DNA of 64,000 nt, from positions 1-64,000 of the forward strand of contig NZ_FCNT01000050.1 of NCBI RefSeq assembly GCF_900021155.1, read 5' to 3'. Of this stretch, positions 1 through 64,000 are shown piece after piece. Made by a program: the position numbers and the translations under genes. The notes beneath the pieces are model-generated. The model searched no databases and was not told where the DNA came from. It saw only the letters and a list, made by a program, of their open reading frames with translations. This DNA is from Alistipes sp. CHKCI003 (GTDB taxonomy: Bacteria; Bacteroidota; Bacteroidia; Bacteroidales; Rikenellaceae). Position 1 is the first letter of the stretch. Every line of letters begins with the position of its first letter.

Positions 1-141
1 GTATTTCGTCTTGTTTTCGTTCGGTACGGTTTTGCATCGTTCGCAGCGGCGCGTGCTGCCGGATCGGTTCTCGGACGCTGCCGGATCGCGGAGGCCGGAT
101 GCATGCCTCGCGGGGAGGCGGCGCGGCGAATGCGGCGGCGC

Positions 142-777
142 TCAGCGGATGTCGAAGTCGAGCAGCGTGCGCCCTTCGAGTGCGGCGCGCAGGTTGTCGC
201 CCGCACGAACGGGCCCCACTCCGGCGGGCGTACCCGTAAAGAGCAGGTCGCCCATGCGGAGCGTGAGGAATTGCGAGACGTGGGCGATGAGGCGGTCGAC
301 GCCGAAGAGCATTTCGCCCGTGAAACCCGACTGCCGCGTGAGGCCGTTGACTGCGAGCTCGAAGTGCAGGTTCTGCACCTCGCCGCCCAGCTCTGCGAGC
401 GGTACGAACAGCGGGGCGACGGCCGCCGAGCGGTCGAATGCCTTGGCCGCTTCCCACGGCAGCCCGCCGGCGACGGCCTCGCGCTGGAGGTCGCGGGCCG
501 TGAAGTCGATGCCCAGACCTACCTCGTGGTAGTAGCGGTGGGCGAAACGCTCTTCGATGCACTTCCCGACGCGGTCGATCCGCACCACGAGTTCGCACTC
601 GTAGTGCACCTCCTGCGAGAAGCGGGGAATGTAGAAGGGATCGTTGTTGCGCAGCAGCGCCGTGTCGGGTTTGAGGAACCAGACCGGAGCGGCGGGGCGT
701 GCGGTGCCGCCGCCCGTCCCGCGGGACAGTTCGTCGATGTGCGCCGCGTAGTTGCGGCCGATGCAGATGATTTTCAT
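142..777 (-). CDS. fumarylacetoacetate hydrolase (FAH) family protein
   Basis: This 211-aa protein matches the C-terminal catalytic domain of the FAH family, whose members cleave or decarboxylate C-C bonds in 2-keto acid type substrates with a divalent metal. The N-terminus MKIICIGRNYAAHI is the usual start of compact single-domain members. The acidic metal-binding pair is visible as HYECEL (E60, E62), followed by GLGIDFTARDLQ with D91. The length is typical for the short form. Its start codon shares four bases with the stop of the upstream GNAT gene, so the two are translationally coupled. The true substrate cannot be read from sequence; a broad catabolic or oxaloacetate/acylpyruvate-like hydrolase role is family knowledge only. 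Confidence 0.88.
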   Translation of the reverse strand: MKIICIGRNYAAHIDELSRGTGGGTARPAAPVWFLKPDTALLRNNDPFYIPRFSQEVHYECELVVRIDRVGKCIEERFAHRYYHEVGLGIDFTARDLQREAVAGGLPWEAAKAFDRSAAVAPLFVPLAELGGEVQNLHFELAVNGLTRQSGFTGEMLFGVDRLIAHVSQFLTLRMGDLLFTGTPAGVGPVRAGDNLRAALEGRTLLDFDIR

Positions 778-1280
778 GGCTCTTCGAATGCGATGGTCGT
801 ATGAGTGCCGGCGAGTGCTCCCGGTACGAGCTCCAGCACTTGCACGTACTCGTCGGGAATGCCGTTCGTGTTCCGAATGCCCAGCTCCGTGCTCCGCCGG
901 AAGCCGAACCGTCCGTAGTAGGCCGGGTCGCCCACCAGCACGACGGCCTGTTCCTCCCGGCCGCAGGCCTTGCGGAGCGCTTCGCGGACGAGTGCCGCGC
1001 CGATGCCCCGGCTCCGGCAGTCGAGGACGACCGAAAGCGGGGCCAGCAGCAGGACGGGCGTTCCGTCGCGGAGCGTCGTGCGGGTCAGCATCGTGTGGCC
1101 GATCAGGCGCCCTTCCTCTTCGGCGACGAGAGCCAGAGAGGGAATGTAACCGCCGGCCGCCCGCAGGCGATCGGTGAAATCCTGCTCTTTGCCGTCGGAG
1201 ACCTTCGCCGTGCGGAAAGCCTCCTCGACGAGGCGGTGAATCGCCGGAAACTCCTCCGGCCGTTCGGGACGTATCGTCAT
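774..1280 (-). CDS. GNAT family N-acetyltransferase
   Basis: This 168-aa protein has the GNAT fold, which transfers an acetyl group from acetyl-CoA to an amine. The acetyl-CoA pyrophosphate-binding loop is RSRGIGAAL at residues 89-97, preceded by the beta strand LLLAPLSVVLD. The segment YYGRFGFRRS (121-130) is the usual GNAT C-terminal motif and resembles YhbS-like members. It overlaps the FAH gene by ATGA and probably forms a two-gene unit with it. The acceptor substrate is not identifiable. No Bacteroidetes -7 promoter element was evident just upstream. Confidence 0.88.
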   Translation of the reverse strand: MTIRPERPEEFPAIHRLVEEAFRTAKVSDGKEQDFTDRLRAAGGYIPSLALVAEEEGRLIGHTMLTRTTLRDGTPVLLLAPLSVVLDCRSRGIGAALVREALRKACGREEQAVVLVGDPAYYGRFGFRRSTELGIRNTNGIPDEYVQVLELVPGALAGTHTTIAFEEP

Positions 1281-1406
1281 GACTTGCGTTTTTTACGGTT
1301 TTTGACGTCGTATTTCAGCGATGCGTATGCGGCGCCCGCGATCGGCGTCGGAATGGGGAGCCGCAGACAGACTGCCGCTGCACGATGACGGGCGTCTTCC
1401 GGCCTC

Positions 1407-1715
1407 TCATCTGTTTTTATCGTATGTTTCGATCCGTGCGGCGATCGCGATTGTGCCGACCGGCAGCACGATCCATCCGAGCACGGTCAGCGTCGTCTCG
1501 TCGACTCCCGTGCAGTGCGGCAGGCAGGCTCCCGGCCCGATCAGGAGCGCGAGCGCCAACATTCCGAGCGAGCCCGTGCGGCGCACCCGCCGAAGATCGA
1601 CCTTCGCGAGCCGCTCCTTCGGATAGTGGCGCAGCGTCGGGATCGACTGCGGGCGCAGGTAGACGAGTGCCGCGACGAGCAGCAGCAGACCGGAGATCAG
1701 GTAGTGTACGCCCAT
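1407..1715 (-). CDS. small integral membrane protein, unrecognised
   Basis: This 102-aa protein has three hydrophobic segments: about residues 4-19, 48-65 and 76-92. Between the first two lies a basic loop (HYPKERLAKVDLRRVRRTG), which suggests a cytoplasmic side. It begins 10 bases beyond the stop of lpxB, in the same direction, so it is probably the last gene of the lpxB transcript. I do not recognise the family with confidence; small DUF3784-like membrane proteins have a similar size and layout. No function is assigned. Confidence 0.72.
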   Translation of the reverse strand: MGVHYLISGLLLLVAALVYLRPQSIPTLRHYPKERLAKVDLRRVRRTGSLGMLALALLIGPGACLPHCTGVDETTLTVLGWIVLPVGTIAIAARIETYDKNR

Positions 1716-1725
1716 TGCTGCCGGT

Positions 1726-2862
1726 TTATTTTTCGTGCCTCGACAACTCCTCCACCATCCGCCGCGCGAAACGGTCGCTGGCGCCGGCCGGGCCGATGAT
1801 GCTGCGCAGCTCGTCGAAATCGGCGAGCATCTTGGCCCTTCCGGCGCCTCCGGCGACGATGGCCCTCAGTTCGCGTTCGGCCCGTGCGATGTCGAGGTCC
1901 GACTGGATGATCTCGCGCACCGATTCGCGCCCGAGGTTTAGGTTCACCAGCGAGACGTAGGGCACCTTCAGCACGTAGGGCCGGAGCTTGACCTGAAGCC
2001 ACAGCGTGCGGTAGACCACCACTTCGGGGATGCCCAGCAGAGCCGTTTCGAGGGTCGCTGTGCCCGACGTAACCACGGCGGCTTCGGCCGCGTGGAGCGT
2101 TTCGTAGGTCCGGTCGCAAACGTAGCGTATGCCGCTGCCCGCGAGATAAGGTTCGTAAAGCGAGCGGTCGAGCCACGAGACGCCCGCGACGACGAACTGG
2201 CGGTCGGGGAACTTGCGAGCCAGCGCCGCCATCAGCGGCAGGTTGTCGCGGATCTCGCCCTTGCGGCTGCCGGCCAGCAGGGCGACGATCGGGCGCCGGT
2301 CGAGTCCGTGCTCGCGCCGGAACGCTTCGCCCGAGGGGAGCGACGGCCGCCGCGCCTCGATGGCGTCGACGAGCGGATTGCCCTCGAAGACCGGACGTAT
2401 GCCCTTCGCAGGGAAATACTTCGTTTCGAACGGAAAGATGACGAACAGGCGGTCCACATAGCGGCGGATCGCCTTCACGCGGTGCTCGCGCCATGCCCAG
2501 ACCTTCGGGGCGATGTAGTAGAATACGCGGAGGCCCTGCCCGTGGGCCCAGCGGGCCATCTTCATGTTGAAGCCGGGGTAGTCCACGAGGATCAGCACGT
2601 CGGGACCGTAGGCCGCCACGTCGTCCCGGCATTCGCGCATCTGGCGGCGGATGGTCCCGAGGTTGCGCAGGACCTGCACGATTCCGAAGAACGAGGTTTC
2701 GCGGTAGTGTTTCACGAGGTTCCGGCGACCGCCGGCAGCGGCCATCTTGTCGCCGCCCCAGAAACGGAATGCGGCTTCGGGGTCGGCTTTTTTCAGCCCT
2801 TCGATCAGATTCGCGCCGTGCAGGTCGCCCGAGGGCTCGCCTGCTATGAGGTAGTATTTCAT
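1726..2862 (-). CDS. lpxB: lipid-A-disaccharide synthase
   Basis: LpxB joins UDP-2,3-diacylglucosamine to lipid X to form the lipid A disaccharide at the inner membrane. The 378-aa product opens with MKYYLIAGEPSGDLHGANL, the LpxB signature, and carries the conserved FWGGDKM block. It continues through ILVDYPGFNMKMARWA, YYIAPKVWAWREHR and the C-terminal nucleotide-sugar site VVTSGTATLETAL. An in-frame ATG 15 codons upstream exists, but the conserved N-terminus begins at 2862, so that start is preferred. It lies 52 bases after trmD on the same strand, and the small membrane gene follows it. Confidence 0.97.
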   Translation of the reverse strand: MKYYLIAGEPSGDLHGANLIEGLKKADPEAAFRFWGGDKMAAAGGRRNLVKHYRETSFFGIVQVLRNLGTIRRQMRECRDDVAAYGPDVLILVDYPGFNMKMARWAHGQGLRVFYYIAPKVWAWREHRVKAIRRYVDRLFVIFPFETKYFPAKGIRPVFEGNPLVDAIEARRPSLPSGEAFRREHGLDRRPIVALLAGSRKGEIRDNLPLMAALARKFPDRQFVVAGVSWLDRSLYEPYLAGSGIRYVCDRTYETLHAAEAAVVTSGTATLETALLGIPEVVVYRTLWLQVKLRPYVLKVPYVSLVNLNLGRESVREIIQSDLDIARAERELRAIVAGGAGRAKMLADFDELRSIIGPAGASDRFARRMVEELSRHEK

Positions 2863-2914
2863 CGGTTTCGGTGTTGTTGAACGGAACTTTGCACTTCGGG
2901 AGAACATTCGTCGG

Positions 2915-3592
2915 CTACTCTTCGAGCAGGTCGGGCCGCAGGCGGCGGGTGCGCTCCCATGCCTCGTCGTCCTGCCACTTTTCGATCTGCGCGAAGTTGC
3001 CCGACAGCAGCACGTCGGGCACCCGCCAGCCGCGGAACTCCGCGGGCCTCGTGTAGACGGGCGGCGCCAGCAGGTTGTCTTGGAAACAGTCCGTGAGGGC
3101 CGAGGCTTCGTCGCCGATGGCGCCGGGGACGAGCCGCACCACCGAGTCGGCGATGATGCAGGCGGCCAGCTCGCCGCCCGTGAGGACGTAGTCGCCGATG
3201 GAGATTTCGCGCGTTACGAGGTGTTCGCGGATGCGGTGGTCGATCCCCTTGTAGTGGCCGCAGAGGATGACGATGTTTTCGAGCGTCGAGAGGCGGTTGG
3301 CCTCGCGCTGGTCGTAGCGTATGCCGTCGGGCGAGGTGTAGATGATCTCGTCGTAGGTGCGTTCGGCTTGCAGTTTCTCGACCAGTTCGAAGACGGGCTC
3401 GGGCTTCATCACCATGCCCGCCTCGCCGCCGAAGGGGTAGTCGTCGGTGGTCTTGCGGCGGTCGTGGGCGTAGTCGTGCAGGTTGTGGACGACGATCCGC
3501 ACGAGCCCTTTGGCCTGTGCGCGCTTGAGGATCGATTCGTTGAGGGGCGATGCGAGCAGCTCCGGAACGGAAGAGATGATGTCTATGCGCAT
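2915..3592 (-). CDS. trmD: tRNA (guanine(37)-N1)-methyltransferase
   Basis: TrmD methylates G37 next to the anticodon of tRNAs reading CNN codons and prevents frameshifting. The 225-aa protein starts [13 protein letters not shown]. It has the SPOUT trefoil-knot SAM site [12 protein letters not shown] followed by [16 protein letters not shown], with the C-terminal domain ending in [17 protein letters not shown], all diagnostic. The frame stays open far upstream, but the conserved start is at 3592. It overlaps the FkbM methyltransferase gene by 10 bases, so the two are coupled. Confidence 0.97.
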
Positions 3593-4332
3593 GATCGGGA
3601 TGTTTGTCGGGGGCGGAATATGATGTCTTTGGTGCTCTCGGGCGCGAGCGGCACTTCGCGGCCGCGGTCGAGCGTGAAGCAGTCGTAGCCCAGATCGGTG
3701 AAGAGGCGGACGATCCGCGGGCGGTTGTCGCCGCCCGTCTCGCAGAGGACCGTGGGGCGGAAGCGGGCGAGCAGGGGGCGCAGCTCTTCGAGGACGACCG
3801 TCTCGTAGCCCTCGATGTCGCATTTGACGAAGTCGAGCCGTTCGAGCGATCCGAAAAGCGCGCTGCCGCGACGCATCCGGGCCGTGAACTCCACCGCTGC
3901 GGGGCGGTCCGTGTCGTTCACGAAGTTCTGACCGGTACCGAAATAGCCTGTCGTCCGTGCTGAGTCGTTGCCCATGCGGATCGTTCGGTCCTCGGTGCCG
4001 AGCGCAAAGGGGAGGATCTCGGCGTTGCGGCATCGGCGGAGGTTGCGGCGCAGGACCGCGAGGATCGGCGGCACGGGCTCCACGGCGTAGACCTTGCCCG
4101 CGGGACCCGCGAGTTCGGAGAGCGGACGGGCGTAGTAGCCGAGGTTGGCGCCGATGTCGATGCAGACGTCGCCCGCACGGACGAGTTGCGGCAGATGGTA
4201 GACGTATTCCGTGGCGGCGGCGCGGCGGCCGATGCCGAGGCGATAGGCGAGGAAGAAGAGGCGGCTCACCGTGTGCAGGTAACCTTCGAGCGGCAGGGTC
4301 TTGTAGAGGATTTTATGCAGGAGGGTCTTCAT
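3583..4332 (-). CDS. FkbM family methyltransferase
   Basis: This is a 249-aa class I SAM-dependent methyltransferase of the FkbM family, whose members usually O-methylate sugars or secondary metabolites. The SAM-binding glycine motif is [14 protein letters not shown] (about 55-68), followed by [10 protein letters not shown]. The FkbM-type acidic motif [10 protein letters not shown] is at 168-177. The acceptor is unknown; a glycan substrate would fit the neighbouring envelope gene lpxB, but that is inference. It begins 6 bases beyond the aspartyl protease stop and overlaps trmD. Confidence 0.88.
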
Positions 4333-4338
4333 AGGCGG

Positions 4339-5646
4339 TCATTCGGTGCGGACGAACATGCGGCCGAGGTCTATGACGACGGCGTCGCAGGCCGTGAGGA
4401 AATCCACGCCCAGCGACCCGTCTTCATTGCCGCGCTGCGCGTCCATCTCCTTGCCGCGCAGGGTTACGGCGATGTCGCGGAGCGTAACGGGCCGTGCGCC
4501 GCAGCAGAGCGTGATATGCGGCAGGATGCGGACTTCGAGTTCGCGGGTGCCGCCGAAACCGCCCTGCGTGGAGGTCGTGCGGCGGCCGGCACGGCGCACG
4601 GCGCGGCGGTGTCTGTCGTAATAGCGGGACGAGAGGGTGCTCTTCACGTTGCCCGTGTCGAAATGGAGGCGGAGCCGCTCGCCGTTATGCGTGCAGTAGA
4701 GGTGGTATTGCCCGCCGTCGAACCCGAGATTCGGAGAGGGGGGCTCCGGCGAAGGCTCCGCGGGCAGGACGATCCGGCCGTTCCGCGCTTCGATGCGCAC
4801 CTCGCCCATGGCGCGGATGACGTCCGATCCCAGCACGGCCTCCGCCAACCCCTCTTCGCCGTTGTCCGAAATGGAGGGGGCGACGAGGAACGTGGGGTGC
4901 AGGACGAGCAGTTCGCCGATGCGCAGCGAGTCCGCCACGCCGATCCGGACGTAGGAGGTGGTCATGCCCGTAACGGGTACCGAATCGGCGACGATGCGCA
5001 CGCCGAGCCGTCGGGCGGCCCGAAGGGTGAGGAAGTTGCTGCCGCTGCATCCCGTGTCGAAGATGAAGGGTTCGGTGCAGCCGTTCGCTTCCGCTTCGAC
5101 GAGCAGGTGTTCGCCGCGGCCTACTTTGCGGAGCTCCGCGTGAATCGCGGTCTCCGCCGCCGGCCGCCGGAGCGTCGTCGCGGGCCATGCAGCGAGGGCC
5201 GACATCCAGCGGTCGAATGCTTCGAGCGAACGCCGCGCTTCGGCGGCGCCGTCCGGGAGCTGCCCGATCAGGGCGCGGATCGCCCGGGAGGCGCCCGCAT
5301 AGTCGTCGAGCGCCCGAAAGTTGTGGATGGCGAGGCTCCGCATGCCGAGCAGGGTTTCCGGTCCCAGCTCCTCCGCATATTCGTCCAGACGGGCGATGGC
5401 TTCGTTGCTTCGGGCGAAACGGCCTCCGTGATGGGCCGTGAGCGCATCCGAGAGAAGTGCGAGCGGCGGTGGCAGCGAGTCCCGCAGAGCGGGAAGTAGT
5501 TCTTGCAGCGTCAGGCAGTCGCCGGCGTCGAGGAGTGCCGCGACCTGCCGTGCGGCTTCCGCCGCGGACGGCGGGGCTTTCGCTTCGGCCGGAGACGGAG
5601 CGGCGCAGACGAGCAGCAGAGCCAGACAGACGAGGAGGTTTTTCAT
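4339..5646 (-). CDS. secreted retropepsin-like aspartyl protease with two DTG motifs
   Basis: The 435-aa protein has a signal peptide (MKNLLVCLALLLVCAAPSPAEA), so it should be exported to the periplasm or surface. Residues about 25-160 form an alpha-helical N-terminal region. A first aspartic-protease motif FIFDTGCSGSNF lies at 194-205 and a second, LHFDTGNVKSTL, at 327-338. Each is followed by a flap- and barrel-like strand region. The two DTG triads in one chain suggest a single polypeptide could supply both catalytic aspartates, which retropepsins normally get by dimerising. The start at 5646 is followed directly by the signal peptide; the frame is open far upstream without a sensible protein. 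Substrate unknown. Confidence 0.85.
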   Translation of the reverse strand: MKNLLVCLALLLVCAAPSPAEAKAPPSAAEAARQVAALLDAGDCLTLQELLPALRDSLPPPLALLSDALTAHHGGRFARSNEAIARLDEYAEELGPETLLGMRSLAIHNFRALDDYAGASRAIRALIGQLPDGAAEARRSLEAFDRWMSALAAWPATTLRRPAAETAIHAELRKVGRGEHLLVEAEANGCTEPFIFDTGCSGSNFLTLRAARRLGVRIVADSVPVTGMTTSYVRIGVADSLRIGELLVLHPTFLVAPSISDNGEEGLAEAVLGSDVIRAMGEVRIEARNGRIVLPAEPSPEPPSPNLGFDGGQYHLYCTHNGERLRLHFDTGNVKSTLSSRYYDRHRRAVRRAGRRTTSTQGGFGGTRELEVRILPHITLCCGARPVTLRDIAVTLRGKEMDAQRGNEDGSLGVDFLTACDAVVIDLGRMFVRTE

Positions 5647-5669
5647 GGGTCGGACGTTTCGGTGCAGGA

Positions 5670-6338
5670 TCAGTTCCGGTAGTTCACTTCGTCGTTGAGC
5701 ACCTCGACGATGAACGGGTTGTAGAGCAATTCGTGGCCGATGGTCGACTCGGGGCCGTGGCCCGGACAGATGCGCACCTCCTCGCCGAGGGGTACGATCC
5801 GGTCGAGGATCGAGCGCATGATCCACGAGTAGTCGCCGCCCGGCAGATCCGTGCGGCCGATGCTTTCGCGGAAGAGGGTGTCGCCCGTGAAGAGCGTCTT
5901 CGACTCCGGTTCGTAGAGCGAGACGTGTCCGGGCGTGTGCCCCGGAGTGGGGATGACCTGCAATGACGTGCGCCCGAAGCGGATTTCGGGCTCCTCGTCG
6001 AGGTCGAGGTCGACCGAAGGCATGGCACCGACCTTCACGCCGTAGACCGTGCTGCCCGTCTCGGCTCCGTCGAGCAGGAATCGGTCCTTCGACGAGAGGG
6101 CGAAGGGGATGCCGTAGGTGCGCCTGAGCCACTCCACTCCGAGCACGTGGTCGAAGTGTCCGTGGGTGTTGACCGCCGCGACGGGCTTCAGTCCGTGCTG
6201 TTCGATGAAGTTCCGCAGGGCGGCGTTTTCGCGCTCCGTGGAGTTTCCGGCGTCGACGACGACGCATTCGAGCGTGTCGTCCCAGACGACATAGGTGTTC
6301 TCCTGTATGGGGTTGAAGGTCAGGCAAGCTGTTTTCAT
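5670..6338 (-). CDS. MBL-fold metallo-hydrolase, glyoxalase II-like
   Basis: This 222-aa enzyme has the metallo-beta-lactamase fold. The dinuclear metal motif is THGHFDH (58-64), followed by the later ligands TPGHTPGHVSLY, FTGDTLF and ICPGHGPEST. The overall order matches the glyoxalase II / YcbL subgroup, thioester hydrolases acting in the cytoplasm. It starts with MKTACLTFNPIQENTY, a usual opening for this group. A -7 promoter element lies about 116 bases upstream of the start codon, and the leader contains a C8 run. It reads towards the aspartyl protease gene, with a 23-base gap. Confidence 0.92.
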   Translation of the reverse strand: MKTACLTFNPIQENTYVVWDDTLECVVVDAGNSTERENAALRNFIEQHGLKPVAAVNTHGHFDHVLGVEWLRRTYGIPFALSSKDRFLLDGAETGSTVYGVKVGAMPSVDLDLDEEPEIRFGRTSLQVIPTPGHTPGHVSLYEPESKTLFTGDTLFRESIGRTDLPGGDYSWIMRSILDRIVPLGEEVRICPGHGPESTIGHELLYNPFIVEVLNDEVNYRN

Positions 6339-6453
6339 GGTCCGTTGATTTAGCGTGAAACGTTCTGTTCCCCGGGCCGTTTTCTCGTCTGCCCCCCCCT
6401 CCCGGCAGGTCCGGATTGCGCGCAGCTCGTCGAAAACGCCCGAATAGTGCATG

Positions 6454-6461
6454 CAAAGATA
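6454..6461 (-). promoter_or_regulatory. -7 promoter element of the MBL hydrolase
   Basis: On the minus strand the sequence is TATCTTTG, a full match to the Bacteroidetes -7 consensus. It points to the MBL hydrolase at 6338 and would give a leader of about 110 bases. No clear TTTG -33 box is present at the usual spacing. It lies 22 bases from a plus-strand element, so the two genes are divergently transcribed. Confidence 0.6.
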
Positions 6462-6482
6462 GTGCTTTTTGCGGGAATTTGC

Positions 6483-6490
6483 TACCTTTA
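6483..6490 (+). promoter_or_regulatory. -7 promoter element of the lipoprotein gene
   Basis: TACCTTTA is one base from the TAnnTTTG consensus and stands 39 bases before the start codon at 6529. The arrangement with the minus-strand element at 6454 makes a compact divergent promoter region. Confidence 0.5.
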
Positions 6491-6528
6491 CGCTCCGAAG
6501 GCGGTTGCCTTCGTATAGATCGGAGCTT

Positions 6529-7665
6529 ATGAGACTGTTGTTTGCGAAAATTGCCGCCGCGCTGACTGCGGCCGCCGCACTGGCGGGGTGTTCCCTGCTG
6601 AAGTTGCATATCGACACGGGCGATCCGCTGCCGAAAGAGGATGTCGAAGCGCGTCTGATGACCCGCGGCTTCTACTACGATCTGTCGGACGGAATCGTGC
6701 GCGCGGCCGACTCCATCGCTGCGGCGACGCCCGATCCGCGAATCAAGATGCGGACGATCCGCTGGAAGATGCAGGCCACGCGGGCGGCCGTGTCGGCCGC
6801 CATGCAGCCCATTCCCGAGGTGTCGCTGGCCGATACGTGGATTCTGTGCCGCCGCATGGACGAGGCGTTCGCCGCGGCGCCCGACTCGCTGCTCTTCGGG
6901 GCGTACAGCCCGCTGGCGCGGGCGGCCGCGAAGCGGTTCGCCGGGCGTGTGGATACGCTGGCCCGAGACGTGCTCGCGGCCGACCGCTATGCGCTGATGA
7001 GCCGTTTCGTCGGTGAGTACATGGCGGCGAATCCTCCGGCCGAGGCGGATGTGGAGCCGGCCAATACGACCTTGGCGTGGGTGCGTTTTCTGAAGGCCAA
7101 CGGCGTGGAGCACGCCTATGCCGCGGGGTCGATTTCGGAGGTGCTCGCCGACATGAGCGACCGCGTGGGCGGACAGACCCAGCAGATGGCCGCTTCGCTG
7201 GGGTGGTCGAAGGATTTGCTCGAACTGAGGCTGGAGCAGGACAGCGTCCGGACGCAGATCGGCCGTCAGCTCGACAGCCTCGACCGCAACTTCCGGCGGA
7301 TCGTCCTCGTGATGGAGCACATCCCGCAGATTTCCGATGCCGTGGTCGGTTCGCTGAACGAACAGGTGCAGAGCCTCATCGGTACGATGAACGCCTCGGT
7401 GGACCATGCGTTTTTCAATTTCGACCGCCAGCGCGACGAGTTGCAGCGCTACGTTTCGGTCGAACGGGAGACGCTCGTGCGCGAGCTGCACGCTGCGGCC
7501 GACGATGCGATCCGCACCACGCTCGACGGGGTCCCGTCGCTCGTGGGCAAGGTGGTCGGATGGCTCATTCTGCTCGGGACGGTGGTGCTCGGCGTCCCCT
7601 TCGCGCTCGGGTTCTGGCTGGGCAGCGTGCGGACGCGGGCCAAGGAGAGACGGATGCGCGGTTGA
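6529..7665 (+). CDS. putative lipoprotein with C-terminal membrane helix, unrecognised
   Basis: The 378-aa product begins with a lipoprotein signal (MRLLFAKIAAALTAAAALAGC; lipobox LAGC). The middle is mostly alpha-helical and charged, with a long amphipathic stretch (about residues 210-330) rich in coiled-coil-like heptads. A hydrophobic segment near the C-terminus (GWLILLGTVVLGVPFALGFWL) is followed by a basic tail. A lipid anchor at one end and a membrane helix at the other would let it span the periplasm. I do not recognise the family. The start is chosen for its signal peptide and for the promoter 39 bases upstream. Confidence 0.75.
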   Translation: MRLLFAKIAAALTAAAALAGCSLLKLHIDTGDPLPKEDVEARLMTRGFYYDLSDGIVRAADSIAAATPDPRIKMRTIRWKMQATRAAVSAAMQPIPEVSLADTWILCRRMDEAFAAAPDSLLFGAYSPLARAAAKRFAGRVDTLARDVLAADRYALMSRFVGEYMAANPPAEADVEPANTTLAWVRFLKANGVEHAYAAGSISEVLADMSDRVGGQTQQMAASLGWSKDLLELRLEQDSVRTQIGRQLDSLDRNFRRIVLVMEHIPQISDAVVGSLNEQVQSLIGTMNASVDHAFFNFDRQRDELQRYVSVERETLVRELHAAADDAIRTTLDGVPSLVGKVVGWLILLGTVVLGVPFALGFWLGSVRTRAKERRMRG

Positions 7666-7730
7666 AGGCCGAGTGCCGGTGAAGAAGTGGGTCGAGGAGG
7701 CGGCCGGGCGGGCGGCCGCATCCCGTCGTT

Positions 7731-7755
7731 CGGCGGCGTCCGCCGCCGGTTTTTT
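7731..7755 (+). terminator. intrinsic terminator after the lipoprotein gene
   Basis: CGGCGGC pairs with GCCGCCG around a 4-base loop (7 bp) and is followed, after one G, by six T. It ends the lipoprotein transcript before rlmD. Confidence 0.7.
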
Positions 7756-7810
7756 GGGCGGATGAAACGAAAAAGCGGGCGGCGTCCGCGGCCGGACGGG
7801 GGATTGTTGT

Positions 7811-7818
7811 TACCTTTG
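7811..7818 (+). promoter_or_regulatory. -7 promoter element of rlmD
   Basis: TACCTTTG fully matches the -7 consensus and lies 21 bases before the rlmD start codon, giving a leader of roughly 13-16 bases. Confidence 0.65.
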
Positions 7819-7838
7819 CGGGTGAAATCCGAGGTACT

Positions 7839-9251
7839 ATGGCACGAAAGAAAGCGAATTATCCCCTGATCGAGGGGCTCGAAATAACGACCCTCGCAGC
7901 CGAGGGCAAGGCGATGGGTCGCTGGAACGACGTGGTGGTCTTCGTCCCGATGACCGTCCCGGGCGACGTGGTGGACGTGCAGATCCGCTCGAAGCGCCGC
8001 CGCTTCATGGAGGGCTTCGCGGTGCGCTACGTGCGCCGTTCGCCCCTGCGCGCGGAGCCGTTTTGCGAGCATTTCGGCGTGTGCGGCGGCTGCAAATGGC
8101 AGAATCTGCCCTACGACGAACAGCTGCGTTTCAAGACCGAACAGGTCCGCGACCAGCTTGCGCGCATCGGCAAGGTCGCTCTGCCCGAAATCCGGCCCTG
8201 TCTGGGCTCGGCGCAGACGACCTTCTACCGCAACAAACTCGAATACACCTTCGCCGACCGCCGCTGGCTCACGCACGAGGAGGTGGCCGGGGGAGGCGAC
8301 ATCGCACCGGAGCCGGCGCTCGGATTCCACATTCCGGGCATGTTCGACAAAGTGCTCGACATCCGCCGCTGCTGGCTCCAGCCCGATCCGTCGAATGCCA
8401 TACGGCTCGAAACCAGACGCTTCTGCATCGAACGCGGCTACACGTTCCACAACGCCCGCGAGCATCGGGGCCTCATGCGCAATCTGATGATCCGCACCGC
8501 TTCGACGGGCGAGGTGATGGTCGTCGCGGTCTTCGGGGCCGACGACCGTCCGCGCATCGAAGCGCTGCTGGACCATCTGTCCGATGCTTTTCCGCAGATC
8601 ACCTCGCTCATGTACATGGTCAACACCAAGTGGAACGACTCGACGGGCGACCTCGCGGCGGTCTGCTACCGCGGCAAGGACCACATCGTCGAGCGCATGG
8701 AGGGGCTGGAGTTCAAGGTGGGGCCCAAATCCTTCTACCAGACCAACTCCGCGCAGGCCTACGAACTCTACAAGGTGGCGCGCGATTTCGCCGGTCTCAC
8801 GGGGGACGAGGTGCTCTACGATCTCTACACCGGCACGGGTACCATCGCCAACTTCTGCGCCGCGCGGTGCCGTCGGGTGATCGGCATCGAATACGTGCCC
8901 GAAGCGATCGCCGACGCCGAGGTCAATTCGGCCGTCAACGGGATCGGCAACACGCGGTTTTATGCGGGCGACATGAAGGAGGTGCTCTCCGACGCATTCG
9001 TCGAGGCGAACGGACGTCCCGACGTGGTGATCCTCGATCCGCCGCGAGCGGGAGTGGACGAGGCCGTCGTCGGGGTGATCTTGCGCGCCGCGCCCGAGCG
9101 CATCGTCTACGTGAGCTGCAATCCCGCGACGCAGGCCCGCGATCTGGCGCTGCTGGCGGCGGACTACGACGTGGCGTGCGTGCAGCCGGTCGACATGTTT
9201 CCCCACACGCACCATGTCGAGAATGTGGTGAAGCTCGTGCGGCGGGGATAG
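7839..9251 (+). CDS. rlmD: 23S rRNA (uracil-C5)-methyltransferase, RlmD/TrmA family
   Basis: This 470-aa enzyme methylates C5 of uracil in RNA, most likely U1939 of 23S rRNA. A TRAM RNA-binding domain covers about residues 8-66. The iron-sulfur cluster cysteines are C76, C82 and C85, with C178 as the probable fourth ligand. The SAM site is YDLYTGTGTIA (327-337), the catalytic proton-handling region ILDPPRAG (398-405), and the nucleophile C427 lies in YVSCNPATQARD. RlmD, RlmCD and TrmA are hard to separate by motif; the TRAM domain and cluster argue for the RlmD type. A promoter lies just upstream. Confidence 0.92.
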   Translation: MARKKANYPLIEGLEITTLAAEGKAMGRWNDVVVFVPMTVPGDVVDVQIRSKRRRFMEGFAVRYVRRSPLRAEPFCEHFGVCGGCKWQNLPYDEQLRFKTEQVRDQLARIGKVALPEIRPCLGSAQTTFYRNKLEYTFADRRWLTHEEVAGGGDIAPEPALGFHIPGMFDKVLDIRRCWLQPDPSNAIRLETRRFCIERGYTFHNAREHRGLMRNLMIRTASTGEVMVVAVFGADDRPRIEALLDHLSDAFPQITSLMYMVNTKWNDSTGDLAAVCYRGKDHIVERMEGLEFKVGPKSFYQTNSAQAYELYKVARDFAGLTGDEVLYDLYTGTGTIANFCAARCRRVIGIEYVPEAIADAEVNSAVNGIGNTRFYAGDMKEVLSDAFVEANGRPDVVILDPPRAGVDEAVVGVILRAAPERIVYVSCNPATQARDLALLAADYDVACVQPVDMFPHTHHVENVVKLVRRG

Positions 9252-9280
9252 GATCGGAGTAAAAACGAAGGTGAAAAGAG

Positions 9281-9312
9281 AGAGGCTGTCCGAAACTCGT
9301 TGGACAGCCTCT
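9281..9312 (-). terminator. terminator hairpin at the convergent end of rlmD and the fimbrillin gene
   Basis: AGAGGCTGTCC pairs with GGACAGCCTCT (11 bp, 10-base loop). Read on the minus strand it is followed by CTCTCTTTTC, so it best serves the lipoprotein gene ending at 9332; it may also work for rlmD. Its sequence is nearly the same as the hairpin at 34565-34599. Confidence 0.65.
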
Positions 9313-9331
9313 TGTCTTGCGGAGAGCCCCG

Positions 9332-11236
9332 TCAGAGAGAGAATGACATGGAGGCCGAAATATAGCCGTCGGGGTCGCTGTCGTCGTACCATATTTTGAC
9401 GAGTGCGGAGTAGGTCCCCTTCCCCTCGGCGCCGATCGCATTCTTGATGTGGATGAAATAGATGTCTCCGCTGTCTTCGAAATAGGCGGCATCCGTGTTG
9501 CTGTAGATGGTTTTCAAAGGATTGTCGAAATCCTCCGATTCGCCTTTGACCCAGCAGACCTCCAAATATTTGATTTCGTCGAGACCATTTTTTATCTCGC
9601 TCCAGTTTTCGATGGTGAGGTCTCCGAAATCGGCGACTTCGTTGAGCAATGCGACCGACGGGAGCTGCGAAGTGATCGAGAAAGTATGGTAACCCTCCGT
9701 ATAGCCGTTCGCGGCATCCGACGGATCGTGCCATGTACGCACGGCTAACGTGTAGTCTCCGATTTCGGTGGGCGGATTCTCCACCAGCGTATAACTCATG
9801 ACGCCGTCCTCCGCCGTGGTGAATGCGACGCTCTTGAAATCTTCGGCGGTCGCATCGGCCTTTTTCAGGAAGGCGTATTCCATTTTCTTCCAGTAGGACT
9901 GGTAATTTGACAGTTGAATCATCTTCTTGTCCGTCAGGTAGGTGAAGACGGGAACCTGCGGTTTGACGTCGTACTCGAAATCGACGGGAAGCGTGTAGAC
10001 GGCGTCTACGCCCGATTTGTCCTTGAATTCGGCTTTGACGGTCAATTGGAGCGTTTGCCTGCCCGGGGCCTGTACGTCGAATTCCAGCATGTCGAGGTTT
10101 ATGCCTGCTTCCGGATCGAGCGAAATGCTCTGAACGACGGTCCCGTTGTACAGAATTTCGGCCGTGTATTTTTCAACGGCATCGTTCTCGGTACACGTCG
10201 CGTGAAGATGGTTTTCCTTTTGCGTTACGTTTACCTCCGGCAGGAACGGAATGCGATAGACGAAGGCGGGAAGCTGGGCGATCTCGCCTGCGTTCAGCCG
10301 ATGACCGGCCAGCGATTTCTCGGTTCGCAGACCGTTGCTCTGGGTGAATTCGAAGGTAAGGGTCTGCCCGCTGTAATCCGATGGAAGAACGGAGAAATAG
10401 ACGTTGCTCGGGGCGGACGAAAGAGCGATCGGGCCCTGCATGGTTACGGTCTGCGATGCGCCGTCTAATTTGAGGCTGCCCGGGCCTTCGATCGTGCCTA
10501 AGGACCCGTCTCCGCCCTGAAGCACCGTTTTGAATGCCTCGTCCATCGGTTCCTGTTTTAAGAATTCCACGACCACGTTTCCGGCGAAGGCTCCGCCGGT
10601 CAGCTCGATCTTTTCGATTTCGGTCTGTTCCGCGGCGGACATCGTCAGGTGGATGAGGCCCGCGAGGTACTTGAACGTCATCGGCGAATAGATGTAAACG
10701 CCGTTCTTGTAACTCTCCGTGCTCGTGGCGATCATCGGCACCGACAGGTTGTCGAACGATCCTTCGACGTACCGCTGCGCGGCGGGAATGGCTGCGCCCA
10801 GCCGCACGAGATCCTTGTAAGGTGAGTAGTAGAATGCTGCCGCATAGGGATAGACGGCTACGCATTGGTTTATGCCGGGGGCTCGCAGAGGATAGTAATC
10901 TTCGTTGTCCCATCCGTCCTGATAGTTTGCATCGAGCGTGAAACCCGCTGTCGCGGTTCCGGCGTCTGCGTCCGAAATATCGAAAGGCAGAAAGTGTTCC
11001 GAAGAGCTTATGTCAGCATACAGGGCGATGCGGTCTTCGGCGCTCCATACGGCGGATTTGTCGCCCATCGCCGTGCGCGTCCCCCCCCCGTCGCCGGCCA
11101 TCTTTGCGACCAGCGTGTTGTCGCGCCTGCCTTTCGTTTCGTTTGACCAGCCGTTTTCCGTAACGTCGTCCTTGGAGCAACCCGTGAAGGCCGACATCGC
11201 AGATGCCAGACCCAGCAGTACAATCGCTTTTTTCAT
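9332..11236 (-). CDS. fimbrillin-like lipoprotein A (Mfa/FimA-type)
   Basis: The 634-aa protein has a lipoprotein signal with lipobox cysteine C20 in SAFTGCSKDD, so it is probably surface-exposed. After a short linker comes TRTAMGDKSAVWSAEDRIAL, the N-terminal signature of the Bacteroidales fimbrillin-like family. The C-terminal half looks like two or more beta-sandwich repeats with Trp and Tyr strands (for example around PTEIGDYTLAVRTWHDPSD). Codons 50-52 are GGG GGG GGG, a G9 run that could slip. The start codon and signal peptide lie in a 92-bp repeat shared with the gene at 12607. In this orientation a terminator lies 61 bases upstream and I find no good -7 element after it. A role as a fimbrial or adhesin subunit is inferred. 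Confidence 0.85.
   Translation of the reverse strand: MKKAIVLLGLASAMSAFTGCSKDDVTENGWSNETKGRRDNTLVAKMAGDGGGTRTAMGDKSAVWSAEDRIALYADISSSEHFLPFDISDADAGTATAGFTLDANYQDGWDNEDYYPLRAPGINQCVAVYPYAAAFYYSPYKDLVRLGAAIPAAQRYVEGSFDNLSVPMIATSTESYKNGVYIYSPMTFKYLAGLIHLTMSAAEQTEIEKIELTGGAFAGNVVVEFLKQEPMDEAFKTVLQGGDGSLGTIEGPGSLKLDGASQTVTMQGPIALSSAPSNVYFSVLPSDYSGQTLTFEFTQSNGLRTEKSLAGHRLNAGEIAQLPAFVYRIPFLPEVNVTQKENHLHATCTENDAVEKYTAEILYNGTVVQSISLDPEAGINLDMLEFDVQAPGRQTLQLTVKAEFKDKSGVDAVYTLPVDFEYDVKPQVPVFTYLTDKKMIQLSNYQSYWKKMEYAFLKKADATAEDFKSVAFTTAEDGVMSYTLVENPPTEIGDYTLAVRTWHDPSDAANGYTEGYHTFSITSQLPSVALLNEVADFGDLTIENWSEIKNGLDEIKYLEVCWVKGESEDFDNPLKTIYSNTDAAYFEDSGDIYFIHIKNAIGAEGKGTYSALVKIWYDDSDPDGYISASMSFSL
11081..11089. 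repeat. C9/G9 homopolymer inside the coding region of fimbrillin-like A
   Basis: Nine C on the plus strand read as nine G in the minus-strand gene, codons 50-52. The frame is intact at nine. Gain or loss of one base would shift the frame within the first 10 percent of the protein. Confidence 0.9.
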
Positions 11237-11257
11237 AATCTTTGCATTATGTTAAAT
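11166..11257 (-). repeat. 92-bp inverted repeat, left copy (5' end of fimbrillin-like A)
   Basis: On the minus strand this runs from ATTTAACATAATGC through the start codon at 11236 and signal peptide codons to AAGGACGA. It matches 12586-12677 at 91 of 92 positions. The one difference makes Ala11 here and Thr11 in the other gene. Similarity stops abruptly at both edges: the upstream sequences and the protein bodies are unrelated. Confidence 0.93.
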
Positions 11258-11299
11258 GCGAAGATGCGGCAACCCGCTGCCGGTCATAGCGTTATGTAA

Positions 11300-11324
11300 A
11301 AACCGCCCGCATTGCGGGCGGTTT
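11300..11324 (-). terminator. intrinsic terminator after the SIMPL gene
   Basis: AAACCGCCCGC pairs with GCGGGCGGTTT (11 bp, 3-base loop). On the minus strand the stem runs into TTTTTA. It should end the SIMPL transcript before it reaches the fimbrillin-like gene at 11236. Confidence 0.82.
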
Positions 11325-11351
11325 CGACTTTTCGCCGGAGGCGGGAAGAGG

Positions 11352-12050
11352 TCAAGGCTCCAGCACGAATTTGGCCTGCACGTTATAGGTCAGTTTGATG
11401 GTTTTGAAATCCAGCGGTTCGTCCTCCGATGCCGATTCGGCGTATGCGTCCAACGCCGATTTTCCGCGTGCGACCGCCGCCATGTTGCTGTAAAAAACGG
11501 GCATCACGTCGCTGTTCGAATCGTAGATGTAGAAACAGGGCCCGATTTTCTGACCGATGGCTTCGGCCAGCGTAGCGGCATTCTGCTTCGCATTCTGCAT
11601 GGCAGCCACTCGTATCTGCTCCTTGTACTGGTCTATCTTCGTGTGCGATACGCGCAGAATCGCCACATTGGAGATGCCGACGGCGTCGAGTGCGGCATAG
11701 ACTTTCGAAACCATGGCCGCCGAACCGAGCTTGAGCTGGTATTTGGCGGTGGCGACCGAGGTTTTCTTCTTGAAGAATTCGCTCGACATGTTGGCCATTT
11801 TGAGCTGTTTATCGACATCGATACCGAGACGTCCGAGCGCTGCGATCATCTCCTTCTGCTGCTGTTCCACCGTGATTTTACCCTTCGATTCGCGTTCGTT
11901 GATGACGATCGACAGGTAGAACTCGTCCGGCGCGATCTCCCGTTCGGCCCGTCCGTTGACCTGAATATAACTGGGGAATTTCTCCTCGTACTGCGCCATG
12001 GCGGGCAGTGCCGTCAGCACGACGGCTGCTGCGATAATCCAATTTTTCAT
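11352..12050 (-). CDS. SIMPL domain-containing (DUF541) periplasmic protein
   Basis: The 232-aa protein has a cleavable signal peptide (MKNWIIAAAVVLTALPAMAQ), so it should be in the periplasm or at the outer membrane. The rest matches the SIMPL/DUF541 family: VNGRAEREIAPDEFYLSI near the start, a central region YQLKLGSAAMVSKVYAALD, and a C-terminal VQAKFVLEP strand. Family members are linked to oxidative or envelope stress and oligomer formation, but no reaction is established. It lies inside the segment flanked by the 92-bp inverted repeats, with its own promoter at 12080-12087 and terminator at 11300-11324. Confidence 0.88.
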   Translation of the reverse strand: MKNWIIAAAVVLTALPAMAQYEEKFPSYIQVNGRAEREIAPDEFYLSIVINERESKGKITVEQQQKEMIAALGRLGIDVDKQLKMANMSSEFFKKKTSVATAKYQLKLGSAAMVSKVYAALDAVGISNVAILRVSHTKIDQYKEQIRVAAMQNAKQNAATLAEAIGQKIGPCFYIYDSNSDVMPVFYSNMAAVARGKSALDAYAESASEDEPLDFKTIKLTYNVQAKFVLEP

Positions 12051-12079
12051 AGTATTCTGTTTTTAGAAGTTTGCATCTG

Positions 12080-12087
12080 CAAATATA
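12080..12087 (-). promoter_or_regulatory. -7 promoter element of the SIMPL gene
   Basis: TATATTTG on the minus strand matches the -7 consensus and lies 29 bases before the SIMPL start codon. Confidence 0.62.
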
Positions 12088-12183
12088 ACGCCCGACTCTG
12101 CGCGAAAGTATGTTTCGCGGACAAATTCATTTTCGTACCTTCTCTATGAATCGGGTAGCGACCTGCAAAAAAAATGACATTTA

Positions 12184-12215
12184 TTTGCTTTTTTCATCGG
12201 AATATCGTATATTCG
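12184..12215 (+). promoter_or_regulatory. promoter driving the 57-aa gene and fimbrillin-like B
   Basis: A TTTG -33 box (12184-12187) is separated by 20 bases from TATATTCG (12208-12215), one base from the TAnnTTTG consensus. Spacing matches the Bacteroidetes norm. It is the only good promoter facing the fimbrillin-like B gene, and it lies inside the segment bounded by the inverted repeats. Confidence 0.65.
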
Positions 12216-12383
12216 CAGAGAGATGAGTTCCCAAGCCCGTTCGAGAGGCTTATCGGAGGGGTGTCGGTGCGGGTGTCGTCTGAATGAGGGAAGTGTTTTC
12301 GGCATCGGGGGGGCGAATGTTTTGCGTGCGTGTGCAGTGAGAGGGTTTCTTGGATTCCGTTCGGTTCTTCGGGCTACATTTAT

Positions 12384-12403
12384 TAACCTAATATAACCTA
12401 ATA
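12384..12403 (+). repeat. tandem 10-base repeat before the 57-aa gene
   Basis: TAACCTAATA occurs twice without a gap, ending 9 bases before the start codon at 12413. It could affect ribosome access or bind a regulator. Confidence 0.8.
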
Positions 12404-12412
12404 TTCTACATT

Positions 12413-12586
12413 ATGAAACAGAATTTACAACTGGGGATGAAAAGCAGTCCCGCACCCTATGTCGCGCCGCAGATCGCGGTGTCGAGCGTAACGGTCGAAC
12501 GTGGCTTTGCAGAATCCTCTTTCGATTTCACCGGAAGCGGAATTCAGGATTTCGAGAATTCGAACAGCGAATGGGGCTGGGAGTAA
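12413..12586 (+). CDS. 57-aa peptide preceding a fimbrillin-like lipoprotein
   Basis: The peptide starts MKQNLQLGMKSSPAPYVAPQ, continues IAVSSVTVERGFAESSFDF and ends in an acidic tail NSNSEWGWE. The pattern of a basic head, a PQIxV...VExGFA core and an acidic or Trp-rich tail resembles short proteins often found beside fimbrial lipoprotein genes in Bacteroidales (from memory, not searched). It has no signal peptide or membrane helix. Its TAA stop ends on the first base of the 92-bp repeat, and the fimbrillin-like B start codon follows 20 bases later, so the two genes should be co-transcribed. Function unknown. Confidence 0.72.
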   Translation: MKQNLQLGMKSSPAPYVAPQIAVSSVTVERGFAESSFDFTGSGIQDFENSNSEWGWE

Positions 12587-12677
12587 TTTAACATAATGCA
12601 AAGATTATGAAAAAAGCGATTGTACTGCTGGGTCTGACATCTGCGATGTCGGCCTTCACGGGTTGCTCCAAGGACGA
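12586..12677 (+). repeat. 92-bp inverted repeat, right copy (5' end of fimbrillin-like B)
   Basis: This is the plus-strand partner of 11166-11257, 91/92 identical in inverted orientation. It covers the last base of the peptide gene, the 20-base spacer, the start codon at 12607 and the signal peptide through Cys20 and SKD. Recombination between the copies would invert 11258-12585 and leave both lipoprotein frames intact. Confidence 0.93.
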
Positions 12678-14202
12678 ACCTACTTCGCCGGAAACAGTTG
12701 GTGTTCAAGAATATACGATCAATTCGATCATCGCAGGCGGGGATACCCGTACCGCGCTCGATACCGAGACGCTGCAACTCAGCTGGCTGAAAGGCGACAA
12801 GATCAAAGTGTATACGGGCGATAATGGGATTTTTACCGAATATACGACCGAGAACGGCGACGGTATGTTCAAGGGGTCCGTGAAACCGGTCCTTTCGTCG
12901 TCGCTGAGCTATGTGGCCGTTTATCCCGACGGCAAGTTCGGGACCGTTGTCGATGGTACCAAACCCATCGAAGCGCTGCGAATTACTGTCCCCAAAGATC
13001 AGAAATACGAAGCCGGCAAAGGTCCGGTAGGCGCTATTCCGATGGTCGGTATCTGGGGAGACGGCGATGAGTCCGTGCTTTTCAAACCGGTGGGTTCGGC
13101 GCTCCGGCTGCCTGTCTATTCCGCAGTCGAAGGTACGACCCTGACGAGCGTGGCATTCCAGTTCCAGAGCAGCTCGGCCGGCAATGTCGGTGCAGGTGAA
13201 ATCGGGCTGAAATCATGGGCGCTCGACGAATACGGAGATTACAGCTCGCCGGAGGTGTATTACAAACGTACCGACTTCGCATACGGAGAGGTTACCCCGC
13301 AGGTAACCGTAACGGGCGACATCGCTCTGGGTACGACGGCCGAAACCGCTACGGATGTGTATGTGGCCGTAACGCCCGGCAATTATCAGGGCGGTTACAC
13401 GGTTACGATCACCGACGCCGAAGGGGCGTCGATGTCGAAGACCAAACCCGCTTCGTCGTCGATCGTCGCGCTCATGGCCGGTCGAATTCAGAAGATCGCT
13501 CCGTTGGAGTATGTTCAGAAAGCTCCGAAGTTTACGGTTGCGGAGAATCCCTCCGACAATACCGTCGTTACGGCTACGCTCGATGCGGAACAGGAGTTGC
13601 TTCCAAATGCTACCTATCAGTATTGGGTCGAGGCATTGTCGGGCGGTATGCAGGGCAGCAGGTGGAGTCAGGCGTCCGACAAGATCAAGCTGTCTTCCGG
13701 CACTACCTCTATCGTGGTCAGTGATATCGAATTGAGCAAATTGTTCAGTCAGCCGAAAGAGGGCGATAAGTTGCGTTTCGTGGTCGAGGCGTCCGAATCC
13801 GGCACCGTTTATACCCGTAGCTACGAATATACGTACCACAAGGCCGTTTCGGGCGAGGTTAAGATCGATCGCATTGACTATATCGAGGGCAACGTCGAAA
13901 TATTCTTCTCAGCGGGAGAAGAGTTGCTGAAAAATGCGGAGTCTTCCAATGTGCTCTTCAATCTAAGCAGCGAGGAGTGGACGGCCAGTCCGAGCGACGT
14001 GTGGCTGTCCGATGCGGGCGACGTGGTGAAGTGGAATAACGATACTGACGGTTTCGGTGTACGATTAGTGATTCCGTTGTCGGCGTTCGGAGCCGATATT
14101 CCCGTAGGAACTTACACGTTGACCGTGTCGGTCTTCGAATCAGCATCGGACTTTGACCCTTATACCTCGTCGAGTGCGGAATTCGACGTATATAATGGTT
14201 AG
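12607..14202 (+). CDS. fimbrillin-like lipoprotein B
   Basis: The 531-aa lipoprotein has the same signal peptide as the gene at 9332 apart from Thr11, with lipobox cysteine C20. The family signature follows as GGDTRTALDTETLQLSWLKG, then DKIKVYTGD. An N-terminal fimbrillin-like domain (about 40-300) ends near a hinge at KIAPLEYVQKAPKF. Two C-terminal beta-sandwich regions follow (about 305-420 and 420-530). It is downstream of the 57-aa gene and the promoter at 12184, so this copy looks expressed. A surface adhesin or fimbrial subunit role is inferred from the family. Confidence 0.86.
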   Translation: MKKAIVLLGLTSAMSAFTGCSKDEPTSPETVGVQEYTINSIIAGGDTRTALDTETLQLSWLKGDKIKVYTGDNGIFTEYTTENGDGMFKGSVKPVLSSSLSYVAVYPDGKFGTVVDGTKPIEALRITVPKDQKYEAGKGPVGAIPMVGIWGDGDESVLFKPVGSALRLPVYSAVEGTTLTSVAFQFQSSSAGNVGAGEIGLKSWALDEYGDYSSPEVYYKRTDFAYGEVTPQVTVTGDIALGTTAETATDVYVAVTPGNYQGGYTVTITDAEGASMSKTKPASSSIVALMAGRIQKIAPLEYVQKAPKFTVAENPSDNTVVTATLDAEQELLPNATYQYWVEALSGGMQGSRWSQASDKIKLSSGTTSIVVSDIELSKLFSQPKEGDKLRFVVEASESGTVYTRSYEYTYHKAVSGEVKIDRIDYIEGNVEIFFSAGEELLKNAESSNVLFNLSSEEWTASPSDVWLSDAGDVVKWNNDTDGFGVRLVIPLSAFGADIPVGTYTLTVSVFESASDFDPYTSSSAEFDVYNG

Positions 14203-14233
14203 ATGCCGTTTTGCATGCTTTAAGCGTGATGAG

Positions 14234-14265
14234 AGATCCTGCCCGCCGGGGCGGGATCTTTTTTT
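14234..14265 (+). terminator. intrinsic terminator after fimbrillin-like B
   Basis: AGATCCTGCCC pairs with GGGCGGGATCT (11 bp with one G-T pair, 4-base loop) and runs into seven T. Confidence 0.88.
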
Positions 14266-14342
14266 GCCGGTTCGTGCGGACGGAGCTGTTTTTTGGGGCA
14301 CGGTTTTGGCGTTTTTCGAAGACGATATTCCCGAAAATTGAT

Positions 14343-14350
14343 TATCTTTG
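14343..14350 (+). promoter_or_regulatory. -7 promoter element of cdd
   Basis: TATCTTTG fully matches the consensus and lies 30 bases before the cdd start codon. Confidence 0.65.
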
Positions 14351-14380
14351 CTATTCACTCCTTATAAAAAGAGGTCGGTT

Positions 14381-14836
14381 ATGGAACAGAAATTCGTGTT
14401 CGATTACGAACATTACGAAAGCCTCGCTGCGTTGTCTGCGGAGGACCGCGAACTGGTCGCCGAGGCCGGGCGTGCGACGGCCAATGCACATGCGCCCTAT
14501 TCGAAATTCCGCGTCGGCGCCGCAGCCCGTCTGCGCAGCGGCAGGATATTGTATGGCAGCAACTTCGAAAGCGAAGTCTATCCTGCCGGACTGTGCGCCG
14601 AGCGGACCCTGCTCTTCTATGCCGAGGCCAACTGCGCCGACGATCCCGTCGAGACGCTGGCCATCGCCTCCGATCCCTCCGGACGCGAATGCTACCCCTG
14701 CGGCCAGTGCCGTCAGGTGATGGTCGATGTCGAACGCCGCCAAGGCTCGCCCATGCGGGTGATCATGAGCGGGCACGGTTCCGCCACGGTCGTCGCTTCG
14801 GCCGCTCTGCTGCTTCCCTTTACGTTCAGCCTGTAA
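14381..14836 (+). CDS. cdd: cytidine deaminase
   Basis: Cdd deaminates cytidine and deoxycytidine to the uridine forms in pyrimidine salvage. The 151-aa size fits the homotetrameric small form. The zinc ligands are C72 in AGLCAER and C107/C110 in PCGQCRQ, and the catalytic glutamate is E74. The substrate segment AHAPYSKFRVGAA is at about 37-49. The start is fixed by the promoter 30 bases upstream; an ATG 11 codons earlier would lie inside the promoter. The next gene starts 3 bases after the stop. Confidence 0.95.
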   Translation: MEQKFVFDYEHYESLAALSAEDRELVAEAGRATANAHAPYSKFRVGAAARLRSGRILYGSNFESEVYPAGLCAERTLLFYAEANCADDPVETLAIASDPSGRECYPCGQCRQVMVDVERRQGSPMRVIMSGHGSATVVASAALLLPFTFSL

Positions 14837-14839
14837 CCC

Positions 14840-15532
14840 ATGTTCTCGCCCGACGACATCCTCTATGAAGACAACCACCTGCTCGTGGTGAACAAACGCT
14901 GCGGCGATCTCGTCCAGCCCGACAAGTCCGGCGGAAGCGCCCTCGAAGACCGGATCAAAGCCTACCTCAAGCGCCGCGATTCGAAACCCGGGGAGGTGTT
15001 TCTCGGCGTCGTGCACCGCATCGACCGCCCCGTGAGCGGCGCCGTGCTCTTCGCCAAAACCTCGAAGGCCCTCGCGCGGCTCAACGAGATGATCCGCGAG
15101 GGGCGGATCGGCAAACGCTACTGGGCGCTCACCGAGCGCAGGCCCGAGCCCGAGTCGGGCGAGCTGTGCCACTACATCCTGCGCGACGGCAAGACGAACC
15201 GCTCGAAAGCCTGCGATGCGCCGAAAGGCGATGCGAAGCAGGCGCGGCTGCGTTATGCGACGTTGGGCGCCTCGGCCCGCTATACGCTCGTCGAGATCGA
15301 ACTGCTCACGGGCCGCCACCACCAGATCCGCGCCCAGCTCTCGAAGATCGGCTGTCCGATCCGCGGCGATCTGAAATACGGAGCCCGGCGTTCGAATCCC
15401 GACGGCGGCATCTCGCTCCATTCGCGCAGCGTGTCGTTCGAGCATCCCGTGCGGCACGAACCCGTGGCCGTAACGGCTCCCGTGCCGTCGGGCGACAATC
15501 TGTGGACCTATTTCGAACGGAGCGTGCGATGA
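14840..15532 (+). CDS. RluA-family pseudouridine synthase
   Basis: The 230-aa enzyme isomerises uridine to pseudouridine in rRNA or tRNA. The catalytic motif is HRIDRPVSG (59-67) with D62 as nucleophile, where RluA members usually have HRLDxx[23 protein letters not shown] is the second conserved block. It lacks an N-terminal S4 domain, as short RluA/RluC-like members do. The target position cannot be told from sequence. It is in an operon with cdd and overlaps dtd. Confidence 0.9.
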
Positions 15533-15981
15533 GGGTGCTGATTCAACGGGTGCGCGAAGCGTCGGTGGCGATCGGCGGACGCACGAAGTCGGCCATCGGC
15601 CGGGGATTGCTGGTGCTGGCGGGCGTCGAGGCGGCCGACACGGCGGAGGACCTCGCGTGGCTGGCGGCCAAGATCGTGAAACTGCGCGTCTTCGACGACG
15701 AAGCGGGCGTGATGAACCTCGATGTGCGGCAGATCGGAGGCGAGGTGCTGGTCGTGAGCCAGTTCACGCTCTATGCCTCGACGAAAAAGGGAAACCGCCC
15801 CTCCTACGTCAGGGCGGCGCCCGAAGCCGTGTCGCGTCCGCTCTACGAGCGCTTCACGGAGACGCTCGCCGAGGCGCTCGGCAAGCCCGTGGCTACGGGC
15901 GAGTTCGGGGCCGACATGCAGGTCGCGCTCGTCAACGACGGACCCGTTACGATCTGGATCGATTCGCGCAACAAAGAATAA
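15529..15981 (+). CDS. dtd: D-aminoacyl-tRNA deacylase
   Basis: Dtd removes D-amino acids (and glycine from tRNA-Ala) wrongly attached to tRNA. The 150-aa protein begins [13 protein letters not shown]. It has the active-site block [16 protein letters not shown] (77-92) and the Gly-cisPro motif NDGPVT (136-141), both diagnostic. The start overlaps the stop of the pseudouridine synthase by ATGA, which decides the start and shows translational coupling. Confidence 0.97.
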
Positions 15982-16013
15982 CGTTCCGCAGGAATATCGA
16001 GACGATTTTTTGC

Positions 16014-16021
16014 TACCTTTG
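16014..16021 (+). promoter_or_regulatory. -7 promoter element of the YitT gene
   Basis: TACCTTTG matches the consensus and lies 20 bases before the start codon at 16042. Confidence 0.62.
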
Positions 16022-16041
16022 CGGCATCTAAAACTGAACTT

Positions 16042-17010
16042 ATGAAGAAATTATCCACGAATGAGGTCTTTTCCGGCGTCAGGGAGTATCTCATGATGAC
16101 CGTCGGAATCCTGTTCTATACGTTCGCATGGATCGCCTGCATCATCCCCGCACACGGTACGGGCGGAGGTGCGACGGGTCTCTCGCTCGTGCTCTGCGCC
16201 GCCATCGAAAACCTGTTCGGCTACCAGATCGGGATCGGTACGATGGCCTTTCTGGTCAACGGCATCCTGCTGCTGATCGCGGGGTTCGTGATCGGATGGA
16301 AGTTCGGCATCAAGACGATCTTCTGCATCATCATCCTGCCGCTCGGGCTGAATTTCTTTCAGGCGGAGCTTCCCGTGTTCCAGCAATGGCTGACCGATCG
16401 GGGCGTCATCGCCGCCGGTTCGATCAGCATCTTCGGCAATCTGGAGCCGATTCTGCTGGTTACGATGGGCGGTCTGCTCTCGGGTGTGGGCATCTACATG
16501 TGTCTGATGCAGGGCGGCTCGACGGGCGGCGTGGATATCGTGGCGCTGCTGATCAACAAGTACCATCCGATCAACTACGGACGAGTGGTCGTCATCCACG
16601 ATTCGACGATCATTCTGGCGTCGCTGCTGGTCGGCAACGGACCCGAAACGGTGATCTACGGCTTCCTGCTGACGATCATCTTCAGCGTAACGACCGATGC
16701 CCTGCTTTCGGGCAACCAGCAGTCCAACCAGCTGCTCATCATCAGCCACGAGCACGACCGCATCGCCGAAGAGATCACGTGCAGCGCCCGCCGCGGCGTT
16801 ACGATGCTCAACGGCATGGGCTGGTACTCGAAACAGGAGTCGCAGGTGGTGATGGTGATCTGCCGCAAGCGCGAGACGAACGACATCCTGAAGATCGTCA
16901 AGAATATCGACCCGAAGGCGTTCATTTCGGTCGCTTCCGTTACGGGCGTCTACGGTCAGGGCTTCGGTCTGATCGACGGCGGTATGCTCAACGGAATGAA
17001 GAAAGAGTAG
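16042..17010 (+). CDS. YitT family membrane protein (DUF161/DUF2179)
   Basis: The 322-aa inner-membrane protein has five to six hydrophobic helices in the first 225 residues, including GILFYTFAWIACIIPAHGTG and a second GGxSTGG-type turn MQGGSTGGVDIVALLI. A soluble C-terminal DUF2179 domain (about 235-315) includes RGVTMLNGMGWYSKQESQ. The fold and order are those of the YitT family. Members are thought to be transporters or regulators, but no substrate is established. It has its own promoter. Confidence 0.92.
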   Translation: MKKLSTNEVFSGVREYLMMTVGILFYTFAWIACIIPAHGTGGGATGLSLVLCAAIENLFGYQIGIGTMAFLVNGILLLIAGFVIGWKFGIKTIFCIIILPLGLNFFQAELPVFQQWLTDRGVIAAGSISIFGNLEPILLVTMGGLLSGVGIYMCLMQGGSTGGVDIVALLINKYHPINYGRVVVIHDSTIILASLLVGNGPETVIYGFLLTIIFSVTTDALLSGNQQSNQLLIISHEHDRIAEEITCSARRGVTMLNGMGWYSKQESQVVMVICRKRETNDILKIVKNIDPKAFISVASVTGVYGQGFGLIDGGMLNGMKKE

Positions 17011-17312
17011 GCGCTTCTCTCCGCTCCTGCCGCATGGGCGGACCGCCGGGAAGGCGAACGAGCCCGGGGAGGGGGGGGGAAGGTTGTGCGGTTGCTGCGA
17101 GCGGCCGGGAGCCTCGCCGGATCGTGCGGGCGTCGGGCGGCCGAGTGCGGCCGAAGGGCGGCGCGGCGTCCGCCGAATGTCCGGACGGTCAGAGAGAGGG
17201 CGGAGAGCGTCGCCGGGCGCGGTTTTTCGCGGGCCCGACGAGCCCGGTTCGTGCGACTTTGCGGATTCGCGGTTCGCCGCCTCTTCGGGGTGCATTGCCA
17301 ATACTCGTACGT
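17011..17312. other. intergenic region between yitT and priA
   Basis: I see no gene in these 302 bases. They are very GC-rich, contain a G9 run at 17071-17079, and include short complementary stretches without a T run. No -7 consensus was found before priA. Confidence 0.6.
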
Positions 17313-19625
17313 ATGCTCTATGCCGATATTATCCTGCCGCTGGCGCAGCCTGCCTTCACGTTCGCCGTTCCCGAGGGGGTGCGGCTCGAAGCGGGACAGG
17401 CCGTGGCCGTGCCATTGGGCCGCAGCAAGATCTATACGGGCATCGTGTGGCGCGTCCACGACCGCCGGCCCGATTTCAAGACCCTGAAATCCGTTTCCAG
17501 AACGCTGTACGGGGCTCCGCTCGTCGACGAACGCATGAGGGCGTTGTGGGAGTGGATCGCCGACTATTACATGTGTTCGCTCGGCGAAGTGATGCGTGCG
17601 GCGCTGCCGTCGCTGATGAAACCTTCGGGCCGCTCGGAAGCGGAGTTCGCCGGCGAAGAGTTCCGTCCCCGCACGGAGCGCTATGCCTCGCTCGCTGCGG
17701 AGCTGCGCGACGAGGCGCGGCTGCACGGGATTTTCGAACGGCTCGCACGCCGCGCGCCGCGCCAGTACGAGGCCCTGCTGGAGATCGCCTCGGCGGGCGG
17801 AACGCCCGACCCTGCGGACGGAACGGATGCCCCGGATGCGGCGGCTCCCGTATTTCGCGGCGCCCCCTTCGCGGGCGAGGTGCCGTGCCGTCTGCTGCGT
17901 GCCGAACGTCCGGTGCTTCATGCACTGGAGAGCAAGGGGTTTATTACCTGCTCCGAACGTGAACGCACGGCCGCCGAACCGCGATCCGCCCAATTCCTGC
18001 TGCCCGAGCTGAGCGCCGCACAGGCCGCGGCGGCGGCTTCGGTGCGCCGGCAGTTCGCCGCCGGCATGCGGACGGTGCTGCTGCACGGTGCAACGGGATC
18101 GGGCAAGACCGAGATCTACATCCACCTCATCGCCGAGGTGCTGGCCGACGGCGGCGACGTGCTGATGCTGGTGCCCGAAATCGCCCTCACGACCCAGCTC
18201 ATCGAGCGCATGGAGCGCATTTTCGGCAGCCGCGTTACCCCCTATCATTCGAAGCTCACCGACCGGAAGCGTACGGAGACCTATCTGCGGCTGAATGGGT
18301 CGTCCGGCGGCGAATTCGTCGTGGGGGTCCGCTCGTCGCTCTTTCTGCCGCTGCGGCATCTGCGGCTGATCGTCGTGGACGAGGAGCACGACGCGAGCTA
18401 CAAACAGGCCGATCCGGCACCCCGCTACGGGGCCCGCGACTGCGCCGTGGTTCTCGCACGGCTCTGCGGCGGCCGCGCGGTGCTGGGCAGTGCGACCCCG
18501 TCGCTCGAAACGTGGCTCAACGCAGAGAGCGGGAAATACGGCCGCGCGGTACTCGCCGAGCGCTACGGCGGCGCGCAGCCGCCGCAGATCGTCGTGTCGG
18601 ACACGCTGCGGGCCGTGAAGCGGGGCGAACGGCGCATCCACTTCAATAAGCTGCTGCTCGACCGGATGGAGGAGACGCTCGCCCGCGGCGGGCAGGTGAT
18701 GCTGTTCCAGAACCGGCGGGGTTTTGCACCCTATGTCGAATGCCGCGAATGCGGTTGGACGGCCCGCTGTCCGGACTGCAACGTTACGCTCACGCTCCAC
18801 AAGGGCAGCGGACGGCTCGTGTGCCACTACTGCGGCCACACGGAAGCGGTGCCGGCGAAGTGTCCGTCGTGCGAAACAACCGATGCGGTGCCGATGGGCT
18901 TCGGGACGGAGAAGGTCGAGGAGGAGATCGCGCGGCTTTTCCCCGAAGCGCGTGTGGCGCGCCTCGACCGCGATGCCGCGGCGTCCGAGCGGGCTTTTCG
19001 TGCCGTCGTCTCGGGATTCGAAAACCGCGAGTACGACATTCTGGTCGGCACGCAGATGATTACCAAGGGGTTCGACTTCGGCGGCGTTACGCTGGTCGGA
19101 ATCCTGAATGCCGACAACCTGCTGAACAATCCCGATTTCCGCGCCGGCGAGCGGGCTTTCCAGCTGATGACGCAGGTCGCCGGGCGTGCGGGCCGGCGGG
19201 CCGGCGGGGGCACGGTGGTGATCCAGACCGCGGAGCCGCAGCATCCCGTCATCCGGCAGGTCGCCGCCGGCGACTACGAGGGAATGGCCCGCGAGCAGCT
19301 CGACGAACGCGCGCAATTCTTCTACCCGCCCTATGCGCGTCTGGTGTCGCTCACGCTCCGCCACCGCGACCCGGCGCTGCTGCGCGGGGCCGCCGAAGCG
19401 CTGGCCGCCGGTCTGCGCGCCCGCTTCGGCCGCCGCGTGCTGGGGCCGCTGGCACCGCCCGTGGACCGCATCCGCGGAGAGCATCTGGCGGGGCTGCTGC
19501 TCAAGGTGGAGGCGGGCGCCTCGTTCGCCCGCGCCCGGAAGCTGCTGGCCGAGCACCTCGCGTCGTTTGCGAAAACACCCGAATTCAAATCCGTCGCCGT
19601 CGCCGTCAATGTCGATCCTCAGTAA
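17313..19625 (+). CDS. priA: primosomal protein N' (replication restart helicase)
   Basis: PriA recognises stalled forks and D-loops and reloads the replicative helicase. The 770-aa protein has the N-terminal DNA-binding domain (about 1-190). The superfamily 2 helicase core has Walker A GATGSGKTEIY near residue 260 and the DEEH box VVDEEHDASYKQ. The eight zinc-binding cysteines are in CRECGWTARCPDC and CHYCG...CPSC. The C-terminal domain starts after QVAGRAGRR. The start at 17313 gives the usual MLYADIILPLA opening; the frame is open far upstream. comF overlaps its end. Confidence 0.96.
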   Translation: MLYADIILPLAQPAFTFAVPEGVRLEAGQAVAVPLGRSKIYTGIVWRVHDRRPDFKTLKSVSRTLYGAPLVDERMRALWEWIADYYMCSLGEVMRAALPSLMKPSGRSEAEFAGEEFRPRTERYASLAAELRDEARLHGIFERLARRAPRQYEALLEIASAGGTPDPADGTDAPDAAAPVFRGAPFAGEVPCRLLRAERPVLHALESKGFITCSERERTAAEPRSAQFLLPELSAAQAAAAASVRRQFAAGMRTVLLHGATGSGKTEIYIHLIAEVLADGGDVLMLVPEIALTTQLIERMERIFGSRVTPYHSKLTDRKRTETYLRLNGSSGGEFVVGVRSSLFLPLRHLRLIVVDEEHDASYKQADPAPRYGARDCAVVLARLCGGRAVLGSATPSLETWLNAESGKYGRAVLAERYGGAQPPQIVVSDTLRAVKRGERRIHFNKLLLDRMEETLARGGQVMLFQNRRGFAPYVECRECGWTARCPDCNVTLTLHKGSGRLVCHYCGHTEAVPAKCPSCETTDAVPMGFGTEKVEEEIARLFPEARVARLDRDAAASERAFRAVVSGFENREYDILVGTQMITKGFDFGGVTLVGILNADNLLNNPDFRAGERAFQLMTQVAGRAGRRAGGGTVVIQTAEPQHPVIRQVAAGDYEGMAREQLDERAQFFYPPYARLVSLTLRHRDPALLRGAAEALAAGLRARFGRRVLGPLAPPVDRIRGEHLAGLLLKVEAGASFARARKLLAEHLASFAKTPEFKSVAVAVNVDPQ

Positions 19626-20331
19626 CTTTCTTTCCGATCTGCACGCCTTGCTCTTTCCTCCGGTCTGTCCGGTCTGCGGCGGGCCGATGGACGAAGGGGC
19701 GCGCACGGTCTGCACCCGCTGCCGGACGACGATTCCCCTGACCCGTTACTGGGAGGAGTTCGACAATCCGATGACGCGCCGGCTTTGGGGACTCGTGCCC
19801 GTCGTCCACGCTTCGGCCCTCTTCTTTTTCGTCGGGGGCGGCGGCTGGCGGCGGTTGATCCACGGCTTCAAATACCGCGGCGCATGGCGCCTCGCGCGCG
19901 ACATGGGCCGCTGGTACGGCAGCTATCTGGCCGACTGCGGGTTGTACGACGACGTGGAGGTGGTGGTCCCCGTGCCGCTCCATCTGCGCAAACGGTTGAA
20001 ACGCGGCTACAACCAGTCGGAATACCTCGCCGAGGGGATCGCTGCCGAGCTGGGCGTCGGGGTCGACCGGCGGAGCGTGGTGCGCCGCCGCAACAACCCG
20101 TCGCAGGCGCTCAGCCGCAAGAGCGACCGCTGGGCGAATGTCGAAGGCGTCTTCGGCGTGCGGCATCCCGAGCGGCTGGCCGGCCGCCATATCCTGCTGG
20201 TGGACGATGTCTTCACCACGGGCGCTACGATCGTCTCGTGCGCCGAGACGATCCTGCGGAGCGTGCCCGGCTGCCGGATCAGCATCGCGGCGCTCGCCGT
20301 GTCGGAACACGAACTCGGCCTCGACCGATGA
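19609..20331 (+). CDS. comF: ComF family phosphoribosyltransferase-like protein
   Basis: The 240-aa protein has the ComF layout: an N-terminal double zinc finger CPVCGG...CTRC (about 20-40), then a phosphoribosyltransferase domain with the PRPP loop ILLVDDVFTTGAT near the C-terminus. The conserved KRGYNQSEYLA block precedes it. In other bacteria ComF helps single-stranded DNA uptake through contact with PriA. Here its start lies inside the end of priA, a 17-base overlap that supports coupling. Competence in this organism is not shown. Confidence 0.92.
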   Translation: MSILSNFLSDLHALLFPPVCPVCGGPMDEGARTVCTRCRTTIPLTRYWEEFDNPMTRRLWGLVPVVHASALFFFVGGGGWRRLIHGFKYRGAWRLARDMGRWYGSYLADCGLYDDVEVVVPVPLHLRKRLKRGYNQSEYLAEGIAAELGVGVDRRSVVRRRNNPSQALSRKSDRWANVEGVFGVRHPERLAGRHILLVDDVFTTGATIVSCAETILRSVPGCRISIAALAVSEHELGLDR

Positions 20332-20673
20332 CCGGCTCCCGCCCCGGCGTCCGTCCGGTTTGCTCCGGAATTCGCCCGCTATTCCTTCGTCTGCCTCGAT
20401 CCCCGCTCCTCCCTGTCTTCGGTTCCGATGCGGTTCCGGGACGGCGGTGGAACGGTCTGCGGCCGTCCGTATTTCGGTAGTGCGTCGCCGCTGCCGGCGG
20501 ACGGGCGTCGAACTGCCGCATCCGCGGACGGGCGTCGCCGATTCGCCCCGACCCTGCGGCTGCGGTCCGCTTCTCACCGCCTGTGCGTTGCGGGACCGCC
20601 TCCGACAGGGTGTCGTCGAAACGGTTTCGACTGCCGGTTTGCAGGTTGTCCCCGGCCGATCGGGGCGAGGCGG
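20332..20673. other. intergenic region between comF and dnaB (upstream part)
   Basis: No gene is apparent. The region has a direct repeat GCGGACGGGCGTCG at 20497-20510 and 20524-20537 (27-base period). It also has a near-perfect palindrome, GTCGAAAC-G-GTTTCGAC, at 20615-20631. A terminator and the dnaB promoter follow. Confidence 0.6.
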
Positions 20674-20700
20674 AACCGCACCCTTTTTCTGCGGTTTTTT
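20674..20700 (+). terminator. intrinsic terminator after comF
   Basis: AACCGCA pairs with TGCGGTT around a 9-base loop (7 bp), and the stem runs on into four more T. It lies 343 bases after the comF stop, so it could also end a leader RNA. Confidence 0.6.
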
Positions 20701-20721
20701 CGGAAACTCCGCGGCGGCCGC

Positions 20722-20752
20722 TTTGTTTTCTCGTCCCGAATCCGTACTTTTG
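20722..20752 (+). promoter_or_regulatory. dnaB promoter
   Basis: A TTTG -33 box (20722-20725), a 19-base spacer and TACTTTTG (20745-20752) make a complete Bacteroidetes promoter. The dnaB start codon is 24 bases downstream. Confidence 0.8.
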
Positions 20753-20775
20753 GGGACTGAAACAATCACTACGCA

Positions 20776-22329
20776 ATGGCTAAAGAATACAACCCCTCCG
20801 CGCGCAACCGCGAGGCGTTCGCGGCGCTGACCGATACGGCGGGCAACGTGCCTCCGCAGGCGGTCGAGCTCGAAGAGGCCGTGCTCGGCGCGCTCATGCT
20901 CGAAAAGGACAGCATCATCGCCGTGCAGGAGTTCGTAACGTCCGAGGCTTTCTATACGGAGGAGCACCGCCTGATCTACAAAGCCATCGAGGAGCTTTCG
21001 ATGGAGCTGAAACCCATCGACCTCTATACCGTAACCGAAAAGCTCAAGGTGAAGAAGGAGCTGGCCAAGGTCGGAGGTGCGTCGTATCTGGCTCAGCTCA
21101 CGCAGAAGGTGGGGTCGGCGGCCAATGTCGAGTTCCACGCCAAGATCATCGCCCAGAAATACGTCCAGCGCGAGCTGATCCGTTCGGCGACCGAGATACA
21201 GCGGCGCTCGTACGACGAGGCGACCGACGTTACGGAGCTCATCGGCTATGCCGAGGGCGAGATCTTCAAGGTGGCCGAGGGGCATGTGAAACGTTCGGTG
21301 CAGTCGTCGAAGGACATTCTGGCCCGTGCGCTGGCTCAGATCGAGGAGGCGTCGAAGAACACGAGCGCCTTCAACGGAGTGCCTTCGGGTTTCATGGCCA
21401 TCGACCGCGTAACGCTCGGCTGGCAGCTCTCGGACCTGATCATCATCGCCGCGCGCCCTTCGATGGGCAAGACGGCTTTCGTGCTCTCGATGGCCCGCAA
21501 CATGGCCGTGGATCACGAGGCGGGCGTGGCGTTCTTCTCGCTCGAAATGTCTTCGGTGCAGCTGATGATGCGTCTGATCATCGCCGAGACGGGCCTTTCG
21601 GGCAATGACGTGAAGTCGGGGCGGCTGACGCCCGAGCAGTGGCGCCATCTGGAGGCGGCGACCAAGCCGCTGGGCGCCGCTCCTCTTTTCATCGACGATA
21701 CGCCGGCGCTGTCGGTCTTCGAGTTCCGCTCGAAGGCCCGCCGGCTGAAGATACACAACGACATCAAGATCATCATCATCGACTACTTGCAGCTGATGAC
21801 CGGCAATCAGGACTCGAAGGGCAACCGCGAACAGGAGGTGGCCTTCATCTCCCGTACGCTCAAAGCCATAGCCAAGGAGCTCAATGTCCCGGTCATCGCT
21901 CTCTCGCAGCTGAGCCGCGCCACCGAGATGCGCGGCGGTTCGAAGCGTCCCCAGCTTTCGGACCTCCGCGAGTCGGGCGCCATCGAGCAGGACGCCGACA
22001 TCGTGGCCTTCATCCACCGTCCGGAGTACTACGGCATCAATCAGGACGAGAACGGCATGCCTACGGCCGGTCTGGCGGAGATCATCATCGCCAAGCACCG
22101 TAACGGCGCCGTGTGCGACGTGAACCTCCGCTTCCTGAAGGATCAGGCGCGGTTCGCCGATATGGACGATTCGATGATGCCGGCGGCCGCGGGTTCGCCC
22201 GTGCAGCAGTACGACGATTTCGCCAGCGGCTCGAACGACCTGCCGGCAGGCGGCGCGCTGGGTGCGTCGATGGGTAATTCGGAGTTCAACCTCGCGCCTT
22301 CCTCCCTTGCGGACGAGGCGCCGTTCTAA
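20776..22329 (+). CDS. dnaB: replicative DNA helicase
   Basis: DnaB is the hexameric 5'-3' helicase at the replication fork. The 517-aa protein has the N-terminal primase-interacting domain (about 25-130, VPPQAVELEEAVLGALM). The RecA-like ATPase has Walker A ARPSMGKTAF near residue 226 and Walker B IIIIDYLQLM. The arginine-finger and DNA-loop segment is LSQLSRATEMRGGSKRPQLS. The C-terminal Gly/Ser-rich tail is acidic at its end. A clean promoter lies upstream, and yifB starts 13 bases after the stop. Confidence 0.97.
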   Translation: MAKEYNPSARNREAFAALTDTAGNVPPQAVELEEAVLGALMLEKDSIIAVQEFVTSEAFYTEEHRLIYKAIEELSMELKPIDLYTVTEKLKVKKELAKVGGASYLAQLTQKVGSAANVEFHAKIIAQKYVQRELIRSATEIQRRSYDEATDVTELIGYAEGEIFKVAEGHVKRSVQSSKDILARALAQIEEASKNTSAFNGVPSGFMAIDRVTLGWQLSDLIIIAARPSMGKTAFVLSMARNMAVDHEAGVAFFSLEMSSVQLMMRLIIAETGLSGNDVKSGRLTPEQWRHLEAATKPLGAAPLFIDDTPALSVFEFRSKARRLKIHNDIKIIIIDYLQLMTGNQDSKGNREQEVAFISRTLKAIAKELNVPVIALSQLSRATEMRGGSKRPQLSDLRESGAIEQDADIVAFIHRPEYYGINQDENGMPTAGLAEIIIAKHRNGAVCDVNLRFLKDQARFADMDDSMMPAAAGSPVQQYDDFASGSNDLPAGGALGASMGNSEFNLAPSSLADEAPF

Positions 22330-22342
22330 ACCTCGCGCCGGA

Positions 22343-23881
22343 ATGTTCGTCAGAGTGCACAGCGGAGCCGTCGTCGGGATCGACGCGGTACCTGTAACGG
22401 TCGAAGTGGATATTACGGGCGGCGGTCTCGGGCTCTTTCTGGTGGGGCTGCCCGACAGTGCCGTGAAAGAGAGCGAGCAGCGCATCCGCGCCGCGTTCGG
22501 AAATTCGGACCGGCGTATGTCGGGGCGCAAGATCGTCGTGAACCTCGCACCGGCCGATCTGCGGAAGGAGGGGGCGGGCTTCGACCTCCCGATCGCCGTG
22601 GGGATCCTCGCGGCCCAGTCCGAAATACGGACCGATCTGCTGGAGGGGTCGATGCTCGCGGGCGAACTGTCGCTCGACGGGACGGTGAAACCCGTGCGGG
22701 GCGTGCTGCCGCTGGCCGACTGCGCCCGGCGCGAAGGGCTGCGGCGGATCATCGTGCCGGCGGAGAATGCGGCCGAGGCGGCCGTGGTGGAGGGGATCGA
22801 GGCGATCGGCGTCCGCTCGTTGCGCGAGGTGGCGGACTACCTGAACGGCGTGCTGACGATCGCACCGACGGCTGCGGCTTTGGCACGGACCCCCGGCCAG
22901 AGCGGTCTTTATGCCGAGGACTTCGCCGACGTGAAGGGGCAGGCGCACGCGAAGCGGGCGCTGGAGATCGCTGCGGCAGGCGGCCACAACGTGCTGATGA
23001 TCGGTGCGCCCGGGTCGGGCAAGACGATGCTCGCGCGGCGTCTGCCGACCATCCTGCCGCCTCTCTCGGGCGAGGAGGCGCTCGAAACGACCAAGATACA
23101 CTCCGTGGCCGGCAAGCCCGGGGCCGTGCAGGGGTTGCTCGTGCGGCGGCCGTTCCGAGCGCCGCACCATCTGGCCTCGCGCGTGGCGCTGATCGGCGGC
23201 GGACAATCGCCCATGCCGGGCGAGGTGTCGCTGGCCCACAACGGCATCCTCTTTCTCGACGAGCTGCCCGAGTTCGGGCGGAGCGTGCTGGAGGTGCTGC
23301 GACAGCCGCTCGAAGAGAAGCGGATCACCGTCTCGCGGGCGAAATACAGCGTGGAGTACCCTGCGAACTTCACCCTCGTGGCGGCGATGAATCCCTGTCC
23401 GTGCGGCTACTACAACCATCCGGACAAGGAGTGCACGTGTGCGCCGGGGGCCGTGCACCGCTACATGGGCCGTATTTCGGGACCGCTGCTCGATCGCATC
23501 GACCTGCACATCGAGGTGGTGCCCGTGCCCGTGGGCGAGCTCGCGGCGGACCGCCCGGCGGAGAGCAGCGCCGCGATCCGGGCGCGCGTCGTCGCGGCCC
23601 GCGCGGTGCAGGCGGAGCGGTTCCGCGGCATCGGGGGCGTGCATACCAATGCGATGATGAATCCGAAGATGCTGCGGGAACACTGCACGCTCGACAGCGC
23701 CTCGCGTGCGCTGCTCGAACGGGCGATGGAGCGCCTGAGCCTCTCGGCCCGGGCCTACGACCGGATTCTGAAAGTGGCGCGGACGATCGCCGATCTGGCG
23801 GGCGAGGAGCGTATCGCGGCGGTGCATGTGGCCGAGGCGATCAACTACCGCTCGCTCGACCGCGAGAGCTGGGGACGGTAA
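22343..23881 (+). CDS. yifB: YifB/ComM family Mg-chelatase-like AAA ATPase
   Basis: The 512-aa protein has an N-terminal Lon-protease-like domain (about 1-170). An AAA domain follows with Walker A GAPGSGKTML (221-230) and Walker B ILFLDELPEF. The family segment MNPCPCGYYNHPDKECTC and the C-terminal Mg_chelatase domain complete it. ComM homologues are hexameric helicases that aid branch migration in natural transformation; here that is inference, though comF and priA are close by. Start 22343 gives the conserved MFVRVHSGAVVGID. Confidence 0.93.
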   Translation: MFVRVHSGAVVGIDAVPVTVEVDITGGGLGLFLVGLPDSAVKESEQRIRAAFGNSDRRMSGRKIVVNLAPADLRKEGAGFDLPIAVGILAAQSEIRTDLLEGSMLAGELSLDGTVKPVRGVLPLADCARREGLRRIIVPAENAAEAAVVEGIEAIGVRSLREVADYLNGVLTIAPTAAALARTPGQSGLYAEDFADVKGQAHAKRALEIAAAGGHNVLMIGAPGSGKTMLARRLPTILPPLSGEEALETTKIHSVAGKPGAVQGLLVRRPFRAPHHLASRVALIGGGQSPMPGEVSLAHNGILFLDELPEFGRSVLEVLRQPLEEKRITVSRAKYSVEYPANFTLVAAMNPCPCGYYNHPDKECTCAPGAVHRYMGRISGPLLDRIDLHIEVVPVPVGELAADRPAESSAAIRARVVAARAVQAERFRGIGGVHTNAMMNPKMLREHCTLDSASRALLERAMERLSLSARAYDRILKVARTIADLAGEERIAAVHVAEAINYRSLDRESWGR

Positions 23882-23968
23882 CGGATGTGGGAACAGTGGC
23901 GCAAGAGACGGGAAAGGGCGAACCGCCGGTTGCGGGAATATCGAGTGTTAAAGATGAAACATCGGACG

Positions 23969-25072
23969 ATGGGAAAGAAAATCATATTGTCGGGCGGCGG
24001 TACGGGCGGACACATCTATCCGGCCGTGGCCGTGGCCGAAGCGCTCCGCCGCAGATCGGGCGGCGACGCGCAGATCCTCTTCGTGGGGGCCGAGGGGAGG
24101 ATGGAGATGGAGAAGGTCCCGGCGCTGGGCTATCCGATCGTGGGCCTTCCCGTGGCGGGGTTGCAGCGGCGGCTCGAACCGAAAAATCTGGCCGTGCCGT
24201 TCAAGGTCGTGCGGAGCATCCGCATGGCGCGGCGCACGATCCGCGACTTCGGGGCCGACATCGTGGTCGGCTTCGGCGGCTATGCCAGCGCACCGGTTCT
24301 GTGGGCCGCGCAGCGCATGGGAGTGCCGACGCTCATTCAGGAGCAGAACTCCTATGCGGGGCTGACCAATAAGATCTTGGCGAAGAGGGCTCGCCGCATC
24401 TGCGTGGCCTACGACGGCATGGAACGTTTCTTTCCGGCCGATAGGATCGTCCGGACGGGCAATCCCTTGCGGGGCGGTTTCTCGAAGAGCGGCGCCGACC
24501 GCGCCGAAGCGCTCCGCTACTACGGCTTCGCCGAGACGCGGCCCACGGTGCTCGTGGTCGGCGGTTCGCTCGGCACGCGGACGCTCAACGAGACGATGAA
24601 GGAGTGGATCGCTCGGCAGGGGGGCGAGGCGCCCGTGCAGGTGATCTGGCAGACGGGCAAGTACTACGAACGCGAGATGCGCGAATTTCTGGCGGCGCAT
24701 CCGACGAAAAACATCTGGCAGGGGGCGTTCATCGACCGCATGGATCTGGCCTATGCCGCGGCCGATGCGGTGATCTCGCGCAGCGGGGCCTGCACGGTTT
24801 CGGAACTGTGTCTCGCGGCGAAGCCGGCGATCTTCGTCCCTTCGCCCAACGTGGCCGAGGATCATCAGACGAAGAATGCGCAGGCGCTCGTCTCGCAGGG
24901 AGCGGCGCTGCTGGTGCCCGATGCCGCGGCCGTGGGCCGTGCGATGGACGAGGCGGTGGCCGTGCTCGCGGACGGGGAGCGGCTCAAGGCGCTGAGCGCT
25001 GCGATCGAAAAGCTGGCGACGCCCCGGGCGGCGGAGGCGGTCGCGGATGAAATTCTCGAAATCATCGGTTGA
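23969..25072 (+). CDS. murG: UDP-N-acetylglucosamine--lipid I GlcNAc transferase
   Basis: MurG adds GlcNAc to lipid I to form lipid II on the inner face of the membrane. The 367-aa protein starts MGKKIILSGGGTGGHIYPAV, with the glycine-rich lipid/phosphate loop at residues 8-14. Other signatures are IQEQNSYAGLTNK and the UDP-GlcNAc site VISRSGACTVSELCLAAKP. In-frame ATGs at 23954 and earlier exist, but the conserved start is 23969. murC begins one base after its stop. Unusually its upstream neighbour is yifB, not ftsW. Confidence 0.96.
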   Translation: MGKKIILSGGGTGGHIYPAVAVAEALRRRSGGDAQILFVGAEGRMEMEKVPALGYPIVGLPVAGLQRRLEPKNLAVPFKVVRSIRMARRTIRDFGADIVVGFGGYASAPVLWAAQRMGVPTLIQEQNSYAGLTNKILAKRARRICVAYDGMERFFPADRIVRTGNPLRGGFSKSGADRAEALRYYGFAETRPTVLVVGGSLGTRTLNETMKEWIARQGGEAPVQVIWQTGKYYEREMREFLAAHPTKNIWQGAFIDRMDLAYAAADAVISRSGACTVSELCLAAKPAIFVPSPNVAEDHQTKNAQALVSQGAALLVPDAAAVGRAMDEAVAVLADGERLKALSAAIEKLATPRAAEAVADEILEIIG

Positions 25073-25073
25073 C

Positions 25074-26459
25074 ATGGAGTTCTCGAAGGTCTATTTTCTG
25101 GGCATCGGCGGCATCGGCATGAGTGCGCTGGCCCGTTATTTCCTGCACGAGGGCAAACGGGTGGCCGGTTACGACCGCACGGAGTCGCGCCTCACGCGCG
25201 AGCTGACGGACGAAGGGGCCGAGATCCACTACGAGGAGGGGGTACGGTTCATTCCGGAACCGTTCCGCGATCCGGCCGCGACGGTGGTGGTCTACACGCC
25301 GGCTGTCCCGGCCGATCATCCCGAGCTGGTGTGGTTCCGCGAGCAGGGATTCGAAGTCGAGAAGCGGTCGCAAATGCTGGGCTATCTCTCGGCAGGCAAA
25401 TATGTGATGGCCGTGGCGGGCACGCACGGCAAGACGACCACCTCGACCCTCGTCGCGTGGCTCAATCACGAGACGACGGAGGGCGGCAGCGCCTTTCTGG
25501 GCGGCATCTCCAAAAATTTCGGGAGCAACCTCGTGCTCGGCGCAGGCGACCGGCTGGCGGTCGAAGCCGACGAGTTCGACCGGTCGTTTCTGCGGCTGGA
25601 GCCCGATGTGGCGGTCGTTACGTCGGTCGACCCCGATCATCTGGACATCTACGGCACCTACGAAGCCGTGAAGGAGGCTTTCGCGCAGTTCGTGCGGCGG
25701 ATCCGCAGAGGCGGATGTCTCGTGCTGAAACAGGGGGCGGAGATCGCACTCGACGGCGGCGGAATAGATGTTTACCGTTATTCGTACGATGAGCCGTGCG
25801 ATTTCTATGCGGCGAACGTCTCGCTGCTCGACGGAGGATTTTATCGCTACGACCTCGTAATGCCCGACCGCGTGATCGCGGACTGTACGCTCGGCATCCC
25901 CGGTTGGGTGAACGTCGAGAATGCGGTGGCGGCTGCGGCCGCGATGTGGTGCGCCGCCCGTGCACGGGGCGAGCGGCTCGACGAGGAGCGGCTGCGCGGG
26001 GCGCTGGCGTCGTTCGCGGGGGTGAAGCGCCGGTTCGAGTTCTATCTCAATACGCCGAAGCAGGTCTACATGGACGATTATGCGCATCATCCGCGCGAAT
26101 TGACCGCCACGCTCACTTCGGTACGAAAAATGTTCCCCGGCCGACGGATCACGGCGCTCTTCCAGCCCCACCTCTACACCCGCACGCGGGACTTGCACGC
26201 GGAGTTCGCCGAGGCGCTTTCGCTGGCCGACGAGGCGGTGCTGCTGCCGATCTATCCGGCCCGCGAGGAGCCCGTCGAGGGGGTAACGAGCGAACTGATC
26301 GCCGCAGGGGTGCGGGTGCCCTGCCGCATCGTGCCGCGCGAAGCGCTGGCCGAGACGGTGGCGGCGATGCCGACGGACGTGGTCGTCAGTTTCGGGGCGG
26401 GCAATATCGACGCCTGCTGCGAAGCGCTGGCCGAAAGACTGAAACGCAAAGCTGAATAG
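25074..26459 (+). CDS. murC: UDP-N-acetylmuramate--L-alanine ligase
   Basis: MurC adds L-Ala to UDP-MurNAc, the first peptide step of the peptidoglycan precursor. The 461-aa protein has an N-terminal Rossmann segment FLGIGGIGMSALARYF, the ATP loop AGTHGKTTTSTLVAW and the central VEADEFDRSFL. The C-terminal domain has MDDYAHHPRELTATL. An earlier in-frame ATG at 25047 would overlap murG; the conserved start is 25074. ftsQ follows 16 bases later. Confidence 0.96.
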   Translation: MEFSKVYFLGIGGIGMSALARYFLHEGKRVAGYDRTESRLTRELTDEGAEIHYEEGVRFIPEPFRDPAATVVVYTPAVPADHPELVWFREQGFEVEKRSQMLGYLSAGKYVMAVAGTHGKTTTSTLVAWLNHETTEGGSAFLGGISKNFGSNLVLGAGDRLAVEADEFDRSFLRLEPDVAVVTSVDPDHLDIYGTYEAVKEAFAQFVRRIRRGGCLVLKQGAEIALDGGGIDVYRYSYDEPCDFYAANVSLLDGGFYRYDLVMPDRVIADCTLGIPGWVNVENAVAAAAAMWCAARARGERLDEERLRGALASFAGVKRRFEFYLNTPKQVYMDDYAHHPRELTATLTSVRKMFPGRRITALFQPHLYTRTRDLHAEFAEALSLADEAVLLPIYPAREEPVEGVTSELIAAGVRVPCRIVPREALAETVAAMPTDVVVSFGAGNIDACCEALAERLKRKAE

Positions 26460-26475
26460 AGGAGGCCGATACGCA

Positions 26476-27546
26476 GTGCTGGCCCTCGTGTGGGCCGCGG
26501 TAGTCGCATACATCGTTTGTGCGGCCTCGGCGGCGCGTGCCCGCCGCGCGGCGCAGACCGTTCGGGGAATCGTGATCGACGTAACCGACAGTTCGTCGCA
26601 GGGCCATCTGGTCTCGTCGCGGCAGGTCCGCGAGTGGATCGCGCGGAGCGGCATCCCCACGCTCGGCGCGAAGGTCTCCGAAGTGAATCTTGCGGGGATC
26701 GAAGAGCTGATCGCCCGCAACGGTTTCGTAGACGAGGCGAACGCCTACATCACCTATGGCGGCGAACTGTGCGTCGACATCAGTCAGCGGCGGCCCGTGC
26801 TGCGGCTGCTGACCGACGGGATGAACGCCTATGTAACCTCGCGCGGCTACGTTTTCGCGGCTCCGGCCCGTTCGTCGCTCTATGTGCCTGTCGTTACGGG
26901 CTCGTTCCGCCTGCCGTTTCCGGCGTCGTGGACGGGCTTCGCAAAGGATTGCATCGAAGCGGAAAAACGCAAGATAGACGAGCGGATCGCCGAACTCGAA
27001 CGCGAAAAATACCCCTTCTACAAACGCGAGCGGGACAACGACGAGAATATCCGCGCCCTGCGCCGCATGCGGATCAAAAAGGGGTGGTTCGAGCGGGAGG
27101 AGGCTTTCGCCGGCCGCGTGCGCGAACTGCGTGCGAAGAAGGAGGCGCTGCGCCGCCGCTACCGCTACGAGGAACGGCTCGTCGGCGAGGGTATCGCCCG
27201 CATCGAGGCCCGGCAGGAGGCCGAACGTGCGAAACAAAAAAAGTTGGAGAAATCCTACGAAGATTTCTGCAAACTCATTACCTTTGTGGAGTTCGTGGAA
27301 TCGGACGATTTCTGGCGCTCGGAGGTGGTGCAGATCGTGGCGTCGACGTCGGACAGCGGAGCGCTCGAAGTGGCGCTGGTGCCGCGCAGCGGCACTCATA
27401 CGGTGCTCTTCGGACGCATCGAGCGGGTCGAGGAAAAATTCGACAAGTTGCTGCGCTTCTACCGCCACGGATTGAATCATCTGGGTTGGGACCGCTACCG
27501 GACGGTCGATGTGCGGTATGCGGGACAGGTAGTTTGCCGAAAATAA
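26476..27546 (+). CDS. ftsQ: cell division protein FtsQ with long coiled-coil insertion
   Basis: FtsQ is a single-pass inner-membrane protein that links early and late divisome proteins. It starts at GTG and has one N-terminal membrane helix (about 2-20). The POTRA-like start (about 28-110) includes GHLVSSRQVREWI and a later YVTSRGYVFA. Residues about 156-264 are a highly charged, helix-rich insertion (KRKIDERIAELEREK and beyond) that splits the beta domain. After it, SEVVQIVASTSDSGALEV resumes the fold. The 356-aa length is well above the usual 240-280. Position between murC and ftsA makes the identity firm. Confidence 0.9.
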   Translation: MLALVWAAVVAYIVCAASAARARRAAQTVRGIVIDVTDSSSQGHLVSSRQVREWIARSGIPTLGAKVSEVNLAGIEELIARNGFVDEANAYITYGGELCVDISQRRPVLRLLTDGMNAYVTSRGYVFAAPARSSLYVPVVTGSFRLPFPASWTGFAKDCIEAEKRKIDERIAELEREKYPFYKRERDNDENIRALRRMRIKKGWFEREEAFAGRVRELRAKKEALRRRYRYEERLVGEGIARIEARQEAERAKQKKLEKSYEDFCKLITFVEFVESDDFWRSEVVQIVASTSDSGALEVALVPRSGTHTVLFGRIERVEEKFDKLLRFYRHGLNHLGWDRYRTVDVRYAGQVVCRK

Positions 27547-27777
27547 GACGTTTTCGCCGAATCGGGCGCGATCCGGACCTGCCCGCGGAATCCGGGGGGG
27601 AGCGGGTCTCGTTTCCGTTGCTGCGGCCCGGTGAAGTCCCGCCCCGTGCGACTGCACGCCGTTCGGGGCGAGGGCGGACAGCGGGCATGCCGGCCGAGGG
27701 GCGGACGTAGAGGCTGCCGGCTTCGCGGCGGCGGGAAGTTGCAGTTAGTTGCCAATAATAAACGTTATACTGAATAA

Positions 27778-29256
27778 GTGGAAAAGAGAAGTTATACCGT
27801 AGCGATCGACCTCGGTTCGTCGAAAGTCGCAGTGGCCGCCGGCGTTCGCAATGCCGGGGGGCTCCTCGACGTGGCGGCGCTCGCCGTGAAGCCGGTCGAA
27901 GGGGTCAACGCCGGACGCATCGACAACATCGAACTGGTCAGCCGCGCCGTCAAGGAGGCTGTGGCCGACGTGGAGGAGCAGCTCGGCATCCGGATCACGG
28001 AGGCCTATGCCGGTATTTCGGGCGAGTTCGTGCGCTGCGCGCGCCACACGGACCATGTGTTCGTCTACGATCCGCAGAACGGGGTTTCGCGCCGGGATGT
28101 GGACGCTCTTTTCGACCGGATGCGCAACGTGCAGGCACCCGACGACGAGACCATCATGGAGCGCGTGCCCCAGAACTACGTGGTGGACGATGCGCAGGAG
28201 GTGAAAAACCCCGTCGGATCGTTCGGCAAGAAGCTCTCCTCGACGTTCAATTTCGTGCTGTGCCTCCAGACGCCGATGCAGCGGCTCGACATGGCTCTGC
28301 GCCGCCTCGGCATCCGCATGCTGGCGGTCTATCCCGATGCGCTCGTAACGCCCGAAGCGGTGCTGCTTCCCGACGAGAAGGAGGAGGGGGTGGCCGTCGT
28401 GGACCTCGGCGCAGGGACGACCGATGTGGCCGTTTACTACCGCAACGTGGTGCGTTACGTCGCGACCGTGCCGATCGGCGCTTCGGCCATCAACAGCGAC
28501 ATCCGCTCGCTCAGCGTGCCTGAGAAGTACGTCGAGAATCTCAAGTGCAAATACGGCTCGGCCGTGGCCGATCTGGCGCCGGAGAACAAACTCATCCGTG
28601 TCAGCGGCCGCACCGTGAAGGAGGCGAAGGATATTCTGCTGCGCAATCTGGCGACCGTGATCGAGGCGCGTGCGACGGACATCGCCGAGTTCGTGATGCA
28701 GGAGCTCAAGGACTCGGGCTACGTGCAGAAATTGGCTTACGGCATCGTGCTGACGGGCGGTTCGGCCGGACTGAAGGACGTGGACGAACTGTTCCGCCGG
28801 ATTACGGGGATGGACGTGCGCGTCGGAGCCGCCGAATCCGGTTTTACGGACGAGGCGAAGGAACGGCTCGCCGATCCGTCGCTCGCCACGGTGGCCGGTC
28901 TGCTGCTCAAGGGGGCCGGACAGGCGCCCTGTGCCGTGGTCGAGAAACCCGCGGCCGAAAGACAGGCCCCGGAAGCTCCGCGCCGGCCGGCTTTCTCCGC
29001 CGCCGCGGAGCCGCCGCGGCCCGCGGAGTTCCGCCACGTGCCGCCCAAAACGCAGCCGCAGCCCGGGAGCGAACCCCCGCAGCAGCAACAGCCGCAGCCC
29101 GAGGTGCCGCAGTCCGCACCCGAGAGGAGCGGAGAGCCGGCGGCGCAGCCGCAGCCCCGGCGTGCGGGATTCCTCGAACGGATGAAACGGACATTGCAGA
29201 ACAGCGCCGAACTGCTCAACAAGAAGTTCGAGCCGGGCGAAGACGAAGAGATTTAA
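27778..29256 (+). CDS. ftsA: cell division protein FtsA
   Basis: FtsA is an actin-like ATPase that tethers FtsZ to the membrane. Translation starts at GTG (MEKRSYTVAIDLGSSKVAV), with the phosphate-1 motif at about 10-20. The SHS2/1C region, the phosphate-2 loop AVVDLGAGTTDVAVYY and LTGGSAGLKDVDELF are present. From about residue 385 there is a Pro/Gln-rich linker, then an amphipathic C-terminal helix (FLERMKRTLQNSAELLNKKF) that fits membrane tethering. ftsZ begins 24 bases after the stop. Confidence 0.95.
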   Translation: MEKRSYTVAIDLGSSKVAVAAGVRNAGGLLDVAALAVKPVEGVNAGRIDNIELVSRAVKEAVADVEEQLGIRITEAYAGISGEFVRCARHTDHVFVYDPQNGVSRRDVDALFDRMRNVQAPDDETIMERVPQNYVVDDAQEVKNPVGSFGKKLSSTFNFVLCLQTPMQRLDMALRRLGIRMLAVYPDALVTPEAVLLPDEKEEGVAVVDLGAGTTDVAVYYRNVVRYVATVPIGASAINSDIRSLSVPEKYVENLKCKYGSAVADLAPENKLIRVSGRTVKEAKDILLRNLATVIEARATDIAEFVMQELKDSGYVQKLAYGIVLTGGSAGLKDVDELFRRITGMDVRVGAAESGFTDEAKERLADPSLATVAGLLLKGAGQAPCAVVEKPAAERQAPEAPRRPAFSAAAEPPRPAEFRHVPPKTQPQPGSEPPQQQQPQPEVPQSAPERSGEPAAQPQPRRAGFLERMKRTLQNSAELLNKKFEPGEDEEI

Positions 29257-29280
29257 CGCAGGAAAAACGAGAAACGAGAT

Positions 29281-30615
29281 ATGAGTGAGGATTTGATGTC
29301 TGAACTGAACGCCCAGCCTTCGAAGGGCTCGATCATCATGGTGGCCGGTGTCGGCGGAGCGGGCGGAAATGCCGTGAACCATATGTGGAACCTCGGAATC
29401 CGCGGTGTGGATTTCATGGTCTGCAATACCGACCAGCAGGCACTCGACAAGAGCCCCGTGGAGACCAAGGTGCGCCTCGGATCGGAGGGCCTCGGCGCCG
29501 GCAACGACCCCGAGAACGGCCGTCGGGCGGCTGTCGAGACGCTGCCCGAGATCCGGCAGCACCTCGAAGCTTCCGGCACGCGGATGATCTTCATCACGGC
29601 CGGCATGGGCGGCGGTACGGGTACGGGCGCTTCGCCCGTGATCGCCAAACTCGCTAAGGAGATGGGGCTGCTGACCGTGGCCATCGTAACGTCGCCGCTC
29701 GCGGTCGAAGGCCGCACCCGCTACGAGCAGGCGTTCCGCGGCATCGAAGAGCTGCGCCGGAGCGTCGATTCGCTGCTCGTCATCAACAACGAGAACATCC
29801 TCGAAATGTACGGTCGGCTTTCGCTCAAGCAAGCTTTCGGCAAGGCCGACGACATTCTGGCTTCGGCGGCCAAAGGCATCGCCGAGCTGATTACGGTCGA
29901 GAGCGATCTGGTCAATGTCGATTTCGCCGACGTGTCGAAGGTCATGCGCGACAGCGGGCGCGCCCATATGGGCGTGGCGACCGCCGAAGGCGAGAACCGC
30001 GCTGCGGCCGTGGCCGAATCGTCGCTCCACTCGCCGCTGCTCGACCACAATCTGATCTCGGGCGCGAAGAACATTCTGCTGAATATCTCGGTGGCCAATG
30101 CCGAGGAGCTGATGTACGAGGAGGTGATGACCATTCTGGAGTACATTCAGGCGCACGCCAGTGTCAAGGACGACGACGGCGTGATCCACGACGCCAACAT
30201 CATATGGGGTACGAGCGAGAAGCCTCAGTTGGGGCGTGCGCTCGAACTGGTGGTGGTCGCCACGGGTTTCGAAGGCGATGTTTCGGCCGGCGGCGGCATG
30301 AAGCGGATCATTCCGCCGGCGAAAGCGGTGGAGCCCGTGAAGGAGATACCTGCGGCACCCGTGCTGGAGCCGATCAAGCCGGCCGTCTCGCCGCTCGAAC
30401 GACGGCCGTCGCGGGGTATGTCCGAGCAGGTGGTGCTGGGAGCCAAGACGACCCGTTACAGCAACATGGCGCAGATTCTGGCCGTGCCGGCCTACAAAGC
30501 CCGCAATGCCAAGATGGTCGTCGAAATGCCCGCGGGCCGCAAGGAGGTCCTCAAGGACGAGGCGTCCGAACACGCCGCTCCGGAGGAGCCGCAAAACGGT
30601 TCGCTGTTCGATTAA
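29281..30615 (+). CDS. ftsZ: cell division protein FtsZ
   Basis: FtsZ is the tubulin-like GTPase that builds the division ring. The 444-aa protein has the N-terminal GVGGAGGNAVNHM and the tubulin signature AGMGGGTGTG (107-116). The T7 synergy loop is NVDFADVSKVM. After the globular core (about 320) comes a Pro-rich linker, a TTRYSNMAQILAVPAYKARN segment and an acidic C-terminus NGSLFD. The last gene of the division run, it is followed by gldE. Confidence 0.97.
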   Translation: MSEDLMSELNAQPSKGSIIMVAGVGGAGGNAVNHMWNLGIRGVDFMVCNTDQQALDKSPVETKVRLGSEGLGAGNDPENGRRAAVETLPEIRQHLEASGTRMIFITAGMGGGTGTGASPVIAKLAKEMGLLTVAIVTSPLAVEGRTRYEQAFRGIEELRRSVDSLLVINNENILEMYGRLSLKQAFGKADDILASAAKGIAELITVESDLVNVDFADVSKVMRDSGRAHMGVATAEGENRAAAVAESSLHSPLLDHNLISGAKNILLNISVANAEELMYEEVMTILEYIQAHASVKDDDGVIHDANIIWGTSEKPQLGRALELVVVATGFEGDVSAGGGMKRIIPPAKAVEPVKEIPAAPVLEPIKPAVSPLERRPSRGMSEQVVLGAKTTRYSNMAQILAVPAYKARNAKMVVEMPAGRKEVLKDEASEHAAPEEPQNGSLFD

Positions 30616-30631
30616 CTAATTCGTTTGCGAT

Positions 30632-31915
30632 TTGGAACCCGGGTCTGCGTGGATCATCTGTAACGGCATGTCGCCCCGCATCGCGGTGATGTGTGCCGCC
30701 GCATGCTGTCTGCTTTTGGTTTCGGCCCTCGTTTCGGGAGCCGAAACCGCCTTTTTCTCGTTGTCCCGTTCCGATGTGCGCCGCATCCGCGAGCAGAAAT
30801 CCGCTTCGGCCGAAGCGGTGCTCTTCCTGCTGAAGAACGTCGACATGCTGCTGGCTACGATCCTCGTGGTCAACAACCTCGTGAACATCTGCATCGTGAT
30901 TCTCGCTTCGGGGATCATCGACTCGATCTTCACGTTCCGCCGGTTCGAATTTCTCTTCAAGACGGTGCTCGTAACTTTCCTGCTGCTGCTTTTCGGCGAA
31001 ATTTTGCCGAAGGTGCTGGCGCAGACCATGCACGTGCGGTTCGCGTGCCTCGTGGCGCGGCCGATCCGCGTGCTCCGATGGCTTTTCTATCCGATCTCCT
31101 ACCTGCTCGTCAACACGGGCAGCCGGATCAGTGAGAAGGCCGCGCACAAAAGCGAGATTTCGCTCGACGAGCTGGCCGATGCGGTCGATATGACGCAAAC
31201 CACGTCGCACGAAGAGCACGAGATTCTTTCGGGGATCGTCAACTTCGTGAATACCGAGGCCGTGGAGATCATGAAGCCGCGGATGGATATTACGGCCGTG
31301 AATATCACCGACAGCTACGGGAAGGTGAAGGACTCGATCATCCGTTCGGGATTTTCGCGCATTCCGGTCTACGAAGGCGAGATCGACAACATTCGGGGCA
31401 CGCTCTATGTCAAAGATCTGCTGCCCTACATCGACCGCGGCGACGAGTTCGGCTGGCAGCAGTTGATCCGCAAATCCTATTTCGTGCCCGGGAACAAGAA
31501 AATCAGCGATCTGCTGGAGGATTTTCAGGCGAACAAGGTCCACATGGCGATCGTGGTCGACGAGTACGGTTCGACGTTGGGGCTCGTCTCGCTCGAGGAC
31601 ATCATCGAGGAGATCGTGGGCGAGATTTCCGACGAGAGCGACATGGACGAAACCTTCTACAAACGGCTCGACGAGACGACCTATCTCTTCGACGGCAAGA
31701 CCCACATCGGCGATTTCGAGCGGGTGCTGAGTCTCGGCGAGGAGACCTTCTCCGATGTGAAGGGCGAAGCCGAGACGCTCGGAGGGTTGATTCTCGAACT
31801 CAAACGCGACTTCCCCGCCAAGGGCGATACGTTCACGGCCCACGGCATCGACTTCACGGTCGAAAGCCTCGACGGCCGCCGCGTCGACAAACTCAGGGTC
31901 GTGCTTCATGGATAG
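30632..31915 (+). CDS. gldE: GldE-like hemolysin/CorC family membrane protein
   Basis: The 427-aa protein has a CNNM/DUF21 membrane domain with about four hydrophobic helices (25-180). A CBS-domain pair (about 205-330; IMKPRMDITAV and MAIVVDEYGSTLGLVSLEDIIEEIVG) and a C-terminal CorC/HlyC domain (345-427) follow. This is the architecture of Bacteroidetes GldE, a gliding-associated or ion-transport protein. The listed start is TTG at 30632; an ATG at 30668 would remove 12 residues and is a good alternative. It overlaps the phosphopantetheinyl transferase gene by 8 bases. gldD is not seen next to it. Confidence 0.88.
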   Translation: MEPGSAWIICNGMSPRIAVMCAAACCLLLVSALVSGAETAFFSLSRSDVRRIREQKSASAEAVLFLLKNVDMLLATILVVNNLVNICIVILASGIIDSIFTFRRFEFLFKTVLVTFLLLLFGEILPKVLAQTMHVRFACLVARPIRVLRWLFYPISYLLVNTGSRISEKAAHKSEISLDELADAVDMTQTTSHEEHEILSGIVNFVNTEAVEIMKPRMDITAVNITDSYGKVKDSIIRSGFSRIPVYEGEIDNIRGTLYVKDLLPYIDRGDEFGWQQLIRKSYFVPGNKKISDLLEDFQANKVHMAIVVDEYGSTLGLVSLEDIIEEIVGEISDESDMDETFYKRLDETTYLFDGKTHIGDFERVLSLGEETFSDVKGEAETLGGLILELKRDFPAKGDTFTAHGIDFTVESLDGRRVDKLRVVLHG

Positions 31916-32468
31916 ACGGCTCATCGTCGAACCCCTGCTTCCCGAGGCCGATGCTTTGCGGGCGGTGAAGGCGGCCGACCGGATCGCTTCGGCGTCGTTC
32001 GCTCCGTCCCGCCGGCGGGAATACCTGTCGTGGCGGGCGATAGTCTACCGCGAGCTGGGGCCCGTCGCGATCCGTTATGCCGCGTGCGGAGCCCCATACC
32101 TTGCGGACAGACCCGACGTGTGCATCGGTGTTTCGCACGGTGCGGGTCGTGCGGCCGTCGCGTTGTCCGACCGGCCGTGCGCCGTGGATATAGAACGTTA
32201 CGACCGCGATTTCGCGCGTGTCGTACCGCGTTACCTGACCTTGGCGGAGCGTTCGCTCGGCGAAGCCGATCCGCGCTTCGGGGCTGCGGCGTGGTGTGCG
32301 AAGGAGGTGCTCTGCAAATTATCCGGCCGGCAGGGACTTTCGCTGACGCGCGATCTGCATCTGACCGCCTCCGGCGACGGATGGATCGAAGGGTGCGTCG
32401 GCGACGGAGAACCCATCCGGCTCTCCGTCCGGGATCTGGGCGACGCGGCGGTCGTGTGGTATCTTTAG
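31908..32468 (+). CDS. 4'-phosphopantetheinyl transferase superfamily protein
   Basis: These enzymes move the phosphopantetheine arm from CoA to a serine of carrier proteins. The 186-aa protein has the metal-binding CAVDIERY (VDIE at 93-96) and WCAKEVLCKLSG (129-140), matching the WxxKEAxxK motif. IGVSHGAGRAAVAL lies before them. It is shorter than typical Sfp and fits the compact form often found next to gldE in Bacteroidetes. It ends in a convergent overlap with the barrel gene. The carrier it serves is unknown. Confidence 0.88.
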   Translation: MDRRLIVEPLLPEADALRAVKAADRIASASFAPSRRREYLSWRAIVYRELGPVAIRYAACGAPYLADRPDVCIGVSHGAGRAAVALSDRPCAVDIERYDRDFARVVPRYLTLAERSLGEADPRFGAAAWCAKEVLCKLSGRQGLSLTRDLHLTASGDGWIEGCVGDGEPIRLSVRDLGDAAVVWYL

Positions 32469-33880
32469 AAGGCTTCCGAAGCCGTGAAGAGAAAGGCCGA
32501 CGAACGTTTGCGGTCCCACGGCAGGTTGCTGTTTCCGAAGACGCCCCAGCCGTAGTCGAGGCGGATGTTCATCCGGCTCTTGAACTCGAAACGATAGCCG
32601 ACGCCGAAACTGTAAAGGGTCCTGTCCCACCTGAAATGCTGCCGGCCCCAGATATTGCCGAGCCCGAACCAACCCACGACGCCGTGCCGGCGGTAGATTC
32701 TTTGTCGCAGTTCGACCTGCGTCTCCACCATCCGCTTGTCGCGGTAACGCCCTTCGTAATAACCGCGCATGCGCTCCATACCGCCCAGCTTGGCATACAT
32801 GTGCCACGAAGGGGTGCCGGCTATGACGTCGGCATAGAGGTCGTAGGCCACGACGGCGCCTTTCCAAAGCTGCTGATACCAGTCGAACGTGAGCGTAAAG
32901 CGGCCGAAATTGCGGCCCGTGTTGCCTAAAAACTTGGGATACCACTTGGCTTCGGCCTTCACGAAGACGCCTTTGCGGGCATTGAACGGCACGTCGCGCG
33001 AATCGTACTGAAAGAAGAGGCCGATGTTGGCGTTGAATGCGTCGGGCTTGTCGCCCGTGGCGGCGATGTAGTTCGAGAAGGGGTCCTGCAAAGCGGGATC
33101 GTAGCGTCCCTGCGTCCATAACTCGTACAGCTCGCCGATCGTCCCGCCCGGGTTTTCGATGACGCCGTTTTTTATCTCTTCGAGCTGCTGTCCGATGCTG
33201 CTTTTCGCGTATTTCGCTCCCGAGTAGTCGATGCCGCCGCTTACGCCGATATAGGCTTTGGGCAGAATGGCCGTGCAGTAGGACAGACGCAGCAGTCCGG
33301 TCGTGGTGGTGAGTTTTTGCGAATAACCGAGCCGGCCGTCCTCGTAGCCGACCCCGTAAAAGGCACCCGGAAAGTAGACGAAAGCACCCGAGTAGTTGAA
33401 TCGCTGGCGGTTGTGGTTGTAGTTGTTTTCGCCCGAGCAGCGCAGCAGCACGAATTTTTTGGTCGTGAAGTTGCCGTAAATCGATATGTTCGAGGGGATC
33501 GTTACCGAGTCGGTGCGGTCGATGCGGTAGAGGCCGGCCAGCAGAAAACCCAGACCGAAGCCGACATCGGACGAGTAGCTCGGTCCCGGAGCGATGCTCC
33601 AGTCCATTTTCTTTTCGAACGTGCGGTCCACGTTCGAACGGCTGTAATAGTCGATGATACGGCGGATCAGACCGGCTTTCTGGGCGGGTATCGTATCGAG
33701 TGCAGCCGAATCGGCCGCTTGGCGGGGAGCGAGCCCGTCGGCTTTGCCGATCTGGGTGAGGTCTTCGGCGATGGAGTTGAGGTTGTCGTGATCGCGGGGA
33801 ACCGGTTGCTGGGCTGCGGCCTGCGGGACGGCGAACAGCAGGCAGGAGACCAGCATCAGGATGTGTGTTGCGATTTTCAT
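32465..33880 (-). CDS. BamA/TamA-like outer-membrane beta-barrel protein
   Basis: The 471-aa protein has a signal peptide (MKIATHILMLVSCLLFAVPQAAAQ) and should sit in the outer membrane. After a soluble stretch (25-95), amphipathic beta strands fill the rest, ending in FLFTASEAF with a terminal Phe, the usual barrel sorting signal. NARKGVFVKAEAKWYPKFLG and GGMERMRGYYEGRYRDKRM resemble the D15/BamA barrel signatures with an RxRGY-like lid motif. No POTRA domains are seen, so it is not BamA itself. The family includes transporters and phospholipase-fused types; the role here is unknown. A complete promoter lies upstream. Confidence 0.83.
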   Translation of the reverse strand: MKIATHILMLVSCLLFAVPQAAAQQPVPRDHDNLNSIAEDLTQIGKADGLAPRQAADSAALDTIPAQKAGLIRRIIDYYSRSNVDRTFEKKMDWSIAPGPSYSSDVGFGLGFLLAGLYRIDRTDSVTIPSNISIYGNFTTKKFVLLRCSGENNYNHNRQRFNYSGAFVYFPGAFYGVGYEDGRLGYSQKLTTTTGLLRLSYCTAILPKAYIGVSGGIDYSGAKYAKSSIGQQLEEIKNGVIENPGGTIGELYELWTQGRYDPALQDPFSNYIAATGDKPDAFNANIGLFFQYDSRDVPFNARKGVFVKAEAKWYPKFLGNTGRNFGRFTLTFDWYQQLWKGAVVAYDLYADVIAGTPSWHMYAKLGGMERMRGYYEGRYRDKRMVETQVELRQRIYRRHGVVGWFGLGNIWGRQHFRWDRTLYSFGVGYRFEFKSRMNIRLDYGWGVFGNSNLPWDRKRSSAFLFTASEAF

Positions 33881-33903
33881 TCTCACCTCCGGTTTTGAGC
33901 GGA

Positions 33904-33934
33904 TAAAGGTAGCAAATATTTTTTCGGACACAAA
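33904..33934 (-). promoter_or_regulatory. promoter of the outer-membrane barrel gene
   Basis: On the minus strand a TTTG -33 box (33934-33931), a 19-base spacer and TACCTTTA (33911-33904) are present. The start codon is 23 bases downstream. Confidence 0.72.
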
Positions 33935-34557
33935 ACGGATGCCCGAACTTCCGTCGGACAGTTCCCGTCCGGACGATTCTTGCCGACTTCTCCGACAATG
34001 GGGAGCCGGGGCTGTCCGTCTGCGATTGCGCTTTCCGCACGATCTCATGGGGGCGGCGATACGGAGTGTATGCCGTTCGGTTCTCAAGAAGAGCTATTCG
34101 GTCGGAGACGGCCCTTTTCATGCAAATTTTATTCTCGGGGTGCGCTCGGTTTTTCGTAAAGACCGGGTTTTGCTTTTGCAGCTGCGGCATAGGCATCGTA
34201 TTTTCATGGGTTGCGGTTTTTAGGTTCGTTTTTTGTGCAGTCGTTTTCTCGCTCGGCATAGCTCAGATCTTGTTCGATCCTGCGCTCGGTTTCCCGAAAC
34301 CGTTTCTTTTGCCGGGAGACTCGTTTCGACGATCTGTCGGACCGGCGGGGAGGGCTGCGCTGACACGCAGTGCACCTACGGAGATCGGGGGCGGAGACGC
34401 TTTCATGGCAATTCGATTCAATGGGGACATCTGTTTGTTTCGAATTCAACAGAAAAACCGGAGATGCAATTATTTATTGCATCATCGTTGCGAAAAAATA
34501 GACCGGTTCCGCTCATAGTTCAGTTCGCCCGAAGTCCGATCCGCGTGCAGGCCGTGC
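33935..34557. other. long intergenic region without a recognised gene
   Basis: About 620 bases between the barrel gene and the C1 peptidase terminator carry no coding frame that looks like a protein. Composition is less GC-rich than the neighbours, with many T runs. A perfect hairpin GATGCAAT-TATTT-ATTGCATC lies at 34463-34483. It may be decayed sequence or hold an untranslated RNA; nothing more can be supported. Confidence 0.5.
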
Positions 34558-34564
34558 AAAAAAG

Positions 34565-34599
34565 AGAGAGGCTGTCTGAATTCATCAGACAGCCTCTCT
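34565..34599 (-). terminator. strong intrinsic terminator of the C1 peptidase gene
   Basis: AGAGAGGCTGTCTGA pairs with TCAGACAGCCTCTCT (15 bp, 5-base loop). On the minus strand it is followed by six T soon after the stem. It is closely related to the hairpin at 9281-9312. Confidence 0.9.
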
Positions 34600-34625
34600 T
34601 GCAGGGTGGTTATGGTTCGGTTCCG

Positions 34626-35840
34626 TCAGAGACCGAGTTTCTTGCGGATATCTTTCGGGATGGCGTTCTTGTTGACCATCAGCGAAATCGTCTTGAACTC
34701 TACGAACGGACGCGAAAAATACCAATATCCGTCGTAGGGAGGCAGTGCGTCCCACGAATTCTGCACCTTGAAGTATTTGTTACCGGCCTGATCGACTGCC
34801 GTGCCGACAATCACCATGCCGTGATCGTCGGTGGTGAGGTAGTTGTCGAAAGCCTCCTGACGCATCTGCTGCGTGATCTGCTTCTCCTTGCCGGGTTTGT
34901 CGAACTTGTAGAGCGCGGCCTCCTTCTCGGCTTCGGTGAGTTTGCCCCAGCGGGCCGACTCGGTGCCGTTCATGCCGTCGAGATCGGCTTCGGGGACGAT
35001 GCCGATCGCCTTCGTGCGGCTGAAGCCCTTTTCGCTTACGTCGGTGCCCCATGCGAGCGGATAGCCGTTCTCCAGAGCGTTGTCCACGATGGCCATCATA
35101 TCCTCCAGCGGTACGTTGTAGACCGTGCCCCACATCCAGTTGTCGGGAACTTCCATGATGAATTGCGTGTAGAACGGATGGTGCGTGAACGACGAGATGT
35201 CCACGTAGTCGTCCATGCGGATCGGCAGCGATGCCGCGAACGACTCGGGCGTATACTCCTTGCCCTCGTAGGTGAACGTCTCGGGCAACTCGCCGAAGTA
35301 TTCGTCGAGGATGGCATTGAAGCCGCGCTGCCAAGCCGTCGAGAGGGGAAGTCCCGTCTTGTCGCCGGCTGCGATCACGGCGTCGAGGTAGCCTTTCAAT
35401 ACGGCCGAAAGCTCATGGAAGTCGGGTTTGTCGGTGCCGTAGTTGAATCCCGGATAGACTTCGTAGGGGACGATGCCGTGGGCTTTGATCCCTTCGGTTA
35501 CGTCGTGCGCGGCACCGCCTTCGGCGAAGTTGAGTTCGCCGTGCAGGCGTACGTATTTCACGGCTTTGTCCATGAAGGAGTGGCGGACGATGAACATCTC
35601 CGAGAGATGCATCTCCTTGCCGCCCGCACGCAGAATCTCACCTTCGAGGAACGTGAGCGTCGAATAGCACCAGCAGGTGCCGCTGCGGTGCTGGTTCTTT
35701 ACGGGCGTGGTCGGGAGGACCTTCACGTCGGTGAAGACATACCCTTCGGTCTTTTTCTCTTCGGCCGGCTGCTCCGGAGTCTGTGCTGCGGCGGTGAAAG
35801 CCACGCAGAGTGTCAGGACGGTAGTGAGGATTTTTTTCAT
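34626..35840 (-). CDS. secreted C1-family peptidase (bleomycin hydrolase-like)
   Basis: The 404-aa papain-fold cysteine peptidase has a signal peptide (MKKILTTVLTLCVAFTAAAQ), so it is exported. The oxyanion glutamine and nucleophile are Q50 and C56 in NQHRSGTCWCYST. The catalytic His is in TTDDHGMVIVG and the Asn in FKVQNSWD. The order and size match the aminopeptidase C/bleomycin hydrolase group (PepC), many Bacteroidetes members of which are exported. It is a single transcription unit with its own terminator. A C9 run lies 73 bases upstream of the start. Confidence 0.92.
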   Translation of the reverse strand: MKKILTTVLTLCVAFTAAAQTPEQPAEEKKTEGYVFTDVKVLPTTPVKNQHRSGTCWCYSTLTFLEGEILRAGGKEMHLSEMFIVRHSFMDKAVKYVRLHGELNFAEGGAAHDVTEGIKAHGIVPYEVYPGFNYGTDKPDFHELSAVLKGYLDAVIAAGDKTGLPLSTAWQRGFNAILDEYFGELPETFTYEGKEYTPESFAASLPIRMDDYVDISSFTHHPFYTQFIMEVPDNWMWGTVYNVPLEDMMAIVDNALENGYPLAWGTDVSEKGFSRTKAIGIVPEADLDGMNGTESARWGKLTEAEKEAALYKFDKPGKEKQITQQMRQEAFDNYLTTDDHGMVIVGTAVDQAGNKYFKVQNSWDALPPYDGYWYFSRPFVEFKTISLMVNKNAIPKDIRKKLGL

Positions 35841-36125
35841 GTCGTTAAGTAGGTTTTGTTTGGTTGAATGAGTTTTATTTCTTTTTCTTGCAGTCGTTTT
35901 TACGGTTTGCCTCCCCCCCCCTCTTTGTCCGGTCCGGATTGCAGCCGGTCGGCCGAAAAAGGCCCTCTCGTCCGGCGGCGGCGAGGACAGGGGCGAGCCG
36001 CCTCGATTCGTTCCGGTGCGCTGCGCTGCATTTCGCCCCGCTCCGGTTTTACGTCGTTCGGCGCCGCCCGCTATTCGATGGCTTGTTCCTTACCCTTTTC
36101 ATGTTTCATGTCGGAATCGCGGAAC

Positions 36126-38426
36126 TCATTTTTTCGATGCGGCGACGATCCTGCGGCAGTCGTCGAGGGTCAGCGTATCGGGTTTGGTGCCTTTGGGCAA
36201 CCGGTAGTTCTTGCCTTTGTAGGCGATGTAGGGACCGTAGCGTCCGCTCTTGACGAGCATTTCCGGGTCTTCCTCGAAGGTCCTCAGCGGCGTATGCGCA
36301 GCCGCGGCTGCGGCTTTGTGCTCCTGCACGAGTTCCACGGCGCGTTCGTAGGTGATCGTATAGGGATCGTCGTGCTTGGCCAGCGAGGCGAACGACTTGC
36401 CGTAGCGGACATAGGCGCCGTATTTGCCGATGCCTACCGCGAGCTCCTCGCCGTCGAGTTCGCCGAGGCGGCGGGGCAGGGCGAAGAGCGCCAGCGCTTC
36501 GTCGAGCGTGATCGACTCGATGAGCTGGCCCTTCTTGAGCGAGGCGAAGCGCGCCTTTTCGCCCTCCGCGCCCTCGATCTCCACCATCGGTCCGTAGCGG
36601 CCGATGCGTGCCTTGACGGTGTGGCCCGTGGCGGGGTCGGTGCCGAGTACGCGGACCTGCGCCAGCTTGTCGGTCTGGGTGCCGATGGCCTTGTTGACCA
36701 TCCGGTGGAAAGGACCGTAGAACGTGGCGATCATCTTGTCCCACGTGATGTCCCCGTCGGCTATGCGGTCGAATTCCTTCTCGACATTGGCCGTGAAGTT
36801 GTAGTCCATGATCGTGTCGAACTGCGCTTCGAGGTAGTCGTTCACCACCATGCCGATGTCCGTGGGCTGGAGCCGGTTTTTCTCCTTGCCGCAGTTCTCC
36901 GTGAGGTTCTTCTGCGTGATCTTGCCGTGCTCCAGCGTGAGCTGCACGTAGGCGCGTTTCTGCCCCTCCTTGCTTTGTTTGACCACGTAACCGCGGTTGA
37001 TGATCGTGGTGATGGTCGGCGCGTAGGTCGACGGACGGCCGATGCCGAGCTCTTCGAGGCGTTTGACGAGCGACGCCTCGTTGTAGCGGGGCGGAGCCTG
37101 CGTGAAGCGCTCCGTAGCGGCGATCTGCGTCGGGATCACACGGTCGCCGGGCTGCATTTTGGGCAGGAGCCCCTCAGTGCTCTGTTCGGCCGTATCGTCG
37201 TCGGTCGACTCGGAGTAGAGCCGCAGGAAACCGTCGAAGCGGATCACCTCGCCCGTGGCGACGAACTGGAGCTGCGAAGCGTCGGTGTCGATCACCACGG
37301 TCGTGCGGTCGATTTCGGCCGGGACCATCTGCGAGGCCACCGTGCGCTTCCAGATCAGGTCGTAGAGCCGTTTTTCGGCCGGCGTGCCTTCGATCGACTG
37401 GCGGTCGATGTAGGACGGACGGATGGCCTCGTGGGCCTCCTGAGCGCCCTTGGTTTTGGTCTTGTAGTTGAACCGGTGCGAGTACTTCTCGCCGAAGAGT
37501 TTGATGACCTCCTCCTTGCATTGGGCCAGCGCTTGCTGAGAAAGGTTCACCGAGTCGGTACGCATGTAGGTGATTAGACCCTGTTCGTAGAGGTGCTGCG
37601 CCACCGACATCGTCTGCGAGACGGACATGCCCAGCTTGCGGCCCGCCTCCTGCTGGAGCGTGGAGGTGGTGAAAGGCGGAGCCGGATGGCGCTGCGCAGG
37701 CTTCTCCTCCGCTTTCGATACGGTGAAAGAGGCGCCTTTGCAGCTTTCGAGGAACCGCTCGGCCTCGTCGCGGGTGTTGAACCGCGACGACAATTCGGCT
37801 TTGAACAGCACTTCGTCCGGATCTTCGGCGGCATGGAACTGCGCCACGACGCGGAAGTAGGGCGTCGACCGGAAGGCGATGATTTCGCGTTCGCGTTCGA
37901 CCAGCAGCCTGACGGCTACGCTCTGTACGCGGCCGGCCGAGAGCGACGGCCGCACCTTCTTCCACAGCACGGGCGAGAGTTCGAAGCCCACCAGACGGTC
38001 CAGTATGCGGCGCGCCTGCTGCGCGTTGACGAGGTTCATGTTGACCGTGCGGGGATTCTCGATGGCTTCGAGGATCGCCCGTTTGGTGATTTCGTGGAAA
38101 ACGATGCGCTTCGTCTGATCGACCGGGAGGCCCAACACTTCGGTCAGGTGCCATGCGATAGCCTCGCCTTCGCGGTCTTCATCGGATGCGAGCCACACGG
38201 TTTTCGTGTTGCGGGCCAGCTTCGACAGTTCGTCCACGACTTTCTTCTTGTCGCTCGGAATCTCGTAGACGGGTTTGAATCCGTCGTCGATATGGATGCC
38301 GAGATCCTTTTTCGAAAGGTCACGGATGTGCCCGAAACTCGATTTCACGACGTAGTCTTTCCCGAGGAATTTTTCGATGGTTTTCGCTTTGGCGGGAGAC
38401 TCGACGATTACTAAATTTTCCTGCAT
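36126..38426 (-). CDS. topA: DNA topoisomerase I
   Basis: TopA relaxes negative supercoils by single-strand passage. The 766-aa protein has the Toprim start MQENLVIVESPAKAKTIEKF, the metal site DEDREGEAIAWHL and the catalytic tyrosine Y287 in LITYMRTDSVNLS. The C-terminus has three GRYGPxV/I-type topoisomerase repeats (MVEIEGAEG, AYVRYGKSF, YIAYKGKNYRLP) and no Cys4 zinc fingers. An ATG six codons upstream (38444) is also possible. It lies downstream of the DUF4270 gene with a hairpin between them. Confidence 0.96.
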   Translation of the reverse strand: MQENLVIVESPAKAKTIEKFLGKDYVVKSSFGHIRDLSKKDLGIHIDDGFKPVYEIPSDKKKVVDELSKLARNTKTVWLASDEDREGEAIAWHLTEVLGLPVDQTKRIVFHEITKRAILEAIENPRTVNMNLVNAQQARRILDRLVGFELSPVLWKKVRPSLSAGRVQSVAVRLLVEREREIIAFRSTPYFRVVAQFHAAEDPDEVLFKAELSSRFNTRDEAERFLESCKGASFTVSKAEEKPAQRHPAPPFTTSTLQQEAGRKLGMSVSQTMSVAQHLYEQGLITYMRTDSVNLSQQALAQCKEEVIKLFGEKYSHRFNYKTKTKGAQEAHEAIRPSYIDRQSIEGTPAEKRLYDLIWKRTVASQMVPAEIDRTTVVIDTDASQLQFVATGEVIRFDGFLRLYSESTDDDTAEQSTEGLLPKMQPGDRVIPTQIAATERFTQAPPRYNEASLVKRLEELGIGRPSTYAPTITTIINRGYVVKQSKEGQKRAYVQLTLEHGKITQKNLTENCGKEKNRLQPTDIGMVVNDYLEAQFDTIMDYNFTANVEKEFDRIADGDITWDKMIATFYGPFHRMVNKAIGTQTDKLAQVRVLGTDPATGHTVKARIGRYGPMVEIEGAEGEKARFASLKKGQLIESITLDEALALFALPRRLGELDGEELAVGIGKYGAYVRYGKSFASLAKHDDPYTITYERAVELVQEHKAAAAAAHTPLRTFEEDPEMLVKSGRYGPYIAYKGKNYRLPKGTKPDTLTLDDCRRIVAASKK

Positions 38427-38455
38427 TGCCAATCTGTCTTTCATAAATACGAAAA

Positions 38456-38476
38456 CCTAAGTGTCTTGTACTTAGG
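38456..38476 (-). terminator. hairpin between the DUF4270 gene and topA
   Basis: CCTAAGT pairs with ACTTAGG (7 bp, 7-base loop). On the minus strand it is followed by TTTTC, a weak tail. It may be a partial terminator that limits read-through into topA, or part of the topA leader. Confidence 0.45.
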
Positions 38477-38507
38477 CCGGTCGCACATTCCTGTCGTATT
38501 GTAACTT

Positions 38508-40115
38508 TTACTTTATCAGCGTGTACGTGAGGTCTATTTTCAGCGGTGCCGTATTCCCCTCGCCGGCCATGCCCTGCACGTCGGTGAAATAGTTCGTGTA
38601 GAGGCTGTATGCTTCGGGGCCGAGATAGAGCGAGCGGTCCGCTATTTTCGAGAGGTCCACCGCCTCGTCGTCCGAGCGGCGGGAGCCTTTCGCCTCGATG
38701 TAGCTGTTCCACAACTTCTGGATGTAACCCGAGATGTCGAGCGCGAAACAGCCCTGACTGCGGTTGATGTAGCCGCCGTAGGCCAGTACGTAGTTCTCGT
38801 AATTTTTCTCCGAGTAGAAGTCGTAGTCGGGAATGGCGGTCAGGGTTTTGAAGTCGGTGTAGCTGCCGATGCGGTCGAGCGAAGCCTCCATCAGAGGCGT
38901 TACGACCGCCTGATCGAGTTTCTCCCACGCATAGTCCGCGCCTCGGAAGTAAAGATTCAGGATCGCGCGGTTCACGGCGAGCGTCCGGTAGTTTTCGGAC
39001 GGCTCGCCGCCGTTCGAGGCGGCCGCCTCTTTGTTGACACGGTCGATTTCCGCTTCGAGGGCGTCGAAGAACGCTTGTGTGAAGGTCAGCTCCGTGATGA
39101 CGCCTCCCATGCCCGAGACGATGACGTTCTGCGTGATCGGACGGTCGGGATTGGTCTCCACGGCATCTTCGATATTGATTTCGGAGCCTGTGTAGTCGTG
39201 CCGCACGATGTTCACCGACTGATTGCCCGCGGCCGTAACCTGCGAATCGTAGAAGTAGTAGGTGGCTCCGATCGTGTCTTTGATGAGCGTAGGGTCCGAT
39301 TCTACGCGGTTGCGGGCATAGACGGAGAAACCCGACGAGGAGAGCGCGGTTCCGTATACGGAGCCTTTGCCCGCTTCGGTTACGGTCTTTGCCGGTTTGA
39401 TGTAGAGGCCTTTGAATACGTCGACGAACTTTTTCGGGTCCTGATAAACGGTGTAGTCCACGTCGGTCTGCACGGGTGTCTTGCCGTCCGAGATCATCAG
39501 CCGGTAGACGAATTCGCGGCCGCGCTCGGTCGGAGTCATCGTAACCGACCGTCCGTTTTCGCCTGTTACGAGGCCGCTTTCGTCCGGAAAGGTGAAGCTG
39601 AAAAGCGGTTCGTCGCTCACGTAGGGCGTGGGGTCGAAGTTGAGATAGAACGTCGTATCGCCGTTTTTCGTGAGATAGTCGTTGCTCGTGATTTCGTAGA
39701 CGTTGAAGGTCTGCGGAGTGATCGTGTCGCGTCCGTGTGCGGAGATCGAAAGGATGATTTGCGCGGAGTCGAAGATCGGACGATAACCGAAATACCCATC
39801 CTCGATGGTGTAATAGCTCAGATATTGGGACATGAATCCCGCTTCGGCGAAGCCGGTGGTATCGTTGCGCGTCGAGCCGAAATAGCCCGTGCCGAGATTG
39901 GCTGCGCGGACGGAATCCGTCTGATAGAGACGGGTCTCGAAGAGGCGTTCGGCCGCGGTCAGGCGCAGCGTCCCCGTGCGCATCTCCTGATTGTCGGGCA
40001 GGAAGCCCGTACCGAGCGTGTCGTCGGAGGTCGTGCAGCCGCCCAGCGCTGCGGCGGCGACCGACAGCGCGGCCCACGTACGGAAGATGCGGCGGAACCT
40101 ATTGAATCTCATCAT
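38508..40115 (-). CDS. DUF4270 domain-containing lipoprotein
   Basis: The 535-aa protein has a lipoprotein signal (RTWAALSVAAAALGGCTTSD, Cys at the lipobox). The DUF4270 hallmark GTGFLPDNQEMRTGTL follows, with a long beta-rich body. Bacteroidetes DUF4270 proteins usually follow the short glycogen synthase gene, as here; the start overlaps that gene by 17 bases, so they are coupled. Two adjacent ATGs (40115 and 40112) are possible starts. Surface or outer-membrane location is expected; the function is unknown. Confidence 0.88.
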   Translation of the reverse strand: MMRFNRFRRIFRTWAALSVAAAALGGCTTSDDTLGTGFLPDNQEMRTGTLRLTAAERLFETRLYQTDSVRAANLGTGYFGSTRNDTTGFAEAGFMSQYLSYYTIEDGYFGYRPIFDSAQIILSISAHGRDTITPQTFNVYEITSNDYLTKNGDTTFYLNFDPTPYVSDEPLFSFTFPDESGLVTGENGRSVTMTPTERGREFVYRLMISDGKTPVQTDVDYTVYQDPKKFVDVFKGLYIKPAKTVTEAGKGSVYGTALSSSGFSVYARNRVESDPTLIKDTIGATYYFYDSQVTAAGNQSVNIVRHDYTGSEINIEDAVETNPDRPITQNVIVSGMGGVITELTFTQAFFDALEAEIDRVNKEAAASNGGEPSENYRTLAVNRAILNLYFRGADYAWEKLDQAVVTPLMEASLDRIGSYTDFKTLTAIPDYDFYSEKNYENYVLAYGGYINRSQGCFALDISGYIQKLWNSYIEAKGSRRSDDEAVDLSKIADRSLYLGPEAYSLYTNYFTDVQGMAGEGNTAPLKIDLTYTLIK

Positions 40116-40908
40116 AGAAACGATTGTAGTTTGCGAAAAAGTCCTCCGCCTCGGGCGATTGGTATTCGAGGAGGGGCTTTCCGCTGCCGCGTGCGATTTC
40201 CAACACCGCGGGGGCGACTTCTTCCGAAGCAACGATCACACCGTCGGCATAGTTCATAACGAAGCGGCAGAGGTTTTCGTATGACGGGGAGTCGAGAATT
40301 TCGAGATTTTTGTCTTTGACCCCTTCGTTGGCGATCTTCGTGCGGAAGCCTTTGTCCAGCTCCCCGTCGAAGCCGTCGCCGTAGAGCGATACGACGACTT
40401 TCACGTGGCGGAAGATGGGGTCGTCGGCGAAGACCTTTTTCAGGTAGACGGGCATGACGCCCGTGAACCAGCCGTGGCAGTGTACGATCGTGGGGGGCCA
40501 ACGCAGTTTCTTGACCGTTTCCAGCACACCCCGCGCAAAAAAGATGGCTCGTTCGTCGTTGTCGGGGAAGTAGTGTCCGTCTGCGTCTTCGAGCACGGCC
40601 TTGCGGGCGAAGTAGTCGTCGTTGTCGATGAAGTAGATCTGCACGCGCGCCGAGGGGATCGAAGCCACCTTGATGATGAGCTGGTGGTCGTTGTCGTCGA
40701 TAATCAGGTTCATGCCCGAAAGCCGGATCACCTCGTGGAGCTGGTGGCGGCGTTCGTTGATGCAGCCGTAGCGCGGCATGAACGTACGGATCTCGTTGCC
40801 CCGCTCCTGCATGGCCTGCGAAAGACGGCGGCACAGAACGGAACCCTCCGTTTCGGGAAGATAGGGCGTGATCTCCTGACAGACGTACAATATCCTGCTT
40901 GATGCCAT
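40099..40908 (-). CDS. glycogen/starch synthase, GT5 N-terminal domain only
   Basis: The 269-aa protein matches the N-terminal half of glycogen synthase: ILYVCQEITPYLPETEGSVLCRRL at the start and VHCHGWFTGVMPVYLKKVFADD in the middle. Full-length GT5 enzymes are about 480 aa and carry the ADP-glucose-binding half after this, which is absent. The stop is followed directly by the DUF4270 gene, so it is not a recent truncation; this short form is a known Bacteroidetes family. Whether it is catalytic is doubtful. Confidence 0.88.
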   Translation of the reverse strand: MASSRILYVCQEITPYLPETEGSVLCRRLSQAMQERGNEIRTFMPRYGCINERRHQLHEVIRLSGMNLIIDDNDHQLIIKVASIPSARVQIYFIDNDDYFARKAVLEDADGHYFPDNDERAIFFARGVLETVKKLRWPPTIVHCHGWFTGVMPVYLKKVFADDPIFRHVKVVVSLYGDGFDGELDKGFRTKIANEGVKDKNLEILDSPSYENLCRFVMNYADGVIVASEEVAPAVLEIARGSGKPLLEYQSPEAEDFFANYNRFYDEIQ

Positions 40909-40929
40909 GGTCGAAAATTTTTACGGATA

Positions 40930-40937
40930 CAAAGATA
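40930..40937 (-). promoter_or_regulatory. -7 promoter element of the glycogen synthase-DUF4270 operon
   Basis: TATCTTTG on the minus strand matches the consensus and lies 21 bases before the start codon at 40908. Confidence 0.62.
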
Positions 40938-41056
40938 GTGAAAAAAATCGGAAACATCGGAACTTCCCGCCTGCAAACGCGGCGCCCTCGCCCTTCCCTC
41001 GCTCTTCCCTCGCCGGAACGGGAGCCGCGGCCGCGGTCGGCACGCTGCGGACGGAT

Positions 41057-42106
41057 TTACAGGATCAGCATCGCGTCGCCGTAGGTGCCGAAGCGGTATT
41101 TTTCTTCGCGGGCGATCTTGTAGGCGTTCATGATACGTTCGTAGCCCCCGAACGCCGCCACCATCATCAGCTGCGTGGAATAGGGCAGATGGAAGTTCGT
41201 TACCATGGCATCGGCCACCGTGAAGTCGTAGGGATAGAAGATGAACTTGTTGGTCCAGCCCTCCATGGGCTTGATCATGCCGCGGGTCGAAACGGCCGTT
41301 TCGAGCGTCCGCATGACGGTCGTTCCGATCGCTGCGATCTTGTGCCCCTGTTCCTTGGCGCGGTTGACGATACGGGCGGCCTCGTCCGTTACGAAGAACT
41401 GCTCGGAATCCATCTTGTGTTTCGAGAGGTCCTCGACGTCCACCGTGCGGAAATTGCCCAGCCCGACGTGGAGCGTTACGAAGGCGCTGTCGATGCCGCG
41501 GATCTCCATGCGCTTCATCAGGTGTTTCGAGAAGTGCATGCCGGCCGTCGGAGCGGCCACGGCGCCCTCGTGGCGGGCGAAGATCGTCTGATAGCGTTCG
41601 GCGTCTTCGGGTTCGACCTTTTCGCGGACCCATTTCGGCAGAGGCGTTTCGCCCATCTTGAACAGCGCCTCCTTGAACTCCTCGTACGAGCCGTCGAACA
41701 GAAAACGCAGCGTGCGGCCGCGCGAAGTGGTGTTGTCGATCACTTCGGCCACCAGAAGGTCGTCGTCGCCGAAGTAGAGTTTGTTGCCGATGCGGATCTT
41801 GCGGGCGGGATCCACCAGCACGTCCCAGAGCCGCAGCTCGCGGTTGAGTTCGCGCAGCAGGAAGATTTCGATCTCGGCGCCCGTTTTCTCCTTGTTGCCG
41901 TACAGCCGGGCCGGGAAGACCTTCGTGTCGTTGAAGACGAAGACGTCCTTTTCGCCGAAGTAGTCGATGATGTCCTTGAAAATGCGGTGTTCGACGGTTC
42001 CTTTCGCACGGTTGACGACCATCAGGCGCGATTCGTCGCGATTGACGGCCGGATATTTGGCCAGCAGCTCGGGGCTGAAGTCGTACCCGTATTGAGATAA
42101 TTTCAT
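41057..42106 (-). CDS. queA: tRNA preQ1(34) S-adenosylmethionine ribosyltransferase-isomerase
   Basis: QueA makes epoxyqueuosine in tRNA by adding the ribosyl part of SAM to preQ1 at position 34. The 349-aa protein has the family blocks [42 protein letters not shown] and [16 protein letters not shown]. It ends with the [17 protein letters not shown] segment, all standard. It is the last gene in the ftsX-DUF3098-uppP-truB-queA run, 64 bases after truB. Confidence 0.97.
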
Positions 42107-42170
42107 AGCTGTAAATGATCGTTTGGTCCGGACACGGAAATATGGATTGTAAATAAATACGTGAAAAAAT

Positions 42171-42908
42171 CTATTTTGTTTCGCTCATTTCGAGTCTTTG
42201 CAGAAAAAATTCCAGATCGTAGGCCATGTCGAGCCGGAAGCCGCCGCTGCGCGTGCGCCGGAGCGATTCGAGATGGGCGCCGCTGCGGAGCGCTTCGCCG
42301 ATTTCGCGGCCCAGCGAACGGATATAGGTTCCCTTGCTGCAACGCACGTGCACGCGGATGCGCGGCAGGTCGCATGCCACGAGGTTCATTTCGTAGATGC
42401 GGATGAGCGACTGTCTGAGTTCGACCTCTTCGCCCGCACGGGCCAGTTCGTAGGCGCGCGTGCCTTCGATTTTTTTGGCCGAATAGAGAGGCGGGGTCTG
42501 ATAGCGTTCGCCCGTGAGCGAGGCGAGCGCTTCGAGGACCATCTCGCGCGTGATGTGCTCCGTGGGATAGGTCTTGTCGACGGGGTGTTCGAGGTCGTAG
42601 CTGGGTGTCGTGGCTCCGAGCCGGATGTCGGTTACATACTCCTTCTCCTCGGCCTGCAATGCGTCCGCCATTTTGGTGGCCTTGCCGATGCAGACGACGA
42701 GGATGCCCGTCGCCAGCGGATCGAGCGTGCCGGCGTGGCCGACCTTGATTTTCGGGTATCCCAGATTGCGGAGCGTGAATTTGATCTTGCGCACCACGTC
42801 CGTGGAGGTCCATCCGAGCGGTTTGTCGATCACGGCGATGTAGCCCTCTTCGAAATTGATGCCCCGCAGATCGAGTTCGGCGGTGCGCACCGGTTGTTTC
42901 ACGGTCAT
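42171..42908 (-). CDS. truB: tRNA pseudouridine(55) synthase
   Basis: TruB makes pseudouridine 55 in the T-loop of tRNAs. The 245-aa protein has the catalytic motif [15 protein letters not shown] with the nucleophilic Asp, preceded by [13 protein letters not shown]. The [12 protein letters not shown]-type and [15 protein letters not shown] blocks follow. It lacks the C-terminal PUA domain of the long form. It begins 4 bases after the uppP stop, so they are co-transcribed. Confidence 0.96.
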
Positions 42909-42912
42909 GGCG

Positions 42913-43704
42913 TCAAAAGAGGTAACTGAGGATCGAGACCGTGCCGGCCAGTGCGCAGTAGAGGGCGAACCAGATGAGACGGCCGCGTTTGACGGTTTCG
43001 ATCATGAATTTGCAGGCCAGACAGCCCGTTGCGAACGATGCGAGGAACCCTGCGGCGAGCGGTCCGGCGCCTACCGAAGCCGTCAGCGAGCCGTCGATGA
43101 GTTGCAGCAGCGTTTCGCCCATGATGGGCGCCAGCACCATGAGGAACGAGAATTGCGCCACGGCGGCTTTCCGGTTGCCCAGCAGCAGTCCCGTCGCGAT
43201 GGTCGAACCCGAGCGCGAAAGACCCGGCATGGCGGCGCACGCCTGTGCCAGACCGATCAGGAAGGCGTCGCGGTAGGAGATGTGCTCCTTGGGACGGGGT
43301 TTGGCGTAGTAGGCGAACGCGAGCAGCGCCGCCGTGAGCAGCAGCATGGCGCCTACGAGGGCGAGGATCGCGGGCGATGCGAGCAGCGCGTCGAGCTGCT
43401 CCTTGAAGGCGAGCCCCACGATTCCGATGGGAATCATCGAGAGGATCAGTTTGAGGATGTAGCTCTTCTCCTCGTTCATCCCTCGCCGAAAGAGGCCGAG
43501 CAGCAGCCCCCGCACCTCGGGCCACAGTACGACGAGGGTGCTCAGCACCGTGGCGGCGTGGAGCGCCACGTCGAACGAGAGGTTCTCTTCGAGCCGCACG
43601 CCCAGCAGCTCCTTGGCTATCTGGAGGTGTCCGCTGCTCGACACGGGCAGGAACTCGGTAATTCCCTGCACGATGCCGAGCAGGATCGCTTGTAGGGTGT
43701 CCAT
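42913..43704 (-). CDS. uppP: undecaprenyl-diphosphate phosphatase
   Basis: UppP (BacA) recycles the undecaprenyl carrier by removing a phosphate, and gives bacitracin resistance when abundant. The 263-aa inner-membrane protein has about seven to eight hydrophobic helices. The two catalytic motifs are GITEFLPVSSSGHL and AAMPGLSRSGSTI. It sits between DUF3098 and truB with 3-4 base gaps. Confidence 0.96.
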   Translation of the reverse strand: MDTLQAILLGIVQGITEFLPVSSSGHLQIAKELLGVRLEENLSFDVALHAATVLSTLVVLWPEVRGLLLGLFRRGMNEEKSYILKLILSMIPIGIVGLAFKEQLDALLASPAILALVGAMLLLTAALLAFAYYAKPRPKEHISYRDAFLIGLAQACAAMPGLSRSGSTIATGLLLGNRKAAVAQFSFLMVLAPIMGETLLQLIDGSLTASVGAGPLAAGFLASFATGCLACKFMIETVKRGRLIWFALYCALAGTVSILSYLF

Positions 43705-43707
43705 AGG

Positions 43708-43959
43708 CTAATAGCGTTTCAGGATGGCGTAGATTTCCATGACGAAGCCGCCGACCACGAGGATCGGGGCCAGCGTGATGCGCCGCCACGAGAACATGGC
43801 GTAGTTGAACTCGTCGGGCGAGTCGCTGCCTCCGCCGGCCATCAGTACGAAGCCGAGGAGGATGATGCCGAAGCCGGCGAGCAGCAGGATGTAGTTTTTG
43901 CGCGTAAGCGGCATTTTCGGATTTTCCGTCTGCGGGGTGTTCTGTTCTGTGGTTTTCAT
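43708..43959 (-). CDS. DUF3098 domain-containing membrane protein
   Basis: The 83-aa protein has two membrane helices (about 24-42 and 60-78) joined by a loop GGSDSPDEFNYAMFSWRRIT. This size and loop are the DUF3098 pattern, a small Bacteroidetes family found between ftsX and uppP, exactly as here. It starts immediately after the ftsX stop. Function unknown; a part in division or envelope growth is suggested only by context. Confidence 0.88.
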   Translation of the reverse strand: MKTTEQNTPQTENPKMPLTRKNYILLLAGFGIILLGFVLMAGGGSDSPDEFNYAMFSWRRITLAPILVVGGFVMEIYAILKRY

Positions 43960-44841
43960 TCAGTAGAGGTATATCTTGTTGGTTTTCATGTTGACGAATT
44001 TGTTGACCGCGAAGAAGGTGAACAGCAGCGAGATCAGGATGCCGCCGGCGACCATCGTGCCGAGAATGATGCCCACCTTGCCCGCTTCGGCGACGGTCGT
44101 CAGCTCGGGGATGGTCTCGTTCAGCCCCCAGACCGCCAGTACGAATAGGAGCGCCGCGCCCAGTCCGGCGAGGATGCCCTGTGTGATGCTGCTCGCAAGG
44201 AACGGCCTCATGATGAACCACTTGGTCGCACCCACCAGTTTCATCGTGTTGATGAGGTAGCGTTTCGAGAAGATCGCCAGCCGGATGGTGTTGTTCAGCA
44301 GGATGAGCGAAATCGCGAGCAGTGCGCCGCCGAAGAGCAGCAGCACCAGACGGATCCGGTTCACGGTCGTATGGAGCCGTTCGATCATCATCGCCGGATA
44401 GGAGACGCGATCCACGCCCTCCATCGCTTCGACCTTGCGGACGAATGCCTCCAGCTCCTCCCGTTGCTCCGAGCGGGACGTGAGCTTCAGCTCGAACGAG
44501 TCGAGCAGCGGGTTCTCTTCGAGGATCTCCTCGAACTCGCTTTCGAACATTTTGCGGAAGTCGTTGTCGGCGAGCTTCTCCTCCTTCGGGGAGTAGGCGA
44601 TCGTACCGACGAGCGGTTCGGCCGTGAGTTGTGCGGTGAGCCGCTCGCGCTGTTCGTCGGAGAGGCCGTTGCGGAGTTCGACCGTAACCGATACGCTCTC
44701 CTGCAACGTGCGGGCCATCTTCATCGCCGCCGTCATCAGGTAGCCCACCGAACCCAGCAGGAAGAGCACCAGCGAGATGCTCACCGTGGATACGATGTAC
44801 GAATTGCGGACTTTGCGTTTGAGCCTTTTGTCGTCTTTCAT
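43960..44841 (-). CDS. ftsX: cell division protein FtsX
   Basis: FtsX is a permease-like protein which, with the ATPase FtsE, controls peptidoglycan hydrolases at the septum. The 293-aa protein has an N-terminal helix (15-40) and a periplasmic domain (about 45-165). Three C-terminal helices include LVGATKWFIMRPFLASSITQ, the conserved FtsX segment. ftsE is not in this window. It is the first gene of the run that ends with queA. Confidence 0.94.
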   Translation of the reverse strand: MKDDKRLKRKVRNSYIVSTVSISLVLFLLGSVGYLMTAAMKMARTLQESVSVTVELRNGLSDEQRERLTAQLTAEPLVGTIAYSPKEEKLADNDFRKMFESEFEEILEENPLLDSFELKLTSRSEQREELEAFVRKVEAMEGVDRVSYPAMMIERLHTTVNRIRLVLLLFGGALLAISLILLNNTIRLAIFSKRYLINTMKLVGATKWFIMRPFLASSITQGILAGLGAALLFVLAVWGLNETIPELTTVAEAGKVGIILGTMVAGGILISLLFTFFAVNKFVNMKTNKIYLY

Positions 44842-45142
44842 TTTCCGATGTTCTTGGTCTGTTTCGTACTGTAATTTCTGTTTTTGCGGAGACGGACGCG
44901 CGTCTCAGCCCCTCGTCTGTCGGCCTCGGCCGGTTTCCGGTCCGTATTCGTCGGGCGGCTCGCCGCCCGGGCGCGGGCTCGGAAGAGGCCGCCGTGCCGC
45001 CGTGTTCCCTGTCCGGGAGCCTCTTTCCCGGGAGCTTCCCCGCGTTTTTTACTTTTCCCGGCGCATCCGGTCGGCGCTTTTCGTTCGCTCCGGCGTTTCG
45101 GGGCGTCCCGTGCATCGTGTCCGTCCCGGCATTGCGGCGGAT
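44842..45142. other. intergenic region between yfhO and ftsX
   Basis: I see no gene in these 301 bases. There are imperfect inverted stretches such as GAGACG...CGTCTC near 44886-44903 but no T run or -7 consensus that I can support. Confidence 0.5.
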
Positions 45143-47638
45143 TCAGCGGCCCGTGCCGTTTGTCGGCCGCTGTTCTTTTGCGTGCCGCAGCCGTCGGACG
45201 GTCCCGACGGCGAGGACCGCACCCGCACCCGCGAGGATGACGAGCGACGAGAGGAGCGTTACCGCTTCGACCGCCCGCCAGCGAGGGGCCCGGAAGCGCC
45301 ATTCGACGGTGTGCGTGCCTGCCGGCAGCTCCATGGCCCGCAGGACGTAGTCGGCGCGGAAGTAGGGGGCTTCGCGGCCGTCGACATAGGCCGTCCACCC
45401 TTTGTCGTAATAGATCTCCGAGAAGACCGCGACGGCCGGTGCGTCGGCCGTGTATTCGTAGCGGAGGTAGTTGGGCCGGTATTCCGCGAGCCGGATTTCG
45501 CCCGTTCCCTGCGGCCGTGCCTCTACGCCCGAGACCACCGCCGTGGTCTTGGTGTCGATGCGGCCCAGAAGGTCGATCTCCTCCTGCGGCGTCTTGGCGT
45601 TCGCGAGTTCGCCGACGAACCACGCGGCGCCGTTCTCCGTGCCGCGCCGCACGGCGGTCGGCGTGCCGTCGTCCGAGGGCAGGATTTCGTAGCGTGTGTT
45701 GAGCATGTCCAGCACGTTCGGGTCGCGCAGCGACAGATAGCGGTCGATGAGGTCCTGATAGCGCGAGAGCTTGGCGCCGTGATAGCCTCCCACCGAGCGG
45801 TGGAAATAGGAGGTCGTGGCGTCGTTGAAGGGGCTCACCGTGAGGTTCAGCACGCGGAAGCCCGGCTCCTTGTCGGCGAGGATCTGCCGGTCGGCTTCGG
45901 TCGCTGCGATCCGACGGCGCTGCGGGGATACGAAACTGTCGTGCGGCAGGTAGCGCAGGTCGACGGGGATCAGATCCGCGGCGATGAGCAACGCGGCGGC
46001 CGCCGTGAGGAGGTATTTGCCGATGCGGCGTGCGGCATAGAGCCAGACGGCGCCCGCCGTCAGAACGATGAAGAGCAGCGAACGCCACGCATCGGCCTGC
46101 ATGAGCGAGAGCCGTTCGGCGGCCATCGCATTGCCCAGTGCGAGACCCATCTCCTCGGGCATGCCGCGGTCGATGTATTCCTGCATGCCCGCTTGCTGGA
46201 ACATGTAGACGAACTGTTCGGTCATGAACGAAGCGCCCGTCTCGCGGCCGAAGTCGAAGAGCGCGCCGCCTGCGACGGCGAACAGCAGGCAGAGCCCGCC
46301 GGTGATGCCGGCGGCCCATGCGATCCCTCTGCGCAGGCGTCGGGGATCGAGATCGTCCTGCCACAGCCGCCAGAGCGCCAACGCACCCATGAGCGGTACG
46401 GTCCACTGCACCACGACGAGGGTCATCGAGACCGTGCGGAACTTGTTGTAGCCGGGCAGCAGCTTGAACATCAGCTCGGTGAACCACATGAAATTCTGGC
46501 CCCACGCCAGCAGGAGCATGAAGCCCGAGATGCCGAGGAGCCACCAGCGGTCGCGGCCGCGCACGAGGAAACAGCCCAGCACGGCGAGGAACACCGCGAC
46601 GGCGCCCAGATAGGTCGGGCCGGCCGTGTAGGGCTGGTCGCCCCAGTAGGCGGGCAGCTGCTCCGCGACGGAGCCTTGCAGTCCGTATTCGTGCAGGGCG
46701 GCGGCCACGGGACCGTCGGCCGAGAAGCCCGAGCCGGAGTCGCCGCCCATGAAGTCGGGGATCAGCAGGTTGAAACTCTCGGTTTTGCCGTAGCTCCATG
46801 CCGTGGCATAGTCGAGGGACAGTCCGTCGGAGGCGCTTTCGCTGCCGGAGGCCAGTTCCGAGCCGCCGCGTATGGTCTCCGGGGTGTGCTGGGCCGTGTA
46901 CCACAGTGGCGAAAAGTTCGAGCCTACGGCCAGCACTCCTGCGCCCGCGAGCAGGGCCGTGCGCCGTGCGAAGTCGCGGAGCGTGCGTCCTTTCGCGGCT
47001 GCGACGAGTTCGGCGATCCAGAGGGCTGCCATCGCCAGCAGGAAGTAATAGGTGATCTGCGGATGGTTGGCGCCGATTTCGAGCGAGGCGAAGAGGGCCG
47101 TCAGGGCCGCGCCGGCCCACATATTTCCCCGGAGCGTCATCCATGCTCCGCCCATCATCAGCGGAGCGTAGACCGCAGCCCACATCTTGGTGATGTGTCC
47201 GGCGCCGATGATGAGGAAGAAGTAGGTCGAAAGCCCGTAGGCGAGCGCACCCGCTGCGGCGACCCACGGACCGACGCCCACGATCAGCAGCATGATCCAC
47301 ATGGCCGTCGAGGCGAAGAAGAGGAAGGCGGCGGGGGTGTCGAGCAGGCGGACGACCGGTGCGGCCGCCTCCTTGACGAGCTGGGCCGGATAGGCCACGT
47401 TGATCAGGTAGGCCGGCATGCCGCCGAACATGTTGCCCGTCCACTGGGGGTCTTCGCCCGTCGCGGCGCGGTTGTCGCGGATGTCCTTGGTCATTCCTTC
47501 GTACTGCACCACGTCGTGCTGGGGCAGCACCTCGCCGCCGAACTGCGGGGCGAAGCAGACGACGCTGACGAGGAGGAAGAGCAGCAGAGCCGCTGCCGCG
47601 GAGCCTGCTTGGGCGAGAGCCGGTTTCGGAAATTTCAT
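45143..47638 (-). CDS. YfhO family membrane protein
   Basis: The 831-aa inner-membrane protein has about twelve to thirteen hydrophobic helices, mostly in residues 10-560, with a helix near 800-820. A periplasmic domain (about 590-790) lies before the last helix. Conserved features of the YfhO/GT-C-like family are seen: PQHDVVQYEGM near the start, LEIGANHPQITYYF, and the later NAKTPQEEIDL region. Members are thought to glycosylate teichoic or lipid-linked polymers in other phyla; the Bacteroidetes substrate is unknown. A complete promoter lies 23 bases upstream. Confidence 0.9.
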   Translation of the reverse strand: MKFPKPALAQAGSAAAALLLFLLVSVVCFAPQFGGEVLPQHDVVQYEGMTKDIRDNRAATGEDPQWTGNMFGGMPAYLINVAYPAQLVKEAAAPVVRLLDTPAAFLFFASTAMWIMLLIVGVGPWVAAAGALAYGLSTYFFLIIGAGHITKMWAAVYAPLMMGGAWMTLRGNMWAGAALTALFASLEIGANHPQITYYFLLAMAALWIAELVAAAKGRTLRDFARRTALLAGAGVLAVGSNFSPLWYTAQHTPETIRGGSELASGSESASDGLSLDYATAWSYGKTESFNLLIPDFMGGDSGSGFSADGPVAAALHEYGLQGSVAEQLPAYWGDQPYTAGPTYLGAVAVFLAVLGCFLVRGRDRWWLLGISGFMLLLAWGQNFMWFTELMFKLLPGYNKFRTVSMTLVVVQWTVPLMGALALWRLWQDDLDPRRLRRGIAWAAGITGGLCLLFAVAGGALFDFGRETGASFMTEQFVYMFQQAGMQEYIDRGMPEEMGLALGNAMAAERLSLMQADAWRSLLFIVLTAGAVWLYAARRIGKYLLTAAAALLIAADLIPVDLRYLPHDSFVSPQRRRIAATEADRQILADKEPGFRVLNLTVSPFNDATTSYFHRSVGGYHGAKLSRYQDLIDRYLSLRDPNVLDMLNTRYEILPSDDGTPTAVRRGTENGAAWFVGELANAKTPQEEIDLLGRIDTKTTAVVSGVEARPQGTGEIRLAEYRPNYLRYEYTADAPAVAVFSEIYYDKGWTAYVDGREAPYFRADYVLRAMELPAGTHTVEWRFRAPRWRAVEAVTLLSSLVILAGAGAVLAVGTVRRLRHAKEQRPTNGTGR

Positions 47639-47661
47639 CGTTTCAAGGCTTAATCGGGGTA

Positions 47662-47694
47662 CAAAGGTACGAATAAGTCGAGCGCAAAAGCAAA
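47662..47694 (-). promoter_or_regulatory. yfhO promoter
   Basis: A TTTG -33 box (47694-47691), a 21-base spacer and TACCTTTG (47669-47662) form a full promoter on the minus strand. The segment CGACTTATTCGTACCTTTG is almost identical to the one before xseA. Confidence 0.75.
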
Positions 47695-47795
47695 TTTATT
47701 TGCTTTATTTGCGTTCTGCCGGGCGGGAATGCCCCGGGGGCATGCCGGAGGTGCGAAAAAAACAGGAGCATGCAGGGGCGTATGTGAAAAATGAC

Positions 47796-47803
47796 TATCT
47801 TTG
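47796..47803 (+). promoter_or_regulatory. -7 promoter element of the polyprenyl synthetase gene
   Basis: TATCTTTG matches the consensus and lies 26 bases before the start codon at 47830. It excludes the earlier in-frame ATG at 47791, which would lie in the promoter. Confidence 0.65.
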
Positions 47804-47829
47804 CATGGTTAATTCTGCAAATCTCTTTT

Positions 47830-48816
47830 ATGGTAACACTCGAGGCTATCCGCCAACCCGTCGAACGGGATCTGCAAGCGTTCGATGCGTTCGTGGCCCA
47901 GAATATCAGCGCCGAGGGGGAGCTTTTGTCCGATATGTTGCGTTACGCCCTCTCTTCGCGCGGCAAGGGAATCCGTCCCACGATCGTGATGCTTTCGGCG
48001 GCGCTGAACGCTCCTCGGGGAGTTGCGGCCGGACGCCGGGTCCATCTCGCGGCGATGCTCGTGGAGATGATCCATGTGGCGTCGCTCATCCACGACGACG
48101 TGATCGACGAGTCGGACACGCGCCGCGGACGCCCTTCGGTCAACGCCCGCTGGCAGTCGCATCGCGCCGTACTGCTGGGCGACTACATTCTCGCACGGAA
48201 TCTGAGCATCGGCATGTCCAGCGGCCAGTACGATCTGGTAACGCACGTCTGCAATTCGATGGCCACGCTCTGCGAGGGAGAGGCTCTGCAAAGCGATTGC
48301 GCGGCGCGGCACGACATGACGCGCCGCGACTATTTCGACATCATCCATAAAAAGACGGCGAGCCTGATCGCGGTCAGCGCTTCGGCCGGTGCGATGGCCG
48401 CCGGCGCATCGCAGGAGCGGGTGGCGCTCATGCACCGCTTCGGCGAGGCGGTGGGCATGGCCTTTCAGATTCAGGACGACATTCTCGATTATACGCGCAC
48501 GGCCCATACGGGCAAGCCGGCCAATAACGACCTGCGCGAAGGCAAGATCACGCTCCCGTTGCTGGCGGTGCTGGAGCGTACGGACGGCGACCGCCGCCGC
48601 GAACTGCTCGCGAAACTCGCATCGTGCGGGCGGGACGAGGCGGCGGTGGAGTATTTGCAGCGGATCGTGGAGAACGGGGGCGGGCTCACGGCCGCAGCCG
48701 AGGTGATGCGCGGCTATTTGGCGAAGGCGACCGATATGCTCGCCGGATACGAGGCGTGCCCCGCGCGTTCGGCGCTGGCGGACCTCTGCCTTTATATCGC
48801 GGAACGCGACCGGTGA
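47830..48816 (+). CDS. all-trans polyprenyl diphosphate synthase
   Basis: The 328-aa enzyme lengthens isoprenoid chains by trans condensation, probably making the side chain of menaquinone. The first aspartate-rich motif is SLIHDDVIDESD and the second FQIQDDILDYT. The KGIRPTIVML lysine-arginine region and the HKKTASLIAVSASAGA block match IspB/octaprenyl synthases. Chain length is not predictable by eye. The menaquinone link is consistent with menA at 53792, but that is inference. Confidence 0.92.
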   Translation: MVTLEAIRQPVERDLQAFDAFVAQNISAEGELLSDMLRYALSSRGKGIRPTIVMLSAALNAPRGVAAGRRVHLAAMLVEMIHVASLIHDDVIDESDTRRGRPSVNARWQSHRAVLLGDYILARNLSIGMSSGQYDLVTHVCNSMATLCEGEALQSDCAARHDMTRRDYFDIIHKKTASLIAVSASAGAMAAGASQERVALMHRFGEAVGMAFQIQDDILDYTRTAHTGKPANNDLREGKITLPLLAVLERTDGDRRRELLAKLASCGRDEAAVEYLQRIVENGGGLTAAAEVMRGYLAKATDMLAGYEACPARSALADLCLYIAERDR

Positions 48817-49018
48817 TCCGCCTGCGGTGGGGGCGTGGAGCGGCGGAGACGATGGCATGCTGCGGGCCGGTAGCGTACGTACCGGCGAAAAAAGAGGTTG
48901 GTTGGTAAGGGATACGGACGTCCCCCCCCCGGCCCGGTCGGGGCTTCGCGCGGAAGCGCCGTGGCGGGGAGACGGCTGCAAGAATGATGAGACTATAATA
49001 TTAAATCAAAACAGTAGT

Positions 49019-50296
49019 ATGGAACAACACAAGAAAAACTACACGCTGCCCATCATCATGATGTTCGCGCTGTTCGCCATGATCTCGTTCGTTACGGGGC
49101 TCGCCAATCCGATGGGCGTGATCCTGAAGAACCAGTTCGCCGTCCCCAACTGGATGTCGCAGCTGGGCAATGCGGCCAATTTCATCGCCTATGCCTTCAT
49201 GGGGCTGCCTGCGGGGCTCATGCTGCAGCGCATCGGCTATAAGAAGACGGCGCTGGCGGCGGTCGCCGTGGGATTCGTCGGCGTCGGCATACAGTACTTG
49301 TCGAGTCTGGCGGGCGAATCGGGCTTCGCGGTCTATCTGGCCGGCGCGTTCGTTTCGGGCTTTTCGATGTGCATGCTCAATACGGTGGTCAACCCCATGC
49401 TCAATACGCTGGGCGGCGGCGGCAAGCGCGGCAACCAGCTCATACAGTTCGGCGGTACGCTCAACTCGCTCTCGGCGACGATCGTTCCGGTGCTCGTGGG
49501 CTATCTGATGGGCAACGCCGCTTCGGCCACCATCGGCGACGCCGCGCCGGCCATGTTCATCGCCATGGGTATCTTCGCCGTGGTGTTCGTCGTGCTGCTT
49601 TCGATGCGGATTCCCGAGCCCTACGGCGTTACGTCGGAGAAGAAGGCCGAACGGAACGAGCACAGCGCCATGTCGTTCCGCCACTTCGTGCTCGGGACGA
49701 TCGCCATCTTCGTCTATGTGGGCGTCGAGGTGGGCATCCCCAACTTCATGAATCTCTACGCCACCTCGGACCTCGGCATCAGCGCCACGGTCGCCGGCGC
49801 GCTCGTCGGGACCTATTGGTTCCTGATGCTCGTCGGCCGTTTCGCGGGCGGCATGATCGGCGCGAAATTTTCGAGCCGTGCGATGATCACGACGGTCGCT
49901 TCGCTGGGGATCGTACTGATTCTGCTGGCCGTGTTCCTGCCTCGGGACATCATGGTGAGCATGCCCGTCTTCCGCGAGGACATTTCGTTCGGACTTTTCG
50001 AAGTGCCGATCGGCGTCATGTTCTTCGTGCTGTGCGGCCTCTGTACGTCGGTGATGTGGGGGGGTATCTTCAACATGGCCGTCGAAGGGCTTGGCAAATA
50101 CACTTCGGCCGCCTCGGGCATCTTCATGATGATGGTCTGCGGCGGCGGCATCCTGCCGCTCGTTCAGGGCGTCGTGGCCGACTCGGCAGGCTATCTGACC
50201 AGCTATCTGGTGGTGCTGGCCGGACTGGCCTACATCCTCTACTATGCGTTGTTCGGATCGAAGAATGTCAACCGGGATATTCCGGTGGGCGACTGA
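49019..50296 (+). CDS. MFS transporter, GluP/FucP sugar permease type
   Basis: The 425-aa protein has twelve predicted membrane helices. The opening YTLPIIMMFALFAMISFVTG, the segment FGLANPMGVIL-like LANPMGVILKNQF, and the NAANFIAYAFMGLPAGLML helix are typical of the fucose/glucose-galactose MFS group. This group brings sugars in with protons or sodium. The start at 49019 follows an A/T-rich leader; a C9 run sits 89 bases upstream of it. The exact sugar is unknown. Confidence 0.86.
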   Translation: MEQHKKNYTLPIIMMFALFAMISFVTGLANPMGVILKNQFAVPNWMSQLGNAANFIAYAFMGLPAGLMLQRIGYKKTALAAVAVGFVGVGIQYLSSLAGESGFAVYLAGAFVSGFSMCMLNTVVNPMLNTLGGGGKRGNQLIQFGGTLNSLSATIVPVLVGYLMGNAASATIGDAAPAMFIAMGIFAVVFVVLLSMRIPEPYGVTSEKKAERNEHSAMSFRHFVLGTIAIFVYVGVEVGIPNFMNLYATSDLGISATVAGALVGTYWFLMLVGRFAGGMIGAKFSSRAMITTVASLGIVLILLAVFLPRDIMVSMPVFREDISFGLFEVPIGVMFFVLCGLCTSVMWGGIFNMAVEGLGKYTSAASGIFMMMVCGGGILPLVQGVVADSAGYLTSYLVVLAGLAYILYYALFGSKNVNRDIPVGD

Positions 50297-50714
50297 TTTT
50301 CCGAAACGGGAAGGCGTTTCGAGGCGCCTGTTCGGATGAGAATCACCCTCGTCGGAGTCGTTTCCGGCGGGGGTGCGATCGTAATGAACGGATGCGTCGC
50401 ACGGTTGGGTTTTCTGCTGAAGAGACATTCGACAGGCAGGCGGAAGCTCCCGAAAGAATTTCCGGTGTCCGAAGACGTATGACGCTCTCTTACGTCGTTT
50501 CCGGAGGAATCCTTACTCTTCGGGACGGGCCTTGCGGCCTCGATCGGCGGAACCAATTTTGGGAAGATTCCGATCCGGAGCCTGCCGCGGTCTATGGATG
50601 CCTGACAGGAATCGGAGCCGGAAACGCTCGAAGTGCCGCCATGCGGCTGCCGGCGCGGCCGCATGCTCTCCGGCACTCTTTTCCGCTGCGGGCGAAAGAC
50701 GATCGCTGCGATCC
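50297..50714. other. intergenic region between the MFS gene and relA
   Basis: No gene is seen in 418 bases. A 13-bp hairpin with two G-T pairs (arms 50344-50356 and 50363-50375, 6-base loop) could end the MFS transcript, but it lacks a T run. The rest is unremarkable. Confidence 0.5.
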
Positions 50715-52928
50715 TCAGTTGCGGATGCGATAGGCTTTCTGCACGCCTTTGATCCGCAGGATCGAGCGGATCAGACGCTCTGCGACGGCCGTGTCCGGTA
50801 CTTCGACGCTGACTGTGCCGGTCGCCGTGCCGTCTTCGGTCGAGAAGTTCATCGAGCGGATGTCGAGCCCGTGATCGCGGCTGATGACCTCGGTGATGCG
50901 GTTGCCGATGCCCGTGAGGTCGGCCGCCACGATGCGGATCGTGAGGCGGAATGCTCCCTCGGCCTCCGAACGCCAGCGTGCTTCGATGATGCGGTAGGGG
51001 TAGTTTTCGCGCATGCGGCGGGCGTTGGGGCAGTCGGTGCGGTGGATCGTGATGCCGGCGTGGATCGTGATGAACCCGAACACTTCGTCGCCCCGGATGG
51101 GATTGCAGCAGCGGGCCAGTTTATATTCGATGTGGTTGATCCGGTCGTCGATCACCAACGCATCGCTGTGAGGTGTCTGAGGCGCATGCGCAGCGTCCTG
51201 TTCGCGGGCCGCCGTTTTCTGGCGGTCGGCTTCGGCCGCTGCCGCGCGGCGCTCCTCTGAGGCGGTTCCCGTAAGTTCGCGCGTGAGCAGCTCCTTCACG
51301 GTTCCGAGTTCGAGCCGTTGCGTGGCGATGAGGCCGTAGACCTCGGTCCCGGTCTTCAGCTTGTAGTATTTGCCCAGAAAAGCCACCGCTTCGTCGATGG
51401 TGTAGGGCATTTTCCAGTTCTTGAGTTTGCGTTCGAGCTCTTCGCGCCCCATGCGGGCGTGCTTGGCCTGCTCCTCGCGCAGGTATGCCTTGATCCGGTT
51501 GCGGGCCTTGGACGTAACGACGAATCCCAGCCAGTCGGCCTTGGGGGTCTGGTTCTTTTGAGTGAGGACCTCCACGATGTCGCCGTTGCGGAGTACCTCG
51601 CGGATCGGTACGGCGCGGTTGTTCACCTTGCCGCCCACGCAGGTGGCGCCGAGCGCCGTGTGGATGTCGAAGGCGAAGTCGAGCAGCGTGGCCCCTTCGG
51701 GCAGCTTGCGCAGATCGCCGTTGGGCGTGAAGGCGAAGACCTCGCCCGAAGCGGGTTTGGCGTCGAAGCGCTGGGCCAGCGCATGAGGCGTCTCTTCGAT
51801 CAGTTCGCGCAGCTGGCTGAGCCACTCTTCGCTCGTGCGGGCCCCCTGATTGACGCCCTTGTAGCGCCAGTGGGCGGCGATGCCGCGTTCGGCCACGGCG
51901 TCCATGCGCTCGGTGCGGATCTGCACTTCGACCCACCGGCCTTCGGCCGACACGGTGGTGTGCAGCGACTCGTAGCCGTTGGACTTGGGGATCGAGATCC
52001 AGTCGCGCATGCGGTTGGGGTTGGGCGTGTAGAAATCCGTTACTACGGAGTAGACCGTCCAGCACTGCTGCTTTTCCTGCTCGGGAGGGCAGTCGATGAT
52101 GATGCGGATGGCGAAGATGTCGTAGACGCCCTCGAACGGGACGCGCTGTTTGCGCATCTTGCTCCAGATCGAGAAGACCGACTTGGTGCGGCTCTTCACG
52201 TGATAGCGGATGCCCGTGCGGTCGAGCCGTTCGGTTACGGGCCGCAGAAAACGGTCGATGAAAGCCTTGCGTTCCTCCTCGGTCTCGGCGAGTTTGTCCA
52301 CGATGCGGGCATAGTCCCGCGGTTCGAGGTATTTGAGCGCGATGTCTTCGAGTTCGCTCTTGATGTTGTAGAGGCCGAGTTTATGGGCGATCTGGGCATA
52401 GAGATTCAGGCTCTCCCAACTCTTCCTGCGCCATTTCTCGCGCGGGAAGATGGCCAGCGAGCGCATCACTTCGAGCCGGTCGGCCAGCTTGATGAGAATC
52501 ACGCGCGGGTCTTCGGAGTAGGCGACGATCAGGTCGCGGAAGTTGTCGATCTGCGCCTTGTCGATTTTCAGCTTCGTCTCGGAGATGTTGCAGAGCCCCA
52601 TCGTGATGCCGACGACCTCCGCTCCGAAGGATTCGCGGATGCGGGCCGTAAGTGCGGTGAATTCTTTGGTGCCGAGCGACTTGTGTGCGATGCGCACCAC
52701 GTCGTGCAGAAGGGTCGCTACGACCGGGTTGCATTCCAGCCCCACTTCGCCGAGCACGATGCAGGCCACGGCGGCTGCGTGGTCCAGCAGCGGCGTACCG
52801 TCGTAGCGGGTCCGGCCGGCGAGTGCGCCGGCGGCGTATTCCAAGGCACGGTCCACCGTCGCCGCACTCTCGGCCGAGAAGCCGGTCCGTGCGAGGTCGC
52901 GCAATTTGTCGTAACGTGTAACGTCCAT
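50715..52928 (-). CDS. RelA/SpoT family (p)ppGpp synthetase with degenerate hydrolase site
   Basis: The 737-aa protein has an N-terminal HD domain (about 25-180), a synthetase domain (about 230-350), TGS (about 395-455) and a C-terminal ACT domain (660-735). The synthetase is intact: SRTKSVFSIWSKM, DWISIPKSNGYESLHTTV and VEVQIRTERMDAVAERGIAAHWRYK. The hydrolase HD pair H75-D76 is kept, but the next catalytic residues are R79-I80 in place of Glu-Asp, and KLADRLEVMRS replaces LADRLHNMR. So it is likely a synthetase-only (RelA-like) enzyme of the stringent response. A promoter lies 28 bases upstream. Confidence 0.93.
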   Translation of the reverse strand: MDVTRYDKLRDLARTGFSAESAATVDRALEYAAGALAGRTRYDGTPLLDHAAAVACIVLGEVGLECNPVVATLLHDVVRIAHKSLGTKEFTALTARIRESFGAEVVGITMGLCNISETKLKIDKAQIDNFRDLIVAYSEDPRVILIKLADRLEVMRSLAIFPREKWRRKSWESLNLYAQIAHKLGLYNIKSELEDIALKYLEPRDYARIVDKLAETEEERKAFIDRFLRPVTERLDRTGIRYHVKSRTKSVFSIWSKMRKQRVPFEGVYDIFAIRIIIDCPPEQEKQQCWTVYSVVTDFYTPNPNRMRDWISIPKSNGYESLHTTVSAEGRWVEVQIRTERMDAVAERGIAAHWRYKGVNQGARTSEEWLSQLRELIEETPHALAQRFDAKPASGEVFAFTPNGDLRKLPEGATLLDFAFDIHTALGATCVGGKVNNRAVPIREVLRNGDIVEVLTQKNQTPKADWLGFVVTSKARNRIKAYLREEQAKHARMGREELERKLKNWKMPYTIDEAVAFLGKYYKLKTGTEVYGLIATQRLELGTVKELLTRELTGTASEERRAAAAEADRQKTAAREQDAAHAPQTPHSDALVIDDRINHIEYKLARCCNPIRGDEVFGFITIHAGITIHRTDCPNARRMRENYPYRIIEARWRSEAEGAFRLTIRIVAADLTGIGNRITEVISRDHGLDIRSMNFSTEDGTATGTVSVEVPDTAVAERLIRSILRIKGVQKAYRIRN

Positions 52929-52955
52929 TCTATACCAACCTTATACCCTCGCAGA

Positions 52956-52963
52956 CAAAGATA
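52956..52963 (-). promoter_or_regulatory. -7 promoter element of the relA/spoT gene
   Basis: TATCTTTG on the minus strand matches the consensus. It is 13 bases from the plus-strand element of the hemolysin III gene, so the two promoters are back to back. Confidence 0.6.
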
Positions 52964-52976
52964 AGAAAAAAATCGC

Positions 52977-52984
52977 TATTTTTG
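52977..52984 (+). promoter_or_regulatory. -7 promoter element of the hemolysin III gene
   Basis: TATTTTTG matches the TAnnTTTG consensus. The start codon is 130 bases downstream, so the leader is long. Confidence 0.5.
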
Positions 52985-53114
52985 AAGCGCAGCCGGTGTG
53001 CGGCCGGCCGCGGCCGTGCGGCGGCGTGGCCGGGTGCCTCTGAGGGGCGGGATGCTGTTGGCCGCGTCGGCTGCGGGCGGGGCACCGCCGGAAAACGAAC
53101 GCCTTGCGGAAGGC

Positions 53115-53798
53115 ATGAACGAATCGTCGGAAAGTATGGAACGGGAAAAAACGAAAAGGGTCTACGTACCTACGCGGGGCGAGGAGATCGCCAATACGCT
53201 GACACACGGCGTCATGTCGCTCGTCGCGCTGGCGGCGCTGCCGTTCGCGGCGGTTTGGGCCTACGTCCGCGATCCCGAGCCGGTCGTGGCGGCCGTCTCG
53301 GTGAGCGTCTTCGTGATCTCGATTTTTCTGATGCTGCTCGCATCGACGCTCTACCATTCGATGCCTCCTGCGTCGAAGCACAAGGCCGTGTTCCATGTCC
53401 TCGACCACATTTGCATCTTCGTCGCCATCGCCGGCACCTATACGCCGATCGCTCTCGTGGTGATCGGCGGCTGGCAGGGCATCTTCATCGCCGCGCTGCA
53501 ATGGACGATGGTGCTCTTCGGCATCTTCTACAAATCGCTGTCGAAACGCCCGATTCCGGCCCTGAGCCTTACGATCTACCTCGTGATGGGATGGACGATC
53601 GTCTTTTTCCTCCCGACCTTCGTGCGTCATGCTTCGGTGCCGCTGCTGGCGCTGATCGCCGCTGGCGGCCTTTGCTATACGTTCGGTGCGTGGATCTATG
53701 CGAATAAGGGATTCCGCTATCACCACATGGTCTGGCATCTGACGATCGACCTCGGTGCGCTCTGCCATTTCGCAGGGATCGTCTTTTTCCTCTACTGA
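53115..53798 (+). CDS. hemolysin III (PAQR-like) family membrane protein
   Basis: The 227-aa protein has seven membrane helices after an N-terminal EEIANTLTHGVMSL segment. The conserved polar residues are H in STLYHSMPPASKHKAVFHVLDH and the C-terminal HHMVWHLTIDLGALCHF, which bind metal in PAQR proteins. Family members are called hemolysin III or YqfA; a lytic function is not shown here. Start choice is uncertain: 53115 gives a short leader peptide, and 53136 is an alternative. Its stop overlaps menA from the other strand. Confidence 0.85.
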   Translation: MNESSESMEREKTKRVYVPTRGEEIANTLTHGVMSLVALAALPFAAVWAYVRDPEPVVAAVSVSVFVISIFLMLLASTLYHSMPPASKHKAVFHVLDHICIFVAIAGTYTPIALVVIGGWQGIFIAALQWTMVLFGIFYKSLSKRPIPALSLTIYLVMGWTIVFFLPTFVRHASVPLLALIAAGGLCYTFGAWIYANKGFRYHHMVWHLTIDLGALCHFAGIVFFLY

Positions 53799-54688
53799 AT
53801 CAGGATTCCGAGGGTCAGCAACACTCCGAAGAGGAGCAGATTGCGGGCCGTTTCGCCCAGCGAGGCGTTGAGCGCCTCGCCGTGATCCGTCCGCACCATC
53901 CTCCGCCATGCCGGCACGAACAGCAGCAGCCACCACGCTGCGGGAAGAGCGAGAGCCCAGTACGATCCCCGGATCGCCAGCGGCAGGCAGCACAGCATCG
54001 CCCCGGTGCCGAGCGCGAAGTAGCCCCATTTGCCGAACCCTTTGCCGAAACGGACCACGACGGTGCGTTTGCCGCACCGGGCGTCCTCCTCCCGGTCGCG
54101 GAAATTGTTGACCATCAGCATCGTGTCGATCACGAGCCCGCAGGCGAGCGCCGCGAAGGTGGTCTCCGTCGTCCACGTCCGGGCCTGCACGTAGTAGGTG
54201 AATCCGAGCGGCACGATCCCGAAAAAGAGGACGACGGCCGCATCGCCCAGCCCCTTGTAGGCCAGCGGCCACGGTCCTGCCGTATAGAGGTAGGCGGCCG
54301 CTACGCAGAGCAGTCCGATCCAGACGAGCCACCAGCCGCCGTACCAGAGCGGTCCGATGCCGACGGCTGCGGCGGCGGCCGTGAAGAGGGCGATGCCCGC
54401 TTTCATGGCCGGCGGCGTGATGTATCCCTTGGCGAAAGCGCGGTCGGGGCCGAGCCGGTCGGGTCGGTCCGAACCTTTCAGAAAGTCGAAGAGGTCGTTC
54501 ACGAGGTTGGCCACGCACTGCATCAGCAGCGCGAACAGGAGACACAGCAGGGCGGGCTGCCAGCGGAAGGCGCCGTCGTGCCATGCGAGGGCCGTACCGG
54601 CGGCGACGGGAATCGCGGCCGCACCGAAACTGTATGGTCGCACGGCGACGATCCATGCGCGCAAGGAGTTGGTCTTGATGGGTTTCAT
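53792..54688 (-). CDS. menA: 1,4-dihydroxy-2-naphthoate octaprenyltransferase
   Basis: MenA attaches the polyprenyl chain to dihydroxynaphthoate in menaquinone synthesis. The 298-aa inner-membrane protein has about eight helices. The first prenyl-diphosphate motif is NLVNDLFDFLKGSD and the second NNFRDREEDARCGKRT, both characteristic of UbiA-family MenA. The start at 54688 overlaps the methyltransferase gene by ATGA, which indicates co-translation. The prenyl donor may come from the synthase at 47830. Confidence 0.94.
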   Translation of the reverse strand: MKPIKTNSLRAWIVAVRPYSFGAAAIPVAAGTALAWHDGAFRWQPALLCLLFALLMQCVANLVNDLFDFLKGSDRPDRLGPDRAFAKGYITPPAMKAGIALFTAAAAAVGIGPLWYGGWWLVWIGLLCVAAAYLYTAGPWPLAYKGLGDAAVVLFFGIVPLGFTYYVQARTWTTETTFAALACGLVIDTMLMVNNFRDREEDARCGKRTVVVRFGKGFGKWGYFALGTGAMLCCLPLAIRGSYWALALPAAWWLLLFVPAWRRMVRTDHGEALNASLGETARNLLLFGVLLTLGILIQ

Positions 54689-55458
54689 GGTTTTTTGACG
54701 AGGTAAATTCTGTCGTTGGCTAAAGCGTAGCGTTCGCGTTCTTCGGGCGTGAAGCGGGCGGCGTAGTCGATCTCTTCGGCTTCGAATCCGGTGCTGCGCA
54801 GCCGGTCGGGATAGTCGCGGCCGAAGACGCGCCGGTGGTCGTACTGCCCGAAGAGGCGGGTCCGTTCCGCGGGGTCGGTGATCGAGTCGTCCTCGAAGGT
54901 CTCGGCGCGTGCACGATCGACGGGCGAGAGCACGATGCCCCAGCCGCCCGGACACAGAATGCGGTGCAGCTCGCGCAGAGCGGCGCGGTCGTCGGCGACG
55001 TGTTCGAGGATATGGTTGCAGATCACCGCGTCGAACGAAGCGTCGGGCAACGGGATCCGTTGGATGTCGAAGTGAAGATCCGCGAGCGGACTTTCGAGGT
55101 CGGCCGTTACGTAACGCGACGGTTCGGAGGCGTATATTCTCTTCAGCCGCCGCCCGAGGCACACTTCGGGCGCGATGTGGAGCAGACGCGGACGCCGCTC
55201 CGCGAGGTCCGTTTCGCGCGTGAGCCAAAGCCAGAGCAGGCGGTGGCGTTCGAGTGCGAGGCAGCGCGGGCAGAGCGCGTCGGGGCGCGGCACGACATAG
55301 CCGTAGGGCAGGAAGCGGCGGTATTCGGCTCCGCAGAGGGGGCACTCGCGTCCTTTGCCTTTGTAACACAGCCCCATGAGCGGCACGCTCCAGCCCGCGA
55401 GGCGCTGCATGGCGGGGCGCGGCACATGGTTGAGGCACCATTTGACGAATTTTTTCAT
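54685..55458 (-). CDS. class I SAM methyltransferase with N-terminal zinc-like CxxC pairs
   Basis: The 257-aa protein begins with a hydrophobic stretch and two CxxC pairs (CPLCGAEYRRFLPYG and ALCPRCLALERHRL) that look like a zinc site. The methyltransferase core has LLHIAPEVCLGRRL and the SAM-domain segment FDAVICNHILEHVADDRAAL. The acceptor is unknown. It overlaps menA, but it has no MenG/UbiE hallmark sequence, so a quinone role is only a guess. Confidence 0.82.
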   Translation of the reverse strand: MKKFVKWCLNHVPRPAMQRLAGWSVPLMGLCYKGKGRECPLCGAEYRRFLPYGYVVPRPDALCPRCLALERHRLLWLWLTRETDLAERRPRLLHIAPEVCLGRRLKRIYASEPSRYVTADLESPLADLHFDIQRIPLPDASFDAVICNHILEHVADDRAALRELHRILCPGGWGIVLSPVDRARAETFEDDSITDPAERTRLFGQYDHRRVFGRDYPDRLRSTGFEAEEIDYAARFTPEERERYALANDRIYLVKKP

Positions 55459-55740
55459 ACTTTTTTCTCTTCCGGCGTCGGGCCGGTCTTGTCGTGTTTT
55501 TCCCAGACGCATCCCGGACGGTGGGAAAAGCGTTCGGGCGGAGACGGTTGCCGAACGGCCTTGCGACTGCCGTCCGTGCGGCGTTTTCGTGCCTGCGGTC
55601 CGGCCGACGACGTGCATCGCGTCGGCCGACGTTCTGCCGACACACACCTCCCTCTTCCTCTCTCCGTACCGGACGTCAGGCCCCCGAGGCGGAGAGTTCG
55701 CAGGCGTGTGTCGTCGGGTCGTTTTCGGCCGCCTCTGCAT

Positions 55741-55803
55741 CGACATCCGAATCGCTTCCGTCTCCAGCTCCCCCCCCCGGCTTAACGAAGTGGGACGACG
55801 ATG
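55741..55803 (+). repeat. degenerate direct repeat, left unit
   Basis: CGACATCCGAATCGC, TTCCG and, after a C9 run, GGCTTAACGAAG...GGGACG match the unit starting at 56230 in order with scattered differences and a shorter middle. Both copies sit on the outer side of the 62-bp inverted repeat arms, in the same orientation. Confidence 0.65.
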
Positions 55804-55865
55804 TCCGACGTTTTCGGTAAGCCGAGGACGGAGCCGAACTCGTCCGGCAGACTGCCGACGCAGGG
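55804..55865 (+). repeat. 62-bp perfect inverted repeat, left arm
   Basis: The arm starts TCCGACGTTTTCGG and ends GCCGACGCAGGG. It is exactly repeated in inverted orientation at 56142-56203. It contains the small palindrome CGGCAGACTGCCG, which suggests a REP-like element. Confidence 0.95.
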
Positions 55866-55922
55866 AAACGGAAGAAAGAAATTCATTCTTTCCCTTCGGC
55901 CTGCCGCATTGGGCCGCCTCTC

Positions 55923-56111
55923 CTATTCCAAAATTTTCTTCACGTCGCTCTCCGCCTTGCGGAGCCGCTCCTTGCAGAGCCCGATCAGCTCCGTCGCGCG
56001 TTTCACCTCGGCCGCGAGGCTGTCCACGTCCATCTCCTCGCTGCGGAAGCGCGTGAGGATGCGTTCGATCTCGGCCATCGCTTCGGCATAGGCGATCTCT
56101 TTCTTAGCCAT
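55923..56111 (-). CDS. xseB: exodeoxyribonuclease VII small subunit
   Basis: XseB is the small subunit of exonuclease VII, which degrades single-stranded DNA. The 62-aa product (65 if the ATG at 56120 is used) is helical: YAEAMAEIERILTRFRSEEMD followed by a leucine/arginine-rich second helix (LCKERLRKAESDVKKIL). This is the standard XseB pattern. It lies 243 bases after xseA and is bounded on both sides by the 62-bp inverted repeat. I find no separate promoter. Confidence 0.92.
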   Translation of the reverse strand: MAKKEIAYAEAMAEIERILTRFRSEEMDVDSLAAEVKRATELIGLCKERLRKAESDVKKILE

Positions 56112-56141
56112 ATTTTTCATTCTTTTTTTGGGGGACGTTTC

Positions 56142-56203
56142 CCCTGCGTCGGCAGTCTGCCGGACGAGTTCGGCTCCGTCCTCGGCTTACCGAAAACGTC
56201 GGA
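56142..56203 (-). repeat. 62-bp perfect inverted repeat, right arm
   Basis: Exact inverse of 55804-55865. The arms are 276 bases apart and enclose xseB alone. Confidence 0.95.
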
Positions 56204-56229
56204 TATTCGTCGGTCTCCGCTCTCCCCGT

Positions 56230-56290
56230 CGACATCCGGATCGCATCCGATTCTGCATCCGGTTTGACGAAAAGGGACGGCGGTCGAACG
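56230..56290 (+). repeat. degenerate direct repeat, right unit
   Basis: CGACATCCGGATCGC, ATCCG and GGTTTGACGAAAAGGGACGG match the left unit at 55741-55803 with gaps. It lies outside the right arm of the inverted repeat. Confidence 0.6.
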
Positions 56291-56353
56291 TCTCCGTCCA
56301 TGTATCCGCGAAGGCCGGCCGCCGTTTCCGGTCCGGATCGCCGGTCTTCGTCT

Positions 56354-57580
56354 TTATTTCACTTCGGCCGTGAAGCGACCGTCGGCTACTTCGATTTCGA
56401 GCCGCTGGCCGGGCCGGACCTCGCGGGCCGAGACTACGGCCCTGCCTTCGCTGCGCACCACGGCGAATCCGAGCCGCAGGATACGCTGCGGCGAACGGCT
56501 GCCGACGAGCTCTTCGGCGGCTGCGAGGCGTTCGCCCTGCCGTGCGAGGAAGCTCTTCGCCGCGTCCGGTAGCTGTGCTGCGAGATGGTCGAGCCGTGCG
56601 GCAAGTCGTGCGGTGAGGCCCCACGAGGACTGGGCTGCCTCGCCCTGCAAACGTTGGAGCGCCAGTTCGTGGCTGCGGATCATCGCTACGGTCGCGTCGT
56701 GGAGCTGCTGGGCCGCGGTGTCGAGCTGCGCATCGGCCTCGGCGGCCCGTTCGACGAGCCATACGGCCACTGCGGTCGGGGTTTTGAGCGCCGTGTGCGC
56801 CACCATGTCCGCCACGCTCGTGTCCTTGTCGTGTCCGATGCCGGTCAACACGGGCAGCGGAAACTGCGCGACGTAGGAGCAGAGCCGGTAGGCGTTGAAG
56901 CAGTTGAGGTCGCTGGCCGAGCCGCCGCCGCGGATGATGACCGCAGCGTCGAATGCCTCTCCGGCGTCGGCCGCTGCACAGAGCGCTTCGATGATCGACT
57001 CTTCGGCCGCGGCGCCCTGCATGAAGGCGTCGAAGAGGCGGTGTTCGATCCGGTAGGGGCTTTTTTCGAGCTCCTTGCAGAAGTCGCGGTAACCTGCGGC
57101 GTTCGCGCTCGACACCACCGCCACCCGCTGCACGGGCAGCGGAATCGGAATTTCGCGGTTCATATCCCACACGCCGTCCTGCCGGAGGCGGGCTATGGTC
57201 TCCTGCCGCTGCCGCTCCATGTCGCCGAGCGTATAGGCGGCGTCGATCTCCGTGATGCGGAGCGAGAACCCGTAGAGTTCGTGGTAGGAGACGGCGACTT
57301 TGGCCAGTATGCGGATGCCGGCCGCGAGCCGTTGTCCGGTCTCGGTCTCGAAGCAGGCCGCGATGCGGGGATAGGCGCTGCGCCAGATCACGGCCCGCGC
57401 CTGAGCCGTGGGCACGCCGTTGTCGCCGCCCTTCTCCACCAGCTCCATGTAGCAGTGCCCCGAGTAGTTGACCTTGATTTCGGCGATCTCGGCACTGACC
57501 CACAGGGGCGAGGCGAAATGCTCGTCGAGGGTGGCCTTGACGAGCCGCTGCAATTCGGAGAGGGTGAGGTACTGTTGCAT
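56354..57580 (-). CDS. xseA: exodeoxyribonuclease VII large subunit
   Basis: XseA is the catalytic subunit of exonuclease VII. The 408-aa protein has an N-terminal OB-fold (about 1-100; LWVSAEIAEIKVNYSGHCYM). The catalytic domain has VAVVSSANAAGYRDF, the acidic cluster AAVIIRGGGSASDLNCFN and TGIGHDKDTSVADMVAHTALKTPTA. The C-terminus is coiled-coil. The start at 57580 (MQQYLTLSEL) lies only 8 bases from a -7 promoter element, so the mRNA may be nearly leaderless; an ATG 11 codons upstream lies in the promoter and is rejected. Confidence 0.95.
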   Translation of the reverse strand: MQQYLTLSELQRLVKATLDEHFASPLWVSAEIAEIKVNYSGHCYMELVEKGGDNGVPTAQARAVIWRSAYPRIAACFETETGQRLAAGIRILAKVAVSYHELYGFSLRITEIDAAYTLGDMERQRQETIARLRQDGVWDMNREIPIPLPVQRVAVVSSANAAGYRDFCKELEKSPYRIEHRLFDAFMQGAAAEESIIEALCAAADAGEAFDAAVIIRGGGSASDLNCFNAYRLCSYVAQFPLPVLTGIGHDKDTSVADMVAHTALKTPTAVAVWLVERAAEADAQLDTAAQQLHDATVAMIRSHELALQRLQGEAAQSSWGLTARLAARLDHLAAQLPDAAKSFLARQGERLAAAEELVGSRSPQRILRLGFAVVRSEGRAVVSAREVRPGQRLEIEVADGRFTAEVK

Positions 57581-57587
57581 GCAGGGG

Positions 57588-57595
57588 CAAAGATA
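57588..57595 (-). promoter_or_regulatory. -7 promoter element of xseA
   Basis: TATCTTTG on the minus strand matches the consensus. It sits in CGACTTATTCGTATCTTTG, shared almost exactly with the yfhO promoter. The start codon is 8 bases from its end. Confidence 0.6.
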
Positions 57596-57741
57596 CGAAT
57601 AAGTCGGGTACAAAAACGAATTTTATCCGGGTTTTCCGGGGCGCCCCTCCGTGCCGGAAGCAGGGGAGGCCGGGGACGAGAACGGGTTTATCCGTTTATG
57701 CCGGGACCGGAATATCCGGGACGGGATCGGAAGATGCGGAT

Positions 57742-58284
57742 TTATCGGAGGACGACTTCCACCTCGCGCGGCATCTGTTTGCCGGCGGGGAGTTGGATGT
57801 GCAGTACGCCTTCGCTCGCGACGGGGACGCCTTGTTTCGTCGCAGGCTCCCAAGCGGGCGCCTCCTCCACGGCTTTCAGCACGCGCCGCCGCAGACGTTT
57901 GTCGGTGGCTTCGAGTACCTTGTCGACCGCGACACGGCCTTCGATCGTAACGGTGTAGCGCAGGATGACCCGCGCTGCGGGTTCGTCCTGCGGCCAGTCG
58001 ACGCGGGCGGCGATATACTCTTCGAACGACCGTCCGCCCGTGAAGCGTGCCGTACGGTCGTGGCAGAGCGTAACGATCATCACGCCGTTTGCGGCGCGTT
58101 GGCCGTAGCGGGCGATGGTCTCCTCGTCTGCGGGCAGCCTCTCCGCATTTTCGATCCAGTCGGGCGGGATGTTGCGGATGTGCTCCCGCGGCTCGCCGTT
58201 GACGATGTAGAGCGGTTCCTGTGCTGCGGCGGTGGCGAGCAGAAAGACCGCGGCTGCGGTAAGGATGGTCGTGGAGCTTCTCAT
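57742..58284 (-). CDS. exported TonB C-terminal domain protein
   Basis: The 180-aa protein has a signal peptide (MRSSTTILTAAAVFLLATAAAQ). Residues about 25-75 (YIVNGEPREHIRNIPPDWIE...NGVMIVTL) resemble the plug-like segment that precedes TonB domains in Bacteroidetes. Residues about 90-170 match a TonB/energy-transducer C-terminal fold (FEEYIAARVDWPQ, ILRYTVTIEGRVAVDKVLEAT). It lacks a membrane anchor other than the signal, so it is not a full energy-transducing TonB. Role unknown. Confidence 0.75.
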   Translation of the reverse strand: MRSSTTILTAAAVFLLATAAAQEPLYIVNGEPREHIRNIPPDWIENAERLPADEETIARYGQRAANGVMIVTLCHDRTARFTGGRSFEEYIAARVDWPQDEPAARVILRYTVTIEGRVAVDKVLEATDKRLRRRVLKAVEEAPAWEPATKQGVPVASEGVLHIQLPAGKQMPREVEVVLR

Positions 58285-58983
58285 GTTTCGGTATTTTGTA
58301 TCTTTTCTTTGTCTGCGGTTTTGTTCGCAGGCCGATTGCGGTTTGACCGGCTGCGCCGTTCGGCTATGCCGCCGGTTCGCCGCAGCCCCGTGCGGCCGGC
58401 CGTCCCCGAAGCACGTGTCATGGCCGTTGCAGAACCGAAGCACGCCGCCAACGGGAGGAGGGGGGGGAGCCTGCGGACGAACTTTGCTTTTACGGATAAC
58501 GCAGTGCAGCCGTTTCTATTGTCCGGAGCCCTTTCCCGTATCGGATTCCGATGGGCGGAGGCCGGTGCCGGCGCTCCGCACGCATCCGTCCGTTTCGGGC
58601 GGTTCGGCGGACGATCTGCATGCGCCGGAACTTGCCCTTCGCCGCTCTCGGACGGGAGACTGTCTGCCCCACTCTTGTCGCCCCTCTCCTGTCGGTCCGT
58701 CGCCGTGTCCGGTCGGCTGCCGGGGCTCCTCTGTCGGTCGGTTGCGATGCGCGATGCCTTGCGCTGTGCTGCCGGACGATTCGATCTTCGCCCCCCCCGC
58801 CTTCCTTTCTTCGTCCTCTCCGTCGTCCCGTCGATCGGGTACGAAAACTTTTTCGCCGGTCCTGAGACGGCTCGATGATACGGTCTCTTCTCCCGCGATC
58901 CTTGGAGCGCGTCTCCCCTCTTCTTCGGACGGTCGCTGCCGGACGGCCTTTTTCGATGGAGGAGCGTGCGGCCTGCGCCCGGA
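58285..58983. other. long intergenic region between the TonB-domain and MGMT genes
   Basis: About 700 bases contain no coding frame I can support. The region is very GC-rich, with a G8 run at 58460-58467, a C8 run at 58791-58798 and many CpG-rich inverted stretches. It could hold structured RNA or decayed coding sequence. Confidence 0.55.
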
Positions 58984-59319
58984 TCATCGTTCGGACGCGG
59001 CGTACAGTTCGTCGGTCCAGCGATGGCGCGTCATGTCCACGCATCCGTTGGCCCGGAAGGCGACTCCTTCCGCTTCGAGCAGGCCGCGCTGGGCTCCCCA
59101 ACCCGGGACGAGCCTTCCGCCGCTTGCGACGACGCGGTGGCAGGGCACTCCCGCAGGTGCGCAGGCCATGGCTCGGCCCACTCGGCGAGCATAGTGCGGT
59201 TCGCCGGCCAGCCGTGCGATTTCGCCGTAGGCCGCCACCCGTCCGGCCGGAATCTGCCGTACGATGTCGTATACCTCTTCGTCGAAACGATTCGGTGTCG
59301 CGTGCTGCATGGTCGTCAT
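58984..59319 (-). CDS. MGMT-family protein (single-domain alkyltransferase-like)
   Basis: The 111-aa protein is the C-terminal DNA-binding and catalytic domain of O6-alkylguanine alkyltransferases, without the N-terminal domain. IPAGRVAAYGEIARLAG and RRVGRAMACAP are the DNA-binding helices. The active-site motif is PCHRVV with C60 kept, unlike inactive ATL proteins, which have Trp there. Short proteins with this Cys may repair or only bind alkylated DNA. A second ATG at 59310 is an alternative start. It lies 71 bases after prfA. Confidence 0.85.
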   Translation of the reverse strand: MTTMQHATPNRFDEEVYDIVRQIPAGRVAAYGEIARLAGEPHYARRVGRAMACAPAGVPCHRVVASGGRLVPGWGAQRGLLEAEGVAFRANGCVDMTRHRWTDELYAASER

Positions 59320-59390
59320 GATCGAGCCGGGGGAATATCGGAAAAGTCGGCCGCTGCGGGAAAGCGGAAGGTCCCGTCCTGTCCGAAGAT

Positions 59391-60476
59391 TCAGAGTTCG
59401 CTCTCTTTCAGCCGTTCGGCGTTCTCGGCCACGATCAGATGGTCGATCACGTCCTGTATGTCGCCGTCCATGAAAGCCGAGAGGTTGTAGATCGTGTAGT
59501 TGATGCGGTGGTCGGTGATGCGTCCCTGCGGGTAGTTGTAGGTGCGGATCTTGGCCGAGCGGTCGCCCGTCGAGACCATCGTCTTGCGTTTCGAGGCGAT
59601 TTCGTCGAGATACTTCGAATATTCGAGGTTGAAGACGCGCGTGCGCAATTCGGCGAACGCCTTGTCGAAATTCTTGAGCTGCGACTTCTGATCCTGACAC
59701 TGCACGACGATGCCCGTCGGGATGTGGGTGAGGCGGATGGCCGAGTAGGTCGTGTTGACCGACTGTCCGCCCGGGCCGCTGGCGCAGAAGATGTCCTTGC
59801 GGATGTCGTTCATCGAGATCTCGACGTCGAACTCCTCGGCTTCGGGCAGCACGGCCACCGAAGCGGCCGAGGTGTGCACGCGGCCCTGCGTCTCGGTCTG
59901 CGGCACGCGCTGCACGCGGTGCACGCCCGATTCGTATTTGAGGGTGCCGTAGACGTTCTGCCCCGTAACTTTCAGCACCACCTCCTTGTAGCCGCCCGCG
60001 GCGCCGTCCGAGAAGGAGGTGATCTCGTAGCGCCACCCCTTGTTCTCGATGTATTTGGTGTACATGCGCAGCAGGTCGCCGGCGAAGATCGCCGCTTCGT
60101 CGCCGCCCGTACCGCCGCGGATTTCGAGGATGGCGTTCTTCTCGTCCTGCGGGTCTTTGGGGATCAGCAGCAATTTGATCTCCTCCTCCATGCGTGCGAT
60201 CGCGGGTTCCAGCTCGGCGATCTCGGCGCGGGCCATCTCGCGCATCTCCTCGTCCTTGTCGTTGGCCAGAACGTCCTTCGCTTCGGCCAGATTGGCCAGC
60301 GCCGTGCGGAAGCGGTCGGAGGTCTCGACGATCGGTTCCAGCTCCTTGTACTCCTTGTTGAGCTGTACGAACTGTTTGACGTCGGCGATCACCTCGGGGT
60401 CGGTGAGTTTCTGCCCCGTCTCTTCGTATTTGAGTTTCAGGCCGTCGAGACGGCTCAGAATGCTGTTGTCTGCCAT
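59391..60476 (-). CDS. prfA: peptide chain release factor 1
   Basis: RF1 reads UAA and UAG stop codons and releases the nascent chain. The 361-aa protein has the N-terminal coiled domain, the codon-recognition region RVPQTETQGRVHTSAASVAV and the catalytic GGQ in CASGPGGQSVNTTYSAI, whose Gln is usually methylated. The C-terminal domain 4 follows. It is preceded by a full promoter and followed by the MGMT-family gene. Confidence 0.97.
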   Translation of the reverse strand: MADNSILSRLDGLKLKYEETGQKLTDPEVIADVKQFVQLNKEYKELEPIVETSDRFRTALANLAEAKDVLANDKDEEMREMARAEIAELEPAIARMEEEIKLLLIPKDPQDEKNAILEIRGGTGGDEAAIFAGDLLRMYTKYIENKGWRYEITSFSDGAAGGYKEVVLKVTGQNVYGTLKYESGVHRVQRVPQTETQGRVHTSAASVAVLPEAEEFDVEISMNDIRKDIFCASGPGGQSVNTTYSAIRLTHIPTGIVVQCQDQKSQLKNFDKAFAELRTRVFNLEYSKYLDEIASKRKTMVSTGDRSAKIRTYNYPQGRITDHRINYTIYNLSAFMDGDIQDVIDHLIVAENAERLKESEL

Positions 60477-60496
60477 AGAGGATGCTCTTTTGACGG

Positions 60497-60527
60497 CAAA
60501 GATAGCGATTTATTCCGCAAAAACAAA
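60497..60527 (-). promoter_or_regulatory. prfA promoter
   Basis: A TTTG -33 box (60527-60524), a 19-base spacer and TATCTTTG (60504-60497) are present on the minus strand. The start codon is 21 bases from the end of the -7 element. Confidence 0.8.
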
Positions 60528-60738
60528 GGAGCCGTCGTCCGGCGCGCGTGCGGAAAAGACCGTGCGGAATCCGTGCGCCGCGAGGTCGGGGCGCCCTTTT
60601 GCGGCGGAGGCCGGGGACGGTTTTTCCCGGGGATTTTCGCAGGACGGGACCGCGCCGGCCGGTGTCCCGGCAGGTGTGCGGGCCGGGCGTATGCTGCGGC
60701 CTGCGATCGTTGAGGCGCGGCCGCGAACGGAACGAAAG

Positions 60739-60768
60739 GGAACTGTCCGAGAGTTGTCGGACGGCTCC
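60739..60768. terminator. hairpin between leuS and prfA
   Basis: GGAACTGTCCGA pairs with TCGGACGGCTCC, with one mismatch, one G-T pair and a 6-base loop. Five T follow on the plus strand. On the minus strand, where leuS ends, the tail is CCTTTCG, weaker. It may stop leuS transcripts or antisense ones. Confidence 0.5.
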
Positions 60769-60834
60769 TTTTTATTCGTGCCGCTATTCGGGAGTTGTAC
60801 CGGACGGACAATTTCCGAAAGGTCGGAAAACTTG

Positions 60835-60920
60835 TTGGACCGCCCCTCTCCTTACGTCGGATGGCGGTCGATGCCGCTTGGACCGCCCCGCCCCTTGCGT
60901 CGGACGGCGGTCGATGCCGC
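60835..60920. repeat. tandem duplication, 43 bases x 2
   Basis: The units 60835-60877 and 60878-60920 both start TTGGACCGCCCC and end GGCGGTCGATGCCGC, with four differences between them. They are exactly adjacent. Confidence 0.92.
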
Positions 60921-60921
60921 G

Positions 60922-63678
60922 TCAGAGCACGATGTTGATGATCTTGCCCTTCACGACGATCACCTTCTTGGGAGTCTTGCCTTCCAGCCACTTCTGTGCT
61001 TCGGGAGCGCGCACCACGTCGGCCTCGATGTCGGCGGTCGCGGCGTCGAGCGGGTACTCTCTCTTGAAGCGGAGTTTGCCGTTGACCGACACGGGGTATT
61101 CGAAGGCGCTCTCGGCGAGGTAGCGCTCGTCGCAGACGGGATAGGGGGCGTCGCAGACCGTACCGTCGTGCCCGAGGCGGTGCCACAGCTCCTCGGCCAG
61201 ATGCGGCGCGAACGGAGCGAGCAGCACGACGAGGGGTTCGAGCACCTCGCGCTTGCTGCATTCGCCCAGCTCGTTGAGGCAGATCATGAAGGCCGCCACG
61301 GCGGTGTTGAACGAGAAGTTCTCGATGTCCTCGCTCACTTTTCTGATCGTTTTATGCAGGGTCTTGAGCTCCTTGTCCGTGGCCCGCCCGTCGCTCACGG
61401 CGAAACGGTCGTCGCGGTCGAAAAAGCGGCTCCAGAAACGGCGCAGGAACTTGTGCACGCCGTCGATGCCGTTCGTGTCCCACGGCTTCGACTGTTCGAG
61501 CGGGCCGAGGAACATTTCGTACATGCGGAGCGTGTCGGCGCCGTAACGGTCGACGATGTAATCGGGGTTGACGACGTTGTACATCGACTTCGACATCTTC
61601 TCCACGGCCCAGCCGCAGACGTACTTCCCCTCTTCGAGGATGAACTCCGCGTTGCGGAAGTCGGGCATCCATGCGCGGAAGGCGTCGAGGTCGAGGATGT
61701 CGTTGCGCACGAGGTTCACGTCGACGTGGATCTCCTGAGTCTCGTAGCGGTCCTTCAGTCCCAGCGAAACGAACTTGTCGGTGCCGACCACGCGGTAGAC
61801 GAAGTTCGAACGGCCTTGGATCATGCCCTGATTCACCAGCTTCTTGAAGGGCTCCTCTTCGCAGACGCAGCCCAAGTCGTAGAGGAACATGTTCCAGAAG
61901 CGCGAGTACATCAGGTGTCCCGTGGCGTGTTCGATGCCGCCTACGTAAAGGTCGACGTCGCGCCAGTATTCGTTCGCTTCGCGGCCCACGAGCGCCTCGT
62001 CGTTGTGCGGGTCCATGTAGCGCAGGTAGTAGGCCGACGATCCGGCGAAACCCGGCATGGTCGACAGTTCGTAGGGGTATCCCTCGGCCGTGTGCCACCC
62101 CTCGGCGCGGGCCAGCGGCGGTTCGCCCTCGGGCGTGGGGCCGAAGTCGCCGATCGGCGGCAGTTCCAGCGGCAACGCTTCCGCGGGCAGCGGGCAGGCC
62201 GTGTCGTTCTTGTAATAGATCGGGAACGGCTCGCCCCAATAGCGCTGGCGCGAGAAGATGGCGTCGCGCAGGCGGTAGTTCACCAGCCGCCTGCCCAATC
62301 CGCGGCGTTCGATCTCCGCGAACATCAGTTCGATCGCCTCCTTCACCTGCCTGCCGTCGAGGAAATCCGAGTGGATGAGCCGGCCCTCCTTGGCGTCGTA
62401 GGAGGCTTTCTCCACGTCGCCGCCCTCGACCACGGGCACGATCTCCAGTCCGAAATGGCGGGCGAAAGCCCAGTCGCGCGAGTCGTGGGCCGGTACGGCC
62501 ATGATGGCGCCCGTGCCGTAGCCGGCCAGCACGTAGTCCGAAATATAGACCGGTATCTCCTTGCCGGTGAACGGGTTGACGGCGTAGGAGCCCGTGAAGA
62601 CACCGCTCACGCGCCGCGTCTCGGCGATGCGTTCGCGTTCCGACCGCTTGCGCGCTTCGGCGATGTAGGCTTCGACGGCGGCGCGGCGGTCGGGCGTCGT
62701 CAGCTCCTCCGCCTGCTCGTGTTCGGGGGCGATGACCATGAACGTTACGCCGAAGATCGTGTCGGGGCGGGTCGTGAAGACCTCCAGTTTCCGGTCCGAG
62801 CCTTTCAGGTCGAAGAAGAGCTGCGCGCCGACCGAACGGCCGATCCAGTTGCGCTGGATCTCCTTGAGCGACTCGCTCCATGCGAGTTTTTCCAGCCCGT
62901 CGAGCATCCGCTGGGCATAGGCCGTTACGCGCAGCAACCACTGCTTCATCCGTTTCTGCTCCACAGGATAGCCGCCGCGCACCGAGAGGCCGTCGCGCAC
63001 TTCGTCGTTGGCGAGCACCGTGCCCAGTTGCGGACACCAGTTGACCATCGTGTCGGCGCGGTAGGCGAGACGGTAGTTCTGAAGCACCCGTTCGCGTTCG
63101 CGTTCGTTCCAGCCGTTCCACTCCGCCGCCGTGAAACGAAGCTCCTGCGTGCAGGCGGCGTCGACGTCCCGGGTGCCGCCGGCCGCGAAGGCGGCTTCGA
63201 GTTCGGCGATCGGCCGGGCCCGCCGGGCCCGTTTGTCGTAGTAGTGGCCGAACATTTCGAGGAAGGCCCACTGGGTCCACTTGTAGTATTTCGGATCGCA
63301 CGTGCGCACTTCGCGGTCCCAGTCGAACGAGAACCCGATCTTGTCGAGCTGCTCGCGGTAGCGGGCGATGTTGCGCTCGGTCGTTGCGGCGGGATGCTGC
63401 CCCGTCTGGATGGCATACTGCTCCGCAGGCAGTCCGAATGCGTCGTAGCCCATCGGGTGCAGCACGTTGAATCCCTTCTGACGCTTGTAGCGCGAGTAGA
63501 TGTCCGAGGCGATGTAGCCGAGCGGATGGCCCACGTGCAGCCCCGCGCCCGAGGGGTAGGGAAACATGTCGAGCACGTAGAATTTCGGCCGCGAGGGGTC
63601 TCGCTCGACCTTGTAGGTCTTATGTTCTTTCCAGTATCGCTGCCACTTGGATTCCAGCTCTTTAAAATTGTATTCCAT
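60922..63678 (-). CDS. leuS: leucyl-tRNA synthetase
   Basis: LeuRS charges tRNA-Leu and edits wrong amino acids. The 918-aa protein has the HIGH box as HVGH (48-51) in [14 protein letters not shown], the editing domain with [19 protein letters not shown] and [19 protein letters not shown], and KMSKS at 694-698. The anticodon-binding and C-terminal domains follow. Start 63678 ([16 protein letters not shown]) is the conserved one; the frame is open to 63963. A -7 promoter element lies 45 bases upstream. Confidence 0.97.
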
Positions 63679-63722
63679 CGGTTTTCGGCTTTTTGTTCGG
63701 TTCGGGAAACAGAAATCTCCGG

Positions 63723-63730
63723 CAAATATA
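63723..63730 (-). promoter_or_regulatory. -7 promoter element of leuS with adjacent palindrome
   Basis: TATATTTG on the minus strand matches the consensus. Just upstream is ACAAAC-AAATTC-GTTTGT (63730-63747), an 18-base inverted repeat touching the -7 element, which looks like an operator site. Confidence 0.55.
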
Positions 63731-63747
63731 CAAACAAATTCGTTTGT

Positions 63748-64000
63748 CCGCCCCGCATCGTCGCCGGATATTTCGTGCGTGAAAAGCGGACGGCGTGCGG
63801 CGGGGCGTTTGGACAGCGGGCGGGGAGCTGCTTGATCCGCAGGCCGCGGGATCGGCGTCGGAGCCGCCGATTCGCGTAACCTGCAAGGACCGGAGAGGAA
63901 GACGAAGGTAATCATGCAAGTACGCGGACCGCGTCGCCTCTGCCCCCCCCCTGCCGCCCGCATTGTGCCTCTGCCGCGACGGGTGTTGGTTCGGAGGCGG
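63748..64000. other. region upstream of leuS to the window edge
   Basis: No gene can be supported. A C9 run lies at 63943-63951. The region may contain the promoter side of a gene beyond the window. Confidence 0.5.

Follow-up and report, generated by a model that had tools for sequence, protein, structure and literature searches.

The locus described here raises the question of how two surface lipoprotein genes of Alistipes sp. CHKCI003, which face away from each other and are nearly identical over their first codons, might share a single promoter. The genes, A and B (Table 1), lie in the 64,000-nt stretch of DNA that we analysed (the window), on a 92.6-kb contig of a 2.87-Mb draft genome in 105 contigs. 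Judging from sequence, we consider a two-state inversion switch for the two lipoproteins to be the best explanation, with a probability somewhat better than even.

Table 1. Features of the lipoprotein locus (positions in the window)
Feature	Position	Strand	Basis or remark
RlmD-type rRNA methyltransferase gene (left flank)	7839..9251	+	name by sequence inspection
Gene A, 634-aa lipoprotein, predicted silent as assembled	9332..11236	-	ORF; sister-species homologues
G9 homopolymer within gene A	11081..11089	-	in frame
Left repeat arm, gene A leader	11166..11257	.	21 nt upstream and first 71 nt of ORF
dif/cer-like core TTTTTTCATAA-TCTTTGCA-TTATGTTAAAT, left arm	11228..11257	+	tentative
Segment predicted to invert, 1328 nt	11258..12585	.	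with SIMPL, promoter and microprotein gene
SIMPL intrinsic terminator, between SIMPL and gene A	11298..11324	-	12-bp stem and T run
SIMPL-domain gene (DUF541), 232 aa	11352..12050	-	Pfam PF04402, E 4.8e-24
Bacteroidota-type promoter TTTG-N20-TATATTCG	12184..12215	+	consensus scan; faces gene B
Microprotein gene (pep), 57 aa	12413..12586	+	core Y-x-x-P ... E-x-G-F-A-x-S
Right repeat arm, gene B leader	12586..12677	.	
dif/cer-like core, right arm	12586..12615	-	tentative
Gene B, 531-aa lipoprotein, predicted expressed as assembled	12607..14202	+	ORF
Cytidine-deaminase-like gene (right flank)	14384..14836	+	name by inspection

With an N-terminal signal peptide and a lipobox, both products are predicted surface lipoproteins; read from the sequence, both N-termini are MKKAIVLLGL[A/T]SAMSAFTGC, lipobox cysteine included. 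The initial annotation had called them fimbrillin-like, a description that the profile searches fail to support: neither A nor B has a Pfam match to the fimbrillin family (Mfa_like_1/Mfa1), and A is marginal against NCBIfam Mfa1 (E 0.003, 16.7 bits), far under the cut-off of 130. One paralogous unit, on contig C22, matches Mfa_like_1 (PF13149). A profile search of the PDB with the A family found no credible relative, and single-sequence structure predictions gave low mean pLDDT values of 38 (A) and 42 (B).

The arms of the inverted repeat that joins the two genes match at 91 of 92 positions and take in, for each gene, the ribosome-binding region, the start codon and the signal peptide. Their coordinates and matches bear out the initial annotation, which had described such a repeat over the gene starts and had taken the bodies beyond it to be unrelated; the leaderless bodies are indeed without significant similarity (best E 0.011). 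No other inverted repeat in the window is as long; it has up to 51 nt in unbroken match, as against at most 19 in 50 base shuffles of the surrounding 6 kb. The leader is present in two copies in the whole genome (E<=0.001), rather than as the more than two alleles and several sites of a shufflon. A separate inverted repeat, at 55801/56139, is a member of a dispersed repeat family.

Conservation of a signal peptide would be the simplest cause of such a repeat, and it can be ruled out. The two leaders have the same residue at 22 of 23 codons, and in all 22 the codon is also the same (P about 10^-8.4, assuming independent codon choice); the 21 non-coding leader bases are identical as well. Among 20 comparable lipoprotein leaders from three genomes, pairs have a median identity of 41% and the next best pair reaches 74%. 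Other leaders thus diverge too far for conservation of signal peptides to explain the repeat.

The segment between the arms holds the 57-aa gene, SIMPL and the SIMPL terminator, all as first described. The promoter previously proposed as the only good one facing either gene keeps that standing within a consensus scan of positions 11000-12800 (TTTG / TAnnTTTG, spacing 17-23 nt, at least 9 of 10 matches), which found no second promoter facing A or B. SIMPL, kept at the same place across relatives, is a self-contained passenger with its own promoter and terminator. Comparison of three genomes also brought out a microprotein family that always stands before a lipoprotein gene: it directly precedes one in 18 of 18 cases, at a gap of 13-42 nt or, in one case, overlapping an alternative start. 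The microprotein gene is absent upstream of A, which makes A an exception to this pattern; a switch would offer a reason for the exception, and inversion would cure it.

In the model that we favour, transcription of the locus as assembled would run from the promoter through the microprotein gene into gene B, while gene A would be silent behind the strong SIMPL terminator. Recombination of leader with leader would invert the 1.33-kb segment, so that promoter and microprotein gene would come to stand before A and the SIMPL terminator before B, with SIMPL carried along together with its own promoter and terminator. When this inversion is carried out in silico, the reading frames of A (634 aa) and B (531 aa) both stay open, as had been claimed, and the gene that stands behind promoter and microprotein is exchanged.

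We considered whether A and B might instead be expressed independently, their leaders held alike by selection or by conversion without inversion. The repeat holds just translation and secretion signals, and conversion is possible between inverted copies. However, no promoter for A was found by the scan, a terminator lies upstream of it, and the identical synonymous codons and non-coding bases, in three genomes where no other leader pair exceeds 74%, also weigh against this view, which we regard as highly unlikely. Among the repeats listed for the surroundings of the locus, none is a 3' stretch common to A and B, which tells against conversion of their whole bodies.

The sister group of the CHKCI003 genome, formed by G146 and G177 (support 0.999), bears on the history of the locus. 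In both genomes the order is RlmD-type gene (forward), SIMPL (reverse), then promoter, microprotein gene, lipoprotein gene and deaminase gene (all forward), with similar promoter boxes in the same place. The sole lipoprotein at these loci is a homologue of A (27 and 31% identity; bodies E 4e-47 and 6e-55). The body of B finds neither, and both sister species are without a second lipoprotein gene or leader repeat at the locus. Since the A homologue there stands behind promoter and microprotein gene, the comparison shows that the unit now before B was once used by an A-type gene. The closest body relatives of B (G177_C24, G146_C1 and G146_C2a) have leaders that differ from its own. In other words, B is an A-type leader on the body of another subfamily, which shows past recombination at the leader, by which B took over the expression site of A. 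The obvious route by which A could recover that site is inversion.

The main rival to the switch draws on much the same evidence. It holds that, in a recent one-off rearrangement, the leader of A was duplicated in inverted orientation, the body of B was joined to it, and A was displaced, promoterless, behind SIMPL; the repeat would then be young and without use as a switch, and A stranded and heading for decay. That B joins an A-type leader to a foreign body, that the sister species have A alone at the locus and that the assembly has a single orientation all fit such an event, as does the end of the repeat, which meets the microprotein stop codon exactly although a switch has no such requirement. 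A single recent event could also give the high identity of the arms. On the other side, the ORF of A is full-length, its G9 tract being in frame, as expected under continued use, and the placement of the repeat lets both frames survive an exchange. Furthermore, between near-identical 92-bp inverted copies 1.3 kb apart, some recombination is expected in a RecA-proficient cell. Taken together, these points leave the one-off rearrangement a serious candidate, though one that we consider less probable than even.

The inverted orientation is not found in any sequence searched, in a collection of one genome per species, nor is there an alternative junction in the CHKCI003 genome itself, whose contig is continuous across both arms. 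Scans of genome contigs with gene B gave no matches, and with SIMPL they gave two uncultured Alistipes loci, from genomes whose loci are without the system. No leader copies were found in viral contigs (IMG/VR), and there was no phage match. The first reading of the repeat as an inversion site is thus upheld in part: the anatomy of the locus and the leader recombination seen in relatives speak for it, but the inverted orientation is unobserved and a one-off event leaves similar sequence. Together with the missing repeat in the sister species and the want of a nearby tyrosine recombinase, the absence of an inverted form counts against a switch. The orientation of SIMPL was tried as proof of inversion and rejected; SIMPL is parallel to its neighbours in 19 related loci and reversed only in the CHKCI003 genome, G146 and G177, but it lies opposite to the deaminase gene in several more distant genus members as well.

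It is also conceivable that the inverted pair or the gene order results from misassembly, given a draft in many contigs and repeats of about 92 bp, which can mislead short-read assemblers. However, one base distinguishes the arms, each of which leads into a body of its own, and gene order on either flank matches that of relatives, so that we give this explanation very little credence. The RlmD-type gene adjoins SIMPL in 21 of 21 related loci examined (81-89% identical), and the cytidine-deaminase-like gene is present in 172 of 180 genus genomes. An error in the orientation of the 1.3-kb segment is conceivable, but it would not settle whether the locus is a switch.

As to agency, we infer that inversion would take place reversibly in present populations, either by RecA-type homologous recombination or through a tyrosine recombinase of the genome acting in trans. 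No tyrosine recombinase gene (PF00589) is present on the 92.6-kb contig, which agrees, for recombinases of this type, with the earlier remark that none lies nearby; elsewhere in the genome there are 18 PF00589 matches. The core of the repeat tentatively resembles a Xer/cer site. It agrees with E. coli dif at 17 of 22 half-site bases, comprising 11 of 11 on the XerD side and 6 of 11 in the XerC half, around a cer-like centre of 8 bp. This score is the best in about 470 kb scanned and was reached by 1 of 3000 composition-matched shuffles. Of 180 genomes of the genus, only 4 contain the strict pattern.

These figures suggest, as a sub-case of the switch, site-specific inversion at the core by XerC/XerD or a relative. 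We nevertheless think it unlikely: the core was noticed after the fact, its XerC half is poor, and the start codon and ribosome-binding region overlap it and constrain it anyway. In addition, two pattern searches gave no identification of the Alistipes dif; across the genus, the pattern with a 6-bp centre turned up about as often as expected by chance. The fuller proposal, that Xer-type inversion at a cer-like translation-start site swaps promoter and obligatory microprotein between unrelated lipoproteins, is more doubtful again.

If inversion is confirmed, the locus would represent a switch of surface proteins in an abundant gut genus, Alistipes, for which a text search of the literature found no paper on such a system. 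The closest likeness is perhaps to the sap S-layer locus of Campylobacter fetus, where one promoter lies on an invertible segment carrying other genes and inversion, which has been demonstrated, selects the expressed surface gene. Here too, outward-facing surface-protein genes have common 5' ends in inverted repeats, the one promoter of the consensus scan is on the segment, and the frames survive. In contrast, sap is a larger element with a bigger gene family, whereas the Alistipes locus, known from sequence alone, has a common 5' end of 92 bp and SIMPL and the microprotein gene as passengers; we claim no homology. The sap locus is cited in PMC11852207 and PMC5634654.

Among mollicute systems, vpma of Mycoplasma agalactiae and vsa of M. 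pulmonis each have a unique promoter that inversion links to a silent lipoprotein gene, the vpma recombination sites lying in 5' untranslated regions and the Xer1 recombinase gene beside the locus (PMC2268961, PMC5634654). Surface lipoproteins, a unique promoter and sites at 5' ends recur in the Alistipes locus, but vpma and vsa are multi-gene families, the former with its adjoining Xer1, whereas here there are two genes and no tyrosine recombinase on the contig. In Ureaplasma, the opposed surface genes mba/UU376 and UU172/UU171 alternate by inversion, shown at the genomic and protein level, at repeats of 21-51 nt (PMC3047005). These genes are similarly opposed, with one repeat inside the 5' coding region; the repeats are shorter than the 92 nt of Alistipes, where inversion is proposed from sequence.

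Within the same bacterial order, outer-surface protein expression is under inversion control at several Bacteroides loci, including the invertible BT1927 S-layer promoter (PMC12548429), an invertible SusC/SusD gene cluster in B. fragilis (cited in PMC11852207), and other invertons (PMC12632263). Invertons are described with short flanking repeats of 10-40 nt (PMC11892184), whereas the 92-nt repeat in Alistipes reaches over the start codons and signal peptides of the two genes, with a 30-nt core that resembles a tyrosine-recombinase site.

The inverted repeat that the initial annotation placed at the starts of genes A and B, which encode opposed lipoproteins, is present as described, with 91 of 92 bases matching between its arms, and a whole-genome search found no further copy in the draft assembly (2.87 Mb in 105 contigs, the window lying on a contig of 92.6 kb). 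The B-side arm begins with the final base of the 57-aa microprotein gene's stop codon; after 21 non-coding bases it takes in start codon and signal peptide, ending just beyond the lipobox cysteine. Where the two leaders carry the same residue the codons are identical (22/22), a coincidence with a chance of about 10^-8.4 if codon choice is independent; among comparable leaders, drawn from this genome and from two sister species, the median identity is 41%. Past the leader, BLAST detected no significant similarity between A and B, in agreement with the earlier claim that their bodies are unrelated.

Coordinates of the features discussed
Feature	Location	Position	Strand
Gene A (634-aa lipoprotein)	window	9332-11236	-
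G9 tract in gene A	window	11081-11089	
Repeat arm, A leader	window	11166-11257	
Segment predicted to invert	window	11258-12585	
SIMPL-domain gene	window	11352-12050	-
Promoter	window	12184-12215	
Microprotein gene	window	12413-12586	+
Repeat arm, B leader	window	12586-12677	
Gene B (531-aa lipoprotein)	window	12607-14202	+
68-nt inverted repeat	window	55801-55868 / 56139-56206	
SIMPL orientation example	L049	9233-9922	
SIMPL orientation example	L093	8560-9249	
Tandem microprotein-lipoprotein units	L097 (contig C65, this genome)	5733-9870	

A Bacteroidota-type consensus scan of 11000-12800, requiring 9 or more matches to the 10-base consensus, bore out that a sole good promoter points at the microprotein gene and B. 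SIMPL and gene A share a strand; A comes second, after a terminator hairpin with a 12-bp GC-rich stem and a T run. As had been predicted, simulated crossover at paired arm positions leaves both A and B open; it yields the order promoter, microprotein gene, A, and places the SIMPL terminator upstream of B. We suggest that two-way inversion between the leader repeats would choose whether A or B follows the promoter and microprotein gene.

The SIMPL neighbourhood was compared across 21 related genomes, in 19 of which SIMPL is parallel to an RlmD-type gene and has no A or B homologue nearby. A tree of four flanking genes places the genomes G146 and G177 as sister to this one (support 0.999). In both, SIMPL is reversed, and next come a promoter, a microprotein gene and a single lipoprotein gene. 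This lipoprotein, in the position occupied here by B, is homologous to A (27 and 31% identity; A body alone against the G146 and G177 bodies, E 4e-47 and 6e-55), so the promoter-microprotein unit served an A-type gene prior to B's arrival. SIMPL orientation relative to conserved neighbours differs within the genus.

The body of B is nearest to sister-genome lipoproteins at other loci (G177_C24, E 1e-27; G146_C1, 3e-25; G146_C2a, 1e-21), whose leaders match that of B at merely 6-9 of 22 residues; the B leader has 21 residues in common with A, against 14 with one A homologue and 13 with the other. Because its leader is nearer to that of A than to those of its body relatives, B must have gained an A-type leader, which shows that the repeat has recombined one or more times. 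Leader exchange alone is compatible with events other than inversion, and a copy of the A leader must first have reached B. Gene A has no microprotein gene in the assembled orientation. The main rival account, that a recent one-off rearrangement stranded A, is to our minds possible rather than probable. Inversion is a simple reciprocal exchange permitted by the repeats; conversion replacing one body by the other is disfavoured, since DNA homology between the genes is limited to the 5' end. The reversed order turned up in none of the sequences searched, which offer a single genome per species. An inversion switch, read from a single assembled orientation, is our best reading, modestly favoured.

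Such inversion could proceed by RecA-type recombination between the arms, which requires no dedicated enzyme and for which a 92-bp arm is suitable, or by one of the genome's tyrosine recombinases (18 matches) acting in trans. The repeat core is Xer-site-like with an 8-bp centre, a tentative likeness noticed post hoc and scored against E. coli dif, which may be unlike the Alistipes dif. In the Campylobacter fetus sap system a promoter segment inverts between opposed genes that share their 5' ends, and the A/B locus is of matching design. Its layout also matches the lipoprotein systems described in Mycoplasma agalactiae (PMC2268961) and in Ureaplasma (PMC3047005); a text search on phase variation, invertible DNA and tyrosine recombinases in Alistipes found no paper in the library covered. 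If the switch works as proposed, it would be a known design whose promoter is accompanied, unusually, by a microprotein gene.

A profile built on the 57-aa protein together with five relatives identified 18 microprotein genes in three genomes (L172-L189), all directly 5' of a lipoprotein gene, usually with a gap of 13-42 nt; one overlaps an alternative upstream start of the adjacent lipoprotein gene. Members have about 40-60 aa and a core Y-x-x-P...E-x-G-F-A-x-S; Pfam gave no match for the 57-aa protein, and NCBIfam none for the two tried (57 and 46 aa). The first lipoprotein of the L097 tandem pair has a C-terminal BACON domain.

Five of the 18 genes carry an exact G9 tract near the start: L175, L178 and L181 (C22, C99 and C65 of this genome) and L176 and L185 (G177). 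Its codon frame differs, reading Gly-Gly-Gly in three and Arg-Gly-Gly-Glu in one; in the C65 copy it puts the start codon out of frame, with a stop after 16 residues. By appearance these are on/off tracts prone to slippage. A G9 also occurs in gene A, and such runs are enriched in the window (6 observed, 0.63 expected) and frequent genome-wide. The 68-nt inverted repeat elsewhere in the window flanks a small gene beside an apparent exonuclease VII and belongs to a dispersed family of ~72-bp repeats at many genomic sites.
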